Made by a program: the position numbers and the translations under genes. This document shows, in pieces, positions 1-64,000 of a stretch of 64,000 nucleotides of DNA (position 1 is the stretch's first letter; each line of letters starts with the position of its first letter). The stretch comes from Sandaracinus amylolyticus (GTDB taxonomy: Bacteria; Myxococcota_A; Polyangia; Polyangiales; Sandaracinaceae): assembly GCF_000737325.1 (NCBI RefSeq), contig NZ_CP011125.1, positions 1,426,001 through 1,490,000 of the forward strand, given 5' to 3'. The notes beneath the pieces were generated by a model. It saw nothing but the letters and a program-made list of their open reading frames with translations, did not search any database and had not been told where the DNA came from.

Positions 1-434
1 TCGTCGATCACGTGCTCTCTGCGGAACGAGAGCACGAACGCGCCGAGCGCGTCGCCGTCGGTGACGAGCGGCACGCACGCCGCCGCGAACGGTCCGACGT
101 CGCGCCGCGTCGAGAGCAGCCGCTCCGCGTCGGGATAACGCGCGGCCAGCTCGGCGCGCGACACGATCAGCACCGGCTCGCGCCGACGCATCGCATCCGC
201 GAGCGGGAGCTCCGCGTCGATGCGCATCGTCGCGAAGGGAGCGACGACGTCCTCGCGCGCGGCGTCCTGGGCGACGACGCGCAGCTGCGCGCCTTCGACG
301 AGCCACATCACCGCCGCGTCCGCGGCGACCGCGTACCGCGCGTGCAGCAGCACGAGGCGCGTGATGTCGTCGATCGACGCCGCGCCCGCGAGCGCAGCGG
401 TGACGTCGAGCAGGCGATCGCGGAGCGCCGTCAC
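1..434 (-). CDS. GAF-domain protein, N-terminal part (runs off the left edge)
   Basis: About 144 residues are visible, starting at GTG 434. The N-terminal helix (TALRDRLLDVTAALAGA) is followed by a region typical of GAF sensor domains: alternating strands such as AVMWLVEGAQLRVVAQD, PVLIVSRAEL and a final strand pair CVPLVTDGDALGAFVLSF. GAF domains bind small ligands or mediate dimerisation. They usually sit at the N-terminus of histidine kinases, phosphatases or transcription factors, and the output domain lies outside the window. An upstream ATG at 445 runs into TGA after four codons, so it cannot be the start. A TATGCT hexamer at 446-441 leaves only 6 nt before GTG, suggesting a leaderless mRNA. 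The family assignment rests on fold-like pattern only. Confidence 0.65.
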   Translation of the reverse strand, partial: MTALRDRLLDVTAALAGAASIDDITRLVLLHARYAVAADAAVMWLVEGAQLRVVAQDAAREDVVAPFATMRIDAELPLADAMRRREPVLIVSRAELAARYPDAERLLSTRRDVGPFAAACVPLVTDGDALGAFVLSFRREHVID

Positions 435-440
435 GGCTGC

Positions 441-446
441 AGCATA
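441..446 (-). promoter_or_regulatory. -10 hexamer TATGCT of the GAF gene
   Basis: TATGCT on the minus strand lies 6 nt before the GTG start at 434. No Shine-Dalgarno can fit in between. Confidence 0.55.
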
Positions 447-545
447 CCCAGCTCGCGTGCTGTGCGATGCACCCCTTCGGTGTGCGCCCGCGTTTGCGGA
501 TCCGCTCGCTCCGCGCGAGAGTCGCGCCGCGCGAGGAGGACGACG

Positions 546-1403
546 ATGACGCGAGATCTCGAAGGCATGCGTGCGGTGATCACGGGCGCGAACACCGGCA
601 TCGGCCGCGCGACTGCGATCGAGCTCGCGAAGCGGGGCGCCGCGGTGACGATCGCATCGCGCTCCGAGGACAAGACACGCCCCGTGATCGACGAGATCAC
701 GCGCGCGGGCGGACGCGCCGACTTCGTCGCGCTCGAGCTCGCGGATCTCGCGTCGGTGCGTCGCTGCGCCGACGTGCTGCGCACGCGCGACGAGCCGATC
801 GACGTGCTCGTCGACAACGCGGGGCTCGCCGGCCAACGCGGTCTCACCGCGCAGGGCTTCGAGCTGACGTTCGGCGTGAACCACCTCGGCCACTTCCTGC
901 TCAGCACCGCGCTGCTCCCGCTGATCGAGCGCGCGTCGGTGCGTCGCGCGCCCGCGCGCATCGTCGTGGTGTCGAGCGTCGGGCACTACCGCGCGAAGGG
1001 CATCGACTGGGACGCGCTGCGTCGCCCCGCGGCGACGGTCACCGGGCTGCCCGAGTACCAGGTGAGCAAGCTATGCAACGTGCTCTTCGCGAAGGAGCTC
1101 GCACGTCGGCTCGGCGAGGGCCGCGTGCACACCTACGCGCTGCACCCCGGCGTGATCGCGTCCGACGTGTGGCGCTCCGTGCCGTGGCCGATCCGTCCGC
1201 TGATCACGCGCTTCATGCGCTCGACGGACGAGGGCGCGGAGACCTCGCTCCACTGCGCGACGTCGCCCGAGTGCGCGTCGCACACGGGCCGCTACTACGA
1301 CGCCTGTCGCGAGAAGGAGCCGAGCGCGCGCTCGAACGACGCCGCGCTCGCGCGCGAGCTGTGGGCGCGCAGCGAGACGTGGGTCGCCGACTTCGCGCGG
1401 TGA
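546..1403 (+). CDS. Short-chain dehydrogenase/reductase (retinol-dehydrogenase-like SDR)
   Basis: 285 residues. The N-terminal Rossmann motif GANTGIGRA binds NAD(P)H. The structural motif NAG appears as DNAGLAG, the catalytic Ser lies in VVVSSVGHY, and the catalytic Tyr-Lys pair is YQVSK. Order and length fit classical SDRs of the retinol dehydrogenase/WW-domain oxidoreductase branch, which reduce or oxidise hydrophobic alcohols and carbonyls. The substrate cannot be told. ATG 546 was chosen because GAGGAGGA precedes it at good spacing, although the frame is open further upstream over the divergent GAF gene. It converges on the next gene with a 3-nt gap. Confidence 0.92.
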   Translation: MTRDLEGMRAVITGANTGIGRATAIELAKRGAAVTIASRSEDKTRPVIDEITRAGGRADFVALELADLASVRRCADVLRTRDEPIDVLVDNAGLAGQRGLTAQGFELTFGVNHLGHFLLSTALLPLIERASVRRAPARIVVVSSVGHYRAKGIDWDALRRPAATVTGLPEYQVSKLCNVLFAKELARRLGEGRVHTYALHPGVIASDVWRSVPWPIRPLITRFMRSTDEGAETSLHCATSPECASHTGRYYDACREKEPSARSNDAALARELWARSETWVADFAR

Positions 1404-1406
1404 CGA

Positions 1407-2396
1407 TCACGTCCCTGCGGGCTCGAGCGGCCCGCCGGGGCCACCGCCGCCCGGCCCGCGCCGAGTGCGCTCGAGGAGCTCGCGCAGGAACTCGCGGCCG
1501 CGCCGGCGACCGAACGCGCGCTCGAGGCTCTCGAGCAGCTCGGCGCTCTCCGGGCGCGACTGCGCGTTGCGTAGCGCCTCCGTGAGCGCGACGATCGCGG
1601 CTTCGCGGCGCTGTGCCTGCGCTTCCTGGGCGCGGGCGCGCGCGCTCGTGTGGACCTGCCACGCGACGAGCGCGAGCAGCGCGAGCACCGCCAGCACGAG
1701 CACGATCTGCAGCGTGTTCGTGCCCTCGTCGGCCGCGTCCTGAAGTCGCGTCAGGACGGTGTCGGTCTGCGGGTTCTCGCGCTCGATCTGCTCGAACGCG
1801 TCCTGGACGCCGAGCACCATCTCGCGCGAGAGCGTGCGCGTCGTGACCGCGATCGCGGCCTGCGTCTGGGGATCTTGGAGCGCCTCGGCGAGCGCGGCGC
1901 GCATCGCAGGGCCGAGCTCGTCGCGCATCGCGACGGCGAGCGCGACCGCGCTCTCCTGCGCGACCCGCGCGACCGCCGCCGCGATCGCCTGCGTGCTCTC
2001 CTCGTCGAGGATGCGGCGCAGGCTGGCGCTCAGCGCGCGCGACATCGTCTGCGCGACCGCCGGGCCGATGTCGCGCTCGAGCGAGTCCGCGAGCGCGTCG
2101 GACACGCTCGCGACGAACCGGCTCGACATCTCGGCGATCCGCGCGGCGCGCTCTTCGTCGGAGAGCGCGTCGAGCGTGCCGTCGGTCACGTTGCCGATGA
2201 GCCCGGCGGTCGCGTCCTGCACCTCCGGCATCGACAGGATCTCGACGAACGCACGGCGCGTGTCCTCGTCGCCGAGCTCGTCGAGCGTCGACTCGATCAG
2301 CGGCTCGGGCATCTCCTCGGCGACTTCGCCCGCCACCGCGCCCGCGGTGTGCGCGCATCCGCTCGCGAGCAGCGCAGCGATGACGATCGCGCGCAT
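1407..2396 (-). CDS. Lipoprotein with C-terminal transmembrane segment, unknown function
   Basis: 329 residues from ATG 2396; an in-frame ATG at 2414 and another at 2456 are alternatives. The N-terminus MRAIVIAALLASGC is a short lipoprotein signal with Cys at about position 14. The body is an almost entirely alpha-helical, Ala/Glu-rich region (about 20-235) without recognisable motifs. It is followed by one hydrophobic helix (LQIVLVLAVLALLALVAW, about 240-258) and a basic tail ending in a Gly/Pro-rich stretch. A lipid anchor plus a membrane helix would make a doubly tethered protein. I do not recognise a family and infer only envelope location. Confidence 0.8.
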   Translation of the reverse strand: MRAIVIAALLASGCAHTAGAVAGEVAEEMPEPLIESTLDELGDEDTRRAFVEILSMPEVQDATAGLIGNVTDGTLDALSDEERAARIAEMSSRFVASVSDALADSLERDIGPAVAQTMSRALSASLRRILDEESTQAIAAAVARVAQESAVALAVAMRDELGPAMRAALAEALQDPQTQAAIAVTTRTLSREMVLGVQDAFEQIERENPQTDTVLTRLQDAADEGTNTLQIVLVLAVLALLALVAWQVHTSARARAQEAQAQRREAAIVALTEALRNAQSRPESAELLESLERAFGRRRGREFLRELLERTRRGPGGGGPGGPLEPAGT

Positions 2397-2538
2397 CGTG
2401 TGGGGCCACGGCATCGAGGCGGTGACCTGTGCAACCGCGGTGCCCTGCGCGCGCACACGCGATCGCGGGCCGCTCGCGGGGCATCGTGAGCACCACGCGC
2501 GCAGTCCGCGTGGGGCGCCGGGGCATCTTGCACCGGGC

Positions 2539-3669
2539 TCAGCCGAAGATGCGCTGCAGCTCGTAGGGCGGCGTCACCTCGAGCTGATCGTAGCGGCAGC
2601 CCTCGGGACGCTTGTCCTCGCGCCATCGCACGAACGTCGTCGCGTGACGGAACCGCGAGCCCTGGAGGTGGTCGTACTTCACCTCGCAGACGCGCTCGAT
2701 CCGCAGCGGCTCCCACGAGAGGTCCTTGCCTGCGCTCCACCGGCTCTGTCCGCCGGGCATTCGCTGGGTGGATGACATCGCGCTGGCCCATTCACGCCAC
2801 GGATGGGCCTCCAGCGCGCCCTTCCGCAGCGGCTCGAGCTCCTTCGCGAGCTCGCGCCGCTTCGCCATCGTGAACGACGACGTCACGCCGACGTGGTGGA
2901 GCTCGCCCTTCTCGTCGTAGAGCCCGAGCAGCAGCGAGCCCACGAGCTCGTTCTCGCCCTGCTTGTGCCAGCGGAAGCCGGCGACGACGCAGTCGGCGGT
3001 GCGCGCGTGCTTGATCTTCAGCATCGCGCGCTTGCCGGGCTCGTACTTCGCCGTCTCGGGCTTCGCGATCACTCCGTCGAGCCCCGCGCCCTCGAAGCGG
3101 TGGAACCACTCGTCCGCGAGCGCGCGATCACGGGTCGCGGGCGTGAGGTGGATCGGCGCCTTCGCCTTCGCGAGCGCGCGCTCGAGCGCGGCGCGCCGCT
3201 CCGACGTCGGTCGATCGCGCAGATCGCGATCTCCTTCCCACAGCAGATCGAACGCGACGAACGACGCAGGCGTCTCCGCCGCGAGCTTGGCGACGCGCGA
3301 CGCCGCGGGATGGAGGCGCAGCTGCAGCCGATCGAAGTCGAGCCCGGACGCGCTCGCGATCACGATCTCGCCGTCGACGACGCAGCGCTCCGGCAGGTGC
3401 GCCCGGAGCGGCTCGCTCAGCTCCGGGAAGTAGCGATCGAGCGGGCGCAGATCGCGGCTCTGGATGTAGATGCGCTCGCCGTCGCGGAACACGATCGCGC
3501 GGAAGCCGTCCCACTTCGGCTCGTAGATCCAGCCCGCGCCCTCGGGCGGCAGCGCGTCGCCGAGCTTCGCGAGCATCGGCTCGATCGGCGGCGCGATCGG
3601 GAGCCCGTCGGGCGGCGGCGGCGCCTCGACCGAGGTGCGCTTCGAGCGCGGGGCACGTCCGGTGGCCAT
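2539..3669 (-). CDS. ATP-dependent DNA ligase (LigC/LigD ligase-domain type)
   Basis: 376 residues. The nucleotidyltransferase motif I is EPKWDGFR with the AMP-accepting Lys at about 52. Motif III-like VVDGEIV, motif IV DGVIAKPE and motif V LKIKHARTADCVV follow in order, and a C-terminal OB-fold region ends in a ligase-like motif near PPYELQRIFG. It seals DNA nicks using ATP. The size and motifs match stand-alone ligases related to the LigD ligase domain, used in end joining or repair. The ATG overlaps the TGA of the upstream polymerase-like gene (TGATG), so the two are translated together. Confidence 0.93.
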   Translation of the reverse strand: MATGRAPRSKRTSVEAPPPPDGLPIAPPIEPMLAKLGDALPPEGAGWIYEPKWDGFRAIVFRDGERIYIQSRDLRPLDRYFPELSEPLRAHLPERCVVDGEIVIASASGLDFDRLQLRLHPAASRVAKLAAETPASFVAFDLLWEGDRDLRDRPTSERRAALERALAKAKAPIHLTPATRDRALADEWFHRFEGAGLDGVIAKPETAKYEPGKRAMLKIKHARTADCVVAGFRWHKQGENELVGSLLLGLYDEKGELHHVGVTSSFTMAKRRELAKELEPLRKGALEAHPWREWASAMSSTQRMPGGQSRWSAGKDLSWEPLRIERVCEVKYDHLQGSRFRHATTFVRWREDKRPEGCRYDQLEVTPPYELQRIFG

Positions 3670-5066
3670 CAGCTCTCGCTCTTCTTCTTGCGGTTCGCGC
3701 TGCGCGCGCGAGAGACGTCGCGCATGTGCGCGCGCATCGCGTCGGCGCCGCCGTGCGCGGCCCACGGATCGTAGTCGACCTCGAGCGCTTCCTGCGCGGG
3801 ACGAAGCGCCTCGGGCACGTGCTCGAGGTTCACGCGGATGCGCGTCCACGTCGTGTTCTTGCCGCGCATCGCGTCGACGAGGACGTCGGCGGGCGCGAGG
3901 TGCGACGCGGCCTCGGGGTGCTTCGCCTTCCAGCGCTCGAGCGCGGCGAGCGCCTCGTCCTTCTTCGCGGCGCGCGCGATCTCGATCAGCGGCTTCGTGG
4001 ACTGACGACGCCCGGTGCCGGTCGCGCCCTCGCTCGCGCTCTTCGCGGCGCGCTTGCTGCCGGACTTCGCGCGCGAGGGCTGCACGCGCGGCGGCTCGCC
4101 CGGCTGCTTCGCGTAGTGCGGCGGCCACGGCGCGTCGCCTTGTCCTTCGGCTTCCTGCTTCGCCGAGAGCTCGAGCAGCGCGTCGAGCGTGCACCGCGTC
4201 TCGTCGATCTTCGCGTGCGGGTCACCGATGCGCGCGAACCGCGCGGGCATCGTGCGCAGCGTGAAGTCCGCAGGATCGCAGTCGTCGAGCTCGTCCCACG
4301 TCACCGGCGCCGACACGCGCGCGTCGGGCTTCGGCCGCACCGAGTACGCGCTCGCGACGGTGCGATCCTTCGCGTTCTGGTTGTAGTCGAGGAAGACGCC
4401 GTGGCGCTCTTCCTTCCACCACTTGCTCGTCGCGATCGTCGGCGCGCGACGCTCCACCTCGCGCGCGAGCGCGAGCGCGCAGCGACGCACCTGCGAGAAC
4501 GTCCAGCGCGGATGCAGCCGCACGTTCACGTGGATGCCGCGCGAGCCCGACGTCTTCGGCCAGCCCACGAGCCCGAGATCGTCGAGCGTCGCCTTCACGA
4601 CCCGCGCGGTCTCGCGCAGCTGCGACCACGGCACGCCCGGCACCGGATCGAGATCGACGCGCAGCTCGTCGGGATGCTCGAGGTCCTCGGCGCGCACGGG
4701 GTGCGGGTGCAGCTCGATGCACCCGAGGTTCACCATCCACGCGAGCGCGGCGGCATCGCGCGGCACGACCTCTTCCGCGGTCCGACCCGAGGGAAAGCTG
4801 AGCTCGACCGTCTCGATCCACTCGGGCCGCGAGGTCGGCGCGCGCTTCTGCCAGAACACCTCGCCGCCGATCCCGTCGACGTAGCGCACCAGCACGTTGG
4901 GCCGCCCCGCGGCGCCGCGCAGCGCGCCCTCCGCGACCGCGACGTAGTACTCGACGACGTCGAGCTTCGTGATTTTCGCGTCGGGAAAATAGACCTTCGA
5001 CGGATTCGAGATCGCGACCTCGCGGCCTGCGATCTCGAGCACGCGCTTCTCGGTCTTCGATGCCAC
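3669..5066 (-). CDS. LigD-type polymerase/primase domain protein (AEP superfamily)
   Basis: 465 residues, GTG start at 5066. Residues about 1-300 match the LigD polymerase domain: GGEVFWQKRAP, the metal-binding pair RVDLDP (Asp 138 and 140), and SGSRGIHV with the active-site His at about 179, then HGVFLDYNQN. These polymerases fill gaps or add ribonucleotides at DNA ends during non-homologous end joining. A basic Ala/Lys/Ser-rich linker (about 320-365) leads to a C-terminal helical extension without known motifs. The nuclease and ligase domains of full LigD are absent; the ligase is supplied by the coupled downstream gene. No Ku gene is in the window. Confidence 0.9.
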   Translation of the reverse strand: MASKTEKRVLEIAGREVAISNPSKVYFPDAKITKLDVVEYYVAVAEGALRGAAGRPNVLVRYVDGIGGEVFWQKRAPTSRPEWIETVELSFPSGRTAEEVVPRDAAALAWMVNLGCIELHPHPVRAEDLEHPDELRVDLDPVPGVPWSQLRETARVVKATLDDLGLVGWPKTSGSRGIHVNVRLHPRWTFSQVRRCALALAREVERRAPTIATSKWWKEERHGVFLDYNQNAKDRTVASAYSVRPKPDARVSAPVTWDELDDCDPADFTLRTMPARFARIGDPHAKIDETRCTLDALLELSAKQEAEGQGDAPWPPHYAKQPGEPPRVQPSRAKSGSKRAAKSASEGATGTGRRQSTKPLIEIARAAKKDEALAALERWKAKHPEAASHLAPADVLVDAMRGKNTTWTRIRVNLEHVPEALRPAQEALEVDYDPWAAHGGADAMRAHMRDVSRARSANRKKKSES

Positions 5067-5074
5067 GGCCTCTC

Positions 5075-5080
5075 AGCATA
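5075..5080 (-). promoter_or_regulatory. -10 hexamer TATGCT of the LigD-polymerase/ligase operon
   Basis: TATGCT lies 8 nt before the GTG at 5066. Confidence 0.5.
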
Positions 5081-5169
5081 GGCGTGCCGCGCGTCTCGCG
5101 AAAATTCGCCGCACCTCTCACGAAAGCAGGAGTGCGCAGAGATCCGGCTCTCCTCGTCGTGCTTAGTTG

Positions 5170-6474
5170 ATGGGCGTGGATCTCGTCGTCACCCACGCTT
5201 CGGCGGACTTCGACGCGTTCGCGGCGGCGATGGCGGCGCGCAAGCTCTACGCAGGCGCGACGGTGGTGATGACGAGCGGGCTCGCGCGCGGGGTGCGCGA
5301 GTTCGCGGCGCTGCATCGCGATCGCTTCCCCTGGCTCGCGCCCTCCGACGTCGACGCCTCGGCGATCACCCGCCTGATCATCGTCGACGTGCGACGCACC
5401 TCGCGGCTGCGCGCGATCCCCGCGCTGCTCGCGCGGGCCGAGCAACGCGAGCTCGAGGTGCACGTCTGGGATCATCACCCGGCGTCCGACGACGACGTGC
5501 GCGCCGACGTGCTGCGCGTCGAGCCGGTGGGCTCCGCGACGACGCTGTTGATCGAGGCGATGCGCGCGCGCGGCATCGAGATCGACGAGGTCGAGGCGAC
5601 GCTCTTCGCGCTCGGCATCCACGCCGACACCGGCTCGCTGCAGTACGCGAGCACCACGTCGCGCGACGCCGAGGCGCTCGCGCACCTCCTCTCGCGCGGC
5701 GCCAGCATGCGCGTGATGAGCCGCTTCCTATCGGTGCCGTTCACCGAGGCGCAGCGCGTGGCGCTCGCGTCCGCGCTCGACGCGCTCGAGACCACGCGCG
5801 CGTCGGGGCTCCGGGTCGCGATCGCCGCGGTCGAGCTCGACGCGCCGTGCGAAGGCCTCGACGAGGTCGCGTCGGAGCTCTTCCGGCTCGAGCTCCCGCA
5901 CGCGCTCTTCCTGGTCGCGACGGTGCCGCGTCGAGGGCGCGCGAACGTCGTCGCGCGAGCGCGCGAGGGCACGATCGACGTGGCGTCGCTGCTCGGCGCG
6001 ATGGGCGGAGGTGGGCACCCGACCGCGGCCTCGCTCTCGATCCGCGACACCACGGGCGACGCGCTGGTTCACGCGCTCCGCGAGGCGATCGCGCGCCATG
6101 CGCCGCGCCCTCTGCGCGTGACCGACGTGATGCGCAGCCCGGTGCGGACGATCACGCCCGATCATCCGCTCGCGCGGCTGCGCGACGAGCTCCCGTCGTG
6201 GCGCGTGTCGGGCGTCCCGGTCGTGAACGCTGGCGCGCTGGTCGGCATCGTGTCGAGCGACGACGTGGAGCGCGCCGAGCGCGAAGGGCGCCTCCACCTC
6301 GCCGCGGGCAGCTGCATGTCCGCGCCGGTGCGCACCGTCGACGCGTGCGCATCGGTCGAGGAAGCGCTCGATCGGATGGCGCAGCACCGCATCGGGCGAC
6401 TGCCGGTGATGCGCGACGGCGTGCTCGTCGGCATCGTCACGCGCGGTGATCTGCGCGCGTTGCTCTACGGGTGA
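5170..6474 (+). CDS. DHH-DHHA1 phosphoesterase with two CBS domains
   Basis: 434 residues from ATG 5170; GTG 5176 and an upstream TTG are also in frame. The N-terminal DHH domain shows THASADFDAF, the DxR strand IIVDVRR and the signature WDHHPASD, all metal-binding. DHHA1 carries GAMGGGGHPTAAS. Two CBS repeats (about 310-434) follow: VTDVMRSPVRTI and CMSAPVRTV, each ending in GIVS/GIVTRGDL, likely binding adenine nucleotides. The order equals the N-terminal half of long CCA-adding/poly(A)-polymerase-like proteins, but the nucleotidyltransferase domain is missing. It is probably a phosphodiesterase acting on short nucleotides and controlled through CBS ligands. Confidence 0.9.
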   Translation: MGVDLVVTHASADFDAFAAAMAARKLYAGATVVMTSGLARGVREFAALHRDRFPWLAPSDVDASAITRLIIVDVRRTSRLRAIPALLARAEQRELEVHVWDHHPASDDDVRADVLRVEPVGSATTLLIEAMRARGIEIDEVEATLFALGIHADTGSLQYASTTSRDAEALAHLLSRGASMRVMSRFLSVPFTEAQRVALASALDALETTRASGLRVAIAAVELDAPCEGLDEVASELFRLELPHALFLVATVPRRGRANVVARAREGTIDVASLLGAMGGGGHPTAASLSIRDTTGDALVHALREAIARHAPRPLRVTDVMRSPVRTITPDHPLARLRDELPSWRVSGVPVVNAGALVGIVSSDDVERAEREGRLHLAAGSCMSAPVRTVDACASVEEALDRMAQHRIGRLPVMRDGVLVGIVTRGDLRALLYG

Positions 6475-6543
6475 GCGAGCAGCCCGCGCACCCGGAGCAC
6501 GCGGCCGTCGCGTCGTGCCTCTCGTGAGCTCCGGGCATCTTCC

Positions 6544-6738
6544 ATGCACCGGAGCGCGGTCATGCGCGCGCGCCTCCTGATCGTGCTCACGATGCTGCTC
6601 GCCTCGGCGTGCATGCCCGACACCGATCAGCGCGCGCCCGAGACCACGAGCACCGGCGCGGAGGACCTCGGCGGTGGCGCCGACGACGCGCTGCTGATCG
6701 ACAGCGACGGGCGCATCGACGACGACGATCCGATGTGA
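6544..6738 (+). CDS. Small lipoprotein, unknown function
   Basis: 64 residues (58 if the second ATG at 6562 is used). MRARLLIVLTMLLASAC is a compact lipoprotein signal with the lipidated Cys about 17 residues after that second Met. The mature part is only about 40 residues and very acidic (DSDGRIDDDDPM). It stops 9 nt before the next gene and may share its transcript. No family was recognised. Confidence 0.6.
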   Translation: MHRSAVMRARLLIVLTMLLASACMPDTDQRAPETTSTGAEDLGGGADDALLIDSDGRIDDDDPM

Positions 6739-7206
<468 letters not shown>

Positions 7207-7251
7207 GCTCGAGTGGGACGGCGACGCGCTCGGCGAGGCGCGATGCGACGC

Positions 7252-8205
7252 TCAGCGCTTCGCGCCCATCGCGTCCTCGAGGAGCGCGAGGAAGCGCTGC
7301 GCTGCTCGCCCGAGCGGCACCGTGCGGCGCCACGCGAGGTGCGGGACGAACACGTGCTCGTCGCCCTCGACGAACCCGAGCGGCACGAGGCGCTTGCGTG
7401 CGAGATCCTGCTGCACGAGGTGGAGCGGCATCCATCCGAAGCCGACGCCCGCGAGCAGCGCGAGACGCTTGCTGTGGAAGTCCGAGAGCCGCACGACGTG
7501 CGGCGAGCCGAGCGACAGACGTCCCGGGCCCGGCGGCGCATCGCGTCGCGAGTCCTCGACGACGATCTCGACGTGCTGTGCGAGCTCGGCGCGATCGACC
7601 CGCGCGCGCCGCTTGCGCCCGGCGACCAGCGGGTGATCGCGGTGCGCGCAGAGCCGCAGCACGACGGGCGCGAGCGGGCGCGCGACCAAGCGCTCGTCGC
7701 CGACGAAGTCGAGCACGATCATGAAGTCGGCGCGCACACTCCCAGGCAACGACGTGCGGAAGCGCTCGCGCACGCCCGCGAGGTGCTCGACGCGCAGCTG
7801 CACGTGCGTGGGCAGCCCCTCGCGCGAGAAGCGCCGCAGCGCGCCGAGCAGCGGCGGCAGCGGGAGGAGACCGTCCACGACGATGCCGAGCGTGGGCTCC
7901 CACTCGTCGCGCAGCGTGCGCGCGAGGGTCTCGATCTCGGCGGTGCGCTCGAGCACGCGACGACCCGCCTCGAGCACGCGCCGCCCCGCGACCGTGAGCT
8001 CCGCCTTGTGTCCGGTGCGATCGAAGAGGCGCAACGCGAGATCGCGCTCGAGCGCGGCGATCGCGTAGCTCACGGCCGACGTCGCGCGGCCGAGCTCGCG
8101 CGCCGCGGCGGTGAAGCTGCCCGCGCGATCGATCGCGTCCAGGGCGCGCAGGCCGTCGATCGACTCCAGCGAGACGTTCGACGTTCTTGAACGAGATGTT
8201 CGAAT
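7252..8205 (-). CDS. LysR-family transcriptional regulator
   Basis: 317 residues if started at 8205. The N-terminal winged helix-turn-helix is clear (LRALDAIDRAGSFTAAAREL, then SAVSYAIAALERDL, LRLFDRTGHKAELTVAG) and is followed by a substrate-binding-like effector domain of normal length. It probably regulates the divergent hpd gene in response to an aromatic metabolite. The start is odd: no ATG, GTG or TTG is in frame between the helix-turn-helix and the inside of hpd (TTG 8286, ATG 8334). ATT 8205 lies 6 nt after a TACACT hexamer; CTG 8169 is the other short option. Confidence 0.85.
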   Translation of the reverse strand: MRTSRSRTSNVSLESIDGLRALDAIDRAGSFTAAARELGRATSAVSYAIAALERDLALRLFDRTGHKAELTVAGRRVLEAGRRVLERTAEIETLARTLRDEWEPTLGIVVDGLLPLPPLLGALRRFSREGLPTHVQLRVEHLAGVRERFRTSLPGSVRADFMIVLDFVGDERLVARPLAPVVLRLCAHRDHPLVAGRKRRARVDRAELAQHVEIVVEDSRRDAPPGPGRLSLGSPHVVRLSDFHSKRLALLAGVGFGWMPLHLVQQDLARKRLVPLGFVEGDEHVFVPHLAWRRTVPLGRAAQRFLALLEDAMGAKR

Positions 8206-8225
8206 CCGTGCAGTGTACTCGAACG
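8176..8225. promoter_or_regulatory. Divergent LysR/hpd control region with repeated GTTCGA half-sites
   Basis: Within 50 bp the motif GTTC/GAAC recurs: GTTCGA 8176, the palindrome GTTC-TT-GAAC 8183-8192, GTTCGAA 8198-8204, and TCGAAC 8220-8225. Such clustered inverted half-sites suit a LysR dimer or tetramer. On the minus strand TACACT (8217-8212) could serve as the -10 of the regulator gene. Confidence 0.5.
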
Positions 8226-8266
8226 AGCCACGGGCGTACCTCCGCGAGGAACGGAGGACACGACCG

Positions 8267-9307
8267 ATGAGCGCGAACGAACGCAACCCGCTGGGCCTCG
8301 AAGGCATCGCGTGCCTGGAGTACGGCGCGCCCACCGAGGCGCAGCTCGATGCGCTCGGTGACGTGTTCCGCGCGCTCGGGTTCTCGCGGACACGGCGCCA
8401 CGCGTCGCGCGACGTCGAGCTCTGGTCGCAGCACGGCGTGCGCTTCGTCGTGAGCCGCGATCCGCGCTCGTTCGCGGCGTCGTTCGCGCGCGATCACGGG
8501 CCCTCGATCGCGTCGATGGCGTGGTACGTCGCGGACGCAGAGCACGCGCTGCGCGAGGCGGTGCGCCGAGGCGCGGTGGAGGTCGCGGGCGACCTCGTCT
8601 TCGGTGGCGCGCCCGCGCTCGAGGGGATCGGCGGATCGCGGATCTACCTCGTCGATCGCCGCCGCGCGTGGGAGGAGCGCCACTACGTCGCGCTGGAGCG
8701 GCCCGAGGTGGTGCGCGACCGCGGGTTCCTCGCGATCGATCACCTCACGAACAACGTGCCGCGCGGGACGCTCGGCGCACATCGCGCGTTCTACCGCGAA
8801 GTCTTCGGGTTCGAGGACGTGCGCTCGTTCGAGATCCGCGGGACCGCGACCGGGCTCACGTCGTACGCGCTCCGCTCGCCGTGCGGGACGTTCTGCATCC
8901 CGATCAACGAGGGCAGTGAGGAGCGGAGTCAGATCGAAGAATATCTGCGCGAATATCGCGGCGCGGGCATCCAGCACGTCGCGCTGCTCACGCGCGATCT
9001 GCTCGGCAGTCTCGAGGGGATGCGCGAGTCGGGCGTCGCGACGCTCGACATCGATCCTTCGTATTACGAGGCCGCGTTCGCGCGCGTCCCGGGCGTGCGC
9101 GAGGACCACGAGGCGATCCGCGCGCGCGGTGTGCTCGTCGACGGAGACGAGGAGGGGTATCTCCTCCAGATCTTCACCGAGAACGTGATCGGGCCGATCT
9201 TCTTCGAATTCATCCAGCGCGAGAACCACCGCAGCTTCGGAGAGGGAAACTTCGGCGCGCTCTTCCGCTCGATCGAGCGCGATCAGGAGCGCCGCGGCGT
9301 GGTGTGA
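8267..9307 (+). CDS. hpd: 4-hydroxyphenylpyruvate dioxygenase
   Basis: 346 residues, near the usual 350. It converts 4-hydroxyphenylpyruvate to homogentisate in tyrosine catabolism (and tocopherol-type or pyomelanin routes) using Fe(II) and O2. The 2-His-1-Glu metal site is visible: His 159 in AIDHLTNNV, His 237 in IQHVALL, and Glu 314 in IFFEFIQR. The C-terminus EGNFGALFRSIERDQ is characteristic of the family. GGAGG at 8253-8257 supports ATG 8267. It is transcribed divergently from the LysR gene. Other homogentisate-pathway genes are not in the window. Confidence 0.95.
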   Translation: MSANERNPLGLEGIACLEYGAPTEAQLDALGDVFRALGFSRTRRHASRDVELWSQHGVRFVVSRDPRSFAASFARDHGPSIASMAWYVADAEHALREAVRRGAVEVAGDLVFGGAPALEGIGGSRIYLVDRRRAWEERHYVALERPEVVRDRGFLAIDHLTNNVPRGTLGAHRAFYREVFGFEDVRSFEIRGTATGLTSYALRSPCGTFCIPINEGSEERSQIEEYLREYRGAGIQHVALLTRDLLGSLEGMRESGVATLDIDPSYYEAAFARVPGVREDHEAIRARGVLVDGDEEGYLLQIFTENVIGPIFFEFIQRENHRSFGEGNFGALFRSIERDQERRGVV

Positions 9308-9405
9308 GGCGCGCAACTCTTGCGCTCGAGGGCGCGCGCGCACGGTGAGAGTCGCCGGATTCGCATGCACATCTGGAGGCACGGAGTCTGCTGTCGCGTG
9401 CCGGC

Positions 9406-9999
9406 ATGACGATGCGCGCGGTGATCGCGATGCCGACTGCGGCCGATCCACTTCCACGTGCGGACGCGGCGCCCGAGGGCCTGCTCGGGAAGCTCTTCGG
9501 GATCCGCCCGCGGCCGCGGTTCCAGGGCGTCTATCTGCACGACGGCGGACATCCATCCGAGATCGGACCGCTGCTGTTCAACGTCGCGCGACTGCGTGGG
9601 GTCGAGCGCGCGTGGAGCGAGCTGCTCACGGGCAATCCCGCGGGCTGGTCGTCGCTCGCGTTCTTCTACGATCGCGATCGGTGCCGCGCGTGGGACGGGC
9701 ACACGAAGATCGGTGTCGCGCAGCACCAGGAGAACTTCTCCGCGGATCGCGAGGACCCCGGCCCGGTCAGCTATCAGGGTGATCCGCAGCGCGATCTCGG
9801 GTTCCGCACGCCGCCGATCACCGAGGTCACCGACAAGATGGGCGCGGTGACGGTCTGGGTGCTCTGTCGATCCGAGCTCGTGCTCTTCGCCGTCGACGAC
9901 GACGGCGTGGGGCTGCGCGAGATCGGCCGCCATCCGTGGGAGCGCGAGCCGAGCTGGGACGAGGTCGACGCCGCGCTCGACCAGGCGCTGGACGGCTGA
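9406..9999 (+). CDS. Hypothetical protein, 197 aa
   Basis: No signal peptide or membrane helix after the short N-terminus. The sequence is globular and rich in aromatic residues (WSSLAFFYDRDRCRAWDGH, LGFRTPPITEVTDKMGAVTVWVL), which indicates a real folded protein. I do not recognise a family. ATG 9406 is followed by a second in-frame ATG at 9412. It lies alone between hpd and the murein endopeptidase gene, all on the same strand. Confidence 0.75.
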   Translation: MTMRAVIAMPTAADPLPRADAAPEGLLGKLFGIRPRPRFQGVYLHDGGHPSEIGPLLFNVARLRGVERAWSELLTGNPAGWSSLAFFYDRDRCRAWDGHTKIGVAQHQENFSADREDPGPVSYQGDPQRDLGFRTPPITEVTDKMGAVTVWVLCRSELVLFAVDDDGVGLREIGRHPWEREPSWDEVDAALDQALDG

Positions 10000-10023
10000 G
10001 AAAAGGGGACTGGCGGGGCACGT

Positions 10024-10029
10024 TATGAT
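10024..10029 (+). promoter_or_regulatory. -10 hexamer TATGAT of the endopeptidase gene
   Basis: A 5/6 match to TATAAT, 6 nt before GTG 10036. Confidence 0.6.
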
Positions 10030-10035
10030 CGCGCG

Positions 10036-11220
10036 GTGAAACATTCGCGGCGTGATCGCGTGCGTGCGTGGGGGCTCGTCGCGTCGAGCGTGCTCGCTGC
10101 GTGCGCGGGCGACGGTGCCGTGACGCTGCTCGATGCGTCGACGCCGGTCGACGCCCAGGTGGCGACCGACGCGCGCCCATCGACCGAGGTCGACGCCGGC
10201 GTGGCGCCCGGCGGCATCGCGCCCGAAGGTGCGCTCGACGGTGAGCGCGCCGGCGCGGACGGCGCGAACGAGCTGGCGCTGGACCCCGAGTCGCCGGCGG
10301 TGGTGCGCATCGACGTCGCGCCCGACGAGCACGTCACGTTCTTCCTCACGTTCGACGGCGCGGGCGGAGGGATCGAGCTCGAGGTGCTGCGCTGGGACGG
10401 CGCGCGCGCGGTGTCGCTGGGCGTGACCGACGCGGGGCCCGAGCTGCGCACCCTCGCGGTGTTCGACCCGAGCGAGCCCCGCACGTTCTGGGCGCGCGTG
10501 ACCAGCGACGCGCGCACGCTGCCCGCGACGCTGGCGATCACGCGCGTGCCGTTCGAGGACGGCGCGACCTGCGAGCTCGACTGCGCGCGTCTTCTCCAGC
10601 TGCCGCTGCCCAACGATCCCGCGCGCGACGGCTACGCGACGAGCGCGAGCACCGTGTTCCGATATCAATACGGGCGCCGCGATCTGCTGATGTTCCTGCG
10701 TCACGCGGGACGACGCCTCGTGTCGCTCGGGATGCAGCCGTTCGTGCCCGAAGATCTCTCGCAGTGGGACGGGCGCACGCCGGGCGAAGACGTCGGCGCG
10801 CCGCGACACGCGTCGCACCAGCGCGGCAAGGACGTCGACCTCTCGCTCTACGGGCTCGATGGTCGCTCGGAGTGGCGGAGCTACTGCACCGTGGTGCGCA
10901 CCGATCGCGGGCGCGAGTGCGTGCCGGGGACGATCTCCGGCTACGACGGCTTCGCGAACGCGGTGTTCTTCGGCGACTTCTTCGCGACCGGGCGCGTCAC
11001 GAATTGCTTCCTCGACCAGGAGCTGATCGGCGAGACGGTGTCGGGCGCGGACGAGGCGCTCACCGCGGAGCTCGTCGCCGAAGAGCTGCTGCCGATGTAC
11101 GCCGACGGAGCGCACCTGCAGCACTGGCCCAACCACGACAACCACATCCACGTGCGCGTCTCGGAGGCCGAGGGTTCGACGTTCGCGATCGTCGCGGAGG
11201 GCGCGGTCGAGCCGCCGTGA
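10036..11220 (+). CDS. Penicillin-insensitive murein endopeptidase-like lipoprotein (LAS family)
   Basis: 394 residues, GTG start. A signal peptide ends in SSVLAACAG (lipobox), followed by an Asp/Ala/Val-rich linker and a beta-sandwich-like region (about 80-175). The catalytic part (about 185-390) has the LAS metallopeptidase motifs HQRGKDVD (His 261, Asp 268) and HDNHIHVR (His 370 and 372), as in MepA, which cuts D-Ala-mDAP cross-links in peptidoglycan. It probably acts in the periplasm or outer membrane on the cell wall. Extra Cys residues in the catalytic part may form disulfides. The beta-sandwich resembles bacterial pre-peptidase domains. Confidence 0.85.
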   Translation: MKHSRRDRVRAWGLVASSVLAACAGDGAVTLLDASTPVDAQVATDARPSTEVDAGVAPGGIAPEGALDGERAGADGANELALDPESPAVVRIDVAPDEHVTFFLTFDGAGGGIELEVLRWDGARAVSLGVTDAGPELRTLAVFDPSEPRTFWARVTSDARTLPATLAITRVPFEDGATCELDCARLLQLPLPNDPARDGYATSASTVFRYQYGRRDLLMFLRHAGRRLVSLGMQPFVPEDLSQWDGRTPGEDVGAPRHASHQRGKDVDLSLYGLDGRSEWRSYCTVVRTDRGRECVPGTISGYDGFANAVFFGDFFATGRVTNCFLDQELIGETVSGADEALTAELVAEELLPMYADGAHLQHWPNHDNHIHVRVSEAEGSTFAIVAEGAVEPP

Positions 11221-11226
11221 CGCTCG

Positions 11227-11250
11227 GCACGGTTGCGCGTGCAACCGTGC
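11227..11250. terminator. Bidirectional hairpin between convergent genes
   Basis: Perfect 10-bp arms GCACGGTTGC / GCAACCGTGC with a 4-nt loop lie between two stop codons (11220 and 11261). There is no T-tract, so the strength is uncertain. Confidence 0.6.
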
Positions 11251-11260
11251 GGTGGTGCGC

Positions 11261-12976
11261 TCAGGCGTCGACGCGCACGAAGCGCGCGCCCAGCGCGTCG
11301 GCGATCGCACGGTGCGCGACGTGGGGCGAGATCAGCTCGACGCGCGACACGTCGAGCTTCGCGCGCTCCACCGCGAGCACCGCGATGCCGGGCAGGGGCG
11401 GGCGACACCAGCAGATCGGCGGCCCCGCGGGATGCGCACAGACGTGCAGCTCGACGTCGCGATCGAGCGCGGCGCGCGCGCGCTGCACCGCGAGCGCGGC
11501 GGCCTCGCGCTCGGTCGCGCCGGGGGCCCAGGCGAACGCGAAGAGCGCGGCGTCGGGCGATGCGCGCAGTCGATCGAGCACGTCCTCGCGCGCGATCACG
11601 TCGGCCGAGACGATGCGGCCGGCGCGCGTGTGATCCGGGCGCGCGCGCCGCGTGAACGACACGATCTCGATCGACTCGAAACCCTCCGACGCGCTCGGCG
11701 CCTCGAGCTCGCGGCGGAAGCGGAACAGCGCGAGCGGCGGCACCACGCCCGGATCGTCCTTCGACATCGCGAGGATCTCGTTGGGGCCGAGCAGGTGCCC
11801 GTGCGCCTCGACGATGCGGCGCGCGACGTTCGCCTGCGCGACCTCGATCGGCGTGTCGAGCCACACGCAGCGCACGGGCACGCCGTGCTTCCACGCGCAG
11901 TCGATCACGTCGGCGCGCGACGCGCGGCTCGCGTAGGTGTTGTCGAGCACCACACGAGCGACGCCGTCGCGCAGCGCCGCATCGAGCCCTGGCACGAGCC
12001 CGCGCAGCTTGCCGCCCAGCTCGTCGCGATTGAGCCGCAGGTGACCCTCGAGCTCGCGCGCGACCGTCGACTTCCCCGCGCCCTGGATGCCCATGAGCAC
12101 GACGACCTCGCGTGTGCCGTCCGCGCGCGGCTTGCGCTGCTCGAGGGGCACGCGGATGCGCACGCCCGACGGAATGCGCGCATCGAGCGCCGCGCGATCG
12201 GCGTCGTCGAGCGCGATCGCGGCGGCGCGCGCGAGCTCGAGCGCATGCGCGATCGATCGCGCGCCGGGGATCGGCACGATCGCGGGCGAGAGATCGCGCA
12301 GCCACGCGAGCACGATGATCGCGGCGCTCACGCCGTGCTTCGCCGCGAGCGCGCCGAAGGTCGTGTCGCTCGCGAGCTTCGGCGCGCGCTTGGGCCCGCC
12401 GAGCGGCGAGTGCGCGAGGACGCGGATCCCGTGCTCGACGCAGCGCTCGATCACGCCGCTGCGCAGCACGCTGTCCTGAGCCGGCGCGATCGCGACCTCG
12501 ACCAGCTCGATCGGCGCGACCGCGCGCGCCCGATCGAGCTCGGAGAGGGTCACGTTGCTCAGGCCGATCGCGCGCACCAGACCGGCATCGCGCAGCGCGG
12601 CGAGGGCGCGCGCGCTCGTCTCGATCGGCGTGCGCGGATCGGGTGCGTGCAGGAGCAGGGCGTCGAGCGCGTCGACCCCCAGCGCCGCGCGGCTGCGCTC
12701 GCACGCCTCGCGGAGGTGCGCGACGCGTCCGTCGTTCGCCCACTTGCCGCGGGTGCGGATCAGCCCCGCCTTCGTGACCACGAGCGGCCGCGGCCCCGAC
12801 CACGACGCGAGCGCGCGCGCGACGAGCCGCTCGTTGCCGTGCACGTCGTGCAGATCCCGCCCGTACACGTCGGCGGTGTCGAGCAGCGACACGCCCGCGC
12901 CGAGCGCTGCGCAGAGCACCGCGATCGCGTCCGCCTCGTCGATCTCCGAGAGGCGCATGCACCCGAGGCCGATCAC
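11261..12976 (-). CDS. Aldo-keto reductase fused to a P-loop polynucleotide-kinase-like and HAD-like module
   Basis: 571 residues. Residues 1-275 are an aldo-keto reductase: LLDTADVYG gives Asp and Tyr of the tetrad, VVTKAGL the Lys, LLLHAPD the His, and AIGLSNVT and VPIPGARS follow. Residues about 285-460 are a P-loop kinase with GIQGAGKST (Lys 302) and RLNRDELGG, as in T4 Pnk-type kinases. Residues about 480-571 include CAHPAGPPICWCRPPLPG, recalling the Cys/His zinc loop of GmhB/PNKP-like HAD phosphatases, but I see no DxD nucleophile. GTG 12976 overlaps the Rieske stop codon by 4 nt (GTGA). The fusion partners have no known shared pathway. Confidence 0.88.
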   Translation of the reverse strand: MIGLGCMRLSEIDEADAIAVLCAALGAGVSLLDTADVYGRDLHDVHGNERLVARALASWSGPRPLVVTKAGLIRTRGKWANDGRVAHLREACERSRAALGVDALDALLLHAPDPRTPIETSARALAALRDAGLVRAIGLSNVTLSELDRARAVAPIELVEVAIAPAQDSVLRSGVIERCVEHGIRVLAHSPLGGPKRAPKLASDTTFGALAAKHGVSAAIIVLAWLRDLSPAIVPIPGARSIAHALELARAAAIALDDADRAALDARIPSGVRIRVPLEQRKPRADGTREVVVLMGIQGAGKSTVARELEGHLRLNRDELGGKLRGLVPGLDAALRDGVARVVLDNTYASRASRADVIDCAWKHGVPVRCVWLDTPIEVAQANVARRIVEAHGHLLGPNEILAMSKDDPGVVPPLALFRFRRELEAPSASEGFESIEIVSFTRRARPDHTRAGRIVSADVIAREDVLDRLRASPDAALFAFAWAPGATEREAAALAVQRARAALDRDVELHVCAHPAGPPICWCRPPLPGIAVLAVERAKLDVSRVELISPHVAHRAIADALGARFVRVDA

Positions 12977-14100
12977 ACGACGAGCTGCAGCTCCGCTTCT
13001 TCCTCGGGCGGCGACGCGTCGCCGCGCTCGGCCGCGCGGAGCAAGCGCCAGATGTGCTTGCCGAGCACGTCGATCTCGGTCGACGCGAACTGCTCGCCGC
13101 CGAACTTCTTGATCGTCTCGGTCTGCTGCTTGAGCACCACGGCGTCCTGCTGGAACACGCGGAGCGCGAGCGGCTTCACGAACGGCGCGATCACGTGCCC
13201 GGGCACGCGCGAGCGGAAGCTGACGACCGCGTGGAGCTTCGTGCGGAAGTCCGACACCGGCGTGCACACCGTGTCCGCGAGGAAGTGGTTCTCGGTGCCG
13301 ATGCGGTACTCGACCTGCGCGATCGACGGCAGGATGAAGCGATCGAAGTGCGTGACGATCCCGCCCGAGGGCGAGAGGATCCGCGCGACGAGGCCCGGCG
13401 GGCGCGGCTCGCCGACGTACTCGGCCTCCACGCGATCCTTGCTGCGACGCACCTTCACGGTGAGCGTCACGCCGCGGCTCTCCGAGCGGAACAACCCGCG
13501 ATGCAGGAACGCGGTGTGGGGCACGTCGAGCGCGTTCTCGATCGCCGAGTACATCGTGCCCTCGGCCTCCACGGTCTGGTGCACCGTCGTGTATCCGGGC
13601 TCGCTCGCGAGCGCGAAGCGGTGCGGCTGCTTGCTCGGCATCGGCGCGCCCGGATGCGCGAACGGCGTGCTGTAGACCCAGATCCAACCGTCCTGCTCGA
13701 TCACCGGGAACGCGGGCGCGGTGCGCGCCTTCGCGCCCGGCTCGCCGCAGAACGAGGGGATCGCGCGGCACGCGCCTTCGCGATCGAAACGCCAGCCGTG
13801 GTACGGGCACTCGATCGTGCCCTCCGACGCGACGACCTTCCCGCCCGAGAGTGGGACGTTGCGATGAGGGCAGCGATCGAGCAGCGCCGCGGCGCGTCCG
13901 CGCTCGTCGCGGAAGAGCACGAGCGGCACGTCCTGGATCGTCTCGGCGCGCGGCGCGTCCTTCAGCTCGCTCGCCGCGCACGCGATGAACCACTGATCGG
14001 CGAGCCGCACCACCGACGCGCGTCCCTTCGTGCGCAGGAACGCGAACGCGTCGCGCTCCTTGGTGCCCACGTCGTGTGTCTCGTCCACGCGCTCGGTCAT
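12973..14100 (-). CDS. Rieske [2Fe-2S] oxygenase, terminal component
   Basis: 375 residues. The Rieske cluster is bound by CPHRN and CPYHGW (about residues 77-100). The C-terminal catalytic domain has ENALDVPHTAFLH with the His-His-Asp type mononuclear iron ligands. The arrangement matches ring-hydroxylating or demethylating oxygenases of the PobA/VanA/CAO type that need an external reductase, which is not nearby. The substrate is unknown. The TGA overlaps the GTG of the downstream AKR fusion, so both proteins are made together, perhaps for oxidation followed by carbonyl reduction (inference). Confidence 0.92.
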   Translation of the reverse strand: MTERVDETHDVGTKERDAFAFLRTKGRASVVRLADQWFIACAASELKDAPRAETIQDVPLVLFRDERGRAAALLDRCPHRNVPLSGGKVVASEGTIECPYHGWRFDREGACRAIPSFCGEPGAKARTAPAFPVIEQDGWIWVYSTPFAHPGAPMPSKQPHRFALASEPGYTTVHQTVEAEGTMYSAIENALDVPHTAFLHRGLFRSESRGVTLTVKVRRSKDRVEAEYVGEPRPPGLVARILSPSGGIVTHFDRFILPSIAQVEYRIGTENHFLADTVCTPVSDFRTKLHAVVSFRSRVPGHVIAPFVKPLALRVFQQDAVVLKQQTETIKKFGGEQFASTEIDVLGKHIWRLLRAAERGDASPPEEEAELQLVV

Positions 14101-14149
14101 AGGCGCGCGATCCTGCCACGAGCGACCGATGCCGGGCGATACTGCGCTC

Positions 14150-15268
14150 GTGAGCACGGCGACCTCCACTCTCGCGCTCGACGTCGGCGGGCGCACTCGA
14201 CCTCTCCTGTTCGACGCGCTGCCCGCGCTCGCGCGCGACGTGCCGTGGCGTCCGCTCGCGAAGCTGCCCACACCGGTCGAGCGCATCGGTAGCGACGCGG
14301 CGAAGTGGCTCGGTCGCGACGACCTGTGGATCAAACGCGACGACCTCGCGTCTCCGCTCTACGGTGGCAACAAGGTGCGCCGCTACGAGCTCGTGCTCGC
14401 GGAGGCGGAGCGACGCGGCGCCAAGCGCATCGTCACCGCGGGCGGCGTCGCGTCGACGCAGGTGATGGCGACGGCGCTCTTCGGCCGCGCGCTCGGCTTC
14501 GAGGTGCGCGTCGTGCTGTACGACCAGCCGATCACGCGCTTCGCGAAGCACGCGCTGCTCGTCGACGCCGACACCGGCGCGGAGCTGATCTGGGGCGGCA
14601 ATTACCTCACGACCGCCGTGCGCACGATCGACGCGCTGCTGCGGGATCGACGCGAGAATTTCCTGATCCTTCCCGGCGCGTCGGACCCGCTCGCGAACCT
14701 CGGGTACATCGACGCGATGCTCGAGCTCGCGCAGCAGGTCGAGCGTGGCGAGTGCCCTCGGCCCGACGCGATCGTGCTGCCGACCGGGAGCTCGGGGACG
14801 CTCGCGGCGCTCGCGCTGGGTGCGGCATGGCTCGGCTGGGACACCGAGCTCGTCGGTGTGCGCATCGCGCCGCTGCTGACGACGAACCGCCTGACGATCG
14901 GCGGGGTGATCGCGGCGACGGATCGCTTCCTCGAGGCGCGCGATCCCGAGCGCTGGAAGCGACAGCGTGGCCGCGCGCGATTCTCGCTGCACCACGGCGC
15001 GATCGGTCCCGGCTACGGGCACCCCACGCCTGCGGCGATCGACGCGATCGATCACGTGCGCGCGATCATCGGCGCCGAAGGCGAGGTCACGTACAGCGGC
15101 AAGGCGCTCGACGGATTGCGCGCGATCGCGGCCGAGCCTCGATGGCGCGGGAAGAACGTGATGCTCTGGAGCACGCTCTCCGCGGCGCGCCCCGCGCCCT
15201 CGCCGCACGCGCGAGAGAAGCTGCCGCCGCGGCTGCGCGCGCTGCTCGACGCGCCCGAGGTCGCGTGA
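14150..15268 (+). CDS. PLP-dependent enzyme of the ACC deaminase/D-cysteine desulfhydrase family
   Basis: 372 residues from GTG 14150 (ATG 14129 is also in frame). The PLP Lys 75 lies in YGGNKVRR, and the phosphate-binding loop is LPTGSSGTLAALALG. Members cleave or deaminate small amino acids such as D-cysteine or 1-aminocyclopropane-1-carboxylate. The sequence is about 30 residues longer at the N-terminus than typical DcyD, and I cannot assign the substrate. GTG is preferred because a TATAAT-like GATACT (14138-14143) lies 6 nt upstream. The gene is divergent from the Rieske gene (50 bp apart). Confidence 0.88.
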   Translation: MSTATSTLALDVGGRTRPLLFDALPALARDVPWRPLAKLPTPVERIGSDAAKWLGRDDLWIKRDDLASPLYGGNKVRRYELVLAEAERRGAKRIVTAGGVASTQVMATALFGRALGFEVRVVLYDQPITRFAKHALLVDADTGAELIWGGNYLTTAVRTIDALLRDRRENFLILPGASDPLANLGYIDAMLELAQQVERGECPRPDAIVLPTGSSGTLAALALGAAWLGWDTELVGVRIAPLLTTNRLTIGGVIAATDRFLEARDPERWKRQRGRARFSLHHGAIGPGYGHPTPAAIDAIDHVRAIIGAEGEVTYSGKALDGLRAIAAEPRWRGKNVMLWSTLSAARPAPSPHAREKLPPRLRALLDAPEVA

Positions 15269-15306
15269 GGGTACCGGCGCGCGGGCCGCGGCCCCACGAT
15301 CGCGCC

Positions 15307-15774
15307 GTGCGCTTCCTGTGCGACTCGATGCTCGGCGGGCTCTCGCGGTGGCTGCGCTCGTCGGGCTACGACGCGGAGTTCGCAGGACCGATCGACGACG
15401 GAGATCTCGTCGCGCGCGCCGAGGCGAGCGGGGCGATCCTGCTGACGTCGGACGGGCCGCTGATGCGACGGCGTCCGATCACGAGCGGCAGCGTGCGCGC
15501 GCTGCTCGTGCCGCGCGCTCAGCCGCTCTTCGATCAGACCGTGTTCGTGCTGCGCGAGCTCGCGCTGCCGGTGGTCGATCCGCGATGCATGTCGTGCGGT
15601 GGCGCGCTGGTGCCGGTGGGCGCCGACACGCTCGCGAGCGAGGTCCCCGCGATGTCGCTCGAGGCGTTCGACGAGTTCTGGCGCTGCGATCGCTGCGCGC
15701 GACCGTTCTGGAAGGGCTCTCACTGGGACGGGATCGTGGCGCGTCGATCGGCGCTGTCGGACGCGCTTCGTTGA
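15307..15774 (+). CDS. Mut7-C (DUF82) PIN-like RNase domain protein
   Basis: 155 residues, GTG start. The N-terminus RFLCDSMLGGLSRWLRSSGYD and LLTSDGPLM carry the conserved acidic residues of the Mut7-C domain, a PIN-like nuclease fold. The C-terminal zinc ribbon is CMSCGG plus CDRCARPFWKGSHW, typical of the family. It probably cuts RNA; the cellular target is unknown. CACGAT (15295-15300) is 6 nt before the start. It is the first of three small same-strand genes. Confidence 0.9.
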   Translation: MRFLCDSMLGGLSRWLRSSGYDAEFAGPIDDGDLVARAEASGAILLTSDGPLMRRRPITSGSVRALLVPRAQPLFDQTVFVLRELALPVVDPRCMSCGGALVPVGADTLASEVPAMSLEAFDEFWRCDRCARPFWKGSHWDGIVARRSALSDALR

Positions 15775-15811
15775 GCGCCGCGCGACGTCGGCCGCTCGCC
15801 CGCTTCCCGGC

Positions 15812-15817
15812 TATGGT
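15812..15817 (+). promoter_or_regulatory. -10 hexamer TATGGT of the MazG-like gene
   Basis: TATGGT is 6 nt before ATG 15824. Confidence 0.55.
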
Positions 15818-15823
15818 GCGCGC

Positions 15824-16180
15824 ATGGCGACGACGTTCGACGAGCTCGCGCGCGAGGTGTTGCGCTTCCGCGACGAGCGAGAGTGGGGGCGCTTCCACAC
15901 GCCGAAGAACCTCGCGATGGGCCTCGGCATCGAGGCCGGCGAGCTCGCGGAGCTCTTCTTGTGGAAGGACGACGCCGAGATCGCGGAGGCGCTGCGCGAT
16001 CCCGCGTACCGCGAGAAGGTCGCGCACGAGCTCGCGGACGTGCAGGTGTACCTGCTGGTCCTCGCGCACGCGTCGGGCATCGCGCTCGACGACGCAGTGC
16101 GCGCGAAGATGACGCTGAACGCGCAGAAGTACCCGGTGGAGAAAGCACGCGGCAACGCGAAGAAGTACGACGAGCTGTGA
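15824..16180 (+). CDS. MazG-like nucleotide pyrophosphohydrolase (RS21-C6/dCTPase type)
   Basis: 118 residues. All-alpha NTP pyrophosphatase with the Mg-binding motifs EAGELAELF and ELADVQVYLL (the E-x2-E and E-x2-D of the family), and the C-terminal basic segment NAQKYPVEKARGNAKKYDEL conserved in this subgroup. It hydrolyses (d)NTPs to monophosphate and pyrophosphate, cleaning abnormal nucleotides from the pool. Length is normal. Spacing to the next gene is 29 nt. Confidence 0.93.
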   Translation: MATTFDELAREVLRFRDEREWGRFHTPKNLAMGLGIEAGELAELFLWKDDAEIAEALRDPAYREKVAHELADVQVYLLVLAHASGIALDDAVRAKMTLNAQKYPVEKARGNAKKYDEL

Positions 16181-16197
16181 TCCGAGCGGGCGCGCGC

Positions 16198-16203
16198 TAC
16201 GAT
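16198..16203 (+). promoter_or_regulatory. -10 hexamer TACGAT of the DUF493 gene
   Basis: TACGAT is 6 nt before ATG 16210. Confidence 0.55.
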
Positions 16204-16209
16204 CACCTC

Positions 16210-16464
16210 ATGTCGAACGCGCGACCCACGCTGACGTACCCGCTCGAGTGGGAGTACCGGGTGATCGGCGCCGACGAGGCGGACCTGCGCTCCGCGATCG
16301 TGACGGTGATGGGCTCGCGCGCCCACAGCGTCGCGGAGCCGCGCCGGAGCCGCGAGGGCCGTTGGATCTCGCTGCACGTCGTGTTGATCGTCCACACCGA
16401 GCAGGAGCGCGACGACCTCCATCGAGAGCTCGTCGCGCACCCGGCGGTGCGGCTCGTCATGTAG
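16210..16464 (+). CDS. YbeD/DUF493-family small protein
   Basis: 84 residues with the family pattern: a first strand YPLEWEYRVIG, the helix ADLRSAIVTVMG, then the strand RWISLHVVLIVHTEQERDDLHREL and a C-terminal VRLVM. The fold is an ACT-like beta-alpha-beta-beta-alpha-beta. The E. coli relative YbeD sits near lipoate genes and its role is unsettled; a ligand-binding regulatory role is possible. It ends just before a dispersed repeat. Confidence 0.88.
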   Translation: MSNARPTLTYPLEWEYRVIGADEADLRSAIVTVMGSRAHSVAEPRRSREGRWISLHVVLIVHTEQERDDLHRELVAHPAVRLVM

Positions 16465-16473
16465 CGAGGAGAG

Positions 16474-16499
16474 CCGGAATTCCTGAGGAGAGCAGGAGG
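16474..16499 (+). repeat. Dispersed purine-rich repeat, copy A
   Basis: A 26-bp unit ending in GAGGAGAGCAGGAGG. It matches the reverse complement of 33223-33248 at 23 of 26 positions. A degenerate half-copy, GAGGAGAGCCGG, directly precedes it at 16466-16477. It lies between two convergent genes. Confidence 0.75.
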
Positions 16500-16502
16500 A
16501 AA

Positions 16503-17267
16503 TCAGCTCGACGCCAGGTGAGGCTCGAGGACGTCGACGAACGCGCGCGGGCGCTCGCTCATCACTTGGTGGCCGGCGTGATCGATCACCGTGAGGGTCG
16601 CGTCGGGGATCACGCGCGCGAGCGCCGCGGCGTGGGGGACGAAGCGCGCGTCGGCGCCTCCGACGATCACGCGCGTCGGCACGCGCAGTGACGTGAGGCG
16701 ACCGCGCAGATCCGTGTCGCGCATCGTGCGGGGCAGCGCGCGGTACGCGTGGGGATCGACGTCGAGCGGCGGTGCCGAGACCTGGCGCCCGCGCGTGCGG
16801 TGGTACGCGTCGGCTGCCTGACGCAGCAGCGGGAACGCGTCGATCACGCGGCTGTGCAGCGGCGGCTTCGGGAACACGTCGATGCAGCCGCCCCACGTCG
16901 AGACCAACGCGAGCGAGCGCACGCGATGCGGCGCGTCGAGCGCGAGGCGCAGCGCGACCTGACCGCCCATCGAGTGCCCGACGAGATCGACGCGCTCGAG
17001 CGCCAGCGCGTCGAGCGCCGCGCCGAGATCATGGGTGAGCGCGTCGAGCGTGTACGCCTCGTCGTCGCGGAGCCACGTCGAGCGCCCGTGCCCGCGTTGC
17101 TCGATGACGATCACGCGACGCTCACGCTCGGCGAGCGCGGGCGCGACCCACGCGAAGTCGCGCCGCGTGCCGGTGTAGCCGTGGACCAGCACCAGGGTGC
17201 GCGGGCCCTCGCCGTGCTCTTCGCACGCGAGCTCGACGCCTCGGACGCGGAGATGGAACGAGCGCAT
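16503..17267 (-). CDS. Alpha/beta hydrolase
   Basis: 254 residues. The oxyanion-hole strand is LVLVHGYTG, the nucleophile elbow is GHSMGG, the acid lies in VGGADARFVP and the catalytic His in DHAGHQV. A helical cap lies between (about 125-190). Hydrolyses an ester or related bond; the substrate is unknown. No signal peptide, hence cytoplasmic. ATG 17267 has a TACGCT hexamer 8 nt upstream. It is divergent from the large flavoprotein gene. Confidence 0.93.
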   Translation of the reverse strand: MRSFHLRVRGVELACEEHGEGPRTLVLVHGYTGTRRDFAWVAPALAERERRVIVIEQRGHGRSTWLRDDEAYTLDALTHDLGAALDALALERVDLVGHSMGGQVALRLALDAPHRVRSLALVSTWGGCIDVFPKPPLHSRVIDAFPLLRQAADAYHRTRGRQVSAPPLDVDPHAYRALPRTMRDTDLRGRLTSLRVPTRVIVGGADARFVPHAAALARVIPDATLTVIDHAGHQVMSERPRAFVDVLEPHLASS

Positions 17268-17275
17268 CGCTCGCC

Positions 17276-17281
17276 AGCGTA
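17276..17281 (-). promoter_or_regulatory. -10 hexamer TACGCT of the hydrolase gene
   Basis: TACGCT lies 8 nt before ATG 17267 on the minus strand. Confidence 0.5.
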
Positions 17282-17393
17282 GGCGAGCCGACGCGCGCCC
17301 GACGAGATCACGGGCCGGAGACACGCGCCTTCGGACGTGCCGCGCGACGCTCTGGTTGCCACTTCCCGCGAATCCCGATAGATTTACTCAGCA

Positions 17394-20300
17394 ATGCGCG
17401 CTTTGCTGAACGAGTCCGAGACGTTGCACCTCGCGATCGAGGGCTTCTCCTGGCCCGATCTGCACCATCCCGACGGGCTTCGGGCGCTGCACGACCGCTT
17501 CGACGCCTGGCTCGCCGAGCAGGACGCGGAGGCCCACGCGCGGCTGGCGAAATGGCGCGCGGCCCCGGACGCGCTCGGGGCGAAGGACGTGTCGGCCACG
17601 ATCGTCGCGGTCGCGCCGTACGTCGGTCGCTTCGTCGCGCGGCTCTTCGGGGTCGAGCGCGAGGTCGACGAGCGCTCGCGGTCGATCGCGCTCGAGGAGC
17701 CGGTGTTCGCGTTCCGCAAGGCCGTGCTCAAGAAGCGCGTCGTCGACGCGAAGAGTGCGCCCGCGTGGAGCGGCGCGCTCGAGGTCGCGCACGGGATCGC
17801 GTCGGCCGCGCGCACGACGTTCGCGTCGGACGACGAGGACGAGGAGCGCGCGATCGCGATCGCGGGCCTCCGTGTGCACGCGATCGACGACACCGCGCGC
17901 AAGGTCGCGCGCGGCGGCGGCGCGAGCTGGACGGATGCGCTGCGCGAGGACGCGTCGCGGCTGCGCGCCGCGGTGGCGACGGTGGACGACGTGAGCGCGC
18001 TCGACGACGGAGCGCTCGCGGCGCGGGTGATCGATGCGATCGTCGCGTCGATCCACGCGCGTCGCGCCGATGCCGGCGATCCGGTGTCGCGCTGGCCTTC
18101 GCTGCGCGCGCGGCACGAGCTGCACCACGAGAAGCTGGTGCGGCTGCGGGTGCCCGAGGACGCGCGCGCGCCCGGTGAGCTCGAGGGGCCGCGTGATCAT
18201 CGTCGCGAGCGTGTCGAGCCGTTCGCGCTGACCGATCATCGCGGCTCGCCGCGCGCGATCGCGACCGAGGTCGATCTGTGCCTCGACTGCCACGCGCGCG
18301 AGAAGGACTCGTGCAGCAAGGGCCTCAAGGACAAGAGCGGCGCGCTCAAGAAGAACCCGATCGGCGTCGAGCTCCCGGGCTGCCCGCTGCACGAGCCGAT
18401 CGGCGAGATGAACGAGCTGCGCCGCGGCGGTGAGGTGATCGGCGCGCTCGCGGCGGTGACGATCGCGAACCCGATGTGCCCGGGCACCGGCCACCGCATC
18501 TGCAACGACTGCATGAAGGCGTGCGTCTTCCAGACCTCGGAGCCGGTGAACATCCCGGAGATCGAGACGCGCGTGCTCGAGGACGTGCTGCGCCTGCCGT
18601 GGGGCTTCGAGATCTGGTCGCTGCTGACGCGCTGGAACCCGCTGCACGTCACGCGCCCGTACCCGCGCGCGAACATCGGGAAGAGCGTGCTCGTCGTCGG
18701 GCTCGGACCCGCGGGCTACACGCTGTGCCATCACCTCGTGAACGAGGGCTTCGGCGTCGTCGCGATCGACGGGCTGAAGCTCGAGCCGCTGCCCGCCGAG
18801 CTGGTGGGCTCGAGCGAGCGTCCGCCGGTGCCGGTGCGCGACGTCGATGCGCTGCGCACGCCGCTCGAGGAGCGCGTGATCGGCGGCTTCGGCGGCGTGA
18901 GCGAGTACGGGATCACGGTGCGCTGGGACAAGTCGTTCCTCGCGCTGCTGCACCTCAACCTCGCACGTCGCGCGACGTTCCGCGCGTACGGCGGCGTGCG
19001 CTTCGGCGGGACGATCACGCTCGAGGACGCGTGGTCGCTCGGCTTCGATCACGTCGCGATCGCCGCGGGCGCCGGCAAGCCGACGATGATCGACGTGCCG
19101 AACGGGCTCGCGCGCGGCGTGCGCCAGGCGAGCGACTTCCTGATGGGCCTGCAGCTCGGCGGCGCGTTCAAGCGCGACTCGCTCGCGCAGCTGCAGGTGC
19201 GCCTGCCCGCGGTGGTGATCGGCGGTGGTCTGACCGCGATCGACGCCGCGACCGAGCTGCTCGCGTACTACGTGGTGCAGGTCGAGAAGACGCTCGAGCG
19301 CGTCGAGGCGATGGCGCGTGGTCGCTCGATCGACGCGGTGCTGGCGCGGCTCGACGACGAAGAGCGCGAGGTGGTGCGCGAGCACCTCGAGCACGCGCGC
19401 GCGCTGCGCGAAGAGCGTGCAGCGGCGGCGCGCGAGCTGCGTGCGCCGCGCATCCAGGCGCTCTTGGATTCGTGGGGCGGCGTGCGGCTCGCGTATCGAC
19501 GTCGCCTCGCGGACTCGCCGGCGTACCGCTTGAACCACGAAGAGGTCGCGAAGTCGCTCGAGGAGGGCGTGCGCTACCTCGAGCTCCTCGCGCCCGCGGA
19601 GGTGCACGTCGATCGCTTCGGCGCGGCGGAGGCGATCAGCTTCGAGCGCCAGGAGATCGCGGACGGCGGCGCGCTGCGCGGGACCGGCGAGCACGTGAAG
19701 GTACCGGCGCGCACGATCCTGGTCGCGGCGGGCACGCGCCCGAACGTGACCTACGAGCGCGAGCATCCGGGCACGTTCGCGATCGATCGCCGCGGGTTCT
19801 TCGCGAGCCACGACGCGCGCGTGGGCGAGGACGGAACGATCACGCTCGTGCCCGCGCCGAGCGGCGAGGGGTTCTTCACGAGCTACGCGAAGGACGGACG
19901 CGTCGTCAGCTACTACGGCGACAACCACCCGAAGTATGCGGGCAGCGTCGTGAAGGCGATGGCGAGCGCGAAGGACGGGCACGTGCACGTCTCGCGTCTG
20001 TTCGCGCGCGACATCGCGGCGCTCGATGCGGCGCGAGGAGACACGAGGCAGCAGAGCGCGCGCGATGCGGCGTGGAGCGCGCTGGTCGCGACGCTCGACG
20101 ACGAGCTGCTCGCGCGCGTGCACGAGACCAAGCGGCTCGCGCCGGGCATCGTCGAGGTCGTGGTGCACGCGCCGCGCGCGGCGCGCGCGTTCCGGCCCGG
20201 GCAGTTCTATCGCCTTCAAGGGCTCGAGAGCCTCGCGTCGCGCGCGCAGGGCACGACGCTGGTCACCGAGGGCCTCGCGCTCACCGGCGCGCGCACCGAT

Positions 20301-21104
20301 CTCGAGCGCGGCCTCGTGTCGGTGATCGTGCTCGAGATGGGCGCGTCGTCGAAGCTCTGCGAGCGGATGCGCCCCGGCGATCCGATCGTGCTGATGGGCC
20401 CGACCGGCGCGCCCACCGAGATCGGTCACGGCGAGAACGTGCTGCTGCTCGGCGGCGGGCTCGGCAACGCGGTGCTCTTCTCGATCGGGCGCGCGCTGCG
20501 CGAGGCGGGATCGCGCGTGCTGTACTTCGCGGGCTATCGCGACAGCGCGCAGCTCTTCGAGCAGGGCGAGATCGAGGCCAGCTCGGACCAGGTGATCTGG
20601 GCGAACGACCACGGCGCGCCGATCGCGCCGCGACGCCCGCAGGACGCGCAGTTCCGCGGGAACATCGTGCAGGCGATGCAGGCCTACGAGCGCGGGGAGC
20701 TCGGCGAGCGCGTGTTCTCGCTCGGCGAGGTCGATCGGGTGCTCGCGATCGGGTCCGACGGGATGATGCGCGCGGTGCGGGACGTGCGGCAGGGGCTTCT
20801 CGCGAAGCAGCTCGGCCGCGCGAAGGTCGCGCTCGGCAGCATCAACTCGCCGATGCAGTGCATGATGAAAGAGATCTGCGGGCAGTGCCTGCAGCGGCGC
20901 GTGGACCCGGCGACCGGTGCCGAGCGCTTCGTGTACACGTGTTACGAGCAGGACCAGCCGCTCGACGAGGTCGACTTCGACTTTTTGCGGCAGCGGCTGC
21001 GCCAGAGCTCGGCGCACGAGAAGCTCGCGGACGCGTGGCTCGCGCACGTGCTCGCGAGCGAGAGCGTCTCGCCCGGGCCGAACGAAGCGCAAGCCGCGGA
21101 GTGA
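17394..21104 (+). CDS. Giant FAD/FeS oxidoreductase: GltD-like plus PyrK/NfnA-like fusion
   Basis: 1236 residues. The N-terminal about 290 residues are helical and unassigned. Next comes a Cys-rich FeS part, with CLDCHAREKDSC (from 296) and later CPGTGHRICNDCMKAC, as in GltD/NfnB. A first dinucleotide fold, VLVVGLGPAG, lies at about 434 and a second, VVIGGGLTAIDAATEL, at about 605. From about 910 there is a ferredoxin-reductase module (FRPGQFYRLQG, LLLGGGLGNAVL) ending in a [2Fe-2S] motif (CMMKEICGQC, then Cys after FVYT). This is the NfnB+NfnA or GltD+PyrK order in one chain, suggesting electron transfer between NAD(P)H and another carrier. The partner is unknown. TAGATT lies 9 nt before ATG. 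Confidence 0.9.
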   Translation: MRALLNESETLHLAIEGFSWPDLHHPDGLRALHDRFDAWLAEQDAEAHARLAKWRAAPDALGAKDVSATIVAVAPYVGRFVARLFGVEREVDERSRSIALEEPVFAFRKAVLKKRVVDAKSAPAWSGALEVAHGIASAARTTFASDDEDEERAIAIAGLRVHAIDDTARKVARGGGASWTDALREDASRLRAAVATVDDVSALDDGALAARVIDAIVASIHARRADAGDPVSRWPSLRARHELHHEKLVRLRVPEDARAPGELEGPRDHRRERVEPFALTDHRGSPRAIATEVDLCLDCHAREKDSCSKGLKDKSGALKKNPIGVELPGCPLHEPIGEMNELRRGGEVIGALAAVTIANPMCPGTGHRICNDCMKACVFQTSEPVNIPEIETRVLEDVLRLPWGFEIWSLLTRWNPLHVTRPYPRANIGKSVLVVGLGPAGYTLCHHLVNEGFGVVAIDGLKLEPLPAELVGSSERPPVPVRDVDALRTPLEERVIGGFGGVSEYGITVRWDKSFLALLHLNLARRATFRAYGGVRFGGTITLEDAWSLGFDHVAIAAGAGKPTMIDVPNGLARGVRQASDFLMGLQLGGAFKRDSLAQLQVRLPAVVIGGGLTAIDAATELLAYYVVQVEKTLERVEAMARGRSIDAVLARLDDEEREVVREHLEHARALREERAAAARELRAPRIQALLDSWGGVRLAYRRRLADSPAYRLNHEEVAKSLEEGVRYLELLAPAEVHVDRFGAAEAISFERQEIADGGALRGTGEHVKVPARTILVAAGTRPNVTYEREHPGTFAIDRRGFFASHDARVGEDGTITLVPAPSGEGFFTSYAKDGRVVSYYGDNHPKYAGSVVKAMASAKDGHVHVSRLFARDIAALDAARGDTRQQSARDAAWSALVATLDDELLARVHETKRLAPGIVEVVVHAPRAARAFRPGQFYRLQGLESLASRAQGTTLVTEGLALTGARTDLERGLVSVIVLEMGASSKLCERMRPGDPIVLMGPTGAPTEIGHGENVLLLGGGLGNAVLFSIGRALREAGSRVLYFAGYRDSAQLFEQGEIEASSDQVIWANDHGAPIAPRRPQDAQFRGNIVQAMQAYERGELGERVFSLGEVDRVLAIGSDGMMRAVRDVRQGLLAKQLGRAKVALGSINSPMQCMMKEICGQCLQRRVDPATGAERFVYTCYEQDQPLDEVDFDFLRQRLRQSSAHEKLADAWLAHVLASESVSPGPNEAQAAE

Positions 21105-21635
21105 TCAGCGCAGCAGCGCGCTCGTGATCGCGCCGAGCGCCGCGCCGGCGAGGAGGCCGCCGCCGACGAGCCACAGCGCGGCGCTGCTGCGTCGCGCGGT
21201 CGCGAGCGGAAAGCGCACCTCCATCACGCGTTCCGACTCGGCGTCGACGAGCAGCACGCCGTCGACGTCGAACGCGAGGCGGTACTCGAGCAGCTGCCGG
21301 CGCGTCGGCGCGTGATCGAGGCGCGGCGCGAGCGCGCCCGTCTTCACCTCGGCGACGCAGCGTCGCGCGCCGCGCCGCACCAGCAGATCGCAGCGCACGT
21401 GGGCCTCCGCGGGCGCGCCGTCGACCTCGAAGCGCAGCGTCCGCGCGACCTGTCGCGCCTCGACGATCCACCCGGCGCGCGCGAGCAGGCGCTCCGCGTC
21501 GCGCTCTCCACGCCGCGCGCGCAGCTGTCGCGATCGCGCGCGCAGCCGGCGCCACGCGCGCGCGACGGACGTGCCGATCACGACGGTCGCGAGCACCACC
21601 GCGAGGATGATCAGCAGCGTGCGATCCGCGCTCAC
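21105..21635 (-). CDS. Membrane-anchored PD-(D/E)XK nuclease-like protein
   Basis: 176 residues. An N-terminal transmembrane helix (about 6-26), a basic linker, then a restriction-endonuclease-like core: GERDAERLLARAGW (Glu of the first helix), CDLLVRRGARRCVAEVKTG giving Asp 83, Glu 96 and Lys 98, then RRQLLEYRLAF with Gln 114. A second hydrophobic helix (about 153-175) closes the protein. The order fits NERD/YraN-like PD-(D/E)XK proteins; activity on nucleic acid is predicted, not shown. The stop codon directly abuts that of the convergent flavoprotein gene. Confidence 0.75.
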   Translation of the reverse strand: MSADRTLLIILAVVLATVVIGTSVARAWRRLRARSRQLRARRGERDAERLLARAGWIVEARQVARTLRFEVDGAPAEAHVRCDLLVRRGARRCVAEVKTGALAPRLDHAPTRRQLLEYRLAFDVDGVLLVDAESERVMEVRFPLATARRSSAALWLVGGGLLAGAALGAITSALLR

Positions 21636-21681
21636 CGCGTGATCCGCGCGCGCCTCACCTCGGAGGTCAAATTAACGACAC

Positions 21682-21709
21682 GAGGGCCGCACCGAGTGGT
21701 GCGACCCTC
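21682..21709 (-). terminator. Rho-independent terminator after the 206-aa envelope protein gene
   Basis: 12-nt arms (GAGGGCCGCACC / GGTGCGACCCTC, one mismatch), 4-nt loop. On the minus strand it is followed by an AT-rich stretch, TTAATTTG, rare in this DNA. Confidence 0.75.
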
Positions 21710-21745
21710 GCGCGGCTCCCTCCCGGCGCTCGCGCGCCGTGTCGC

Positions 21746-22366
21746 TCAGTACACCTCGAAGCCCAGACCGCCGAGCACCGCGATCGACGCTTCGTCGTCG
21801 TCGTACCAGGTCGGGTGGATGCGCGCCTCGATCACGAAGCCCTCGCGCGAGCCCGGGCCGTAGTCGCCGAGCACGAGCGCGAGACGACCGTCGACGCCGA
21901 AGAAGACGTCGCTGCTCGCGCACTCGACCTCGTCCTGGATGTCCTCCTCGCAGCCCCAGATGAAGTCGACCGAGGGGCCCACGCCGATCTGGAACATGTT
22001 GCCGAGGGTCAGCTCCGCCATCGCGGTGTTCCACATGAGGCCCGCGATCGAGTCGCGACCCGGATCGCGATCGATGATCGACCCGATCATGCCGGTGGGC
22101 TGGTAGTAGACCGCGAACACGTCGCCGATCTGCACGCCCAGACGGACCGCGGCGCCGCCCATGCCGAGGTCGGGCCCCGACTCCCACTGACCACCGCCGA
22201 GCCCGCTGATGCCGAAGCGGAGGCGCGCGAAGTCGTGCTGCTCCTCGACCACGACGGGCTCGTAGTAGTAGTTCTGCTCGACCTCGACCTCTTGCGCGGC
22301 CGCGGGAGCCGTCGCCGCCAGACCGAGGGCGAGCGCGGCGATCGACATCCACGATCGATGTTGCAT
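21746..22366 (-). CDS. Exported beta-rich protein, probable outer-membrane or periplasmic, unknown function
   Basis: 206 residues. Sec signal MQHRSWMSIAALALGLAATAPAAAQ with an AxA cleavage site. The mature part has alternating Gly/aromatic strands (LRFGISGLGGGQW, VRLGVQIGDVFAVYYQPTG, MFQIGVGPSVDFIWG, LALVLGDYG) and ends in GLGFEVY, with a terminal aromatic, as in small outer-membrane beta-barrels. One Cys pair (WGCEEDIQDEVECAS) may be a disulfide. AGGAGAG precedes the ATG. No precise family. Confidence 0.8.
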   Translation of the reverse strand: MQHRSWMSIAALALGLAATAPAAAQEVEVEQNYYYEPVVVEEQHDFARLRFGISGLGGGQWESGPDLGMGGAAVRLGVQIGDVFAVYYQPTGMIGSIIDRDPGRDSIAGLMWNTAMAELTLGNMFQIGVGPSVDFIWGCEEDIQDEVECASSDVFFGVDGRLALVLGDYGPGSREGFVIEARIHPTWYDDDEASIAVLGGLGFEVY

Positions 22367-22511
22367 GTGCTCTCTCCTCTGCGTGATGGCGAGGTCGAGC
22401 ATCGACCTCGCGCGGACGTGAGCAGAGCAATTCGCTTGCCGTGCTCTGCTCCTCGTGATCGCGCGTGGAGAGCGTGGCGTCGCTGCGACGCATGCGCGCC
22501 AGAAGAAGCGA

Positions 22512-22542
22512 ACGCGCTCGCCCCCCGAGGGAGCGAGCGCGT
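22512..22542 (-). terminator. Terminator-like hairpin after the duplicated-domain lipoprotein gene
   Basis: Perfect 10-bp arms ACGCGCTCGC / GCGAGCGCGT around an 11-nt loop, 38 nt past the stop codon at 22581, followed on the minus strand by CTTCTTCT. Confidence 0.6.
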
Positions 22543-22580
22543 CGCGTGTCGTCGTGCGCTCCGCGGAGCGCGCGATGCGA

Positions 22581-23645
22581 TCAGGTGCTCTCGATCTGCA
22601 GCGCGAGCGGGCAGCGGCCCTCGCGCAGCATCGTCGCGTCCTCGCGCAGCTCGGTGCGGAGCTCGCGGACCTGCGTCGTGTCGTCGAAGCGCACCTCGAG
22701 GCGCGCACCGCGCGGGATCTCGACCACGCGCACCTCGCTCGCCTGGTGGATCAGCGCGCTCGGATCGGCGAACTGCTCCTCCGTCGCGCCGGCCTGCGCG
22801 GTCATGCCCGAGTGCCCCTCGTGCGCGCCCGTGCCCGCGCTGCCGGTGACGCCGGCGCCGGTCGTGCCCGCGCTGCCGCTCACGCTGCCGCCGGTGCCGC
22901 CCGCGCCGATGTCGGCCTGCGCGCTCGCGCCGGGCTGCGTCGTCGTGCCCGCGCCCGCGCCGACCGCGCCGGTCGCGCCCGGCTGCATCTGCTCGTGATG
23001 ACGGCGGTGCATGTCGGCGAAGCGGTTCAGGCGATCACGCAGCTCCGTGACGTTCTCCTCGCTGCGCGTCGTGAACACGAGCGCGCCACCGCGCGGGATC
23101 GTCGACACGCGCACGTTGAGGCCCTCGATGTCGGCGGGGCAGACGTTCGCCTGCTGCGCCATCGGCTCCGCCATGCCGGGCTCCTCCATGCCGGGCTCGG
23201 GCTCCTGCATCGTGCCCGTCGCACCGGCCTGCGCCATGCCCGGGCCCTGCATCGAGCCGGTCGCGCCCTCGGGGCCGACCGAGCCGGTCGCGCCCATGTC
23301 GCCGGTCATGCCCGAGCCACCGGTCGCGCCCGCCTGCAGCCCGCCTTCGTCGATCGAGCCGCTGACGCCCGCGCCGGCGCCCATGCCCTCGGCGCCGATC
23401 GATCCCGACGCGCCGGTGCCGCTCGTCGACATGTCGCGCGTGACCGCGGGATCGACGCCGTACGCATCGCTCTGTGCAGCGGAGTACTCGTCCTCGAGGC
23501 TGCGCCGGGTCTCGCCGGTCGCGACGGCTTCGCCGCCGATCGTCTCTTCCTCCAGATCGGCGCGCGACGTCTCGCTGCCCTCACCACCGCACGCCGCGGC
23601 GACCAGACACACGCCGGCCACTGCGGCGCCCTTCCAGCTACGCAT
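22581..23645 (-). CDS. Lipoprotein with two copies of one small domain joined by a Gly/Ala/Thr-rich linker
   Basis: 354 residues. Lipoprotein signal ending in LVAAACGGEG. Two related blocks, NVRVSTIPRGGALVFTTR (about 165-215) and EVRVVEIPRGARLEVRFD (about 300-350), share the pattern VRV..IPRGA.L...... followed by V.ELR..L. Between and before them are long GAT, GSM and GPEG-rich stretches resembling collagen-like low complexity. The duplicated block looks like a small beta hairpin plus helix. No function recognised; surface or periplasmic location inferred. GGAGGAC supports ATG 23645. Confidence 0.8.
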   Translation of the reverse strand: MRSWKGAAVAGVCLVAAACGGEGSETSRADLEEETIGGEAVATGETRRSLEDEYSAAQSDAYGVDPAVTRDMSTSGTGASGSIGAEGMGAGAGVSGSIDEGGLQAGATGGSGMTGDMGATGSVGPEGATGSMQGPGMAQAGATGTMQEPEPGMEEPGMAEPMAQQANVCPADIEGLNVRVSTIPRGGALVFTTRSEENVTELRDRLNRFADMHRRHHEQMQPGATGAVGAGAGTTTQPGASAQADIGAGGTGGSVSGSAGTTGAGVTGSAGTGAHEGHSGMTAQAGATEEQFADPSALIHQASEVRVVEIPRGARLEVRFDDTTQVRELRTELREDATMLREGRCPLALQIEST

Positions 23646-23852
23646 GCTTTGTCCTCCGTCTGCTTGTCTCTCGTCGCGACTGCGCGTCCAATCGCGCGTC
23701 GGCGAGCCGCGCTCCATTCAGCAGCGTGCGTGCCACCTCCGTGCGTGACGGCGTGGCGCCGTGCCGCGCCGCGCGCCTGCGACGCAGCGAACGCTCCCCC
23801 ACTTCCGTCCCGACACCGCGCGCTGTTAGCGTCCCGCGCGGGGGTGAGAGCG

Positions 23853-25340
23853 ATGTCGGAGCCGAGCGATCGAGACGACGAGCGCAGCGAGACGAAGCAG
23901 ACACGGCGCGAATTCCTCGGCGCAGCGGTGGTCGCGGCCGTGGGCCTCGGCACCGGCTGCGGCGGCGGATCGACGGGCGCGGATCCAGACGGCGGCGCGC
24001 TCGCGCGCGACGCGCGCATCCAGGACGACGATGCGTCGACGGAGATCGACGCGGGCCCGCCCGACAGCGGCGTCGCGCCGGTCGATCCGCCCGACGACGT
24101 GACCGAGGCCGCGCTCGCGATCTTCCCGCTCGGCGTCGCGAGCGGCGACGCGACCACGACGCGCGCGATCGTCTGGACGCGCTACACCGGCGATCGCGCG
24201 CTCGAGCTCGTCGTGTGGGAGATGGACGAGGGCCGCTATGCGCGCACCGTGCACGCGGCCGAGGTCGCGCCCGGCGAGCACGGCGTCGTGCGCGTCGATG
24301 TGGAAGCGCTCACCCCGGGTGCGCGTCACCGCTACGTCTTCTTCGAGATCGAGGCTGGTGAGCGCGTGGCGCGCAGCCCCATCGGGCGCCTGCGCGCGGC
24401 GCCCGACGGGGACGTGGCGGACGTGCTGCGCATCGGTGCGTGCTCGTGCACGTCGAACTCGCGCGAGGTCGCCACGCTCGCACACGCGGCGTCGCGCGAA
24501 GATCTCGACGTGTTCCTCTATCTCGGGGACACGACCTACAACGACGGCGCGCGCTCGCTCGCGCAGTACCGCGACAAGTGGGACGAGAGCCTGTCGCGCG
24601 CGGGCTATCGCGCGATTCGTGGCGCGACGAGCGGGCTGTCGACGTGGGACGACCACGAGTTCGACAACGACTGGAACCCCGAGACGTTCGACGCCGCGCA
24701 GCTCGTCGCCGCGAAGCAGACGTTCTTCGAGCACCAGCCGGTGCGTCGCGACGAGAGCGCGCCCGATCGCGTGTGGAAGTCGATGCGCTGGGGACGCACC
24801 GCCGAGATCTTCGTGCTCGACTGCCGCAGCGAGCGGAAGCCGTCGACGCGCCGCGACGAGAACGCGGAGTACCTCTCGCGCGCGCAGATGGACTGGCTCA
24901 AGGCGGGTCTCGCGGCGAGCGACGCGGTGTTCAAGATCCTCGTGAATTCCGTGCCGATCGCGAACTTTCCGACGCTCTTCGACGCGGCGTCGAACGATCG
25001 CTGGGAGGGCTACGCCGCGCAGCGCGACGAGATCCTCGGCTTCATCGACGACGAAGCGATCCCCGGCGTGCTGTGGGTCGCGGGCGACTTCCATCTCGCG
25101 AGCGCGCAGCGTGTGTCGCCGTCGGGCCCGGGCAGCGCGCAGGTCGAGATCCTCGCCGGGCCGGGGGCGCAGACGGGCAATCCGCTCGCCGGGATCCTCG
25201 GGGGCGATCAGTTCGACTTCCAGAGCACGACGAACAACTACGTCGTGATCGATCTCGACCCCGCGACCACCCGCGCGCGCGTCTGGTGGTACGACGCGTC
25301 CGGCTCGGCGATCGAGACCATCGAATACCCGCTCGGGTGA
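23853..25340 (+). CDS. PhoD-like alkaline phosphatase/phosphodiesterase, Tat-exported
   Basis: 495 residues from ATG 23853 (GTG 23844 also in frame). A twin-arginine signal TRREFLGAAVVAAVG (Arg 18-19) runs into a lipobox-like GTGCGG, then an Asp-rich linker. The N-terminal Fn3-like PhoD_N domain contains PLGVASGDATTTRAIVWTRY. The metallophosphatase domain shows FLYLGDTTYND, STWDDHEFDNDW and WVAGDFHLASA, the metal ligands of the PhoD family. It releases phosphate from phosphomono- and diesters outside the cytoplasm. A TAGCGT hexamer at 23827 could drive it. Phosphate regulation is plausible but no Pho box is evident. Confidence 0.93.
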   Translation: MSEPSDRDDERSETKQTRREFLGAAVVAAVGLGTGCGGGSTGADPDGGALARDARIQDDDASTEIDAGPPDSGVAPVDPPDDVTEAALAIFPLGVASGDATTTRAIVWTRYTGDRALELVVWEMDEGRYARTVHAAEVAPGEHGVVRVDVEALTPGARHRYVFFEIEAGERVARSPIGRLRAAPDGDVADVLRIGACSCTSNSREVATLAHAASREDLDVFLYLGDTTYNDGARSLAQYRDKWDESLSRAGYRAIRGATSGLSTWDDHEFDNDWNPETFDAAQLVAAKQTFFEHQPVRRDESAPDRVWKSMRWGRTAEIFVLDCRSERKPSTRRDENAEYLSRAQMDWLKAGLAASDAVFKILVNSVPIANFPTLFDAASNDRWEGYAAQRDEILGFIDDEAIPGVLWVAGDFHLASAQRVSPSGPGSAQVEILAGPGAQTGNPLAGILGGDQFDFQSTTNNYVVIDLDPATTRARVWWYDASGSAIETIEYPLG

Positions 25341-25375
25341 GCGGGATCGCGCCGTGATTCGCGCGCCGAGGATGG

Positions 25376-25381
25376 TAGCCT
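25376..25381 (+). promoter_or_regulatory. -10 hexamer TAGCCT of the HEAT-PilT operon
   Basis: TAGCCT is 10 nt before ATG 25392; no ribosome binding site lies between. Confidence 0.45.
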
Positions 25382-25391
25382 CGGTCTCGCG

Positions 25392-28283
25392 ATGCTCCTG
25401 GCCGAGAAGATACGCGCGCTCCGTGACGCTGCTTGGGCGACGCCCGAGGAGCTGCGTGGCTTCGTCTCGGCCGCGGCGCCCGCGCCCGCGGCCGAGATCG
25501 AGCGGCTGCTCGCCGTGCTCTCGGAGCCCGGGCTCGCGTCGCAAGGCCCGCGTCACGTGAATCGGTGCTCGGCGTTCAAGGCGATCGCGTTCGCGTCGGT
25601 CGAGCCCGCGCTGTTCGCGCCGCTCGCGCGCGCCCTGCGCACCGCGGATCCGGTCGCGCGCCGCGCGATCGCGGCCGTGCTCCCGCGCGCGAACGACGTC
25701 GAAGCGCATCGCGTCCTCTGCGACGTGCTCGGCGATCCCGATCCCGATGCGCGCGCGCATGCCGCCGCGGTGCTCGAGCAGGTCGGCGGGCCCTCCGCGC
25801 TGACCGCGCTGCAGCGCCTGGTCGCGCAGCGCGACTTCGCGGGCCGTGAAGAGGCGATGCAGGTGATGGTGCCGAAGGCGCGTCACCGCGCGATCCCGCT
25901 CGTCGCCGCCGTGCTCGAGCACGGCACGCGTCGCGAGCAGGTCGCGGCGCTGCGTTATCTCGGCGACCCGGCGCTGGTCGGGGGCCGCGTCGACGAGGTC
26001 GTCGTCCACCTGCGGCGCGCGCTCGCGGTGCGCGACGCGGCGGTGCTCGCCGAGGTGCTCGCCGCGCTCGCGAACGTGCTCCCCGAGGAGAGCATCCTCG
26101 ACGAGATCGAGGCGCGCGTGGCCGCGCCCGACGCCGATCCGGTGCTGATCGACGCGCTCGGCGGCATGCGCTCGGCGCGCACCGCGGCCCTCCTCGCGGC
26201 GCGATCGCGCAGCGGCAGCGCGGCGCAGCGGCTCGCGGCGGTGCGCGCGCTGCGCCGCATGGCGATCGGCGATGTCGTCCCGCACCTCGTCGAGATCGCG
26301 CACGGCGCGGATCCGTCGCTGCGACGCGCCGCGATGGAGTCCCTGATCGCGCTCGCGGAGGAGCGGAAGGTCGACCTCGCGCGCATCCTCGTCGCGCTGC
26401 TCGGCCACGCGGACCCCGAGGCGCGCCGGACCGCCGTCGCGCTCGCGAAGAACATCGAGTCGGGCGCGGTGGATCTCGCGGCGCGCCTGCTCGATCTGCT
26501 GCGCAACGAAGACTGGTTCGTGCGCGAGCGCGTGCTCGACTCGCTGGTCGAGCTGCGCTTCCCCGAACTCGCGCCCGCGATCGTCCAGCTGCTCGACGAT
26601 CCGTCGCCGGTCATCCGGCGCTACGCGGTCTACGGGCTCCTGCGGCTGCGCGACCCCGAGACGCTCGGCGCGATGCTGCTCGTCGCGGTGCGCGACGACG
26701 ACTGGTGGGTGCGCGAGCAGGCGGTGCTCGCGATCGCCGAGCTCGCCGACGCGCGCGCGATCCCGTACCTCGCAGCGCTGGTGCGCGAGCGCGAGGACCT
26801 GCGCGTCGCGGCGCTCGAGGCGCTCGGTCTGCTCGAGGGCGAGGACGCGATCGTCGAGCTCGGCGAGCTGGTGGGCGATCCCGACGCGACGGTGCGCTCG
26901 ACGATGCTCGAGCTCCTCGATCGCGCGCGCAACGGCGCGCGCGCCGCGTTCTACGTGCAGGCGTGCGTGGGCGACGCGATCCCCGCGATCGCGAAGCGCG
27001 CGCGCGAGCTGCTCGCGAAGTGGAAGGTCTCTCCAGATCGCGACGCCGCCGCCGCGGTCGGCGTGCTCGATCGTTTGCTCGTCGCGGCCTCGCGCCAGGA
27101 GGCGGACGACGTGCTGCTCCACGCGGGGCGTCCTCCGCACGCGAAGCGGCACGGCGTCGTCTTCCCGCTCGCGCGCGCCGAGATCACCGGCGACGAGCTC
27201 GCGGTGATGCTCATCCCGCTGCTCACGCCGCGGCAGACCGAGCAGTTCGATCGCGGCGAGGACGTCGACTTCTCGTACGAGGTGAAGGGCTTCGACCTCC
27301 GCTTCCGCGTGAACCTCTTCCGGCAGTCGACCGGGCTCGCCGCGGTGCTGCGCCGCATCGCGGGCACGGTGCCCGAGCTCGACACGCTCGGCCTGCCCGC
27401 GATCGTGAAGAGCTTCGCGGACTTCCCGCACGGGCTCGTGCTCGTCGGCGGCCCGACCGGCTCGGGCAAGTCGACCACGCTCGCCGCGCTGATCGACGCG
27501 ATCAACCGCAGCGAGCCGCGCCACATCGTGACGATCGAAGATCCGATCGAGGTGCAGCACCCGTCGCGATCGAGCGTCGTGAACCAGCGCGAGGTCGGCG
27601 CGCACACCGCGTCGTTCGCCGACGCGCTGCGCAGCATCCTGCGTCAGGATCCCGACGTCATCCTGGTCGGCGAGCTACGCGACGTGACGACGATGGAGTT
27701 CGCGCTCCAGGCCGCGGAGACCGGCCACCTCGTGTTCGCGACCGTGCACACGGTGTCCGCCGCCGCGAGCATCGATCGGCTCGTGCACGCGTTCCCCGGC
27801 AAGCAGCAGGGCGTCGTGCGCTCGATGATCGCCGACAGCCTGCGCGCGGTGTGCTGCCAGCAGCTCCTGCGCCGCGTCGACGGCCAGCCGGGGCGCGTGC
27901 TCGCGTGCGACGTCCTGATCGCGAACGACGCGGTCTCGAACCTCGTACGCAAGGACAAGTGCTTCCAGCTCCCGAGCATCATGGCGACGAGCCGCGAGCT
28001 CGGGATGTGCTCGATGGACGACGAGCTCGCGCGCCTCGTGACCCAGCGCATCGTCGCGCCCGACGAGGCGCTCTCGAAGGCGAACGATCGCCCGGCGTTC
28101 GCGAGCATGCTCGCGGCGAACGGGTTCCTCGACGCCGACGAAGCGCGCAGCGTGCGCGGCGCGTCGATCGCGCCCGGCGTCGCGTCGACCGCATCGGGCT
28201 CGCGCGCGCGACCGAGCCTCTCGCCCGCGATGCCGAGCGTGGCGCCGCCCGGCCCCGGCGGTCCGCCGCGGAGGACCGGCTGA
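25392..28283 (+). CDS. HEAT-repeat protein fused to a PilT-type secretion ATPase
   Basis: 963 residues. Residues about 1-540 are consecutive HEAT/PBS-like repeats of about 31-38 residues (for example VRERVLDSLVELRFPELAPA, VRRYAVYGLLRLRDPETLGA). Residues about 550-900 are a PilT-like hexameric ATPase: the N-terminal PAS-like domain, Walker A GGPTGSGKSTT (Lys 693), the Asp box IEDPIEVQH, Walker B VILVGELRD and the His box FATVHTVSA. PilT retracts type IV pili. The long repeat arm replaces nothing in normal PilT and should bind a partner. Its TGA overlaps the next ATG (TGATG). Confidence 0.92.
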   Translation: MLLAEKIRALRDAAWATPEELRGFVSAAAPAPAAEIERLLAVLSEPGLASQGPRHVNRCSAFKAIAFASVEPALFAPLARALRTADPVARRAIAAVLPRANDVEAHRVLCDVLGDPDPDARAHAAAVLEQVGGPSALTALQRLVAQRDFAGREEAMQVMVPKARHRAIPLVAAVLEHGTRREQVAALRYLGDPALVGGRVDEVVVHLRRALAVRDAAVLAEVLAALANVLPEESILDEIEARVAAPDADPVLIDALGGMRSARTAALLAARSRSGSAAQRLAAVRALRRMAIGDVVPHLVEIAHGADPSLRRAAMESLIALAEERKVDLARILVALLGHADPEARRTAVALAKNIESGAVDLAARLLDLLRNEDWFVRERVLDSLVELRFPELAPAIVQLLDDPSPVIRRYAVYGLLRLRDPETLGAMLLVAVRDDDWWVREQAVLAIAELADARAIPYLAALVREREDLRVAALEALGLLEGEDAIVELGELVGDPDATVRSTMLELLDRARNGARAAFYVQACVGDAIPAIAKRARELLAKWKVSPDRDAAAAVGVLDRLLVAASRQEADDVLLHAGRPPHAKRHGVVFPLARAEITGDELAVMLIPLLTPRQTEQFDRGEDVDFSYEVKGFDLRFRVNLFRQSTGLAAVLRRIAGTVPELDTLGLPAIVKSFADFPHGLVLVGGPTGSGKSTTLAALIDAINRSEPRHIVTIEDPIEVQHPSRSSVVNQREVGAHTASFADALRSILRQDPDVILVGELRDVTTMEFALQAAETGHLVFATVHTVSAAASIDRLVHAFPGKQQGVVRSMIADSLRAVCCQQLLRRVDGQPGRVLACDVLIANDAVSNLVRKDKCFQLPSIMATSRELGMCSMDDELARLVTQRIVAPDEALSKANDRPAFASMLAANGFLDADEARSVRGASIAPGVASTASGSRARPSLSPAMPSVAPPGPGGPPRRTG

Positions 28284-29359
28284 TGCCGCGCATCGACACG
28301 TTCCTGCGCATCGCCGCGGATCAGCGCGCGAGCGACGTGCACTTCCACGCCGGCAAGATCCCGGCGATCCGCCACCTCGGCGACATCGTGCGGCTGCCCT
28401 ATCGCCGCCTCGGCGCGCACGACACGCGCGCGTTCCTCGACGAGATCCTCACGCCCGCGCAGAAGGAGCAGCTCGAGCGCGAGCAGCAGATCGACTTCAT
28501 GTACGAGGTCGACGGGCTCGCGCGCTTCCGCGCGTGCGTGTACGAGCAGTCCGACGGCCCCGGCGCGGTGTTCCGCGTCGTGCCCGATCGTGTGCCGAGC
28601 GTCGACGAGATCCGCGTGCCGCACTCGGTGCAGCAGCTCGTCACCGCGTCGAACGGGCTCGTGCTCGTCACCGGACCGACCGGCTCGGGCAAGAGCACGA
28701 CCGTCGCGGCGCTGATCGATCGCGTGAACCGCATGCAGGAGCGGCACGTGCTGACGATCGAGGACCCGATCGAGTACGTGCACAAGTCGCAGCGCTCGGT
28801 GATCACGCAGCGCGAGGTCGGACGCGACGCGTCGACCTTCGCGTCGGCGCTGCGCTCGGCGCTGCGCGAGGCCCCCGACGTGCTGCTCGTCGGCGAGGTG
28901 CGCGACTACGACACCGTGAAGATGCTGCTCGGCGCGGCGGAAGCGGGCGTGCTCGTGATCGCGACGCTCCACACGGGATCTGCGGCGAAAGCGGTCGATC
29001 GTCTGGTGGGCGCGTGCCCCGGCGACGTGCAGGACCAGGTGCGGATCACGCTCTCGCTGACGCTGCGCGGCGTGGTCGCGCAGCGCCTCTGCAAGCTCGC
29101 GACGCGCAACGGCCGGGTCGCGGCGATGGAGGTGCTCCTTCCCTCGCACGCGGTCGCGCACCTCGTGCGCGAGAACAAGCTCCACCAGATCGACGCGTAC
29201 CTGCGCAGCGGCGAGCAGCTCGCGAGCGGCACGCGCAGCCTCGAGCACGCGCTCGCCGAGCTGGTGCTGAGCGGCGAGGTCGAAGAGCGCGAGGCGCTGC
29301 TGCACGCGAACGACCCCGCGGTGCTGAAGGAGATCGTGGCGAAGGGAGCGGTGCCGTGA
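28283..29359 (+). CDS. PilT-family ATPase (second copy in operon)
   Basis: 358 residues, the usual PilT length. It starts with the N-terminal ASDVHFHAGKIPAIRHLGD, followed by Walker A GPTGSGKSTT (Lys 137), IEDPIEYVHKSQRS, DVLLVGEVRDYDT and ATLHTGSAAKAVDR. It probably forms a hexamer powering pilus retraction or a related motor, perhaps together with the HEAT-PilT protein, as PilT and PilU do. It overlaps the upstream stop by 1 nt and the downstream GTG by 4 nt. Confidence 0.93.
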   Translation: MPRIDTFLRIAADQRASDVHFHAGKIPAIRHLGDIVRLPYRRLGAHDTRAFLDEILTPAQKEQLEREQQIDFMYEVDGLARFRACVYEQSDGPGAVFRVVPDRVPSVDEIRVPHSVQQLVTASNGLVLVTGPTGSGKSTTVAALIDRVNRMQERHVLTIEDPIEYVHKSQRSVITQREVGRDASTFASALRSALREAPDVLLVGEVRDYDTVKMLLGAAEAGVLVIATLHTGSAAKAVDRLVGACPGDVQDQVRITLSLTLRGVVAQRLCKLATRNGRVAAMEVLLPSHAVAHLVRENKLHQIDAYLRSGEQLASGTRSLEHALAELVLSGEVEEREALLHANDPAVLKEIVAKGAVP

Positions 29360-30663
29360 GCGGCGAGCGCGTTCGCGAGATCCGGCTCCAGACCGCGCGC
29401 GAGCTCGAGCAGCGCGGCTTCGCCGACAAGGCGATCGATCAGTACAAGAAGGCCGGCGCGCCGGGCGAGGCGGTGCGCCTGCTCGTCGGCGCGGAGCGCT
29501 ACGTCGAGGCCGGCACGCTGATGCTCGAGACGCTCGGCGTCTCGCCCGACGACGCGGGACGGCTCGAGGGGCGCTCGCGCGCGGCCGCCGAGAAGGCCGC
29601 GCGTTGCTTCGAGCTCGGAGGTGACACGGAGACGGCGGCGCGCGTGCGGCGAGCGCTCGGCGCGCCCGAGGGTGCAGCACGCGCCGCGCATCCTTCGATC
29701 GCGCCCGACGTGCTGCCGCAGACCGAGCCCGTGCCGAGCATCGCGCCTCCTGCGGCCTCGTCTCCGCCCAGCGTGGCGCGCGGGCATGCGGTCTCGCCGT
29801 CGCCGTCGTCGCCGGGCATGAGGGTGCCGGAGAGCACGCGCCCCGTGGTGTCGAGCTCGCCGTCGATGGTCGGCATCCCGGCCGCGCGATCGATCGCGCC
29901 GTCGCCGGCGCGCCCGAGCACGCCCGCGCCCGCGTCGCAGCCGCGCGCGCCGAGCATCACCCCGTCGGCGTCGCGCGCGCCGGGCTCGGCCGACAAGTGG
30001 GGACGCGCATCGGGATGGCGCGGCGGCGCGCAGGGCTCGGGCGCGACCGACGAGATGATCCGGCAGCTGCTCGAGCAGGGGAAGAAGAACGCCGCGGCGC
30101 GCGTGGCGTGGGACTCGGGTCGCCTCGAGGACGCAGCGCAGTGGTTCGCGGAGTCGGGGCTCGACTACGAGTCGGGCGCGGTGCTCTACGACCTCGGTCG
30201 TCACGCGGAGGCGATGGAGGCGCTGCTGCGCGTCTCGCCGGACCACAAGCGTCACCGCGTCGCGTGCACGAAGCTCGTCGACATCGCGAGCAAGCTCGGC
30301 CGCTTCGACTTCGAGCTCGACCGCGTGCTCACGCAGTTCGCGAAGGCGCCGCCGATCGAGCCGACCGAGGTGCCGACGTACCTGACGCTCGCCGAGCTCT
30401 ACGCGCGCAACGGGTTCGCCGACGGCGCGCGCCGCGTGCTCGAGCAGGTGCTGAGCTTCGACGCGTCCCACGAGCAAGCGCGCGCGGCGCTCGACGCGCT
30501 ACCGCCCGCCGCGCAGCCCAAGCGCGGCACGAGCATCCCGCCCGCTCGGATGCCGGCGCGCGCGATCGTCGCGCCGGGCACACGCGCGCTGCCTGCGCTG
30601 CCGACGCTCGAGGCGTTCGTCGCGGAAGCGAAGAAGCACGCCCCTCGGCGCGACAGCCGCTGA
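29356..30663 (+). CDS. TPR-like scaffold protein of the PilT operon
   Basis: 435 residues, GTG start inside the preceding stop (GTGA). Residues about 1-110 and 230-395 are helical repeat regions (TARELEQRGFADKAIDQYKK, AAQWFAESGLDYESGAVLYD, LAELYARNGFADGARRVLEQ), TPR-like. A Pro/Ser/Ala-rich low-complexity linker of about 120 residues separates them. No catalytic motif or signal. Coupled translation with two PilT ATPases suggests an adaptor for the motor. No closer family recognised. Confidence 0.85.
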   Translation: MSGERVREIRLQTARELEQRGFADKAIDQYKKAGAPGEAVRLLVGAERYVEAGTLMLETLGVSPDDAGRLEGRSRAAAEKAARCFELGGDTETAARVRRALGAPEGAARAAHPSIAPDVLPQTEPVPSIAPPAASSPPSVARGHAVSPSPSSPGMRVPESTRPVVSSSPSMVGIPAARSIAPSPARPSTPAPASQPRAPSITPSASRAPGSADKWGRASGWRGGAQGSGATDEMIRQLLEQGKKNAAARVAWDSGRLEDAAQWFAESGLDYESGAVLYDLGRHAEAMEALLRVSPDHKRHRVACTKLVDIASKLGRFDFELDRVLTQFAKAPPIEPTEVPTYLTLAELYARNGFADGARRVLEQVLSFDASHEQARAALDALPPAAQPKRGTSIPPARMPARAIVAPGTRALPALPTLEAFVAEAKKHAPRRDSR

Positions 30664-30712
30664 GGAGAGGAGCAGCCCTCTAAGGAGAGCAGGAAGGCAG
30701 GAGAGTGAGGGC

Positions 30713-30737
30713 CGAAACACGACGCGATCGTGTTTCG
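30713..30737. repeat. Hairpin 1 with CGAAACACGA arms
   Basis: CGAAACACGA and TCGTGTTTCG flank a 5-nt loop; perfect 10-bp stem. Confidence 0.7.
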
Positions 30738-30778
30738 ACATTCGTAGCTCGGAATGCTCCTGAGGAGAGGCACTTCGA

Positions 30779-30803
30779 CGAAACACGACGAAGTCGTGTT
30801 TCG
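30779..30803. repeat. Hairpin 2, near copy of hairpin 1
   Basis: CGAAACACGAC and GTCGTGTTTCG flank a 3-nt loop; perfect 11-bp stem. The same arms as at 30713, which argues for a duplicated element rather than two terminators that arose by chance. Confidence 0.7.
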
Positions 30804-30875
30804 TGCTCCCTACCGCCTGAGTCTCCTGCTCTCCTCAGCGGCAAACCTCTGCGCGCGCTCTGCGTGCAGCGGGTC

Positions 30876-31424
30876 TCAGCCGTGCGCTTCCTTGCTGCAC
30901 GTGCAGTCGAAGCAGCCGTGCGTCGCGCACGTCCCGCACGCGCGCGCGACCTGGGTGCGGAGCGCCTCGCGCGCGCGGTGCACGCGAACGGCCGCGTTGT
31001 TCGGCGTGATCCCGTGCGCGCCCGCGAAGTCCTTCACGCTCCGTCCTTCGACCTCGACCGCGCGGAGGATCTCCGCGTACTCGGGCTTGAGCGTCGTCGC
31101 GATCTCGCTCACGCATCCGCACACCGTCGCGCGCAGCGCCTCGGCCTCGGGCGCCTCCTCGTCGAGCTCGCGCGCGAGCGCTTCGAGCGCGCGCGCTTCG
31201 GTGCCGCGACGACGATGGTGATCGACGATCGCGTTGCGCAGCACGCGATAGAACCACGCGGTCGCCGACTCGTCCTCGCGCAGCGCGCCGCCGCGCTCGA
31301 TGCCGCGCACGAACGCGTCCTGGAGGATCTCCTCGGCGACCGCGCGCGAGCTCACGCGGCGCTCGACGAACGCGAGGAACTGACGGTGAGAAGCGACGAG
31401 GGTCTCGAGGGCGGCGCGATCCAC
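30876..31424 (-). CDS. ECF-type RNA polymerase sigma factor with Cys-rich C-terminal tail
   Basis: 182 residues, GTG start. Region 2 spans LETLVASHRQFLAFVERRV to AWFYRVLRNAIVDHHRRR; region 4 is EYAEILRAVEVEGRSVKDFA and AVRVHRAREALRTQV. The tail CGTCATHGCFDCTCSKEAHG has five Cys and two His, a likely metal or redox-sensing site fused to region 4. No separate anti-sigma gene is adjacent. Directs RNA polymerase to unknown promoters, probably in answer to metal or oxidative stress (inference). Confidence 0.9.
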   Translation of the reverse strand: MDRAALETLVASHRQFLAFVERRVSSRAVAEEILQDAFVRGIERGGALREDESATAWFYRVLRNAIVDHHRRRGTEARALEALARELDEEAPEAEALRATVCGCVSEIATTLKPEYAEILRAVEVEGRSVKDFAGAHGITPNNAAVRVHRAREALRTQVARACGTCATHGCFDCTCSKEAHG

Positions 31425-31473
31425 GCGGCAGTCATGGGGCGCGGCGCGCGCGAGGTCGAGTCTCCGCCGGCGA

Positions 31474-32946
31474 TCAGGTCGCGCTGAAGTCGCCGAGATC
31501 GACGCGCCTCGTGCGGCGCCAGTAGTCGAACGTGAACCCCGGCCACGTGAGCGCGTTCTTGCCGTCGCCCGCCGCGAGATACCAGCTCTGGCATCCCGCC
31601 GACCACACGGTGTGTCGCAGCTTCTCCTCGAGCGTGCGGTTGAACGCGCTCTGCACGCTCGGCCGCACGTCGAGCGCGCGGAGGCGCTTGTCGCGCAGCA
31701 CCTCGATGCACTGCCGCGCGTAACGCGCCTGCGACTCGATCATGAAGACCATCGAGTTGTGCCCGAGCCCGGTGTTCGGGCCCATCAGCAGGTACAGGTT
31801 GGGGAAGCCCGACACCGTGATCCCGAGGTACGCCTCGGGCGCCGTGTCGCGCCACACGTCGTTCAGGCGCTGTCCCTCGCTGCCCACGATCGTGATCGGC
31901 GAGAGGTACTCCGCGACCGCGAAGCCGGTGCCGTACACGATCGCGTCCACCTCGCGCAGCGCGCCGTCGCTGGTGCGGACACCGTTCGGCTCGATCGACG
32001 CGATGCCCTCGGTCACGAGCTCGACGTTCGAGCGACGCAGCGCGGGGTAGTAGTCGTTCGAGGGCAGCACGCGCTTGCAGCCCATCACGTACTTCGGCGT
32101 GAGCTTCGCGCGCAGCACGGGGTCGGGCACGCAGTGCTCGAGGTATCGCTTCGCGAGCAGCGCCGCGAGCTCCATGATGCGCGGCTCCATCACGAAGCCG
32201 ACCGCGCGCGCCTCGTGCTGCCAATAGAGCAAGGCGCGATGCGCGCGCATGAGCGCGGGAGAGCGCGCGAAGAGCTCGCGGACGCGCGGCGGGATCGCGC
32301 GATCGGCCTTGGGCACGATCCACGGCGGCGTGCGCTGGAAGACGTGCAGCCTCGCGACGTCCTTCGCGATCTGCGGGACGAGCTGGATCGCGCTCGCGCC
32401 CGTGCCGATCACCGCGACGCGCTTGCCGCGCAGATCGACGTCGTGCCTCCACGTCGCGGAGTGCCAGCTCGGGCCCGCGAACGAGTCGCGCCCTTCGATC
32501 GACGGGTACTGCGGGATGTGCAGGCCGCCGCACCCGAGCACGAGCGAGCGCGCGCGCACCGTCTCGCCGCTCTTCGCGCGGATGGTCCACGTGCCCGTGG
32601 TCGTGTCCCAGCGCGCGTCGTCGATCTCGGCGCCGAACGTGATGTGCGGATAGAGCCCGTGCTCGCGCGCGGTCGCGCGGAGGTACTCGAGGATCTCGGG
32701 CTGTCGCGAGTACGAACGCGTCCAGCGCGCGTTCGGCGCGAACGAGAACGAGTAGAGGTGCGAGGGGATGTCGCACGCCGCGCCCGGATACGTGTTCTCG
32801 CGCCACGTGCCGCCGACGTCGTGCGCCTTCTCGAAGATGCGGAAGCGCTCGATGCCCGCGCGCTGGAGCTGCACGCCCATCGCGATGCCGCTGAACCCGC
32901 TGCCGACGATCGCGACCTCGAGCTCCTCGTGACGCTGCTGGTCCAC
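31474..32946 (-). CDS. Flavin-containing monooxygenase, Baeyer-Villiger type
   Basis: 490 residues, GTG 32946 preceded by AAGGAGGG. FAD fold VAIVGSGFSGIAMG, NADPH fold VAVIGTGASAIQLVP, and between them the BVMO fingerprint FAGPSWHSATW (FxGxxxHxxxW). Further typical parts are VGGTWRENTYPGAACDIPSHLY and GPNTGLGHNSM. It inserts oxygen next to a ketone, or oxidises N/S in soft nucleophiles, using NADPH and O2. The gene stops 49 nt upstream of the sigma-factor start. A perfect palindrome 36 nt upstream suggests repression by an unlinked TetR-type regulator. Confidence 0.94.
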   Translation of the reverse strand: MDQQRHEELEVAIVGSGFSGIAMGVQLQRAGIERFRIFEKAHDVGGTWRENTYPGAACDIPSHLYSFSFAPNARWTRSYSRQPEILEYLRATAREHGLYPHITFGAEIDDARWDTTTGTWTIRAKSGETVRARSLVLGCGGLHIPQYPSIEGRDSFAGPSWHSATWRHDVDLRGKRVAVIGTGASAIQLVPQIAKDVARLHVFQRTPPWIVPKADRAIPPRVRELFARSPALMRAHRALLYWQHEARAVGFVMEPRIMELAALLAKRYLEHCVPDPVLRAKLTPKYVMGCKRVLPSNDYYPALRRSNVELVTEGIASIEPNGVRTSDGALREVDAIVYGTGFAVAEYLSPITIVGSEGQRLNDVWRDTAPEAYLGITVSGFPNLYLLMGPNTGLGHNSMVFMIESQARYARQCIEVLRDKRLRALDVRPSVQSAFNRTLEEKLRHTVWSAGCQSWYLAAGDGKNALTWPGFTFDYWRRTRRVDLGDFSAT

Positions 32947-32981
32947 GCGTTCCCTCCTTGTCGTCAGGGCTGCCAACAAGA

Positions 32982-33002
32982 CTATTGAATGCGGTTCAAT
33001 AG
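32982..33002. promoter_or_regulatory. Operator-like palindrome CTATTGAA-N5-TTCAATAG
   Basis: A perfect 8-bp inverted repeat, AT-rich against the 70% GC background, 36 bp upstream of the monooxygenase start. The form and size suit a TetR-family dimer; no such gene is in the window. Confidence 0.6.
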
Positions 33003-33028
33003 ATGTCGAGGGGAATTTCCGGGCCGAC

Positions 33029-33237
33029 GAGGAGAGCAGGAGGGAGGAGGAAGACCACGTGGATCGGCGGGGCTGGCGACTCGATGCGCGTGGGGTGCTC
33101 GGACGAGGAGGGCGATGGCGACGGCGGGTGCGACGGCGATGGCGGGTGCGACGGCGACGCGAGTCGAGGGCGGCCGCGTGGGGTGAGTCGACATGCGCGC
33201 CGATCGACGTGGTCTTCCTAAACCTCCTGCTCTCCTC
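33029..33237. repeat. Inverted-repeat element between monooxygenase and RCC1 genes (MITE-like)
   Basis: The 355-bp gap 32947-33301 contains this element and no gene. Its left arm 33029-33069 and right arm 33198-33237 match in three blocks: 15 bp (GAGGAGAGCAGGAGG), 13 bp (AGGAAGACCACGT) and 8 bp (GATCGGCG). The 128-bp centre holds a tandem pair of an 18-mer (33123-33140 and 33141-33158, one mismatch). The right end extended to 33248 equals repeat copy A at 16474. No flanking target duplication is obvious. Confidence 0.7.
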
Positions 33238-33301
33238 AGAAACTCCGAATGGGAACGCGCTGCGAGCCGTGTGCGGAGAATGTGCGAGGCTCCGCCGCGT
33301 C

Positions 33302-35449
33302 ATGCGCCGACCATCCATCGTCTCGCTGCTCGTCGTGCTCTCCGTCGTCGCGTGCTCGGCGCAGGAGCGCGTGGTGCGCGACGAGACGCGCATCTCGGTG
33401 CGCGCGACCGTTCCAGAGACCGGCGGGAGCGTGCGCGTCACGCGCGCGGCCGAGGGCGCGATCCACGAGCTGCCCGACGTCGCTCGCGTGCGCGAGGTCG
33501 CGCTCGGTGAGAACGCGGAGCGCTGCGCGCTGCTCGACGACGGCAGCGTGTGGTGCTGGGACGCGAGCGACCGCGATCGGGTCCCCACGCGCGTCGAAGG
33601 GCTCGATCCGGTCACGCGTCTCTACGGCGGACAGGGCGCGTTCTGCGGCGTCGGCGAAGCAGGACGCGTCTCGTGCTGGGGCGCGGTCGGCGCCTCCGGA
33701 TCGCGCTGGTCACGACCAGACGTGCTCGCGATCCCGCCGCCCAGCGCGATGTCGTTCGGCGTGAGCGGCGGCTGCGCGATCGTGGAGGACGGCACCGTGC
33801 GGTGCTGGGGCACCGCGTGGAATGGGCACGCGTCGCGGCCGCTCTCGTCGATCGAGACGGTGCCGGGCCTCGCCGGCGTGATCGCGCTCGACGCGCACGA
33901 CCTCTCGCGCTGTGCGCTGACCCGCGCGCACGAGATCGTCTGCTGGGGCTGGGAGCGCTTCCACCACATGGGCGAGCGCCGCGAGGACGGCTTCTATCAG
34001 CACCGCGCGATCCGCGACGCGATCGACGTCGCGCTCACGCGCGAGAACCTCTGGTGGGTCACGCGCGACGGCCGCGTGCGCGGGATGATCCGCGGCGCCG
34101 AGGATCGTCGTCGCAGCGGCACCTACCGCTACGACGTCGTCGACGTGCGGGGCATCGCGGACGCGGTCGCGATCGAGAGCGCGGGCGCGACGCTCTGCGC
34201 GCTCACGCGCGAGGGCGCGCTCTGGTGCTTCGAGGCCGGGACGCGCGAGGCACGCGTGCAGCCGGTGACGAACGTGCGCGCGCTCGTGAGCACCGAGCGC
34301 AGCGACGCGATGTGCGCCGGCACGACCGACGCCGGTTGGCTCTGCAAGGAGCGCGACGGATCGTGGGCGCCGCTCGCGTGGGGCCCGCGCGTCGAGACGC
34401 CGTCGAGCGTGAGCGCGGCCGAGCCGGTCTGCGGGTACGGGCCCGATCGCGTGCCGGTCGAGGCGTTGAGCGCGGGGTACGCGCACTTCTGCGTGCGGCT
34501 CGGCGACGGCGCGGTGCGCTGCTGGGGGCTCAACCAGTCGGGGCAGACGGGCGGTCCGATGGCGGGCGATCCCGTGCGCTCGCGCGCGCCCGGTGTGCCG
34601 CGTCCCGTCACGACGATCGCGACCGGGCTCCACTTCTCGTGCGCGATCACCGACGACGCGTCGCTGTGGTGCTGGGGGCAGGGCGGCTACGGGCAGCTCG
34701 GCCGCGGCGATCGCAGCAACTCGAGCACGCCGATGCAGGTCGCGCTGCGCGGTCGCGTCGAGGCGATCGCGACGGGGCGCATGCACGCGTGCGCGCGCAC
34801 GCAGGGCGGTCAGGTGTGGTGCTGGGGCGCGAACGAGCACGGGCAGCTCGGCGACGGAACCAGCGAGCTGCGCACGGCGCCGGTGCGGGTGCGCGGGCTC
34901 GGCGCGGCGAGCGCGATCGCCGCCGGCCCCGACGCGACGTGCGCGGTCGATCGCGGTCACGTGGTGTGCTGGGGCGGGGCGACGGGATCGGCACCGCCCC
35001 ACGCGATCGAGGGCGTCGACGGGAGCGCGGTCAGCGCGCTCGTGGTCGCGCAGGGCGCGGCGTGCGCGCTGCTCTCCGACGGCAGCGTGTGGTGCTGGGG
35101 CAGCGGCGCGGAGGGACAGCTCGGCGCGGCGCAGAGCATCGAGTCGGCGCGCGCCGTGCGCATCGAGGGCATCCCGGCGGCGCGCACCATCGCGGCGTAC
35201 GACGCGGAGATCTGCGTGTCGGGCGCCGACGGAAGCGCGTGGTGCTGGGGTCGCGCGACGTCGCGTCGGGGCGCTCCCTCGTCGCGCCGCCGCGACGCCG
35301 AGCCCTCGCCGGGTGTGCCGCGGCGCATCGAGTGGATCGATCGCGTGATCGCGATCGCGCCCGGGAACCACGAGATCTGCGCGGCGCAGCAGACCGGCGG
35401 CGTGTGCTGCTGGGACGCGTCGGCGACGCCGCGACCGATGTCGTGGTGA
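33302..35449 (+). CDS. RCC1-repeat beta-propeller lipoprotein
   Basis: 715 residues. Short signal MRRPSIVSLLVVLSVVACS with a lipobox. About twelve repeats carry the marker CWG after a second Cys, for example GAFCGVGEAGRVSCWG, HFCVRLGDGAVRCWG, SCAITDDASLWCWG and HACARTQGGQVWCWG. Two Cys per blade suggest disulfides. RCC1 propellers bind partner proteins; secreted bacterial ones are common in myxobacteria and have no assigned role. The number of repeats could make two propellers. A few repeats in the middle are degenerate. Confidence 0.9.
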   Translation: MRRPSIVSLLVVLSVVACSAQERVVRDETRISVRATVPETGGSVRVTRAAEGAIHELPDVARVREVALGENAERCALLDDGSVWCWDASDRDRVPTRVEGLDPVTRLYGGQGAFCGVGEAGRVSCWGAVGASGSRWSRPDVLAIPPPSAMSFGVSGGCAIVEDGTVRCWGTAWNGHASRPLSSIETVPGLAGVIALDAHDLSRCALTRAHEIVCWGWERFHHMGERREDGFYQHRAIRDAIDVALTRENLWWVTRDGRVRGMIRGAEDRRRSGTYRYDVVDVRGIADAVAIESAGATLCALTREGALWCFEAGTREARVQPVTNVRALVSTERSDAMCAGTTDAGWLCKERDGSWAPLAWGPRVETPSSVSAAEPVCGYGPDRVPVEALSAGYAHFCVRLGDGAVRCWGLNQSGQTGGPMAGDPVRSRAPGVPRPVTTIATGLHFSCAITDDASLWCWGQGGYGQLGRGDRSNSSTPMQVALRGRVEAIATGRMHACARTQGGQVWCWGANEHGQLGDGTSELRTAPVRVRGLGAASAIAAGPDATCAVDRGHVVCWGGATGSAPPHAIEGVDGSAVSALVVAQGAACALLSDGSVWCWGSGAEGQLGAAQSIESARAVRIEGIPAARTIAAYDAEICVSGADGSAWCWGRATSRRGAPSSRRRDAEPSPGVPRRIEWIDRVIAIAPGNHEICAAQQTGGVCCWDASATPRPMSW

Positions 35450-35450
35450 T

Positions 35451-35498
35451 CATCACTCGTGTCGATGGATCGCGGCCGATCCATCGACGCACGTGATG
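35451..35498. terminator. Long bidirectional hairpin between convergent genes
   Basis: The inner stem GTCGATGGATCG / CGATCCATCGAC is perfect over 12 bp with a 4-nt loop. An outer CATCAC / GTGATG pair extends it. It exactly fills the gap between two stop codons. Confidence 0.8.
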
Positions 35499-35500
35499 GG

Positions 35501-36316
35501 TCACTGCACGAAGCGATCGCGCACCAGCTCGCCGAGCAGCAGGCCGGCGGCGACCGCGACGTTGAGCGACTCGATCGCGCCGCTGCCGGGGATCGCGACG
35601 ATCGCGTCGCACTGCGCGCGCACGCGCGGTGAGAGGCCCTCGCGCTCGTGGCCCATCACGAGGATCGCGGGGCGCCGGAACGCGAACCCGAGCGCGCCCG
35701 TGCGAGCCGCGCCGTCGGCGCCCACGACCTGCACGCCCGCGCCGCGCAGCCGCTCGAGCGTCGCCGCGAGATCGGTCGTGCGCGACAGCGCGAGGTGCTC
35801 GGCGCCGCCCTCGGCCACGCGGATCGCATCCGACGCGAGCGCCGGGTGCGGCGCGATCGCGCCGAGGAGCCCCGCGTCGATCCCGAAGAACGCGGCGGTG
35901 CGCAGGATCGCGCCGACGTTGTAGGGATTGCGCACGCGGTCGAGCGCCACCGCGGCGCCCTTCGCGCGCACGAGGCGCTCGGTGAGCTCGGCCGCCGGCA
36001 CCCAGCGTCGCGGTCTCGCGACGACGACGAGCCCTTCGTGGTGCGTCGAGCCCGACGAGCGCGCGAGCTCCGCGTCGCTCGCGCTCGACGCGACGCGCTG
36101 TGCGGGCGAGCCACGGAGCACGTCGCCGAGCTCGCCCTGGACGGCAGGCGCGAACGCGACGCGCAGCACGTCGCCGGGCCGCTTCGTGATCACCGCGATG
36201 CCGGCGCGCAGGCCGAACGTGATCTCGTCGCTCGTGCTCGCGGCGGGAGGTCGCGGAGGGCCCTGGCGCTCGGGCGGGCGCGGGCGATCGGGCGAGCGAG
36301 GACGGCGCGGCTTCAT
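35501..36316 (-). CDS. SpoU/TrmH-family RNA 2'-O-methyltransferase
   Basis: 271 residues. The SPOUT motifs are present: VALDRVRNPYNVGAILRTA (motif 1), ILVMGHEREGLS (motif 2) and IPGSGAIESLNVAVAAGLL (motif 3, knotted SAM site). An N-terminal substrate-binding domain comes before (about 30-110), with a basic Pro-rich leader. It methylates ribose in rRNA or tRNA; the site is not predictable. Start ATG 36316; the gene is divergent from the intron-carrying locus. Confidence 0.92.
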   Translation of the reverse strand: MKPRRPRSPDRPRPPERQGPPRPPAASTSDEITFGLRAGIAVITKRPGDVLRVAFAPAVQGELGDVLRGSPAQRVASSASDAELARSSGSTHHEGLVVVARPRRWVPAAELTERLVRAKGAAVALDRVRNPYNVGAILRTAAFFGIDAGLLGAIAPHPALASDAIRVAEGGAEHLALSRTTDLAATLERLRGAGVQVVGADGAARTGALGFAFRRPAILVMGHEREGLSPRVRAQCDAIVAIPGSGAIESLNVAVAAGLLLGELVRDRFVQ

Positions 36317-36366
36317 CGGCGCGCGGTGGTACCGCGGATCACGCGTGCTGGCGAGCGATGGGCAGC

Positions 36367-36372
36367 TACAGT
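36367..36372 (+). promoter_or_regulatory. -10 hexamer TACAGT in front of the intron
   Basis: TACAGT is 7 nt before an ATG at 36380-36382, the same layout as other promoters here. The group II intron appears to begin directly after that ATG. Confidence 0.5.
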
Positions 36373-36871
36373 CGGCGCGATGGTGCGTCGTGACGCAGAC
36401 GAAGGTCGAGCCGTAGGGCCGACGTCTGCGCGCTGCGCTTCTCCTGCGGGTGAGAGTCCCGCCTCGGTAGGCGCCGGAGCGCCGAGTAGCAGGCCCCGGG
36501 CGTCGGGAGAGATCCCGTCGTCCCGAGCGGGGCGTCGAAAGCCCGTCAGGCAGCGAGAGCTGTGCAGCGGGGAGCAAGATCGCGGGCCGCAACATGAAGT
36601 GAAGCCTGCAGCCTCGTCAGATGAACAATCCGAGAGCCGAGCCGCTCATTTCACGGCGAAGGCCACGCTCGAAGCGTCTGTTCCGGAGCGCGCATCGAGT
36701 CTCGGCGGGGTATGGGGCGCAGCACGCGATCACGGAGAAGCGCGGAACACGAGAGGCCCGTCTGCGCAGCCCTCGTCGGGGCGAAGCGCGCCGTATAAGC
36801 CGAAGGCGAAATCGGCCGCCGCGCAGCGGGAGTCCGAGGGGATCGTAGTACCGCACGGCATCGCCACGGCG

Positions 36872-38320
36872 ATGTCGACGAACGTCGTGCAGAACAACGC
36901 GACGGGAGGGAAGGGTCCCTGGGGCAGTCACGTCGAGGAAGCAGGTAAGCGCGAGGGAATGGCCGGCAGGACCGGACCTAACGACCCCGGCGGCCGTAGG
37001 CCGCGCGAAGAAGTGCGACAACTGCAGAGGCGACTGTGGGTCGCGGCCAAGCGAGCACCTGGAAGACGTTTTCACGCTCTTTATGACCACATCTGGAGGA
37101 GTGACGTCCTTCGGGAAGCGTGGAAGCGAGTCGAGGCGAACAAGGGCGCGGCGGGCGTCGATGGCCAGACGATCGCCGAGGTGAAGCAGTACGGAGTCGA
37201 GCGCTTCCTCGAAGAGCTCGGCGACGCACTGCGGAGCAAGACGTACCGGCCCGAGGTGGTGCTGCGCCGGTACATTCCGAAGGCAGATGGAAGGAAGCGG
37301 CCGCTGGGGATTCCGACGGTCCGGGATCGAGTGGTCCAGATGGCGGCGAAGCTGGTGCTGGAGCCGATCTTCGAGGCGGACTTTCTTCCGTGCTCGTGGG
37401 GCTTCCGGCCGAAGCGGGGCGCGCTGGGTGCGCTGGAGACGCTGAGGAAGCTCGGCGCGAAGGGGCATCACCACGTGCTCGACGCCGACATCCGCGACTA
37501 CTTCGGGAGCATCGATCACGACAAGCTGATGAAGCTCGTCGCTCGACGCATCTCGGATCGGCGGATGCTCAAGCTGGTGCGGCAGTGGCTCGAAGCGGGC
37601 GTGATGGACGGGGGCGTCGTGACTCGCAACATCGCGGGAACGCCGCAGGGCGGAGTCATCTCTCCGCTGCTCTCGAACATCTACCTGCACGTGCTCGACG
37701 TGACGTGGATGCGCAGGAGCGCCCCGCCCGGGACGCTGGTGCGCTACGCGGACGACTTCGTCGTGATGTGCAAGACGAAGCGCGAGTGCGAAGAGGCAGA
37801 GAGGCGCATTCGAGTCATCCTCGGGCGCCTCGGTCTCGAGCTGCATCCGGACAAGACGAGGCGAGTCGAGCTCTACGATGGCAAGCAGGGCTTCGATTTT
37901 CTCGGACATCACCTGCACAAACGCATGAGCGGAGCGCTGTGGGAGAAGAAAGGCAGACGCCTCTATTTCCTGCATCGCTGGCCGTCCGCGCGCGCGAAGC
38001 GGGTGAGACAGCGCGTGAAGGAGCTGACCCCGAGGAGGCGGTGCCACGCGGATGTTCGCGAGGTGATCGCCGATCTCAACCCCGTGCTGCGGGGCTGGGG
38101 CAACTACTTCCGCACCGGAAATGCCGCCAAGAAATTCAACCAACTCGACAGCTACGTCTGGCGTCGGCTGCGGGACCTGCGCGTGGAGCGCAAGGGCCGG
38201 CATCTGAAGCCGGGGGAGTCGAGCAGGTGGACGCGCGAGTACTTCTGGAGCCTCGGACTTCATCGCCTGCGAGGGACCGTGCAGTACCCCGAGCGAGCCT
38301 TCTTCCAGGAGGTCGCGTAA
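36872..38320 (+). CDS. Group II intron reverse transcriptase/maturase
   Basis: 482 residues from ATG 36872 (the frame is open further upstream). RT motifs: RRYIPKADGRKRPLGIP, VLDADIRDYFGSID, GTPQGGVISPLLSNIYLH, the catalytic LVRYADDFV (YADD from residue 292) and LHPDKTRRVELYDGKQGFDFLGH. The maturase (X) domain follows, with NPVLRGWGNYFRTGN. I see no C-terminal HNH endonuclease: the protein ends soon after the group II intron maturase-specific domain. It splices and mobilises its intron by copying RNA into DNA. All motifs look intact, so the element may be active. Confidence 0.95.
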   Translation: MSTNVVQNNATGGKGPWGSHVEEAGKREGMAGRTGPNDPGGRRPREEVRQLQRRLWVAAKRAPGRRFHALYDHIWRSDVLREAWKRVEANKGAAGVDGQTIAEVKQYGVERFLEELGDALRSKTYRPEVVLRRYIPKADGRKRPLGIPTVRDRVVQMAAKLVLEPIFEADFLPCSWGFRPKRGALGALETLRKLGAKGHHHVLDADIRDYFGSIDHDKLMKLVARRISDRRMLKLVRQWLEAGVMDGGVVTRNIAGTPQGGVISPLLSNIYLHVLDVTWMRRSAPPGTLVRYADDFVVMCKTKRECEEAERRIRVILGRLGLELHPDKTRRVELYDGKQGFDFLGHHLHKRMSGALWEKKGRRLYFLHRWPSARAKRVRQRVKELTPRRRCHADVREVIADLNPVLRGWGNYFRTGNAAKKFNQLDSYVWRRLRDLRVERKGRHLKPGESSRWTREYFWSLGLHRLRGTVQYPERAFFQEVA

Positions 38321-38345
38321 TGCAGCGACTCGAGAGACTGCCCGT

Positions 38346-38378
38346 AAGCCGTGTGCGGGAAATCCGCACGCACGGTTT
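38346..38378 (+). ncRNA. Group II intron domain V
   Basis: The outer stem AAGCCGTG / CACGGTTT and inner stem TGCGG-GAAAT-CCGCA with a CG bulge form the conserved catalytic hairpin. Confidence 0.9.
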
Positions 38379-38434
38379 GAACGGGGGTCTTGACCAACCG
38401 CCGGCGCAGGCCGGTAGCAGGTAAGGATCTACCA

Positions 38435-38797
38435 ATGACGACCCCGCTCGTGCTCTCGTACGCCGGCTGCGGCACTTGCAAGAAGGCGCTCAAGTGGCTC
38501 TCGGATCGCGGCGTCGCGATCACGCTGCGCCCGATCGTCGACGAGCCTCCGACGAAGGCCGAGCTCGGGAAGTGGATCGCCGCGAGCGGGCTGCCGGTGC
38601 GCAAGTGGCTCAACACGAGCGGGCAGAGCTATCGCACGCTGGGCAAGGAGACGATCGACGCCGCGGACGACGCGACGATCACGCGCTGGCTCTCGGAGGA
38701 CGGCAAGCTCGTGAAGCGCCCGGTGCTCGTGCACGGCGGCAAGGTGCTCGTCGGGTTCAAGGAAGAGCAGTACGACGCGCTCTTCCCGAAGCGCTGA
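38435..38797 (+). CDS. ArsC/Spx-family protein
   Basis: 120 residues. A thioredoxin-like fold with CGTCKKALKWL, giving a CxxC at the N-terminus of helix 1, then RPIVDEPPTKAELGKW, LVKRPVLVHGGKVLVGFKEEQY. This matches the ArsC/YffB/Spx family. The CxxC form occurs in Spx-like redox proteins, so arsenate reduction is not certain. It stops 7 nt before the convergent lipoprotein gene. Its ATG lies at the intron's 3' end; AAGGA 6 nt upstream might act as ribosome binding site. Its promoter is probably the TACAGT on the far side of the intron. Confidence 0.9.
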   Translation: MTTPLVLSYAGCGTCKKALKWLSDRGVAITLRPIVDEPPTKAELGKWIAASGLPVRKWLNTSGQSYRTLGKETIDAADDATITRWLSEDGKLVKRPVLVHGGKVLVGFKEEQYDALFPKR

Positions 38798-38803
38798 GCG
38801 CGG

Positions 38804-39568
38804 TCAGCGGACCACGACGCCGAGGTCGCGCGAGATCTCGCCGAGCGTGACGCGGATGCGCGCCTCGCCGCGCGCGAGCGCGTCGTAGCGGATGCGCGCG
38901 CCCTCGACCGGCGGGAACGAGAAGAGCCCGTCGGTGCGCAGGCGGATCACGTCGGCGCCCTCGATCACCTCCCAGCGGATCGCGTCGGCCGAGAGCAGCG
39001 GGCCGCGCTCGTCGCGCGCGCGGCACACGAGCTGCGCGTCGGGCTCGGAGCTGACGATGCCGGGCATCAACAGCTCGATCGGATCGCTCGGCGCGAGCTG
39101 CGGCACGTCCCACATCACGTCGACGCCGGTTGCGAGCGCGCCGCAGTCGAGCTCGGTCGCTTCGCGCACCTCGACGCGGATGCGATCGATCTCGTCGCCG
39201 GTGACACGGTCGCGCAGGCGCAGCGTCCCGGTGCCCGCGTGCATCGCGGCGATCTCGAAGAAGGGCTCCGCGGGATCGCTCGAGAGCACGTCGTAGAGCT
39301 CGAGCTGGACGCTGCCCTCCGCCTCGGCGAACACGGTGTCTCCGTCGACGCCGGTGACGTGGATGCGCGTCCTCGCTCCGACTGCGAGCGGCACGTCGAG
39401 CGCGCATCCGCCCGCGAATCCGGGGCAGAGCCCGTCGTCGATCTGCCAGCGCGTGCGGCCGCGCTCGCCGCGCGACCAGTCGCCGTCGAGTTCGTCGAAG
39501 CTGCACCCGACGACGAGCGCAGCGAGGAGGGCGAGCGAGGAGAAGCGAAGCGCGGGAGAAGAAGACAC
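38804..39568 (-). CDS. Lipoprotein, unknown function
   Basis: 254 residues from GTG 39568, which has AAGGAGC upstream; ATG 39622 is an alternative. Signal SSLALLAALVVGCSF with lipobox. The mature part is all-beta looking and resembles tandem Ig-like segments: RTRIHVTGVDGDTVFAEAEG, GTLRLRDRVTGDEIDRIRVEV and a final RIRYDALARGEARIRVTLG, like bacterial Big_2-type domains. Four Cys may form disulfides. Function unknown; envelope location. Confidence 0.82.
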   Translation of the reverse strand: MSSSPALRFSSLALLAALVVGCSFDELDGDWSRGERGRTRWQIDDGLCPGFAGGCALDVPLAVGARTRIHVTGVDGDTVFAEAEGSVQLELYDVLSSDPAEPFFEIAAMHAGTGTLRLRDRVTGDEIDRIRVEVREATELDCGALATGVDVMWDVPQLAPSDPIELLMPGIVSSEPDAQLVCRARDERGPLLSADAIRWEVIEGADVIRLRTDGLFSFPPVEGARIRYDALARGEARIRVTLGEISRDLGVVVR

Positions 39569-39708
39569 GGCAAGCTCCTTGGAAGGACGCGAGCGCTCCA
39601 GAGCGAGCTCCGTGCCATGCATCGGGGCGCGGAAATCACGGCGAATTCGCGCAACGCGTGACCGTGTGCTGGCTGTGCCGGCGTGCCTGGGATTCACGCT
39701 GCTCGCGA

Positions 39709-41028
39709 TCAGCCGACGTCGCGGAAGGCGTTCTGCGCTTCCTTCTTCAGCTCGATGCGGTTCGACGCGATCACCCAGATGCGCTCGGCGTCGCCCACGA
39801 ACCGCTCGACGTCGTCGGGCTCGAGCGCGAGCGCGTACGCGACGCGGTCTCGCAGCGCCGCCGCGGCGCGCAGACGCGCGAGGAGCTCCGCGTCGATCGC
39901 GCCGAGCTTCGCTTCGTGGCGTCGCACGAGCTCGCTCGCGTCGACGCTGGGATCGGCGTCGATCCCGAGATCGCCGAGCGCGATCTCGATCAGGCGCCAG
40001 CCCATCCGGATGCGCGTCGTCGGCGCGACGCGCCAGCGCGGTCGTCGCAGCACCTCGACGATCACGAGGCGTCGCACCGGCCTCCACGCGACCGCGGCCA
40101 TCGCGGCGATCAGCAGCAGCGCGATCATCGCCGGGCACACCGCCTGCGCGAGCGCGCGCGCCGCGCGCTCCGCCTGCGCGGCGGCGTCGCCTTCGCCGTC
40201 TTCGCTCTGCTCGATCTCCTCTTCGCTTTCCTGCTCGGTCTGCTCTTGCGACTGCGACTCACCGTCCGGCTCGCCCTCTTCCGGTGCGGTGCGGAACAGG
40301 TAGGGCGCGATGAAGAGCGTGCCCGCGGTCAGCATCAGCCCGGCGACGACCAGCGCGACCCAGCCCATCACCGTGAGCCGCGGCCGCGCGGCCCCGCGCT
40401 CGATCACCGTGCCCGCGAGCAGCGCCCGCGGCGCGTGGCGCCACCGATGCAGCCGATGCCGCTCGCGCATCACGAGGTACACGAGCAGCAGCGCGATCGT
40501 GAGGAACAGGATGAGCGCAGTCGTGACGTTCCAGATCGCCCACTTGTCGCCTTGCTCCCAGACGCCCACGCGATCGTCGCGCTCGAGGATCGCGAACATC
40601 GCGCCGGTGCCGTAGATGAGCGGCACCCACGCGGCGAAGAGCGCGCGGCTCGACGCGAGGCTCCACGCGCCGCCGCTCACGAAGATCGGCGTCAGGAAGA
40701 GCAGCGCGATGAGGACGCCCCCGAGCGGCCCGCCCGCCGCGAGCGCGCCGCTGACCACGCAGCTCCCCGCGTACCAGAGCATCGTCGCGCACCCGAGCGC
40801 GGAGCCGCGCACCCGCGCGATCGCGAGCGCCTGACCGATCAGCACGCCCGCGATCGTCGACGCGCTGAGGACGACGAGCATGACGAGGACCTCGCCCGAG
40901 AATCCCTCGAGCACGAGCAGCACGAGGTCGAACATCGCGACCATCACCACGACCCACGCGAGATAGGTCAGCGCGGGCCGCGCGAGCTCCTTCGCGTCGC
41001 GCCTCCACGCCTCGCGCGCGGTGCTCAC
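39709..41028 (-). CDS. Polytopic membrane protein of the MoxR-DUF58 operon
   Basis: 439 residues, GTG start overlapping the DUF58 stop by 4 nt. About seven hydrophobic helices (for example YLAWVVVMVAMFDLVLLVL, GCATMLWYAGSCVVSGALAAG, LTVMGWVALVVAGLMLTAG). An acidic Gln/Glu-rich loop (about 255-285) sits before the last helix. The cytosolic C-terminus is helical (LVRRHEAKLGAIDAELLARLR). In other MoxR-DUF58 loci this position holds a DUF4129/TgpA-type protein. The topology is similar but I see no transglutaminase triad. Confidence 0.85.
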   Translation of the reverse strand: MSTAREAWRRDAKELARPALTYLAWVVVMVAMFDLVLLVLEGFSGEVLVMLVVLSASTIAGVLIGQALAIARVRGSALGCATMLWYAGSCVVSGALAAGGPLGGVLIALLFLTPIFVSGGAWSLASSRALFAAWVPLIYGTGAMFAILERDDRVGVWEQGDKWAIWNVTTALILFLTIALLLVYLVMRERHRLHRWRHAPRALLAGTVIERGAARPRLTVMGWVALVVAGLMLTAGTLFIAPYLFRTAPEEGEPDGESQSQEQTEQESEEEIEQSEDGEGDAAAQAERAARALAQAVCPAMIALLLIAAMAAVAWRPVRRLVIVEVLRRPRWRVAPTTRIRMGWRLIEIALGDLGIDADPSVDASELVRRHEAKLGAIDAELLARLRAAAALRDRVAYALALEPDDVERFVGDAERIWVIASNRIELKKEAQNAFRDVG

Positions 41029-42785
41029 ATCACACCTCCGCGACCTGCGGACACGCCGACGAGGCGATGCGCGACCGGTCCCGGCTCGAGCGTGTACACG
41101 GCGTCACCGCGCGCGATCAGCGCCGCGACGACGCTCTGCGCGCCACGACGCACGCGCGCGCGCAGTCGCTGCCGCGCGTCGTAGCGCGCGCGCTCGTACC
41201 GATAACGTCGCCAGCGCGCGCCGAGCGTGTTCTCGTCGCTACCCACCGGGAACGGCAGCCGGATCATCGCGAGCAGGCGCGTACCGAGACCCGCGCCGCC
41301 GAGGTAGACCGTCCAGAAGCCGGGCTCGGGCGGGCCCAATGCTTCCTCGGGCTTGCGGTAGATCCACGTGAAGCGCTGGCCCTGGAAGGGCAGCGGGGGC
41401 GGCGCATCGAAGCGCGCCGACACCGCGACACCGTCGGTCGCGGGCCCGACGCTCTCGAGCAGCGCGGGCAGATCGAAGCGATCCTGCCAGCGCGCGCGCG
41501 CGCCGAGATCCTGCCAGCGCGTGCGCGGCGCGCGACCCGAGACGCTCTCGATGCGCAGCCCACCACGACCGTCGTCGACCGCCGCGACGAGCGTCACCGC
41601 GTCGCCGCGATCGACGAGCTCCGCGGCGAGCGAGACCCACGTCTCGACGAGCGCGTCGAGCACGTCGGCGAGGCCGACCGCGTCGTCGCCGGTGCCCCGC
41701 CCCGGGAGGAACGCGTCGAGCACCAGCACCACGGTGCGCACCGACTGCTCGCGCGACTCGGGCATGCGCAGCGTGAGCCGCCCCGCGCGCACCGAGAGCT
41801 TCCAGTGGATGCGCCGGGTGTCGTCGCCGCGCGCGTACTCGCGGAAGCGGAAGAAGTCCTCCTGCGGGAAGCGATGCGGCCGCACGACGACGTCGGGCGA
41901 CTGGTGTTTGCTGCGCGGCGGCTCGACGATCTCGAGCGGCCGGAAGCGCGGCAATACTTTGAGCTCACACGATGCGACGGCCGCGACCGACACGCGCGTT
42001 AGGCCGAGCACGTCCTGGTACCCGATCGTCGCGGGGCCGAGCCGATAGAGCCCGCGCGGGCTGCGGCGCAGCTTGCCGGAGACGATCGCCTCCTGCGTGC
42101 GCACGCCCGCGCCGATCACGTGGCGCGTCTCGGTGCCGAGCTCGTCGGGCAGCACGTCCTCGACGAGCAGGTGATAGCCCGGCGGGACCGGCACGCCGAT
42201 CAGGTGGAAGCGCTCTTCGCCCGGCTCGCCCGAGAGCACGACGGCGGGAGACATCTCGCGCCGCACGTTCGCGCGACGTCGCTCCGCCTCGCGCGCGAAG
42301 CCGCGCACCAGGAACGCCGAGAGGAACGACGTCACGCCGACGACGCCGTAGAAGAGCAGCAGGCCCATCGTCGCGACGAGCCCGAGATCGCCCCACTGGA
42401 AGCCGAGCGCCGCGACGAGGAACACGAGCCCCGCGAAGAGCAGCGAGTATCCGCGCGGCGTGATCACGGCGGCATGGCGCGCGAGCACCTCCATCCATCG
42501 CTCGAAGCCGAGCGCGATGGGCTCGCCGCGCTCGCGACGCTCCGCGCGCAGCTGCGCGACCTCGATGCGCGTCTTCCGCACGATGCCGACGAGCTGCATC
42601 AGGAAGACGGGGAAGAGGAACACGACCGTGAAGAGCAGCAGCGTGGGCGCGGTCTCCGCGACCTGCGAGACCTCGAGGAAGAGCGCCGCGACGAGCCCGA
42701 CGACGATCGGCAGCGCGAACGTCCCCGCGAGGTGGAACGCGACCGTCGCCATCGAGATCAGCGGATGGGTGCGAGCTGCGCTCAT
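41025..42785 (-). CDS. DUF58-domain membrane protein
   Basis: 586 residues. Four N-terminal hydrophobic helices (about 15-60 and 110-165), then a beta-rich domain (VPVPPGYHLLVEDVLPDEL) and the DUF58 signature FREYARGDDTRRIHWKLSVRAG at about 310, followed by a vWA-like fold (TVVLVLDAFLPG). DUF58 proteins work with MoxR ATPases in envelope or cofactor assembly. It starts 13 nt after the moxR stop. Confidence 0.92.
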   Translation of the reverse strand: MSAARTHPLISMATVAFHLAGTFALPIVVGLVAALFLEVSQVAETAPTLLLFTVVFLFPVFLMQLVGIVRKTRIEVAQLRAERRERGEPIALGFERWMEVLARHAAVITPRGYSLLFAGLVFLVAALGFQWGDLGLVATMGLLLFYGVVGVTSFLSAFLVRGFAREAERRRANVRREMSPAVVLSGEPGEERFHLIGVPVPPGYHLLVEDVLPDELGTETRHVIGAGVRTQEAIVSGKLRRSPRGLYRLGPATIGYQDVLGLTRVSVAAVASCELKVLPRFRPLEIVEPPRSKHQSPDVVVRPHRFPQEDFFRFREYARGDDTRRIHWKLSVRAGRLTLRMPESREQSVRTVVLVLDAFLPGRGTGDDAVGLADVLDALVETWVSLAAELVDRGDAVTLVAAVDDGRGGLRIESVSGRAPRTRWQDLGARARWQDRFDLPALLESVGPATDGVAVSARFDAPPPLPFQGQRFTWIYRKPEEALGPPEPGFWTVYLGGAGLGTRLLAMIRLPFPVGSDENTLGARWRRYRYERARYDARQRLRARVRRGAQSVVAALIARGDAVYTLEPGPVAHRLVGVSAGRGGVM

Positions 42786-42798
42786 CGCGCCTCGAGCA

Positions 42799-43773
42799 TC
42801 ACGGCACCGGCACCTTCGCGAGCATCTCGTGCACGAAGCCGTGCGCGACGTCGCTGCCGCTGACGACCATGCGGTGCGCGAGGACGTCCGCCGCGATCGC
42901 CTGCACGTCCTGCGGCGTGACGTAGTCGCGGCCCTGGCTCATCGCGTGGGCCTGCGAGGTGCGCGCGAGCATGAGCACGGCGCGCGGTGACGGCGGTGAG
43001 AGCGCGCGCGCGTCGGCGCGGATCGCGTTCGCGAGCTCCACCAGGTACTTCTTGCCCTGCTCGGCGATGAAGATGCGCGGCACCGTCGCCTGCCACGCGA
43101 GGAAGTCCTCGCGGTGCACGACCGGGCGCAGGTGCTCGACGGGCGGATCGTCGGCGAGATGGACGTCGAGCATCTCGACCTCGGCGTCCGGCGGCGGGAA
43201 GCCCATCGAGAGCTGCATCGTGAAGCGATCCATCTGCGCGGCGGGCAGCGCGTAGGTGCCCTCGTGATCGAGCGGGTTCATCGTCGCGATCGCGAGGAAC
43301 GGCGGCTCCATGCGGTGCGTCGTGCCCTCCACCGTGACCGTGCCCTCCGCCATCACCTCGAGCAGCGCGGACTGCGTCTTCGGCGTCGCGCGGTTGAGCT
43401 CGTCGGCGAGCAGCAGGTTCGTGAAGACGGGGCCGGGCTGGAACTCGAAGCTCTTGCTGCGCAGGTTGAAGACGTTCGTGCCCGTGATGTCCATCGGCAG
43501 GAGATCGGGCGTGAACTGGATGCGGCGGAACCGGCAGTCGATCGACGCCGCGAGCGCGCGCGCGAGCATCGTCTTGCCGGTGCCGGGCACGTCCTTGAGG
43601 AGGACGTGGCCCTTGGCGGTCATCGCGAGGAGGACCTTCCGGATGACCTCGTCCTTGCCCTTGATGATGCGCGCGACGTTGGTGACGACGCCCTCGAACT
43701 GCTCTCGGAATGCGGCGACGCGCGCGGCGCGCTCGGCATCGGGCGCGTAGACGGCGGCGGGACGAGGATTCAT
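42799..43773 (-). CDS. moxR: MoxR-family AAA+ ATPase
   Basis: 324 residues. Walker A DVPGTGKTMLAR (Lys 67), Walker B LLLADELNRA (Asp 124, Glu 125), sensor 1 AIATMNPLDHEGTY and the sensor 2/lid region PPSPRAVLMLARTSQAHA. A hexameric chaperone-like ATPase that matures or assembles vWA/DUF58 partners. The partner is encoded directly downstream. Upstream lies the zinc-ribbon/TerB-like gene, 28 nt away, so all four genes may form one transcript. Confidence 0.95.
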   Translation of the reverse strand: MNPRPAAVYAPDAERAARVAAFREQFEGVVTNVARIIKGKDEVIRKVLLAMTAKGHVLLKDVPGTGKTMLARALAASIDCRFRRIQFTPDLLPMDITGTNVFNLRSKSFEFQPGPVFTNLLLADELNRATPKTQSALLEVMAEGTVTVEGTTHRMEPPFLAIATMNPLDHEGTYALPAAQMDRFTMQLSMGFPPPDAEVEMLDVHLADDPPVEHLRPVVHREDFLAWQATVPRIFIAEQGKKYLVELANAIRADARALSPPSPRAVLMLARTSQAHAMSQGRDYVTPQDVQAIAADVLAHRMVVSGSDVAHGFVHEMLAKVPVP

Positions 43774-43801
43774 GCGGTGAATGGCTCCATGCGCTGATGA
43801 T

Positions 43802-44737
43802 TCATCTCACGAATAGCCGCGTGAGCGAGGAGACGACGCGGCGCAGGCCGCGCTCGTGCTCGCGCTCGAGCTCGAGGCCGAGCGCCTCGAGCACCTCGAG
43901 CGGGACGCCCCACGCACGCGCGAACTCGCGCGCGACGCGCCACTCCGTGGTGTCGCGCTCGCCGTCGACGAACGCGAGTCGCGCCATCGCGTCCACCACC
44001 GCTCGCGGATCGTGAGGCCAGCCGAGATCGTGCGGGCGCCACACCGCGAGGTCGTCGTCGCGCAGCGGCGGGTGCCCCCACGCGCGCAGCGTCGCGTCGA
44101 GGAACGCGCGATCCGCGGGGCTCGCCTGTCCATCCGCGAGCATCACCGCGCAGAGCGCGCGCGCCGAGACGCGCAGCGGCTGCTTGTGCAGCGGGATCGA
44201 CTCGTGGGTCGTCGGGATGATCGGCGGAACGCTGCGTCGGACCGGTGGTGCGCTCTCCTGCGGGGCGGGGCGGACGAACGGTGTCGTGGCCCGCGCGTCG
44301 TCGTCTTCGGGGCGCGCAGGCGGTGCGCCGCCGCCGCCGATCGCGCCGACGCCGGGGAAGAGCCAGGCGATCGCGTCGAAGCTCGTCTCGACCGGCTCGC
44401 CGCGCGCGAGGCGCGCCGCGATGGCACCGACGGCGTCGACGCCCGGACCGACCACCGCGAAGTGGGCCTGCACGAACCGCTCGACGTCGTCGTCCCCTTC
44501 GCTGCGCGCCCATCGTGCGAGCGCTGCGCGTGCGGCGGCCTCGTCGCCCGCGAAGCGCTCGCCCGCGAACACCAGCGCGCCCTCGCGCTGCTCGCGCAGA
44601 CAGAGGCGGCACTTGCTCTCGAGCACCACGCCGGCGCCGCCGCGCGCCGCGATGAGCTCGACGACCGACGACTCGACGCGGCACGCCGCGCAGTCGCTCA
44701 GCGCCTCGAACGCGTCGTCGCCCCCGGTCCCGCTCAC
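43802..44737 (-). CDS. Zinc-ribbon and TerB-like protein, first gene of the moxR cluster
   Basis: 311 residues, GTG start. The N-terminus has two Cys pairs, CAACR and CRLCL, 30 residues apart (zinc-binding treble-clef-like). The middle is a Pro/Ala-rich linker. The C-terminus (about 195-300) is helical with acidic pairs: ALCAVMLADGQASPADRAFLD and AMARLAFVDGERDTTEWRVAREFARAWGV. These match the TerB/DjlA-N pattern in which D.E motifs after hydrophobic helices bind metal. Function unknown. TATCCT (44751-44746) is 8 nt before GTG. Confidence 0.8.
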   Translation of the reverse strand: MSGTGGDDAFEALSDCAACRVESSVVELIAARGGAGVVLESKCRLCLREQREGALVFAGERFAGDEAAARAALARWARSEGDDDVERFVQAHFAVVGPGVDAVGAIAARLARGEPVETSFDAIAWLFPGVGAIGGGGAPPARPEDDDARATTPFVRPAPQESAPPVRRSVPPIIPTTHESIPLHKQPLRVSARALCAVMLADGQASPADRAFLDATLRAWGHPPLRDDDLAVWRPHDLGWPHDPRAVVDAMARLAFVDGERDTTEWRVAREFARAWGVPLEVLEALGLELEREHERGLRRVVSSLTRLFVR

Positions 44738-44745
44738 CGGGCGCG

Positions 44746-44751
44746 AGGATA
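44746..44751 (-). promoter_or_regulatory. -10 hexamer TATCCT of the moxR cluster
   Basis: TATCCT lies 8 nt before GTG 44737 on the minus strand. Confidence 0.5.
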
Positions 44752-44768
44752 ACCCGGTCGAGCGCGCG

Positions 44769-47048
44769 TCAGGGCGCGCTCGCGCCGCACGCGGGCTCGA
44801 GCAGCGCGAGCCCGGTGCGGGTCGAGACGAGGAGGCCGTCCTCGACCCACGCGTGATCGCTGACCGTGTCGTCGAGGAGGTACGTCGTGACGACCGTCGA
44901 CGGCGCGGCGAACGTGCGCACCTCCACGCCCTGCGCGGTCGCGACGTGCAGCAGCGCGCCGTCGAACGCGAAGAGCCCGCCGCACTCGTGCTCGAGGGGC
45001 ACGCGCGCGATCTCGCGCATCGTGTCGCCGTCGCGCACGAACGTGACGAGCGTCGAGAACGCGTCGCACACGGCCACGCGATCACCGTGCGCGGCGACGC
45101 TGCTCGGCGCGACGTCGAGCGGTCCCTGCGCGACGACCGCGCCGCTCGGCAGCGCGATCTCCATCAGCGCGCCGACGACCGCGCCGGGCACGCGCTCGTA
45201 GCCCGCGACCGCGGCGACGATGCGATCGAACGCCGGATCGACGTCGAACGCGAGGTGCACGCGATGGTCGAGATCGATGCCGGGCAGACCGCGGATGGGG
45301 CCCGCTTGGATCGAGGCCTCGGGCGCGGCGTTGCCCGTCGCGAGATCGGCGCCGCGGTGCACCTCGAAGCGCGCGCGACCCGAGGCGCGATCGGTGATCC
45401 GTCCGCGCACCAGATCGCCCCCGAGGAACCGCGACACGCTCGGGCCGCCGGGCAGCGTGACCTCGCGGACCGTGATCGCGCGCTGTGCGTCGTCGAAGCG
45501 CCGCACCGCGATCACCTCGGGGATCGAGAGCTCGGACACGTACGACGAGAGGTCGTCGAACGTGCTGGGCTCGACGTGCCGCGAGAGCTCCATCGCGCCG
45601 TCCTCGCGCACCTCGAGCGTGAGCCGGGGAGCGCCGTGGGCGCGGCCTGCGCGCGGGACGATCGCGCCCGAGACGATCTGGAAGCGAGCCGCGCCGTAGC
45701 GCGAGCGCGTGGAGATCTCGTCGCCGTCGACGTGCATCGAGTGGATCTCGCCGTGCTGCGCGTCGTGGCGCTCGACGAGCGCGTCGCCCTCGACGGCGAA
45801 GACGCGGCGCGTCCAGCCGTCGACCACGATCGTGCCGTCGGTCGCGAGCGCGTCGCGCTCGGGCTCGAAGCGATACGTCACGTCGAAGATGCGCTCGCGA
45901 TCGAGCAGGACGAGCCCGCCCGCGCCGAGCGAGTAGAGCTCGAGATCGAGCGCGCCGCCGCCGCTCGCGCCGATCGCGGGACGTGCGAGCACGACGCCGC
46001 GATCGACGAGCACCGCGCCGGCGGTGAGCCCGTCGAGGTGCGCGAGCTGCGCGAGATCGGTGTCGCGGTAGATCGTCGTGCCGGCGCGCCCTGCGAGCAG
46101 CACGCGGCCGTCGGCGGCGTCGAGGATCGACGAGCGACGACCGAGCCGCGGGCCGAGCACCGGCGGCCGCGTCGGGTCGGCGGGCACGTCGACCACGAAC
46201 GAGCCGTTCTCGGTGCTCGCGAACACGCGACCGACGCGCGCGGCGAGGCCCTCGCAGGTGCCGTCGAGCACCATGAAGCCGCGATCCTCGGGCGCATCGG
46301 GATCGGCGATGCCGATGCGGCGCAGCGTGCGTCCTGCGCAGAGCCACAGGTCGTCGCCCGCCGCCACGATCCGCCGCGGCTGGCTCGAGGCCGCGCCGAG
46401 ATCGAAGGGCGCGTGCACCACGAGGTGATCGTCCACCGTCCGCTCGACGATGCGCAGCGTCCGGCCGAGCACGTCGACCCACGCGACCGTACGGGCCCCG
46501 ACCCGCGCCACGAGCGCGCCGGTGCCGTCGTAGAAGCGGAGCTGGTCGAGCACGTAGCGGTCGCGCCGCGCGAGCCCGGCGCGTGCGTCGACGAGCGTGA
46601 GCGCGCTCGCGCGCCGCAGCGGATCGCCGAAGAGCACGCGGCCCTCGCCCATCGGTGCCGCGACCGCGCGCAACGAGCCGAACGTCGACGCGAGCGCGAG
46701 CACGTCGTGGGGCTCGGGGATCGGATCGCCGGTGCACACGCGCGCGACGCACTGATCGTCGACCGTGCACGCGAGGCCGTCGTCGCACGGCGTTCCGTCG
46801 GGCTCGGGCGCGAGGACGCAGCCCGAGCCGGCCGGGATCGCGCGCACGCACGGATCGGGATCGACGCACGCCGTGGCCGCGTCGGTGCCGGCGTCCGCGG
46901 GCGCCGGAGCGGCATCGAGGAGCGGTGGCCGCGCCGCGTCGCGCGGGCCCGCGTCGGCGATCGGTGTGTCGCCCGGGCGCTCGTGGAAGAGCCAGCATCC
47001 CGGACAGAGCAGGACGGACGCGACGGCGAGCACGAGGTTCGAGCGCAC
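44769..47048 (-). CDS. Large lipoprotein with Cys-rich head and propeller-like body
   Basis: 759 residues, GTG start. Signal MRSNLVLAVASVLLCPGC with lipobox, an Asp/Ala/Pro linker, then a Cys-rich segment (CVDPDPCVRAIPAGSGCVLA, DGLACTVDDQCVARVC) of the type found in many myxobacterial surface lipoproteins. The remaining about 620 residues are repetitive beta strands (LWLCAGRTLRRIGIADP, GRVLLAGRAGTTIYRDTD), suggesting one or more propellers. Catalytic motifs are not seen. Role probably adhesive or binding at the cell surface (inference). Confidence 0.82.
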   Translation of the reverse strand: MRSNLVLAVASVLLCPGCWLFHERPGDTPIADAGPRDAARPPLLDAAPAPADAGTDAATACVDPDPCVRAIPAGSGCVLAPEPDGTPCDDGLACTVDDQCVARVCTGDPIPEPHDVLALASTFGSLRAVAAPMGEGRVLFGDPLRRASALTLVDARAGLARRDRYVLDQLRFYDGTGALVARVGARTVAWVDVLGRTLRIVERTVDDHLVVHAPFDLGAASSQPRRIVAAGDDLWLCAGRTLRRIGIADPDAPEDRGFMVLDGTCEGLAARVGRVFASTENGSFVVDVPADPTRPPVLGPRLGRRSSILDAADGRVLLAGRAGTTIYRDTDLAQLAHLDGLTAGAVLVDRGVVLARPAIGASGGGALDLELYSLGAGGLVLLDRERIFDVTYRFEPERDALATDGTIVVDGWTRRVFAVEGDALVERHDAQHGEIHSMHVDGDEISTRSRYGAARFQIVSGAIVPRAGRAHGAPRLTLEVREDGAMELSRHVEPSTFDDLSSYVSELSIPEVIAVRRFDDAQRAITVREVTLPGGPSVSRFLGGDLVRGRITDRASGRARFEVHRGADLATGNAAPEASIQAGPIRGLPGIDLDHRVHLAFDVDPAFDRIVAAVAGYERVPGAVVGALMEIALPSGAVVAQGPLDVAPSSVAAHGDRVAVCDAFSTLVTFVRDGDTMREIARVPLEHECGGLFAFDGALLHVATAQGVEVRTFAAPSTVVTTYLLDDTVSDHAWVEDGLLVSTRTGLALLEPACGASAP

Positions 47049-47109
47049 GGGTCACCTGGCGACGAGAAGAGAAGCGTCACCTGGTAGTTGGCAGCGCGCG
47101 CGAATTCCG

Positions 47110-48735
47110 TCAGCGCGCGGGGGGCAACGTGCGGCGCGCGAGGAGGTCGCGGCCGAAGAGCGCGATCGCGAGCGCGCGCGTGACGCGCGAGAACGTCGTC
47201 CAGAGCGCGCCCATGACGAGGTTCGCGCGATGGAGCGCGAGCACGGTCGTGGTGGCGACGACGCCGCACGCGACGAACAGCCGGAACAGCCACCACAGCG
47301 GGAACGACGCGAGCTCGGGGAATCGATGGTGGAGGCGCCAGAGGCGGCCGAACGCGGGCAGCAGCGAGCGGAAGTCGAAGCCGAGCCGATACGCGAGCGC
47401 GTACACGTCGAGCGACATGAACGGCACCGCGAGGATGCCGCGATGGATCATCGGATTCGCGATCCAGCGCAGCGCGCGGCGCGGGCTCGAGGTGCGCGCG
47501 AGGTGGCGGCTCACGATCCAGTTGAGCGCGAGGTGCGCGTGCTCGTCGCGCGAGATGCGTTGCTCGAGCGCGTCGAGGAGCGCGCCCTTCACCTCGGGGT
47601 GGTGGCGCAGGAAGGGGATCGTGCCGGCATCGAGGAACGTCTCGAACACCGGAGTCGAGAGCGCGACGAGCGCGACGTCTGCGTCGCTGCGCGGATCGAG
47701 CCGATCGAACTGCGAGAGCACGAGCGCGTTGCCGAGCCCGGGCGGCAGGATGCGGCCGCCGTGCGCGGCGATCACGCGACGGAGCGCTTCGGCGTGCCGG
47801 CGCTCCTCGTCGGCGAAGTGACCGTAGAGCGCGCGCAGATCGTCGTCGGCGCTGCCGTCGCGCAGCAGCTCGAAGTTGAGGCGCGCGATCTCCTCGATGT
47901 AGACGACCTCGTTGAGCAGGCGCTCCATGAGCGGCGAGATCGGGCGCCGCGGGCGCTCGGGCCACGCGATCTCGTCGAGCGACCACTGGTGCGCTTCGAC
48001 GTTGCGGCGCAGCTTCGCGACCGCGTCGCGATCGGCGTCGTCGAGGAGCGCGAGCGGGCGCCCGTAGCGCGCCCAGAACGGTGCGCGACGCTCGTGGAGC
48101 AAGCGACGCGCGCTCCACCACGCGAGCGCGCCGACGAGCGCGCCGCTCGGCACGTCGACGACGTAGTGCTGCTTGACGGTGAGCGTCGCGAGCGCGACGA
48201 GCGTGGCCCACGTCACGCAGAGCACGACGAGCGCGCGTCGCGCTCCGGCGCGCGCGAACGGGAACGAGGTGCCGGAGAGCGCCATCAGCGCGGCGAGCGC
48301 GACGTGCAGCGAGGGGACGCAGTTCGCGGCGGTGTCGGCGTCGCGCAGATCCGCGAGCTCGAGCGCGGTGAGGCTTCCGTCGTCGGGCGTGGGGTAGAGC
48401 GCGCGCGGATAGGTGGTCGGGAAGACCATGAAGATCACGGCGCACGTGATCGACGCGATCGCGATCGAGGCCCAGAGCCGGCGCGCCTCGAGGCGGCTCG
48501 GGACGATCGCCCACGCGAGGAAGACCGCCCACGTCGCGGTGCCGTAGATCCACACGGTCCACGGCCAGTACGGGATCGCGAGATCGAGCGCGGTGAGCGG
48601 CAGCAGCCGATACGGCGCGAGCGTGCCGATCTTCGAGGCGCCGTAGCAGACGAGGATCGTCAGCATCGACACGCCGAAGCCTGCGAGCCGCTCGCCGAGC
48701 TCGACGAGCGACGAGCCGAAGCGGTCGCGATCCAT
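47110..48735 (-). CDS. PAP2-type phosphatase fused to a ferritin-like diiron domain
   Basis: 541 residues. Residues about 1-225 are a six-helix PAP2/inositolphosphotransferase-like membrane domain with the motif pair CVPSLHVAL and KQHYVVDVPSGAL, whose His residues form the phosphatase site. Residues about 265-440 are a helical bundle with EEIARLNFE, DEERRHAEALRR, FETFLDAG and RDEHAHLALN, giving two ExxH motifs as in AurF-like diiron oxygenases. A C-terminal hydrophobic stretch follows. Possibly dephosphorylates a lipid and oxidises the same molecule. TATCGT is 9 nt before ATG. Confidence 0.88.
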   Translation of the reverse strand: MDRDRFGSSLVELGERLAGFGVSMLTILVCYGASKIGTLAPYRLLPLTALDLAIPYWPWTVWIYGTATWAVFLAWAIVPSRLEARRLWASIAIASITCAVIFMVFPTTYPRALYPTPDDGSLTALELADLRDADTAANCVPSLHVALAALMALSGTSFPFARAGARRALVVLCVTWATLVALATLTVKQHYVVDVPSGALVGALAWWSARRLLHERRAPFWARYGRPLALLDDADRDAVAKLRRNVEAHQWSLDEIAWPERPRRPISPLMERLLNEVVYIEEIARLNFELLRDGSADDDLRALYGHFADEERRHAEALRRVIAAHGGRILPPGLGNALVLSQFDRLDPRSDADVALVALSTPVFETFLDAGTIPFLRHHPEVKGALLDALEQRISRDEHAHLALNWIVSRHLARTSSPRRALRWIANPMIHRGILAVPFMSLDVYALAYRLGFDFRSLLPAFGRLWRLHHRFPELASFPLWWLFRLFVACGVVATTTVLALHRANLVMGALWTTFSRVTRALAIALFGRDLLARRTLPPAR

Positions 48736-48744
48736 GCGGGCGCG

Positions 48745-48750
48745 ACGATA
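48745..48750 (-). promoter_or_regulatory. -10 hexamer TATCGT of the PAP2-ferritin gene
   Basis: TATCGT lies 9 nt before ATG 48735. Confidence 0.45.
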
Positions 48751-48756
48751 TCAGGC

Positions 48757-49992
48757 TCAGTACGGCTGCGCGTCGCCGCGCGAGAGCACCACGCGATCGC
48801 CGGTCTCGGGGTCGATCGCGAGCAATGCGTTGGCACCGCGCTCGTACGCCCAGAGCACACCCTCGCGCATCACCAGCGCTTGAATTCGCTCCAGCGTGAA
48901 CCCCGATCCGCCGAGCGCGCGGCGGGTGCCGCTCGCGAGATCGACGGCGACGATCGTGCGCTCGCTCGTCCACACGAAGAGCTCGCCGCGATCGGGCGCG
49001 ACCGCGAGCGCGACGGGCTCGGTCATCGGCGCGCCGGAGCCCGAGAGCACGCGGCGCGCGCCGGTCGCGAGATCGATCTCGAGCACGTCGTTCCGATACT
49101 GCAGCGTCGCGTACGCGCGGCGCGCCGTGCGATCGACGTCCATGCGGAACGCGACGCGCATCGAGGGGCCGGTGCCGCTCGTCTCGTCGGTCAGCGTGGT
49201 GCGCGCGCCGGTCGCGAGATCGATCGCGACGATCGCGTCGTGCTCGGCGTCCAGCGCGATCACGCGATCGCCGTCGTGGACGATCGCTGCGAGATCGCCG
49301 TGCGCGGGCGAGACGATGCGCTGCTCGCGCGACGCGAGATCCGCGCCGATCAGCGCTCCGTCGTCGGCGAGCAGCGCGCGCTGACGCGGGGGATCGAGCG
49401 CGATCGCGGTCGGCTGCACCAGCTCGTAGCCGATGGTCGCGCCCGACTCGCCGCCGGTCGCGAGCACGCGCGCGCCGGTCGCGACGTCGATCGTGATCAC
49501 GCCGTCGTCGATGTCGTCGCAGACGTACGCGGTGCGCGCGTCGTCGCTCATCGCGAGCCCGAAGATGCGCAGATTCCGCGGGCCGTCGCCGCGCGCGACG
49601 TCGTCGTCGGACGCGGCGCGCTCGAGCTCGATCTCGGCGTGGGCGTGGCCGGCCTCGACGGTGATCGTCTGCGCGCCGAGCGCGAGCGGGACCTCGGCGT
49701 GCCACGTCGCGAACCCGTCGTCGCTCTGCGCGTCGACGCCGGCGACGCGCACGTGCTCGACGTTCCGTGCGGTCCCGCGGATCGTGATGCGCTCGGCGGA
49801 GGTCGCGCCCGACGGCGGGAAGACGACACGCACGCTCGGCTCGGGCTCGACCGCAGCGTCGGGCTCCGGCGTGCGTGCATCGAGCGCGACGATGCCCGCA
49901 TCGCGCGGCGGCGCAGATGCGTCGGCCGGCTCGTCGGGCACGACCGGCTCGGCACATCCGGCGAGCAGCGCGATCACGAGCCACGCGCGCAT
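48757..49992 (-). CDS. Beta-propeller lipoprotein coupled to the DUF1552 gene
   Basis: 411 residues. Signal MRAWLVIALLAGC with lipobox, an Asp/Pro-rich linker, an Ig-like segment (RVVFPPSGATSAERITIRGTA), then about seven or eight repeats ending in I.DLATGAR (for example VITIDVATGARVLATG, IVAIDLATGARTTLTD, VLEIDLATGARRVLSG). These are YVTN/PQQ-like propeller blades. Its ATG overlaps the TGA of the DUF1552 gene (TGATG). Probably a binding or scaffolding surface protein working with the two upstream gene products. Confidence 0.88.
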   Translation of the reverse strand: MRAWLVIALLAGCAEPVVPDEPADASAPPRDAGIVALDARTPEPDAAVEPEPSVRVVFPPSGATSAERITIRGTARNVEHVRVAGVDAQSDDGFATWHAEVPLALGAQTITVEAGHAHAEIELERAASDDDVARGDGPRNLRIFGLAMSDDARTAYVCDDIDDGVITIDVATGARVLATGGESGATIGYELVQPTAIALDPPRQRALLADDGALIGADLASREQRIVSPAHGDLAAIVHDGDRVIALDAEHDAIVAIDLATGARTTLTDETSGTGPSMRVAFRMDVDRTARRAYATLQYRNDVLEIDLATGARRVLSGSGAPMTEPVALAVAPDRGELFVWTSERTIVAVDLASGTRRALGGSGFTLERIQALVMREGVLWAYERGANALLAIDPETGDRVVLSRGDAQPY

Positions 49993-51248
49993 CAGGCCAC
50001 CACCGTCGTGATCGGGGTGCGGCCCTGGGTGCCGAACGTGTCGAGCTCCAGGCCGAGCACCCGCGCGAGCGTGAGCAGCACGTCGTGGTAGTGCGCGCCG
50101 CCGAGATCGAGGAGGCGCCCGGTGCGCAGCACGTTCGTTCCGCCCGCGACGACGAGCGGCACCGAGCTGCGCGCGTGACCGAACGGCTGGAGGCCGAGCT
50201 CGTTCGTCCAGAACACGATCGTGTGATCGAGCACCGTGCCGTCGCCCTCGGGGATCGCATCGAGCCGCGCGCAGAGATGCGCGACCATCTCGCCGTGCCA
50301 GCGGTTGATCGCGAGCAGCTTGTCGTACGCGTTCACCGCGTTGCCGTGGGCGATCTCGTGGAAGTCCTCGTCGACTCCGGCCCACGCGTAGCGCCGGATG
50401 CTCCCCGACGGGCCGACCATCAGCGTCGCGACGCGCGTGAGATCGCACGCGAACGCGGCCGCGATCGTGTCGGCGTGGTGGCGCACCGCGTCGTTCATCG
50501 CGAACGTGCCGCCGCTCGGCGCGCCCGGCCCCGGCGGGAGCTCGCACGCGTCGACCATCACGGGCTCGGCGAGGCGACGCTCCTGCTCGCGCAGCGCGGT
50601 GAGGTGCGCGTCGAGCACGCGTCGCTCCGCCGGCGAGAGCGACGCCTCGAGCGCGGTGAACTCGCCGATCACGCCGTCGAGCACGCTGCGTCGCTGGGCG
50701 CGCAGGCGCTCGAGCACCGCGGGATCTCCGTTCGCGACGAGGAAGAGACGATCGAACGCGTGGCGCGGATCGACGACGGGTGGCACCGGGAGCGCGCCGG
50801 GCGCGTAGCTGATCACGCTCGCGGCGTTGCTGTCGGTGCCTGCCGCGAGCTCGAGCGAGGGGATCGCGGTCTCGCGCGACGAGCGCGCGGCGAGCAGCTG
50901 ATCGAGGCTCGGACCGGTGGGCACGAAGCTGTCGGGCGCGCCGGGCGCGCCGGTGAGGCACTCCGCGTGGCCGTGCTGGTGGTTGTGCGAGCCCTGCGCG
51001 CCGTGCATCACGAGCAGTCGATCGCGGAACGGCGCGAGCGGCGCGAGCACCGGCGAGAGCACGAAGTCGCGCTCGCCGCCCGTCGGGAGCCACTGGTCGG
51101 GGTGCTGCCCGTTGGGCGTGTAGATGCACACGAAGCGCAGCGGCGAGGTCGTCGGCTGCGCGCGCGTGAGCAGGCTCGGTAGCATCGGGAGGCTGATCGC
51201 GGCGCCCGCGACACCCGTGGCGAAGACGCGCCGTCCCATTCTCCTCAT
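49992..51248 (-). CDS. DUF1552 protein (secreted, sulfatase-like context)
   Basis: 418 residues. Starts MRRMGRRVFATGVAGAAISLPML, a Tat-like signal (RR before a hydrophobic stretch). Family parts seen: RFVCIYTPNGQHPDQWLPTG, HGAQGSHNHQHGHAECLTG, SLDQLLAAR, TLMVGPSGSIRRYAW and VFWTNELGLQPFGHARSSVP. DUF1552 proteins accompany DUF1592/1588/1585 proteins in planctomycetes and myxobacteria; their biochemistry is unknown. The ATG overlaps the upstream stop by 1 nt. Confidence 0.93.
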   Translation of the reverse strand: MRRMGRRVFATGVAGAAISLPMLPSLLTRAQPTTSPLRFVCIYTPNGQHPDQWLPTGGERDFVLSPVLAPLAPFRDRLLVMHGAQGSHNHQHGHAECLTGAPGAPDSFVPTGPSLDQLLAARSSRETAIPSLELAAGTDSNAASVISYAPGALPVPPVVDPRHAFDRLFLVANGDPAVLERLRAQRRSVLDGVIGEFTALEASLSPAERRVLDAHLTALREQERRLAEPVMVDACELPPGPGAPSGGTFAMNDAVRHHADTIAAAFACDLTRVATLMVGPSGSIRRYAWAGVDEDFHEIAHGNAVNAYDKLLAINRWHGEMVAHLCARLDAIPEGDGTVLDHTIVFWTNELGLQPFGHARSSVPLVVAGGTNVLRTGRLLDLGGAHYHDVLLTLARVLGLELDTFGTQGRTPITTVVA

Positions 51249-53293
51249 CACTCGCCCTCCGTGATCGGCTCGACGCGGTGCGTGAACGCGTAGGTGCGCG
51301 TCAGCGCGACCATCGCGTCGATCGCGCTCGTGCGCAGCGCCTCGCGCACCGCGGTGATCGTCTCCGCGTCGCCGTCCTCCTCGAGGCGACCGAGCCCGAA
51401 GCGCGTCCACTGTCGCGCGAAGCACTCGGCCGCGAGATCCGACGAGGCGATCGCCTCCGCGAGCGCGCGCGTGCCCTCGATCGACCCGTCCTCGACCGAC
51501 AGCGCGGGCAGCCCGCCGCGCGCGTCGATCGGCCTGCCCGCTTCGGTGGTGCGGTGGCGGCCGATCGCGTCGAAGTCCTCCATCGCGAAGCCGACGGGAT
51601 CGATCAGGCGATGGCAGTACGAGCAGCTCGCGTCGCTCGAGTGGCGCGACCAGCGCTCGCGCGTGGTCGCGGTCGGATCGAACACCGGCGGCACGATGTC
51701 GAGCTCGGCGGGCGGCGGGGGCAGGTGCTGGCACAGCAGGCGCTCGACCACGAACACGCCGCGGTGCACCGGCGACGTCTCGGAGGGCTTCGCGTGCACC
51801 GCCATCAGCGCGGGCAGCGTGAGCATCCCGGCGCGCGTCTCGGGCAGCGCGACCTCGGCGCCGTCGTCGGCGCTCTCGATGCCGTAGATCGCGGCGACCT
51901 GCGCGCTCGGCCACGCGCGCCGCGCGGTGTAGAGCGCGTCGAGCCCCGCGCGCTCCCGGAACACCATCTCGACGACGAAGCGCGACGCGTCCTCGCGCAG
52001 CGCGCGCCGCAGATCGTCGTTCCACTCGGGGAAGAGCGTGGGATCGCGGTTCACCTCGGGCAGTCGATCGAGCCCGAGCCACTGCTCGAAGAAGCGCACC
52101 ACCGTCGCCTCCGCGCACGCGGATCCGAAGAGCCTCGTCGCATGCGACGCGAGCACCTCGGGATCGCGAAGCGCACCGCGCGCGGCATCGGCGCGCAGCA
52201 TCGCGTCGGGCGGCGACTCGCACGCGAGGTACGAGAGGCGCGACGCGAGCTCCCAGTCGTCGAGCGCGTGGTGCCCCTCGCGATCGGGCACCGGCTCGCC
52301 GATCTCGACGAGATAGAGGTGGCGCGGGCTCTCGATGATCGCTTCGACGATCATCCGGAAGCCGTCGCGGAACGATCCCGCTCCGTCGTAGAGCGCGAGC
52401 AGGCGCGCGCGATCCTCGGCGCGCAGCGGGCGGCGCCACGCGAGCGGCGCGATCGTGTCGACGAACGCCTCGGCGCACGCGCGTCGCTCGGTGGTGCGCG
52501 CCGCGCCGGGATCGAGCGGGCCCTCGACGCTCGCGCCGTCGACGTACATCACGCCCGACACGAGACCCGTGACGCGCAGCTCGAGGATCGCGGTGCCGCC
52601 CGGGTGCTCGAGCTCGACGGTCTGCGCCGGCGACGAGGGACCGATCGACCACGTGGTGATCGCGCGCCCGTCGACGCTCACCACGATGTCGACCGCGACC
52701 CGCGGCTCGAGCTCGGCGGTCAAGCGATATCGCCCCGCGCTCGGGAACGCGTGGCTCACCGTGATCACGGCCTCCTCGGGGTACTGCAGGTAGACGCGAC
52801 CGCTCGTCTCGGTGTGCACGGCCCACGTCGGCGAGAGCGCCATGCCGCCGCCGGGGTAGCGCGTGGTCGCGCTCGCGGCAGCGGGCGGGAGGATCTCGGC
52901 GGAGCACGCCGGAACGCGCGACGAGAGCGCGCCGTTCTCGATCATCGACTCCGCGATCGCGCGACCGAGCGCGCCGAACGCCTCGACGTGCACCGCGCTG
53001 GCGGTCTGCGACTGCGCGATGCGATCGAACACGAAGTCGCGCCGATCGGGCGGCACGCGATCGAGCGCGTCGGTCTCCACGCCGAACACGGTCGCGATCG
53101 AGCTGCGCAGCTCGTGCACCGAGAGCCGCCGCACCGACGCGACCGCAGCATGGCCGGGATCCGTCGGATCGGTCGGATGGGTCGGCTGGCGGGGGCCGTG
53201 GCCGCTGGGCCCTGCTGGGCCGTCGAGCAGACCGCCTCGGCACGCGCCGAGCGCGAGCAGGAGCGCGAGGAGCGAGAGAGCACGCGGCGTCAT
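51248..53293 (-). CDS. DUF1587/1592/1588/1585 multidomain lipoprotein
   Basis: 681 residues. Signal SLLALLLALGACRG with lipobox. Order: DUF1587-like VRRLSVHELRSSIATVFGV, a carbohydrate-binding-like beta domain (about 135-260), DUF1592-like body (LASRLSYLACESPPD, RFFEQWLGLDRLPEVNRD), DUF1588 TSPVHRGVFVVERLLCQHLPPPP-type segment, and a C-terminal DUF1585. In between is CSYCHRLIDPVGFAMEDFD, a CxxCH haem-binding signature. Such proteins are thought to act on polymers outside the cell in planctomycetes; this is not established here. It leads the three-gene coupled operon. Confidence 0.93.
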   Translation of the reverse strand: MTPRALSLLALLLALGACRGGLLDGPAGPSGHGPRQPTHPTDPTDPGHAAVASVRRLSVHELRSSIATVFGVETDALDRVPPDRRDFVFDRIAQSQTASAVHVEAFGALGRAIAESMIENGALSSRVPACSAEILPPAAASATTRYPGGGMALSPTWAVHTETSGRVYLQYPEEAVITVSHAFPSAGRYRLTAELEPRVAVDIVVSVDGRAITTWSIGPSSPAQTVELEHPGGTAILELRVTGLVSGVMYVDGASVEGPLDPGAARTTERRACAEAFVDTIAPLAWRRPLRAEDRARLLALYDGAGSFRDGFRMIVEAIIESPRHLYLVEIGEPVPDREGHHALDDWELASRLSYLACESPPDAMLRADAARGALRDPEVLASHATRLFGSACAEATVVRFFEQWLGLDRLPEVNRDPTLFPEWNDDLRRALREDASRFVVEMVFRERAGLDALYTARRAWPSAQVAAIYGIESADDGAEVALPETRAGMLTLPALMAVHAKPSETSPVHRGVFVVERLLCQHLPPPPAELDIVPPVFDPTATTRERWSRHSSDASCSYCHRLIDPVGFAMEDFDAIGRHRTTEAGRPIDARGGLPALSVEDGSIEGTRALAEAIASSDLAAECFARQWTRFGLGRLEEDGDAETITAVREALRTSAIDAMVALTRTYAFTHRVEPITEGE

Positions 53294-53424
53294 GCGCGGT
53301 GCGCAGTGCAGCGCGTGTACCGCCGCGAAATGCGCGAATTCGCCGGTGATTCAGGCGTCGCGTGGCGGGGTCGGGCCGCCATGTCGGCGGGATCCGACAC
53401 TCGCGCGGGGCGCGCTCTGCAGCG

Positions 53425-53430
53425 TAGGAT
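53425..53430 (+). promoter_or_regulatory. -10 hexamer TAGGAT of the FHA/sigma-54 activator gene
   Basis: TAGGAT is 9 nt before ATG 53440. Confidence 0.45.
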
Positions 53431-53439
53431 CGAGCCTCG

Positions 53440-54783
53440 ATGAGCGATGGCAAGACCGTCCCCACGCGACGCACCGGAGTGCCGGTGCGCGCGGTGCGCG
53501 TCACCGTGGTGACGGGGCCCGACGCGGGTCGTGCGTGCGAGTCGCACGACGAGCCGATCACGGTGGGCACCGCCGACGGCAACTCGCTCGTGCTCTCGGA
53601 TCGCGCGGTGTCGCGGTACCACCTCGAGCTGCGCGGGCGCGGCGATCGGATCCTGCTCACCGATCTCGCGACGACCAACGGCACGAGCGTCGGCGGTGCG
53701 CTGGTCGAGGACGCGTCGGTCGCGCTCGCGAGCGGCACGACGGTGCGGCTCGGGCAGACCGAGCTGCGCGTCGACGGCGGCGAGGTCGTGCTCGTCGACG
53801 TGCCGGGGAACGACGGCGCGGCCGGGATCGTCGGGCGCACCGTGGTGATGCGGCGCCTGCTCGATCGCATCGCCGGCCTCGCGACGAAGGACGCGCCGGT
53901 GCTGCTGCTCGGCGAGTCGGGCACCGGCAAGGAGCTGCTCGCGCGCGCGCTGCACGAGGGGATCGCGAGCGAGCCCGGCACGCGGCGCGATCGTCCGTTC
54001 GTCACCGTCGACTGCGGCGCGGTGCCCCCTTCGCTCTTCGCGTCGGAGCTCTTCGGGCACGAGCGCGGCGCGTTCACCGGCGCCGATCGCGCCTATCCGG
54101 GCGCGCTCGAGCGCGCCGACGGAGGCACGCTCTTCCTCGACGAGATCGGCGAGCTGCCGGCGGAGCTGCAGGCGTCGCTGCTCGGCGTGCTCGAGCGCCG
54201 TCGGGTGCGTCGCGTGGGCGGTCGCGACGAGCGCGCGATCGACGTGCGCCTCGTCTCGGCGACCCATCGTGATCTGCGCGCGGACGTGAACGCGGGGCGG
54301 TTCCGGCTCGATCTCTATTACCGCATCGGCGTGGTCACGGTGCGCGTGCCGCCGCTGCGCGAGCGGGTCGAGGACGTGCCGCTGCTCGTCGAGCGATTCC
54401 TGCGCGCGAGCGGGTACGAGGGCGAGGTGTCGGCGCTCTTCTCGCCCGCGGTGATGCGCGAGCTGCGCGCCCATCGATGGCCGGGCAACGTGCGCGAGCT
54501 ACGCAACGTGGTGACCGCCGCGCTCGCGGTGGGCGAGACGCCCGAGCTCGTCGCGGGCGAGCGCAGCGAGGAGGCGGCGGGGAGCGACGACGACGTGATC
54601 GGTCGTGTGCTCGGGCTGCCCTACAAGGAAGCGCGCAAGCGCTTGGTCGACGCGTTCGAGGTGCGCTACGTGCGCGCGCTGCTCGAGAAGACGGGCGGCA
54701 ACGTGCGCGCGGCGGCGCGCGAGGGCGAGATGGATCGCTCGTACCTGAACGATCTGATCAAGCGCCACGGCATTCGCGAATGA
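53440..54783 (+). CDS. Sigma-54-dependent activator with N-terminal FHA domain
   Basis: 447 residues. FHA domain (about 20-115): [20 protein letters not shown] and TTNGTSVGG bind phosphothreonine. The AAA+ core has Walker A GESGTGKE (Lys 164), the sigma-54 contact loop GAFTGAD (210-216), Walker [13 protein letters not shown] and the Arg-finger region. A Fis-type helix-turn-helix ends the protein ([27 protein letters not shown]). Phosphorylation by a Ser/Thr kinase probably controls it, and one is encoded 0.7 kb downstream on the other strand. Confidence 0.95.
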
Positions 54784-55476
54784 TCAGAACCGAACGGCGA
54801 CGCCGGTGCCGGTGATCGCGACGCGCGCTTCGGCTCCGGTGCGGAGCCACGCGAGATCGAGCACGACGAGCAGCGCGCCGAGCGCGGTGACGCCGATCGA
54901 CGTGTACGCGAGGCCGGCCATGAGCAGCCCCTCGTCGCGCGTGGCGACCGTCGGCTGCGCGACGTAGGCCGCTTCGAGATCGCTCGTGCGGATGCTGAAG
55001 CCGATGATTCCCGCGGCCCCGAGCACCGCGAGCGCGCCGCCGGTCCACGTGAGCCATCCCGGCGCCAGCGTGGGCTCGGGCTCGCGCGGAGGTGGCAGCG
55101 GAGGCACGGGTGGCGGCACGCGCGCCGCGACGATCCGCGCGCGCAGCGCATCGGCCTGCGAGCGCGCCCGGGCGCGCGCCGCCTCGTCGAGCTGCGTGCT
55201 GATCGCAGCGGCCTCGTACTCCTGGAGCGCTTCCTCGGGCCGACCCAGGCGCTCGAGGCAGACCGCGATGTTGAAGCGGACCGCGTCGTGCGGCGCGAGC
55301 TCGAACGCGCGGCGGAACAGCGTGAGCGCGCGCGCGTCGTCCTCCTCGATGAACGCGGCTTCACCCGCGCGGAACGCCTCGCGCGCCGCGGCGCGTGTCG
55401 CTTCGTCGTCCTGCGCGAGCGCGGGCATCGCGACGAGCACGACGAAGAGCGCGAGGATCGCGGCGAGCGAGCGCAT
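54784..55476 (-). CDS. TPR protein with signal peptide and membrane helices
   Basis: 230 residues. Signal MRSLAAILALFVVLVAMPALAQ. A pair of TPR-like helices (AREAFRAGEAAFIEEDDARALTLFRRAFELAP, VRFNIAVCLERLGRPEEALQEYEAA) is followed by a Pro-rich linker and two hydrophobic helices (LTWTGGALAVLGAAGIIGFSI, GLAYTSIGVTALGALLVVLDLAWL). This layout is very common beside myxobacterial kinases. ATG follows the kinase stop without a gap (TGAATG); the stop codon directly abuts the convergent activator gene. Confidence 0.9.
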   Translation of the reverse strand: MRSLAAILALFVVLVAMPALAQDDEATRAAAREAFRAGEAAFIEEDDARALTLFRRAFELAPHDAVRFNIAVCLERLGRPEEALQEYEAAAISTQLDEAARARARSQADALRARIVAARVPPPVPPLPPPREPEPTLAPGWLTWTGGALAVLGAAGIIGFSIRTSDLEAAYVAQPTVATRDEGLLMAGLAYTSIGVTALGALLVVLDLAWLRTGAEARVAITGTGVAVRF

Positions 55477-56865
55477 TCAGTACGGATTGCCGAGCAGCTG
55501 CTCGGCGCGACCCGACGCGGCGCGCGGCGGAGTCGGAGCCGTGGTGACGGGCGGCGTCGCCGCGCTCTCGGTCTCGCGCTCGCGCGAGGATCGTGCGCTG
55601 CGTGCGCGCCGCGCGCGCGGCGGCTCGGGCGCGACCGGCGCGGGCTCCGCGATCGCCGGCGGCGCTTCGATCAGCGGCGGCGCCTGCGGAGGAGCGGGCG
55701 CGATCACCGGCGCGGCCTCGACCACCGGCGGGCTCGTCGCGGGCGTGTCTCCGTACGCCGCGGACGAGAGCGCGGCCCACGCGGCGATCCCGCCCGCGCC
55801 GAGGACGACGAGCGCCGCCGCGACGAGCCCCACGCTCGCGCGACGCGGCGTCGCGACCGGCGCATCGACGATCGGCGGGCTCGCGAGCACCTTCGCGAGC
55901 GCGTCCTCGTCGCGCGCCTTCTCGTCCGCGAACGATGCGGACATCCACGACGCGATCGCCGCCGCGCGCCATCGATCGGGCGCGTCGAGCGCGCGCACGA
56001 TCTCCGCGGCCGACGCAGGACGCAGATCCATGTCGCGCTCGAGGCACGCCATCACTTGATCGGCCACCGCGTCGGGCACGTCGGGCGCGACGGCACGCAG
56101 ATCGGGGATCGTCGCGTGCATCACGTTCCACATCGTCGTGGCGTCGGTGTCGGCGCGGAAGAGACGACGCCCCGTGAGCGCCTCCCAGGCCATCACGCCG
56201 AGCGCCCAGAGATCGGTGCGGCGGTCGATCGTTCTCTCGCGATGGATCTGCTCCGGCGCGAGGTACGCCATCTTTCCCTTCACCTCGCCGGTGCGCGTCG
56301 ACGTGAGCCGCCCGCGCGCCTCGGCGATGCCGAAGTCGACGACCTTGATCTGCCCGTCGAACCCGAGGTGCACGTTCTGCGGGCTCACGTCGCGGTGCAC
56401 CACGCCGAGCGGCTCTCCGTCCGCGCTCTTCGCCTCGTGCGCGGCGTGCAGCCCTTCCGCGACCGCGACGATCACCGCGATCACGAGCTCGCGCGGGACG
56501 TCTTCGCGACGCTCTTCGCAGCGCTGGAGCACGCTCGCGAACGAGCGTCCGCGCAGGTACTCCATGACCATGAAGGGCATGCCGTCGTGCTCGCCGACGT
56601 CGAACACCTGGACGACGTTCGCGTGCTGGATGCGCGCCGCGATGCGCAGCTCGTCGCGGAACATGTCGACGAAGCGATCCTCGCGCGCGAGGTGCGGGAG
56701 CAGCAGCTTGAGCGCGAGCAGCTTGTCGAACCCGTGGAGGTCGCGGCGGCGCGCGGCGTACACCATCGCCATGCCGCCCTGCGCGACCTCCGCGACGAGC
56801 TCGTAGCGATCGACGCGCGCGGGTGGGCGAGGCAGATCGGGGGTTCGCCGCTCCGGCGCGAGCAT
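55477..56865 (-). CDS. Serine/threonine protein kinase, PknB-like, membrane-anchored
   Basis: 462 residues from ATG 56865; TTG 56901 is also in frame. Kinase domain about 20-290: Gly loop VAQGGMAMVY, Lys 53, catalytic VVHRDVSPQN (Asp 159), DFGIAEARG (Asp 177) and GKMAYLAPEQ. One transmembrane helix (VGLVAAALVVLGAGGIAAWAAL, about 340) and a Pro/Ala-rich extracytoplasmic tail. Phosphorylates Ser/Thr on partner proteins; the FHA activator nearby is a natural candidate. Forms an operon with the TPR gene. Confidence 0.95.
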   Translation of the reverse strand: MLAPERRTPDLPRPPARVDRYELVAEVAQGGMAMVYAARRRDLHGFDKLLALKLLLPHLAREDRFVDMFRDELRIAARIQHANVVQVFDVGEHDGMPFMVMEYLRGRSFASVLQRCEERREDVPRELVIAVIVAVAEGLHAAHEAKSADGEPLGVVHRDVSPQNVHLGFDGQIKVVDFGIAEARGRLTSTRTGEVKGKMAYLAPEQIHRERTIDRRTDLWALGVMAWEALTGRRLFRADTDATTMWNVMHATIPDLRAVAPDVPDAVADQVMACLERDMDLRPASAAEIVRALDAPDRWRAAAIASWMSASFADEKARDEDALAKVLASPPIVDAPVATPRRASVGLVAAALVVLGAGGIAAWAALSSAAYGDTPATSPPVVEAAPVIAPAPPQAPPLIEAPPAIAEPAPVAPEPPRARRARSARSSRERETESAATPPVTTAPTPPRAASGRAEQLLGNPY

Positions 56866-56920
56866 CCGCTCACGATGCCACGCGCGCGCGACGCGCTCCA
56901 AGCCCCGCGCCCGCGCGTCG

Positions 56921-56926
56921 TATGAT
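56921..56926 (+). promoter_or_regulatory. -10 hexamer TATGAT of the 432-aa lipoprotein gene
   Basis: TATGAT is 7 nt before GTG 56934. The ATG inside the hexamer itself is in frame but cannot be the start if this promoter is used. Confidence 0.6.
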
Positions 56927-56933
56927 TCCGCTC

Positions 56934-58232
56934 GTGCGCGCCGCGCTCGTGCTGATCTCCGCCTCGACCCTCGCGGGATGCTGGTCGTTCGATCCCGCGC
57001 TGCTCGCGCGCGATGCCGGCGCGCCCGACGCGCGCACCGGAGGCACCTGCGACGTCGAGCTGCGGGAAGGCGACATCGTGATCGCCGAGCCGCCGCTGAC
57101 GTCGGTGCCGGCGCTCGGCGCGATCGAGAACGATCCGACGTGGCGCAGCTGCGTCCGCCGCCTCACCGCGCTCGAGGGCGATTCGACCGCGTCGCCCTCG
57201 CATCGCGCCCTCGAGAACGCCGATCGCACGCTGCTGATGGTGCAGACCGACGGCTACGAGTGGATCGTGTACGAGGCGGACACGCTCGAGCGCGTCGGAG
57301 GATCCGGGCTCTACACGGTCGACGAGCCGTACTGGCACCCGACGCAGCCGAACGTGGTGCGCCACCTCGACGGCTTCGTGCTGCGCGATCGCGACGTGCT
57401 GCGCGAGATCACCACCGACGTGTGGGACTTCACGAGCGCGCTGCGCGCCGCGTTCCCCGACGCCGCGTCGGTGCGTCCTTCCTACGGCGCGCTCGGTCGC
57501 GTCGCGTCCGCGGATCTCTCGCGCTGGGCGATCGAGGTGCTCGACGCCAGCGAGGCGCGCCTCGGCTTCGCGGTGATCGACGCGGGCTCGCAGTCGGTCC
57601 TCGGCACGTTCCCCGACACTTCGGGCGCGCGGGTCGCGCTCGCGCTGAGCCCGAGCGGCGCGCACGCGGTGCGCCTCGACTGCGACGGAGCGAGCACCGT
57701 GCATCGCGCGGACGACGCGACCCTCGTGCGCACCTTCGCGACGTTCGAGGACTGCCCGCAGGACTGGGACTTCGCGCACCTGCACGACGGCCGCGAGGCG
57801 ATCCTCTACGCGACCCTCGACTGGCTGCGCGCGCAGGCGCTCGCGGACGGCGAGGAGATCGACGTGCTCGATCTGACGTGGGACGACGGCGAGAAGTCGA
57901 TCGGCGTGCGCGTGTCGGGCACCGGCCACGCGCGACCGGGGTGGGCCGCGATCTCGGTGTTCCGCTGCCAGACCGACTGGCGCAGCGCGGACTGCGCGAC
58001 CGGCACGCGCGCGCACCAGGATCGCGTGGTGCTCATGGAGCTGCTGCCCGAGCGCGGCGAGCGACGCGTGCTCAACCTCGCGTGGCACCGCGCGACCGTG
58101 GACGGCTCGCAGAGCGTGCCGGTGCCGAGCGCGACGCGCGCGCTCGATCGCGTGCACTTCGTGTCGAGCGGCGGCGCGAGCGGATCGGCCGTCGATCTCT
58201 ACGAGATCCGCGTGCCGCCGGGCGCGCTGTAG
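56934..58232 (+). CDS. Lipoprotein with propeller-like body, unknown function
   Basis: 432 residues from GTG 56934. Lipoprotein signal VRAALVLISASTLAGCWSF. The body resembles a WD/TolB-type propeller: LMVQTDGYEWIVYEADTLERV, VASADLSRWAIEVLDASEA, VALALSPSGAHAVRLDCDG and AILYATLDWLRA. Cys pairs (CDVELREG to CVRRL, CDGAS to CPQDW, CQTDW to CATGT) suggest disulfides. No enzymatic motifs. It is followed 23 nt later by a spermidine-synthase-like gene on the same strand. Confidence 0.85.
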   Translation: MRAALVLISASTLAGCWSFDPALLARDAGAPDARTGGTCDVELREGDIVIAEPPLTSVPALGAIENDPTWRSCVRRLTALEGDSTASPSHRALENADRTLLMVQTDGYEWIVYEADTLERVGGSGLYTVDEPYWHPTQPNVVRHLDGFVLRDRDVLREITTDVWDFTSALRAAFPDAASVRPSYGALGRVASADLSRWAIEVLDASEARLGFAVIDAGSQSVLGTFPDTSGARVALALSPSGAHAVRLDCDGASTVHRADDATLVRTFATFEDCPQDWDFAHLHDGREAILYATLDWLRAQALADGEEIDVLDLTWDDGEKSIGVRVSGTGHARPGWAAISVFRCQTDWRSADCATGTRAHQDRVVLMELLPERGERRVLNLAWHRATVDGSQSVPVPSATRALDRVHFVSSGGASGSAVDLYEIRVPPGAL

Positions 58233-58255
58233 AGGTTCGTGGTAGGCGCGCGTCG

Positions 58256-58966
58256 ATGTTGCCCTGGGAACGGCTCGGAGAGGCGATCGCGCCCGACGGA
58301 GTGCGCCTCGAGCTGCGCCGGCGCGGGCACGAGTACCGCATCTGGGCGGGCGGCGTGGAGCTCATGTCGAACGAAGACGAGCCCTCGTCGCGCTCGCTCG
58401 CGGACCTCGGGTGTGCGCACCTCGAGGGCGGCTCGCCGCGCGTGCTGGTCGGCGGGCTCGGCATGGGGTTCACGCTGCGCGCGGCGCTCGATCGCGTCGG
58501 GCCTCGCGGCGTGGTCGAGATCGCCGAGCTGGTGCCCGAGGTCGTGACGTGGAACGAGGGGCCGCTCGGCGCCCTCGCCGATCATCCGCTGCGCGACGCG
58601 CGCACCGAGCTGCACGTGGGCGACGTCCGTGCGCGCATCGCGAGCGGGACGGAGCGCTACGATGCGATCCTCCTCGACGTCGACAACGGGCCGATCCGCG
58701 TCGCGCACGAGAGCAACGACGCGCTCTACTCGGGGCGCGGCATCGACGCCGCGTGGAGCGCGCTGCGGCCCGGGGGCGTGCTCGGCGTGTGGTCGCTCGC
58801 CGATCACGCGGGCTTCACCGCGCGGCTCCAGCGCCGCGGCTTCGAGGTGCACGTCCACCGCGTGTTCGGCTCGCGCAAAGGACGCGGGCGCGAGCACGTG
58901 ATCTGGATCGCGCGCCGTCCGCTCGCCCAACGTCCGTCCTCCGCGAGAAAACACACGCGCTCGTGA
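58256..58966 (+). CDS. Spermidine/spermine synthase-like protein
   Basis: 236 residues, shorter than polyamine aminopropyltransferases (about 280). The Rossmann core is clear: VLVGGLGMGFTLRAAL (glycine-rich loop), VEIAELVPEVVTWN, ELHVGDVRARI and YDAILLDVDNGP; the last carries the Asp near the substrate site. The N-terminal beta hairpin domain is short. Many such proteins are spermine-synthase-fold methyltransferase-like enzymes rather than true polyamine synthases, so the substrate is open. Confidence 0.85.
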   Translation: MLPWERLGEAIAPDGVRLELRRRGHEYRIWAGGVELMSNEDEPSSRSLADLGCAHLEGGSPRVLVGGLGMGFTLRAALDRVGPRGVVEIAELVPEVVTWNEGPLGALADHPLRDARTELHVGDVRARIASGTERYDAILLDVDNGPIRVAHESNDALYSGRGIDAAWSALRPGGVLGVWSLADHAGFTARLQRRGFEVHVHRVFGSRKGRGREHVIWIARRPLAQRPSSARKHTRS

Positions 58967-59070
58967 CGGGCCCGCGCCGCGCTCGCCAATCGGGACGGGC
59001 GACCGCGCGCGCAGCTCCCCCCCATCACGCGCGCGTGGCGCCCTGCTGTCTCTCGAGCGCAGGAGCATCG

Positions 59071-60669
59071 ATGCGAGGTCTGGGTGTGGGTTCGATCGCG
59101 GTGTGCGCCGCGTGTGTGCTCGTGCTCGTCGCGTGTGGCGACGACGATGGCGCGCCCGGCGCGGACGCCGGCAACGATGCCGGCGTGGACGGCGGGCCCG
59201 TCGAGAACGACGACGCCGGGGCACCGGACTCGGGCTCGCCCGACGCGGGGCTCGACACCGACGCGCTCCTCGCTCGCATGCGCGCCCGGTTCTGCGGCAC
59301 GCGCGCGAACCTGACGTGCGACGCCGCGTTCGACTGCGAGTGCGATCGCGGCGAGCGCCCCGACCTCGCGTCGTGCCTGACGACCGAGACGCAGCGCTGC
59401 TACGCCTCGATGATCCAGCCGCTGCGCGAGCACCTCGAGTCGGGCCGCGTCACCGTGGACCTCGCCGCCCTCGACGCGTGCGAGGCGCGCATGCGCGACA
59501 ACCTCGGCGCCGCGTGCAGCGGGAACGTCGACGACCTCGCGGAGTGGTGCGCGCGCTTCCTGATGGACGAAGTCGCGGAGGGCGAGGAGTGCGCGTCGCC
59601 GCTCGTGCGCTGCCTCGACGGCGAGGGGACCTGCGCGAACGAGGCCGGCACCTGCGAGCGCGCGCCGGCCCTCGGTGAGACGTGCACCTTCACGTGCCGC
59701 GGCGACCTCGTGTGTCGCGGCGGGACGTGCGCGGAGCGCGCCGACGTCGGCGAGACCTGCGAAGCCGACTCGGACTGCGCGGGCACCGCGCTCTGCGTCG
59801 AGGGCACGTGCGCGGCGTCGCGCGTCGCGGTCGGCGGCGCGTGCGACGCGACGAGCGAGTGCACCGGCGGCGCGCTGTGCGACGAAGGCGAGTGCGTGAT
59901 GGCGGACCCGACGGCGGGCTGCGAGGACGACTCGACGTGCGGCGCGCTCACGACGTGCGAGCCGTACTCCGCGCAGCACTGCGTCGGCCGCGGCTCGGTC
60001 GCGATCGGCGGCGCGTGTCTCGTCGACGAGCAGTGCGCGCCCGGCGCGTACTGCGAGGGCTACAGCACGTGCGCGGCGCGCGTCGCGATCGGCGAGAATT
60101 GCGATCGCTCCGCGATGTGCGCGGACGGCTACTGCGACGTCGGCTCGCCGTCGGCGACTTGCGTCGCGCCGGCCGCGGAGGGCGAGGGCTGCGACGCGCC
60201 GATCGGGCACCTCGGCCAGGTCTGCGCGGACGGGCTCGTGTGCGTCGGCAGCACCTGCCGCACTCCTCCCGCCGAGGGCCAGCCCTGCGGTGATCAGAAC
60301 GAGTGCGCGACGGGCCTCGTGTGCGGCACCGGCAACCGCTGCCGCACGCCGATCGCGCTCGGCGCGGCGTGCGACGTGACCGCGCCCCAGAGCCCGTGCG
60401 TCGCGGGCGCGTTCTGCGACGCGGGCACCTGCGCGGCCGCGCGCGCGGCGAACGCGAGCTGCGACGGTGTCCCCGGCGAGTGCGGCACCGGCCTCGCGTG
60501 CCTCGACATCGCCACCCCTCACACCTTCGTGTGCACGCCGCTGCCGGGCGCGGGCGAGCTCTGCGCGATCGAGTGCGTGTCCGACTCGCTCTGCGTGTTC
60601 GGCCCGTTCGGTGGGCGCTGTCAGAACCCGGTGTGCAACGCGATCCCCGCGCCGCCGCCGCCGTTCTGA
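59071..60669 (+). CDS. Cys-rich repeat lipoprotein (Dickkopf-like repeats)
   Basis: 532 residues. Signal ending in VLVLVACGDDD (lipobox), an Asp/Gly/Ala linker, a Cys-containing helical part (about 70-180), then eight or more repeats with the pattern G.-C-.....-C-..G..C-...-C (GETCEADSDCAGTALCVEGTC, GGACDATSECTGGALCDEGEC type). Two disulfides per repeat are likely. Such proteins are widespread in myxobacteria and unassigned. AGGAG precedes the ATG by 5 nt. Confidence 0.9.
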   Translation: MRGLGVGSIAVCAACVLVLVACGDDDGAPGADAGNDAGVDGGPVENDDAGAPDSGSPDAGLDTDALLARMRARFCGTRANLTCDAAFDCECDRGERPDLASCLTTETQRCYASMIQPLREHLESGRVTVDLAALDACEARMRDNLGAACSGNVDDLAEWCARFLMDEVAEGEECASPLVRCLDGEGTCANEAGTCERAPALGETCTFTCRGDLVCRGGTCAERADVGETCEADSDCAGTALCVEGTCAASRVAVGGACDATSECTGGALCDEGECVMADPTAGCEDDSTCGALTTCEPYSAQHCVGRGSVAIGGACLVDEQCAPGAYCEGYSTCAARVAIGENCDRSAMCADGYCDVGSPSATCVAPAAEGEGCDAPIGHLGQVCADGLVCVGSTCRTPPAEGQPCGDQNECATGLVCGTGNRCRTPIALGAACDVTAPQSPCVAGAFCDAGTCAAARAANASCDGVPGECGTGLACLDIATPHTFVCTPLPGAGELCAIECVSDSLCVFGPFGGRCQNPVCNAIPAPPPPF

Positions 60670-60676
60670 GCTTCGA

Positions 60677-62416
60677 TCACGCGCGGCGCTGCACGCATCG
60701 CGTGAACAGCGCCTCGAGCAGCGCGGCTCCCTCGCGATCGGGGAGCCGCGCGAGCTCGGCGAGCGCGCGTGACCGATGCGCGCTGGCGCGCTCGCGGCAT
60801 CGCACGTCGACGCCGAGCTCCTCGATGCGCGCGGCCGCCCACGCGACCTCGGCATCGGTGCACGCACGCTCGCCGCGGATCAGCGCCTCGAGCCGCCCGC
60901 GCTCGGTCGGCGGCAGCGCATCGCGCAGGAGCAGCGTCGGCAGCGTCGCCTTCCGCGCGCGCAGATCGGTGCCGCGGCGCTTGCCGAGCTCGGCCTCGTC
61001 ACCGATCGCGTCGAGCAGGTCGTCGACGATCTGGAACGCGAGCCCCGCCTCGCGACCGGCGCGCGTGAGCGCGCGGAGGCTCGCGGGCGTCGCGCGCGCG
61101 GCGAGCCCACCCAGCGCGCACGCGGTCGCGAAGAGGCGCGCGGTCTTCGCCTCGATGACGCGGCAGTACGTCGTGATCGAGATCGCCGGATCGCCGGTGT
61201 GGCGCATCTCCGACCACTCGCCCTCCGCGAGCGCCGCCGCGGTGTCGGCGACGAGCACGCGGCTCTCGCCCGGGAGATCGCGCGCCGCCATCGCGAGGCG
61301 CGCGAGCAGCTGCAGCGCGACCGCCGTCGCGAACGGGACGCTCGTCGCGTGGTGGAGCGTCGGACCTCCGCGGCGCAGCGTCGCCCCGTCGAGCACGTCG
61401 TCGATCACCAGCGACGTCTGGTGCAGCCACTCGACGATCGCGCCCTCTCGAAGGGCCCACTCGGGATCGCCTCCACACGCGCGCGTGCTCGCGAGCACGA
61501 GGAACGGACGCAGTCGCTTGCCGCCCTGGCGCCGGAGGTACTCGATCGCGCCGCGTGTGCGCGGCGGCGCGCCACCGGCGAGCGCCGCGATCGCGTGCTC
61601 GACGTTGCGTCCATGCGCATCGACGAATCGATCGAGCGCGCACCCACCGCGCCGCGCCGGACGTGCGGCCGGCGCGGGCTCGGGCGCGATCGCGGGCAGC
61701 CACGCCTCGGGCTCGCGCGGTGCGGCGGGCCCCGAGGGCAGTCGATCGAGGAGCGCGCGCAGCACGCTCGCGGTGCGATGATCGGTCCAGGGCGCGAGCG
61801 CGGCGTGCGCCTCGCGCCGCGCGTGCGACTCGGCGTCGGACGTGAAGGGAGCGCGCGCGCCGATCGCATCGAGCGCGCCTTCCCAGCGCGCGCGATCGAG
61901 CGTGCCCTGTCGCGCCTCCCACGCGAGCGCGGTCCACGTCGCGAACGCATCGAGCTGCGCGTGCACCTCGTCGCTCACCTCGCCGAGGACGACGCCCGCC
62001 GCGATCGCGGCGCGCAGGAAGATCACCGCCTCGGGCACCGGCGCCTCGGCGCTCCACGCCGGGCTCAGCCGCGCGACGACGCGCTGCGCACGCGCATCGT
62101 CGTCGCGCACGAAGCGCGACCACGCGCGCAGGAAGTCGCGGGTGTCGCGCGCCACCGCGCGATCGAGCGCGTCACGACGCGGGCGATGCACGCGCTGGTT
62201 CCACGCCTCGATCGACGATGCGCACAGCCGCCGCGCGCGCCGCGATCCCGCGCGACCGAACCCGCGCGCGACCTGCAGCGCGAGCGCGCCGCCGAGCCCG
62301 GTGCGCGGCACCGACCACGGGTCGCCCTCGAGCACGTCGCTCACGTCGCGCAGCGCCGCCTGCACCGTCGGCCGCACGGGCGCGAGCAGCGGTTCGTACC
62401 AGGCGCCCCCGTCCAC
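60677..62416 (-). CDS. Polyprenyl synthetase family protein with extra N-terminal half
   Basis: 579 residues, GTG start; the usual length is 300-350. Residues about 265-579 form the trans-prenyltransferase: GGKRLRPFLVL, the first Asp-rich motif VIDDVLDGATLRRG (about 335), GEWSEMRH and the second motif FQIVDDLLDAIGDE (about 462). It condenses isopentenyl diphosphate with an allylic diphosphate. The N-terminal about 265 residues are helical without Asp-rich motifs and might be a decayed duplicate of the same fold. TAACGT lies 8 nt before GTG. Confidence 0.9.
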   Translation of the reverse strand: MDGGAWYEPLLAPVRPTVQAALRDVSDVLEGDPWSVPRTGLGGALALQVARGFGRAGSRRARRLCASSIEAWNQRVHRPRRDALDRAVARDTRDFLRAWSRFVRDDDARAQRVVARLSPAWSAEAPVPEAVIFLRAAIAAGVVLGEVSDEVHAQLDAFATWTALAWEARQGTLDRARWEGALDAIGARAPFTSDAESHARREAHAALAPWTDHRTASVLRALLDRLPSGPAAPREPEAWLPAIAPEPAPAARPARRGGCALDRFVDAHGRNVEHAIAALAGGAPPRTRGAIEYLRRQGGKRLRPFLVLASTRACGGDPEWALREGAIVEWLHQTSLVIDDVLDGATLRRGGPTLHHATSVPFATAVALQLLARLAMAARDLPGESRVLVADTAAALAEGEWSEMRHTGDPAISITTYCRVIEAKTARLFATACALGGLAARATPASLRALTRAGREAGLAFQIVDDLLDAIGDEAELGKRRGTDLRARKATLPTLLLRDALPPTERGRLEALIRGERACTDAEVAWAAARIEELGVDVRCRERASAHRSRALAELARLPDREGAALLEALFTRCVQRRA

Positions 62417-62424
62417 GGCGCGCG

Positions 62425-62430
62425 ACGTTA
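62425..62430 (-). promoter_or_regulatory. -10 hexamer TAACGT of the polyprenyl synthase gene
   Basis: TAACGT lies 8 nt before GTG 62416, overlapping the stop region of the upstream gene. Confidence 0.45.
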
Positions 62431-62432
62431 TC

Positions 62433-63149
62433 TCAGCGGTTCGTGTTGCGCGAGGGATCGTCGATGATCGAGAGGTGATCCTCGATCGTCTGCTCGAGGT
62501 AGAGCGCTTCCGCCTTCGTCGGCACGCGGCTCAGCAGATCGATCACCGTGCCGTCGACCTCCGCGGCGAGCGCGTAGTGCATGCCGTTGCGCCCGGCGCG
62601 CCGGCTGCGCACGAGCAGCTGCGTGATCCGCGCGACGTCGATCGTGCGCTCACCGGGCCACCACAGCGGCCCGTGCTCCACCGCGAGCGTGCGATCGTCG
62701 ACGCGCACGACGGTACGGTTCACCAGCATCGCGATGCTCCAGTACGTCAGCGTGAGCCCCACCGCGACGTGGAGGAGCGGGAACGCGAGCATGATCCAGG
62801 GCGCGCCGCTCGCGATGCTCGCCGCGTACCAGAGCACGAGGATCGTGTTCCAGATCGTCGAGAACACGAGGAAGAAGATCCCGAGCCCGCTGAACCAGCG
62901 ACGCGTGACGCGCAGCGGGCCACGAGACGCGGCCACGCGATAGCCGGCGTCGCCGGGCGCGACGAGCGCGCCGCCCTCGACGGTGATCGACGCGGGGCAC
63001 GCGACGCGCTCGCGCGCATGGGCGTTGCGCCTCCGCTGCGCTTCGAACGAGAAGACCGCGTCGCACGACTCGCACTTCGCGAGGGCTCGCTCGACGCTCA
63101 CCGCGCGCGCCGGGACCTTCGCCGCGCACCGAGGGCAGACCACGTGCAC
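62433..63149 (-). CDS. Zinc-ribbon membrane protein
   Basis: 238 residues, GTG start. The N-terminus is an MJ0042-type zinc finger: CPRC and CESC separated by 20 residues. Two hydrophobic helices follow (FSGLGIFFLVFSTIWNTILVLWY and WIMLAFPLLHVAVGLTLTYW, about 85-145), then a PH-like beta domain (TVVRVDDRTLAVEHGPLWWPG, ITQLLVRS). Function unknown. Gap of 16 nt to the polyprenyl synthase gene downstream. Confidence 0.85.
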   Translation of the reverse strand: MHVVCPRCAAKVPARAVSVERALAKCESCDAVFSFEAQRRRNAHARERVACPASITVEGGALVAPGDAGYRVAASRGPLRVTRRWFSGLGIFFLVFSTIWNTILVLWYAASIASGAPWIMLAFPLLHVAVGLTLTYWSIAMLVNRTVVRVDDRTLAVEHGPLWWPGERTIDVARITQLLVRSRRAGRNGMHYALAAEVDGTVIDLLSRVPTKAEALYLEQTIEDHLSIIDDPSRNTNR

Positions 63150-63155
63150 GACGCC

Positions 63156-63161
63156 AGCGTA
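63156..63161 (-). promoter_or_regulatory. -10 hexamer TACGCT of the zinc-ribbon gene
   Basis: TACGCT lies 6 nt before GTG 63149. Confidence 0.55.
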
Positions 63162-63231
63162 TCGCGCGGTGGTGCACTCCTACCATCGTGCTTGAGCCGC
63201 GGGGCCGACCTCGTGTACGCATGCACCGGGG

Positions 63232-64000
63232 ATGGGAGCGCCCGCGCAGACGACGCGTCGCGAGCGGCACCGCGGTGAGCGCGGCTTGCCGCTGCGGCCC
63301 ACGCTCGTCACGGTCGTCGCGCTGCTGATCGTGCTCGGCGCGGGCGGCGTGGGGCTCTCGGCGTACGTGAGCTCGACGCAGGTCGTCGACGGGCTCTTCC
63401 GCGATCTCGCGACGCGCATCGGCGCCGCGACCACGCAGCGCACGCTGCGTTACCTCGAGCCCGCGGTGCCGTACGCCGCGATGACGGCGGAGCTCGCGGA
63501 TCACGGCGCGCTCGCGATCGACGACGAGGACGCGCTGCTCGCGCACTTCCACGCGGCGGTCGCGTCGAACCCGTCGTTCACGTGGGCGTCGTTCGCGCGC
63601 GCCGACGGAACGTACGTCGCGGTGCAGCGCGCCGAGGAAGGACGCCTTCGCGGCACGATCCGCTCGCAGGATGCGGATGCGTTCGGGGCGCTCTCGGGCG
63701 AAGGTCCGACGCGGTGGCGCGAGCTCGACGCGACGAGCACCGGGTTCGTCGTGCGCGACGAGCATCGCGGCACCTACGACGCGCGCACGCGCGGCTGGTA
63801 CCAGGAGGCCGCGTCGCGCGAGGGTGGGCGCTGGGTGCGCCCGTTCCTCTTCTTCACGCGTCGTCAGCCCGGCTTCATGTACGTGATGCCGCTGCGCGAT
63901 GACGCGCAGCTGCGCGGCGTCTTCGCGGTCGAGTACGAGATCTCGTATCTGTCGGAGTTCCTCGCGACGCTGCGCGTCGGCGAGAACGGCCGCGTCTACC
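63232..64000 (+). CDS. dCache-domain sensor protein, N-terminal part (runs off the right edge)
   Basis: 256 residues visible, with no stop before the window ends. A short basic cytoplasmic start, one transmembrane helix (LVTVVALLIVLGAGGVGLSAYV) and then an extracytoplasmic dCache_1 domain with the marker YDARTRGWYQEA and repeated strands (SFTWASFARADGTYVAVQ, FMYVMPLRDDAQLRGVFAVEY). Such sensors bind amino acids or other small ligands. The output domain (histidine kinase, cyclase or chemoreceptor) lies beyond the edge. ATG 63232 was chosen as the only Met before the helix. Confidence 0.85.
   Translation, partial: MGAPAQTTRRERHRGERGLPLRPTLVTVVALLIVLGAGGVGLSAYVSSTQVVDGLFRDLATRIGAATTQRTLRYLEPAVPYAAMTAELADHGALAIDDEDALLAHFHAAVASNPSFTWASFARADGTYVAVQRAEEGRLRGTIRSQDADAFGALSGEGPTRWRELDATSTGFVVRDEHRGTYDARTRGWYQEAASREGGRWVRPFLFFTRRQPGFMYVMPLRDDAQLRGVFAVEYEISYLSEFLATLRVGENGRVY

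Follow-up and report, generated by a model that had tools for sequence, protein, structure and literature searches.

The window, by which we mean the whole stretch of 64,000 nucleotides analysed here, is part of a 10.3 Mb Myxococcota chromosome. On its reverse strand it carries a gene that joins an aldo-keto reductase (AKR), a kinase and a HAD-like tail in a single reading frame, and next to it a gene for a Rieske non-haem oxygenase (Table 1). As the initial annotation had reported, the two genes overlap by 4 nt (GTGA) on the same strand, and the overlap is also kept in the sister species, G008.

Table 1. Features of the fusion locus, with positions given in the window
Feature	Position	Strand	Size or evidence
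AKR-kinase-HAD fusion gene	11261-12976	(-)	571 aa, GTG start
AKR domain (res 1-268)	12173..12976	(-)	PF00248 E 3.5e-48 (res 2-266); tetrad D33-Y38-K69-H110
Predicted PNKP-type polynucleotide 5'-kinase domain (res 285-446)	11639..12124	(-)	TIGR01663 E 3.3e-16
Degenerate HAD-IIIA/PNK3P-like pseudophosphatase tail (res 447-571)	11264..11638	(-)	end-to-end alignment with intact PNK3P/HAD domains of relatives
Predicted zinc loop CAHPAGPPICWCRPP (res 513-527; C513, H515, C522, C524)	11396..11440	(-)	ligands kept in 38/38 of the degenerate clade
Rieske non-haem oxygenase (VanA_C type) gene	12973-14100	(-)	375 aa; PF00355 E 2.2e-23, PF19112 E 1.3e-12

Domains of the fusion protein

The AlphaFold2 model of the fusion, which takes in residues 285-571 for which a structure prediction had been proposed, is confident over the full length of the protein (mean pLDDT 95, pTM 0.89). 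In a Foldseek search with the full-length model the matches listed were all AKRs, so it is uninformative on the kinase and the tail. Comparison with the orthologue in G008 gave dN/dS ratios of 0.105 for the AKR, 0.129 for the kinase and 0.306 for the tail, which indicates purifying selection on all three parts and argues that the fusion is not due to chance.

AKRs as a class reduce aldehydes and ketones. The initial annotation had read the protein as a triple fusion with an intact-looking AKR, and this is borne out by the Pfam match and by the full D-Y-K-H tetrad, which is kept in 89 of the 89 fused AKRs that we aligned. The best sequence and structure matches of the AKR are standalone bacterial AKRs (AKR13B2, pyridoxal reductase) and perakine reductase. 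These share its fold and tetrad but are unfused, whereas the window AKR falls into its own group with the other fused AKRs.

PNKP-type kinases phosphorylate 5'-OH ends. The second domain had been described as a P-loop kinase of the Pnk type, and the TIGR01663 match confirms it, as do PNKP structures, whose chains are the best matches to the kinase part in a PDB sequence search (E about 1e-14), with the next kinases far weaker. In neither the family profile searches nor the PDB sequence searches did small-molecule kinase families give a match to this region comparable to PNKP. The domain also matches AAA_33 (PF13671, E 1.3e-12, residues 291-387) and has the motifs GIQGAGKST (P-loop, 296-304), RLNRD (314-318), DNT (345-347), the lid arginine R387 and EAPSASEGF; thus the P-loop, predicted RD general base, lid Arg and EAPxxxEGF segment of PNKP-type kinases are all present. 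Across relatives, the P-loop K, the R and D of the NRD motif and the lid R are kept in 99/99 sequences, and the D and T of DNT in 98/99. The protein nevertheless lies outside the full PNKP family (the PNK-3'Pase equivalog), since its TIGR01663 score, which comes from the kinase part only, is 58.8 bits against a curated cut-off of 502.8, and since the phosphatase-kinase order is reversed. We consider that the fusion's kinase probably acts on polynucleotide ends.

In the tail, the initial annotation had noticed a CAHP-type loop like that of HAD phosphatases and no visible nucleophile. Both observations stand, with S457 at the nucleophile position, but the HAD homology runs the whole length of the tail rather than being confined to one loop. 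The other catalytic positions are likewise replaced, by A at motif II, by P526 in place of the motif III Lys and by P at motif IV, where the GD is lost, so that none of the marks of a 3'-phosphatase (DxD, motif II Ser/Thr, motif III Lys, motif IV GD) is present, and the protein has no PNK3P Pfam match. The intact relatives, on the other hand, have the motifs DxDGT, SNQ, C-H...C-C, CRKP/RKP and VGDxxxD, and all 61 that were classed as intact by DxD[GD]T also have the motif III Lys and the motif IV GD. Pfam PNK3P is above cut-off in 4 of the 5 intact bacterial relatives scanned (best E 5.5e-9) and in a huge-phage member, while in pairwise PDB comparison the intact HAD matches GmhB and HisB best, so that its 3'-end specificity is no more than putative. 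GmhB and the HisB-N HAD-IIIA phosphatases are zinc-loop HADs like the intact tail of the relatives; they are metabolite phosphatases, whereas the window's tail is without the catalytic residues.

The degenerate sequences, 38 with the window protein included, form one clade in a tree of the kinase and tail (100/97). Because this tree includes the tail columns, it was repeated with the AKR alone and the kinase alone. The same 38 sequences form a clade in the AKR-only tree (SH-aLRT 99), and in the less resolved kinase-only tree a single degenerate clade is not rejected (p-AU 0.83, with L120 included in the test). L120, from genome G183, is an otherwise intact-type relative that has lost the HAD nucleophile, a loss that appears from its sequence to be independent of the 38-sequence clade. 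Within the clade all four predicted zinc ligands and a Gly are conserved in every member, and a Trp stands at motif II in 33/38, despite the lost catalytic residues; this pattern suggests a conserved pseudophosphatase rather than random decay. The family offers a clean example of a phosphatase active site that is gone while a predicted zinc site is retained across phyla.

Distribution and descent of the fusion

The full fusion was found in 5 of 10 genomes in a family-level search. Among 377 Myxococcota genomes the kinase-tail half is present in 35, of which 29 have it in one frame with an AKR. Of the other six, three (G075, G199, G346) have no AKR with the kinase half and three (G183, G196, G315) are interrupted by contig ends. 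A one-genome-per-species scan found the fusion also in Nannocystis, Sorangium, Minicystis and Enhygromyxa and, outside Myxococcota, in Planctomycetota, Gammaproteobacteria (Lysobacterales), Acidobacteriota, Gemmatimonadota, Verrucomicrobiota, Lentisphaerota, Dormibacterota and Actinomycetota; these taxa are taken from record names, which for MAGs may be in error (two of the loci bear the title Klebsiella pneumoniae MAG). With 29/35 fused in Myxococcota and further fusions in several phyla, the AKR and kinase halves are not mostly separate genes, nor is the fusion restricted to this genome, which is the reverse of the situation that the initial annotation had named as speaking against its reading. 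In the literature searched, which did not include the main survey of RNA-repair architectures, we found no description of an AKR and a polynucleotide kinase in one protein, and AKR-kinase-HAD is a widespread, apparently undescribed family.

In a cleaned AKR tree one branch (SH-aLRT 91) divides the fused AKRs from the standalone ones, so the fusion of AKR to kinase is likely to have arisen once. Standalone AKRs seemed to be interspersed among the fused ones in the first AKR tree, a pattern which came from misaligned rows and long branches and which vanished in the cleaned tree. The conservation of the AKR tetrad alongside that of the kinase residues suggests that both active sites have been maintained together, probably since a single fusion.

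Twelve relatives, the longest members (L106, L111, L122 and nine other loci), have an additional N-terminal domain of 150-165 aa, which in the 377-genome search occurs only within fusion reading frames or frames cut by short contigs. Its model is confident and helical, with one long helix and a bundle of helices. XRE-type HTH proteins account for many of its best PDB matches, which all have E above 1, and the three members scanned have no Pfam match. With standalone AKRs as outgroup, four-domain forms lie on both sides of the first split of the AKR tree. The four-domain form may therefore be ancestral, on a rooting by ten outgroup sequences in a quick tree, and the window protein may have lost both the N-terminal domain and phosphatase activity.

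A plasmid or phage origin of the fusion was considered and rejected: plasmids gave no kinase-half match, and in phages and viral contigs the kinase-HAD pair or just the HAD part occurs, with no AKR seen. In huge phages the pair stands alone, and these PNK-HAD proteins are close relatives of the fusion's kinase-HAD pair. In one 595 kb uncultured phage (LR756511) an intact kinase-HAD gene (L124, 3992-4933 (+)) lies about 1 kb from a gene that by eye resembles NAD synthetase (NadE).

Among known systems, eukaryotic PNKP (TIGR01663) is the closest solved relative of the window kinase, and it shares a PNK3P-type HAD with the intact fusion relatives. The fusion differs from it in having the reversed order of kinase then phosphatase, an AKR in front, a zinc-type loop in the HAD and no FHA domain that we could find, as well as a dead phosphatase in the window's clade. 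T4 Pnkp and the jumbo-phage PNK-HAD proteins have the same order, kinase then HAD, as the fusion but are without an AKR or HTH-like domain, and the phosphatase is intact in the phage proteins examined. Deinococcus DRB0098 HD-Pnk and Clostridium thermocellum Pnkp are bacterial 5'-kinase/phosphatase end healers of unusual architecture (PMC1997131), with an HD or calcineurin-type phosphatase in place of the fusion's HAD and no AKR described.

A possible role in healing strand ends

The best explanation of the window protein, judged from sequence, is that it is a derived member of an end-healing family of the order (HTH-like)-AKR-polynucleotide 5'-kinase-HAD 3'-phosphatase. A function in the end healing of nucleic acid in which the AKR participates in some way has, in our estimate, slightly less than an even chance of being correct.

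End-healing enzymes fix 5'-OH and 3'-phosphate ends. Radicals and enediynes cause C5' oxidation, with 5'-aldehyde ends as a main product. Such ends arise by C5' oxidation of DNA (PMC12564780, PMC3825254), where they persist for days (PMC12564780), and they are the main product of hydroxyl-radical cleavage of RNA; borohydride converts a 5'-aldehyde to a 5'-OH (PMC4227780). According to a review from 2012 (PMC3825254), it is 'essentially unknown' how 5'-aldehyde ends at enediyne breaks are resolved in mammalian cells, and one from 2025 gives only general strand-displacement repair in vitro (PMC12564780). We found no dedicated enzyme for these ends in the literature searched.

In the scheme that we propose, the NAD(P)H-dependent AKR would reduce a carbonyl that oxidative damage has left at a strand terminus. 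In the simplest case it would convert a 5'-aldehyde to a 5'-OH, as the enzymatic counterpart of borohydride, and the kinase, if it does act on polynucleotide ends, would phosphorylate that 5'-OH. In the intact relatives the HAD would take the 3'-phosphate off the opposite side of the break and leave ligatable 5'-P/3'-OH ends, so that intact family members would be able to repair both sides of a C5'-oxidation break. With phosphatase catalysis lost, members of the window's clade are unable to carry out all of these steps; the zinc-loop scaffold of the dead phosphatase has been kept, probably for structure, nucleic-acid binding or partner placement. A terminal aldehyde as the substrate of the AKR is a tentative suggestion. 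Doubtful as a whole is the complete scheme of a bacterial direct-reversal enzyme, whose AKR reduces 5'-aldehydes and whose kinase, with the 3'-phosphatase in relatives, restores ligatable ends, the phosphatase of the window clade being a zinc-binding pseudo-enzyme. Because a reductase for aldehydes and ketones is joined to a probable strand-end kinase in one conserved fusion, such a direct-reversal route is open to test with a single purified protein.

AKRs are promiscuous toward small carbonyls, and the same logic of carbonyl to alcohol to phosphate is equally valid for a metabolite. The AKR could turn a small carbonyl into an alcohol and the kinase could phosphorylate it, with the GmhB/HisB-like HAD of the relatives removing or editing the phosphate, as the closeness of the intact HAD in PDB to D,D-heptose bisphosphate and histidinol-phosphate phosphatases would suggest. 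No DNA- or RNA-repair gene is conserved beside the fusion in 97 loci, some of which are duplicates of one another, which counts against end healing and also favours this route, but a conserved metabolic operon is likewise absent from them; in fact no operon partner is conserved across lineages, and with no recurrent gene family beside it the fusion looks self-sufficient. The kinase is PNKP-like, without a comparable match among small-molecule kinases, the intact HAD is PNK3P in Pfam, and the modelled HTH-like domain of the 12 longest members gives a weak hint of nucleic acid. We therefore regard the small-molecule route as unlikely.

AKR folds elsewhere serve as redox-coupled subunits, and the Kv-beta AKR subunits gate channels. 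By analogy, the AKR of the fusion could sense NADPH or redox state, or act as an allosteric module, and in that way gate the polynucleotide kinase without itself processing nucleic acid. The AKR positions conserved in the fusions, which are mostly generic and show no clear nucleic-acid-binding signature, would fit such a role, but the full tetrad in every fused AKR across phyla is stricter than a pure sensor needs, and we think a sensor distinctly unlikely.

End healing, the reading preferred here, leaves a choice between DNA and RNA. The RNA-repair link raised in the initial annotation was a plausible direction, as the nearest families are end-healing enzymes, but the sequence holds nothing that decides between the two. 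A role on RNA, for example at ends left by oxidation or by ribotoxin cleavage, with the aldehydes of oxidised RNA ends as the target of the AKR, would suit the prevalence of 5'-aldehydes after hydroxyl-radical cleavage (PMC4227780) and the interpretation of the kinase-HAD pairs of jumbo phages as RNA end-healing enzymes (PMC7824862). Against it, the kinase's closest solved relatives, the PNKPs of eukaryotes, are said to use DNA only (PMC1997131), and RNA as the specific target strikes us as rather improbable.

Neighbouring genes

The initial annotation had coupled the Rieske oxygenase to the fusion in one modification pathway and had asked whether the two always occur together. The gene pair is confined to the window genus, where it is conserved, with its shared strand and overlap, in two species. 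At the other Myxococcota fusion loci examined there is no Rieske gene in the flanks, which reached about 9 kb at most and less near the end of a contig, and Rieske orthologues, 50-72% identical, are unlinked in four fusion-bearing relatives (G005, G007, G190, G242) and are also present in four relatives that lack the fusion (G001, G002, G148, G239). On the evidence of about 40 Myxococcota loci and of 56 related genomes, coupling is rejected as a general rule, a joint pathway is very improbable, and we judge the Rieske gene to be a neighbour and not part of a conserved system.

An anti-phage defence system was also considered and set aside, there being no PADLOC model match. Elsewhere in the window, an HPPD-like dioxygenase gene (8267-9307 (+)) adjoins a divergent LysR regulator gene (7252-8334 (-)). 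The only repair neighbour noticed by eye is an Fpg-like DNA glycosylase gene in genome G082 (L090/L189), 30 nt upstream of the fusion on the same strand. At a distance of 6 kb from the fusion the window also carries a split LigD (2539-5066 (-)), made up of an ATP-dependent DNA ligase gene and an adjoining LigD prim-pol gene, the latter syntenic in G008; Ku is encoded elsewhere in the window's genome. Ku showed no overall co-occurrence with the kinase half (8/35 versus 61/342 genomes, p 0.49), and it is enriched in the degenerate-class genomes (8/19, p 0.012) on a post hoc split uncorrected for kinship or genome size.

Follow-up and report, generated by a model that had tools for sequence, protein, structure and literature searches.

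A PAP2_3-diiron fusion protein in Sandaracinus amylolyticus and its partner polyprenyl diphosphate synthase: a candidate polyprenoid-lipid module

The window analysed here, a stretch of 64,000 nucleotides of the Sandaracinus amylolyticus contig NZ_CP011125.1, encodes a protein in which a PAP2_3 domain is fused to a ferritin-like domain of the diiron type, and it also encodes a polyprenyl diphosphate synthase extended by an additional N-terminal domain (Table 1). The fusion, the active-site residues conserved in each half, an R2/ADO-type fold predicted for the diiron half, and the linkage and co-occurrence with the synthase, all of them read from sequence, suggest that the two genes form a polyprenoid-lipid module, in which phosphate would be removed or transferred and a long-chain polyprenyl lipid would undergo O2-dependent oxidation; we give this function a probability of about one half. 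Each half is a known enzyme type; what is new is their combination and the partner gene, not the folds themselves. Titles and abstract openings in the open-licence PMC literature yielded no account of a PAP2-diiron fusion or of its pairing with a polyprenyl synthase.

Table 1. Features of the fusion gene and of the partner synthase gene, in window coordinates
Feature	Position	Strand	Details
PAP2_3-diiron fusion gene	47110..48735	minus	541 aa; ATG at 48735, stop ends 47110; full length in 12 aligned homologues
PAP2_3 domain (PF14378), aa 62-207	48115..48552	minus	Pfam, 41 bits versus cut-off 27
PAP2 motif C2, CVPSLHVALA, aa 139-148, catalytic-type H144	48292..48321	minus	C139, P141, S142 and H144 invariant in 12/12
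PAP2 motif C3, KQHYVVD, aa 188-194	48154..48174	minus	K188, H190 and D194 invariant in 12/12
Ferritin-like/R2-type diiron domain, aa 232-496	47248..48042	minus	AF2 model; structural matches with Z up to 16.4
Putative iron ligand E281	47893..47895	minus	Invariant in 12 fusions and in 7/7 rows with four standalone relatives; neighbour E282 is not
Putative ligands E311 and H314 (ExxH, E311-RR-H314)	47794..47805	minus	Invariant
Putative ligand E365	47641..47643	minus	Invariant
Putative ligands E398 and H401 (ExxH, E398-HA-H401)	47533..47544	minus	Invariant
C-terminal hydrophobic helices, aa 479-526	47158..47301	minus	Model helices 479-503 and 509-526; hydropathy peak 483-501
Partner polyprenyl diphosphate synthase with extra N-terminal domain, 579 aa	60677..62416	minus	PF00348, E 2e-53, aa 288-526
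Distinctive N-terminal synthase domain, roughly aa 1-255	61652..62416	minus	No Pfam match

The fusion gene, its PAP2 half and its distribution

The region singled out in the preliminary description coincides with exactly one minus-strand open reading frame (541 aa), and comparison with the 94%-identical gene of a congener (dN 0.036, dS 0.243) indicated that it is under purifying selection. The combination claimed for this region, phosphatase His motifs and two ExxH motifs in one protein, is real, and the motifs are invariant in 12/12 fusions. Besides PF14378, the protein matched Pfam PAP2 (PF01569), at 32.1 bits against a curated cut-off of 27.2. The C-terminal half matched no Pfam family above cut-off, the Pfam search did not report PF10118 (Metal_hydrol) for the protein, NCBIfam gave nothing for it, and sequence searches of the PDB returned chance-level matches only.

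PAP2 proteins carry a catalytic His in motif C2 and a His-x3-Asp in motif C3. These residues correspond to H144, H190 and D194 in all 12 fusions, the C3 His lying within the wider context TVKQHYVVD. The usual C2 motif of PAP2 proteins is PSGH, at which position the fusions differ in having PSLH or PSQH. In a Foldseek search with the model of the fusion protein nothing reached E 0.001, and the matches to the PAP2 part among the best 50 were an inositol phosphorylceramide (IPC) synthase (9vj4, E 0.007) and Aur1-Kei1 (9ivc, E 0.019). The likeness to the PAP2_3/IPC synthase Aur1 fold therefore comprises the Pfam match, the C2 and C3 His with the Asp, and this weak fold match, whereas the fusion also contains the diiron domain, has a probable hydrophobic hairpin near its C-terminus and is partnered by a prenyl diphosphate synthase. 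Because IPC synthases are transferases, simple dephosphorylation is not assured.

A single-protein scan of the genome contigs returned no relatives; in a search of 56 related genomes, full-length relatives came from the congener (94% identity) and from a second genus in the family (52%). Matches were present in 87 of 377 Myxococcota genomes and the fusion in 12 of them, the S. amylolyticus genome included, three candidates having been scored per genome, with misses possible. Eleven of the 12 gave one long match over both halves, the twelfth (G371) had the halves in different frames, and the remaining matches were confined to a single half, in most cases PAP2. The 12 loci from a scan of named genomes included Plesiocystis pacifica SIR-1, Enhygromyxa salina SWB007 and a number of metagenome-assembled genomes. 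If entries of the two sets with identical contig and ORF lengths are treated as the same genome, the distinct carriers would number 14, namely 13 genomes of our collection (those with G handles) and the locus L039. The two 12-row fusion alignments (A1 and A2) contain largely the same genomes and do not represent 24 independent sequences, and G371/L041 was left out of both owing to its broken frame. The record CAMAWH010000060.1 (L032), titled 'MAG: Klebsiella pneumoniae', also carries the module; it appears to be the same as G215, which is placed in the phylum of S. amylolyticus, and its label is probably wrong.

Ligands, fold and relatives of the diiron half

With the 12-sequence alignment as input, AlphaFold2 gave a model of the fusion protein with a mean pLDDT of 83.4 and a pTM of 0.69; a single-sequence fold of the C-terminal half (pLDDT 47) was not used. 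The successive E, ExxH, E and ExxH elements fall on model helices 268-293, 298-324, 351-378 and 385-415, as in ferritin-like diiron proteins, so that in the model the six putative ligands sit on the four helices of an R2/ADO-type bundle. This spaced E-ExxH-E-ExxH pattern arose in 35 of 20,000 shuffles of the fusion protein and is therefore unusual even in one sequence, and its conservation makes it firm. In a wider alignment (A3) of three fusion domains and four chosen standalone relatives, which are 21-26% identical to the domain of the window, 21 columns were invariant, including E281, E311, H314, E365, E398, H401, D369 and D397; all six ligands are thus kept in the four standalone relatives, and E282 drops out once these are aligned. 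The predicted site is an ordinary set of two His and four carboxylates, and D397, directly before E398, is likely a second-sphere residue. A PAP2 enzyme and a domain of the diiron-oxidase type in one membrane protein, as proposed earlier, are supported.

Structural comparison with VIA-align 2 over about aa 232-500 gave NrdF (Z 16.4), R2lox (16.2), methane monooxygenase hydroxylase (16.1), phenol hydroxylase (15.9) and ADO (15.9), all above about 13, the level about which VIA-align 2 warns for helical bundles; a shared fold shows no function, and absence of a family from this list is no evidence. R2lox, RNR R2 and soluble methane monooxygenase hydroxylase, which share the fold over about aa 232-496 with Z of about 16, share with the fusion the order of their ligands, four carboxylates and two His, but are 8-16% identical to it in the structural alignments; the fusion is in addition membrane-tethered and fused to PAP2. 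ADO (4rc5) aligned over 213 of its 221 residues at 3.3 Å (Z 15.9, 15% identity), and the alignments to ADO and R2lox are consistent with ligands placed around one site in the predicted model. Cyanobacterial ADO, whose substrates are fatty aldehydes, lacks the PAP2 domain of the fusion. The ligand spacing of the fusion, E-x29-ExxH-x50-E-x32-ExxH, compares with E-x27-ExxH-x51-E-x28-ExxH in ADO, as derived from the positions in the available portion of PMC4286721.

The label 'AurF-like' given to this half in the preliminary description found no support when taken in its specific sense. The p-aminobenzoate N-oxygenase AurF (PF11583) and the fusion both have a ferritin-like bundle with an Asp directly before the last ExxH. 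However, Pfam AurF was absent from the matches of the fusion even at E<=10, and the third His ligand of AurF, which lies in an HxxDExxH motif according to the available portion of PMC12101540, is missing: the equivalent position 394 is Ile or Val in 12/12 fusions and in 7/7 rows of the wider alignment. Membership of AurF was rejected on these two grounds. Two standalone relatives reached only E 0.6-0.7 (9.4-9.6 bits versus a cut-off of 29.6) against the same profile.

These standalone relatives belong to a diiron family of about 325 aa (for example, G000:C1:6008250-6009113) that aligns with the fusion over the diiron domain, has the same six ligands in the four aligned rows, and lacks PAP2. 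Relatives of the diiron domain, fusions included, were present in 69 of the 377 Myxococcota genomes (six candidates scored per genome, misses possible). In the two standalone relatives queried, no Pfam family exceeded its cut-off, a match to PF10118 reaching 21.6 bits against 33.2. Eleven loci of the family had no conserved neighbours apart from family members and their shadow frames, 13 loci around relatives of either half (L062-L074) gave no synthase match, and searches of open-licence PMC papers on PF10118/COG3687, on Plesiocystis and on the lipids of Sandaracinus yielded nothing on function.

Linkage to a polyprenyl diphosphate synthase

The open reading frame directly upstream of the fusion was a polyprenyl synthetase on the same strand in eight of the nine cases queried (E 3e-42 to 5e-56 for seven, and 1.5e-39 for a fragment at a contig edge), the ninth, at L041, being a histidine kinase. 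The start codon of the fusion overlaps the synthase stop (ATGA or GTGA) in 7/8 loci, and at L039 the gap is 21 nt; at L033 and L040 the synthase match ends just before or at the fusion start, and L038 begins at a contig edge. Both DDxxD motifs were present in 8/8 upstream synthases scanned. In the window, the orthologous synthase lies on the same strand about 12 kb upstream of the fusion, with similar spacing in the congener; this separation of the two genes in S. amylolyticus and its congener counts against a module. The window synthase is 48% identical to the one adjoining the fusion in L039, scored 181.7 bits against a PF00348 cut-off of 27, and has the motifs DDVLD and DDLLD. By eye, its N-terminal domain may be a degenerate second synthase fold, but a comparison of profiles gave this likeness a probability of just 3.7% across 47 columns. 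The best NCBIfam match, the family 2 encapsulin polyprenyl transferase cargo (NF041169), was rejected as an identity for the synthase at 166.9 bits against a cut-off of 450.

The queried genes between the fusion and the synthase (a PSD/DUF1592-type protein, a sigma-54 activator, a protein kinase and unknowns) look unrelated, and ten neighbour open reading frames of the fusion loci had no family in common. The PSD protein, at 51248-53293 between both module genes, has five domains (DUF1587/1588/1592/1595/1585), a set that we take to be planctomycete-style.

The distribution of the synthase N-terminal domain matches that of the fusion. Among the 377 Myxococcota genomes (seven candidates scored per genome, misses possible), 14 matched this domain at E<=0.001, of which 12 did so at E<=1e-13, and these are exactly the 12 genomes with the fusion; the two weak matches without a fusion were G060 (E 2.9e-4) and G220 (E 6.9e-4). 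The chance of this coincidence is about 7e-23 over genomes and 5e-12 over six genera, values that ignore phylogeny. The fusion of E. salina SWB007 (G371/L041, positions 2300-4500 of L041) carries a frameshift between the two halves, and of the synthase no more than a short N-terminal remnant is left just upstream, its catalytic part being missing; barring an assembly error, the two genes are decaying jointly.

Linkage and co-occurrence with the synthase move the reading from a sphingolipid or sterol pathway, as first suggested, to a dedicated polyprenoid pathway. The protein could instead be an enzyme of sphingolipid or phospholipid type, with PAP2_3 as a headgroup transferase like IPC synthase, the diiron domain as a lipid hydroxylase and the synthase as an operon passenger. 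Membership of the PAP2_3 family and the matches of the PAP2 part to 9vj4 and 9ivc among the best 50 agree with this, but the exact co-occurrence and the start-stop overlap with the synthase are hard to explain by chance neighbourhood, and we consider such an enzyme unlikely. A sterol or hopanoid pathway was also weighed, as a triterpene cyclase domain is present in S. amylolyticus and its congener. It was rejected as a common role, however: the domain was found in only 6/13 carriers, with no match in the other seven, so that sterols or hopanoids would not be the common product, and an enzyme of this kind is highly improbable.

A dedicated polyprenoid supply is consistent with the complement of synthases in the carriers. 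Four or more PPS-type genes were found in each of the 13 carriers searched, and S. amylolyticus and G247 have another PPS with ATLLHDDV.D, the classical long-chain motif; the module synthase therefore looks extra. Small residues five positions before DDxxD, which mark long-chain prenyl synthases, are also found in the module synthases, suggesting that their product would be long-chain. A long polyprenyl tail would also suit quinone modification, in which the module synthase would contribute to a polyprenyl quinone and the diiron domain would act on it in the manner of COQ7, a membrane-bound diiron hydroxylase with the same general ligand set. Yet this would leave the PAP2 domain unexplained, and no prenyl-aryl transferase was found among the neighbour open reading frames queried; we regard a quinone substrate as improbable.

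Topology, proposed function and meaning

Under the positive-inside rule for membrane proteins, the distribution of charge in the fusions suggests that the two active sites face opposite sides of the membrane. Acidic residues predominate in the long loop from motif C1 to motif C2 (mean K+R 2.8, D+E 5.5, with helix limits taken from the model) and in the TM1-TM2 loop (0.4 versus 1.5), whereas basic residues predominate on the opposite side (TM4-TM5, 1.9 versus 0.1; after TM6, 3.8 versus 2.5) and the TM2-TM3 loop is neutral (1.0 versus 0.9). This bias would place the PAP2 site in the periplasm and the diiron domain on the cytosolic side. The two hydrophobic helices near the C-terminus are followed by a basic tail and therefore probably form a membrane hairpin.

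On the module model that we favour, the synthase would supply long-chain all-trans polyprenyl diphosphate reserved for this pathway, and the fusion would be an inner-membrane protein. On the periplasmic side, the active site of its PAP2_3 domain would remove or transfer phosphate at the (di)phosphate end, and the cytosolic ferritin-like domain, with a membrane anchor at either end and presumably occupied by iron, would use O2 on the same lipid or on its dephosphorylated product, by hydroxylation, desaturation or C-C cleavage. The architecture is compatible with the two-step lipid modification proposed in the preliminary description, dephosphorylation plus oxidation; the AurF-like assignment and a sterol pathway as the shared role found no support.

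To our knowledge, the known bacterial glycan carriers are cis-prenyl products. A PAP2 site on the periplasmic side would also suit the recycling or supply of polyprenyl carriers, with PAP2 making polyprenyl phosphate for glycan assembly and the diiron domain serving as a regulatory or O2-sensing add-on, and in E. coli, PAP2 proteins are undecaprenyl-diphosphate phosphatases (available portion of PMC4641660). Nevertheless, the module synthase is of the PF00348 type, unlike the makers of cis-prenyl glycan carriers, and no glycan genes were found among the neighbour open reading frames queried; a role in carrier recycling is thus quite unlikely.

One precedent in gene content is the gromomycin cluster, in which, according to the available portion of its description (PMC12105684), a polyprenyl synthase (groD), a PAP2 protein (groG) and Rieske oxygenases occur in one pathway. 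As in the module, polyprenyl synthase, PAP2 protein and oxygenases are paired; unlike the module, the gromomycin genes are separate, Rieske and P450 enzymes take the place of the diiron domain, and a prenyltransferase and a cyclase are also needed. That portion of the account lists the PAP2 gene and proposes no specific step for it.

The main weakness of the module model is the predicted placement of the two active sites on opposite membrane faces, so that one lipid would need to flip or span the bilayer. In a bilayer-spanning version, the phosphate end of a long chain would be bound by the PAP2 half on the periplasmic side, and the omega end would extend to the cytosolic diiron site and be oxidized there. 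The module could then yield an oxidized, possibly bilayer-spanning polyprenoid membrane lipid of an undescribed class, a bolaform polyprenol in a bacterium, an outcome that we regard as a long shot.

Few myxobacteria carry the fusion, and its travelling with the synthase suggests that the pair makes an unusual oxidized isoprenoid lipid. As the two-gene unit is present in the cultured P. pacifica SIR-1, the question of the product is directly testable. The fusion also offers a lead on a diiron family that is widespread in myxobacteria and of unknown function.
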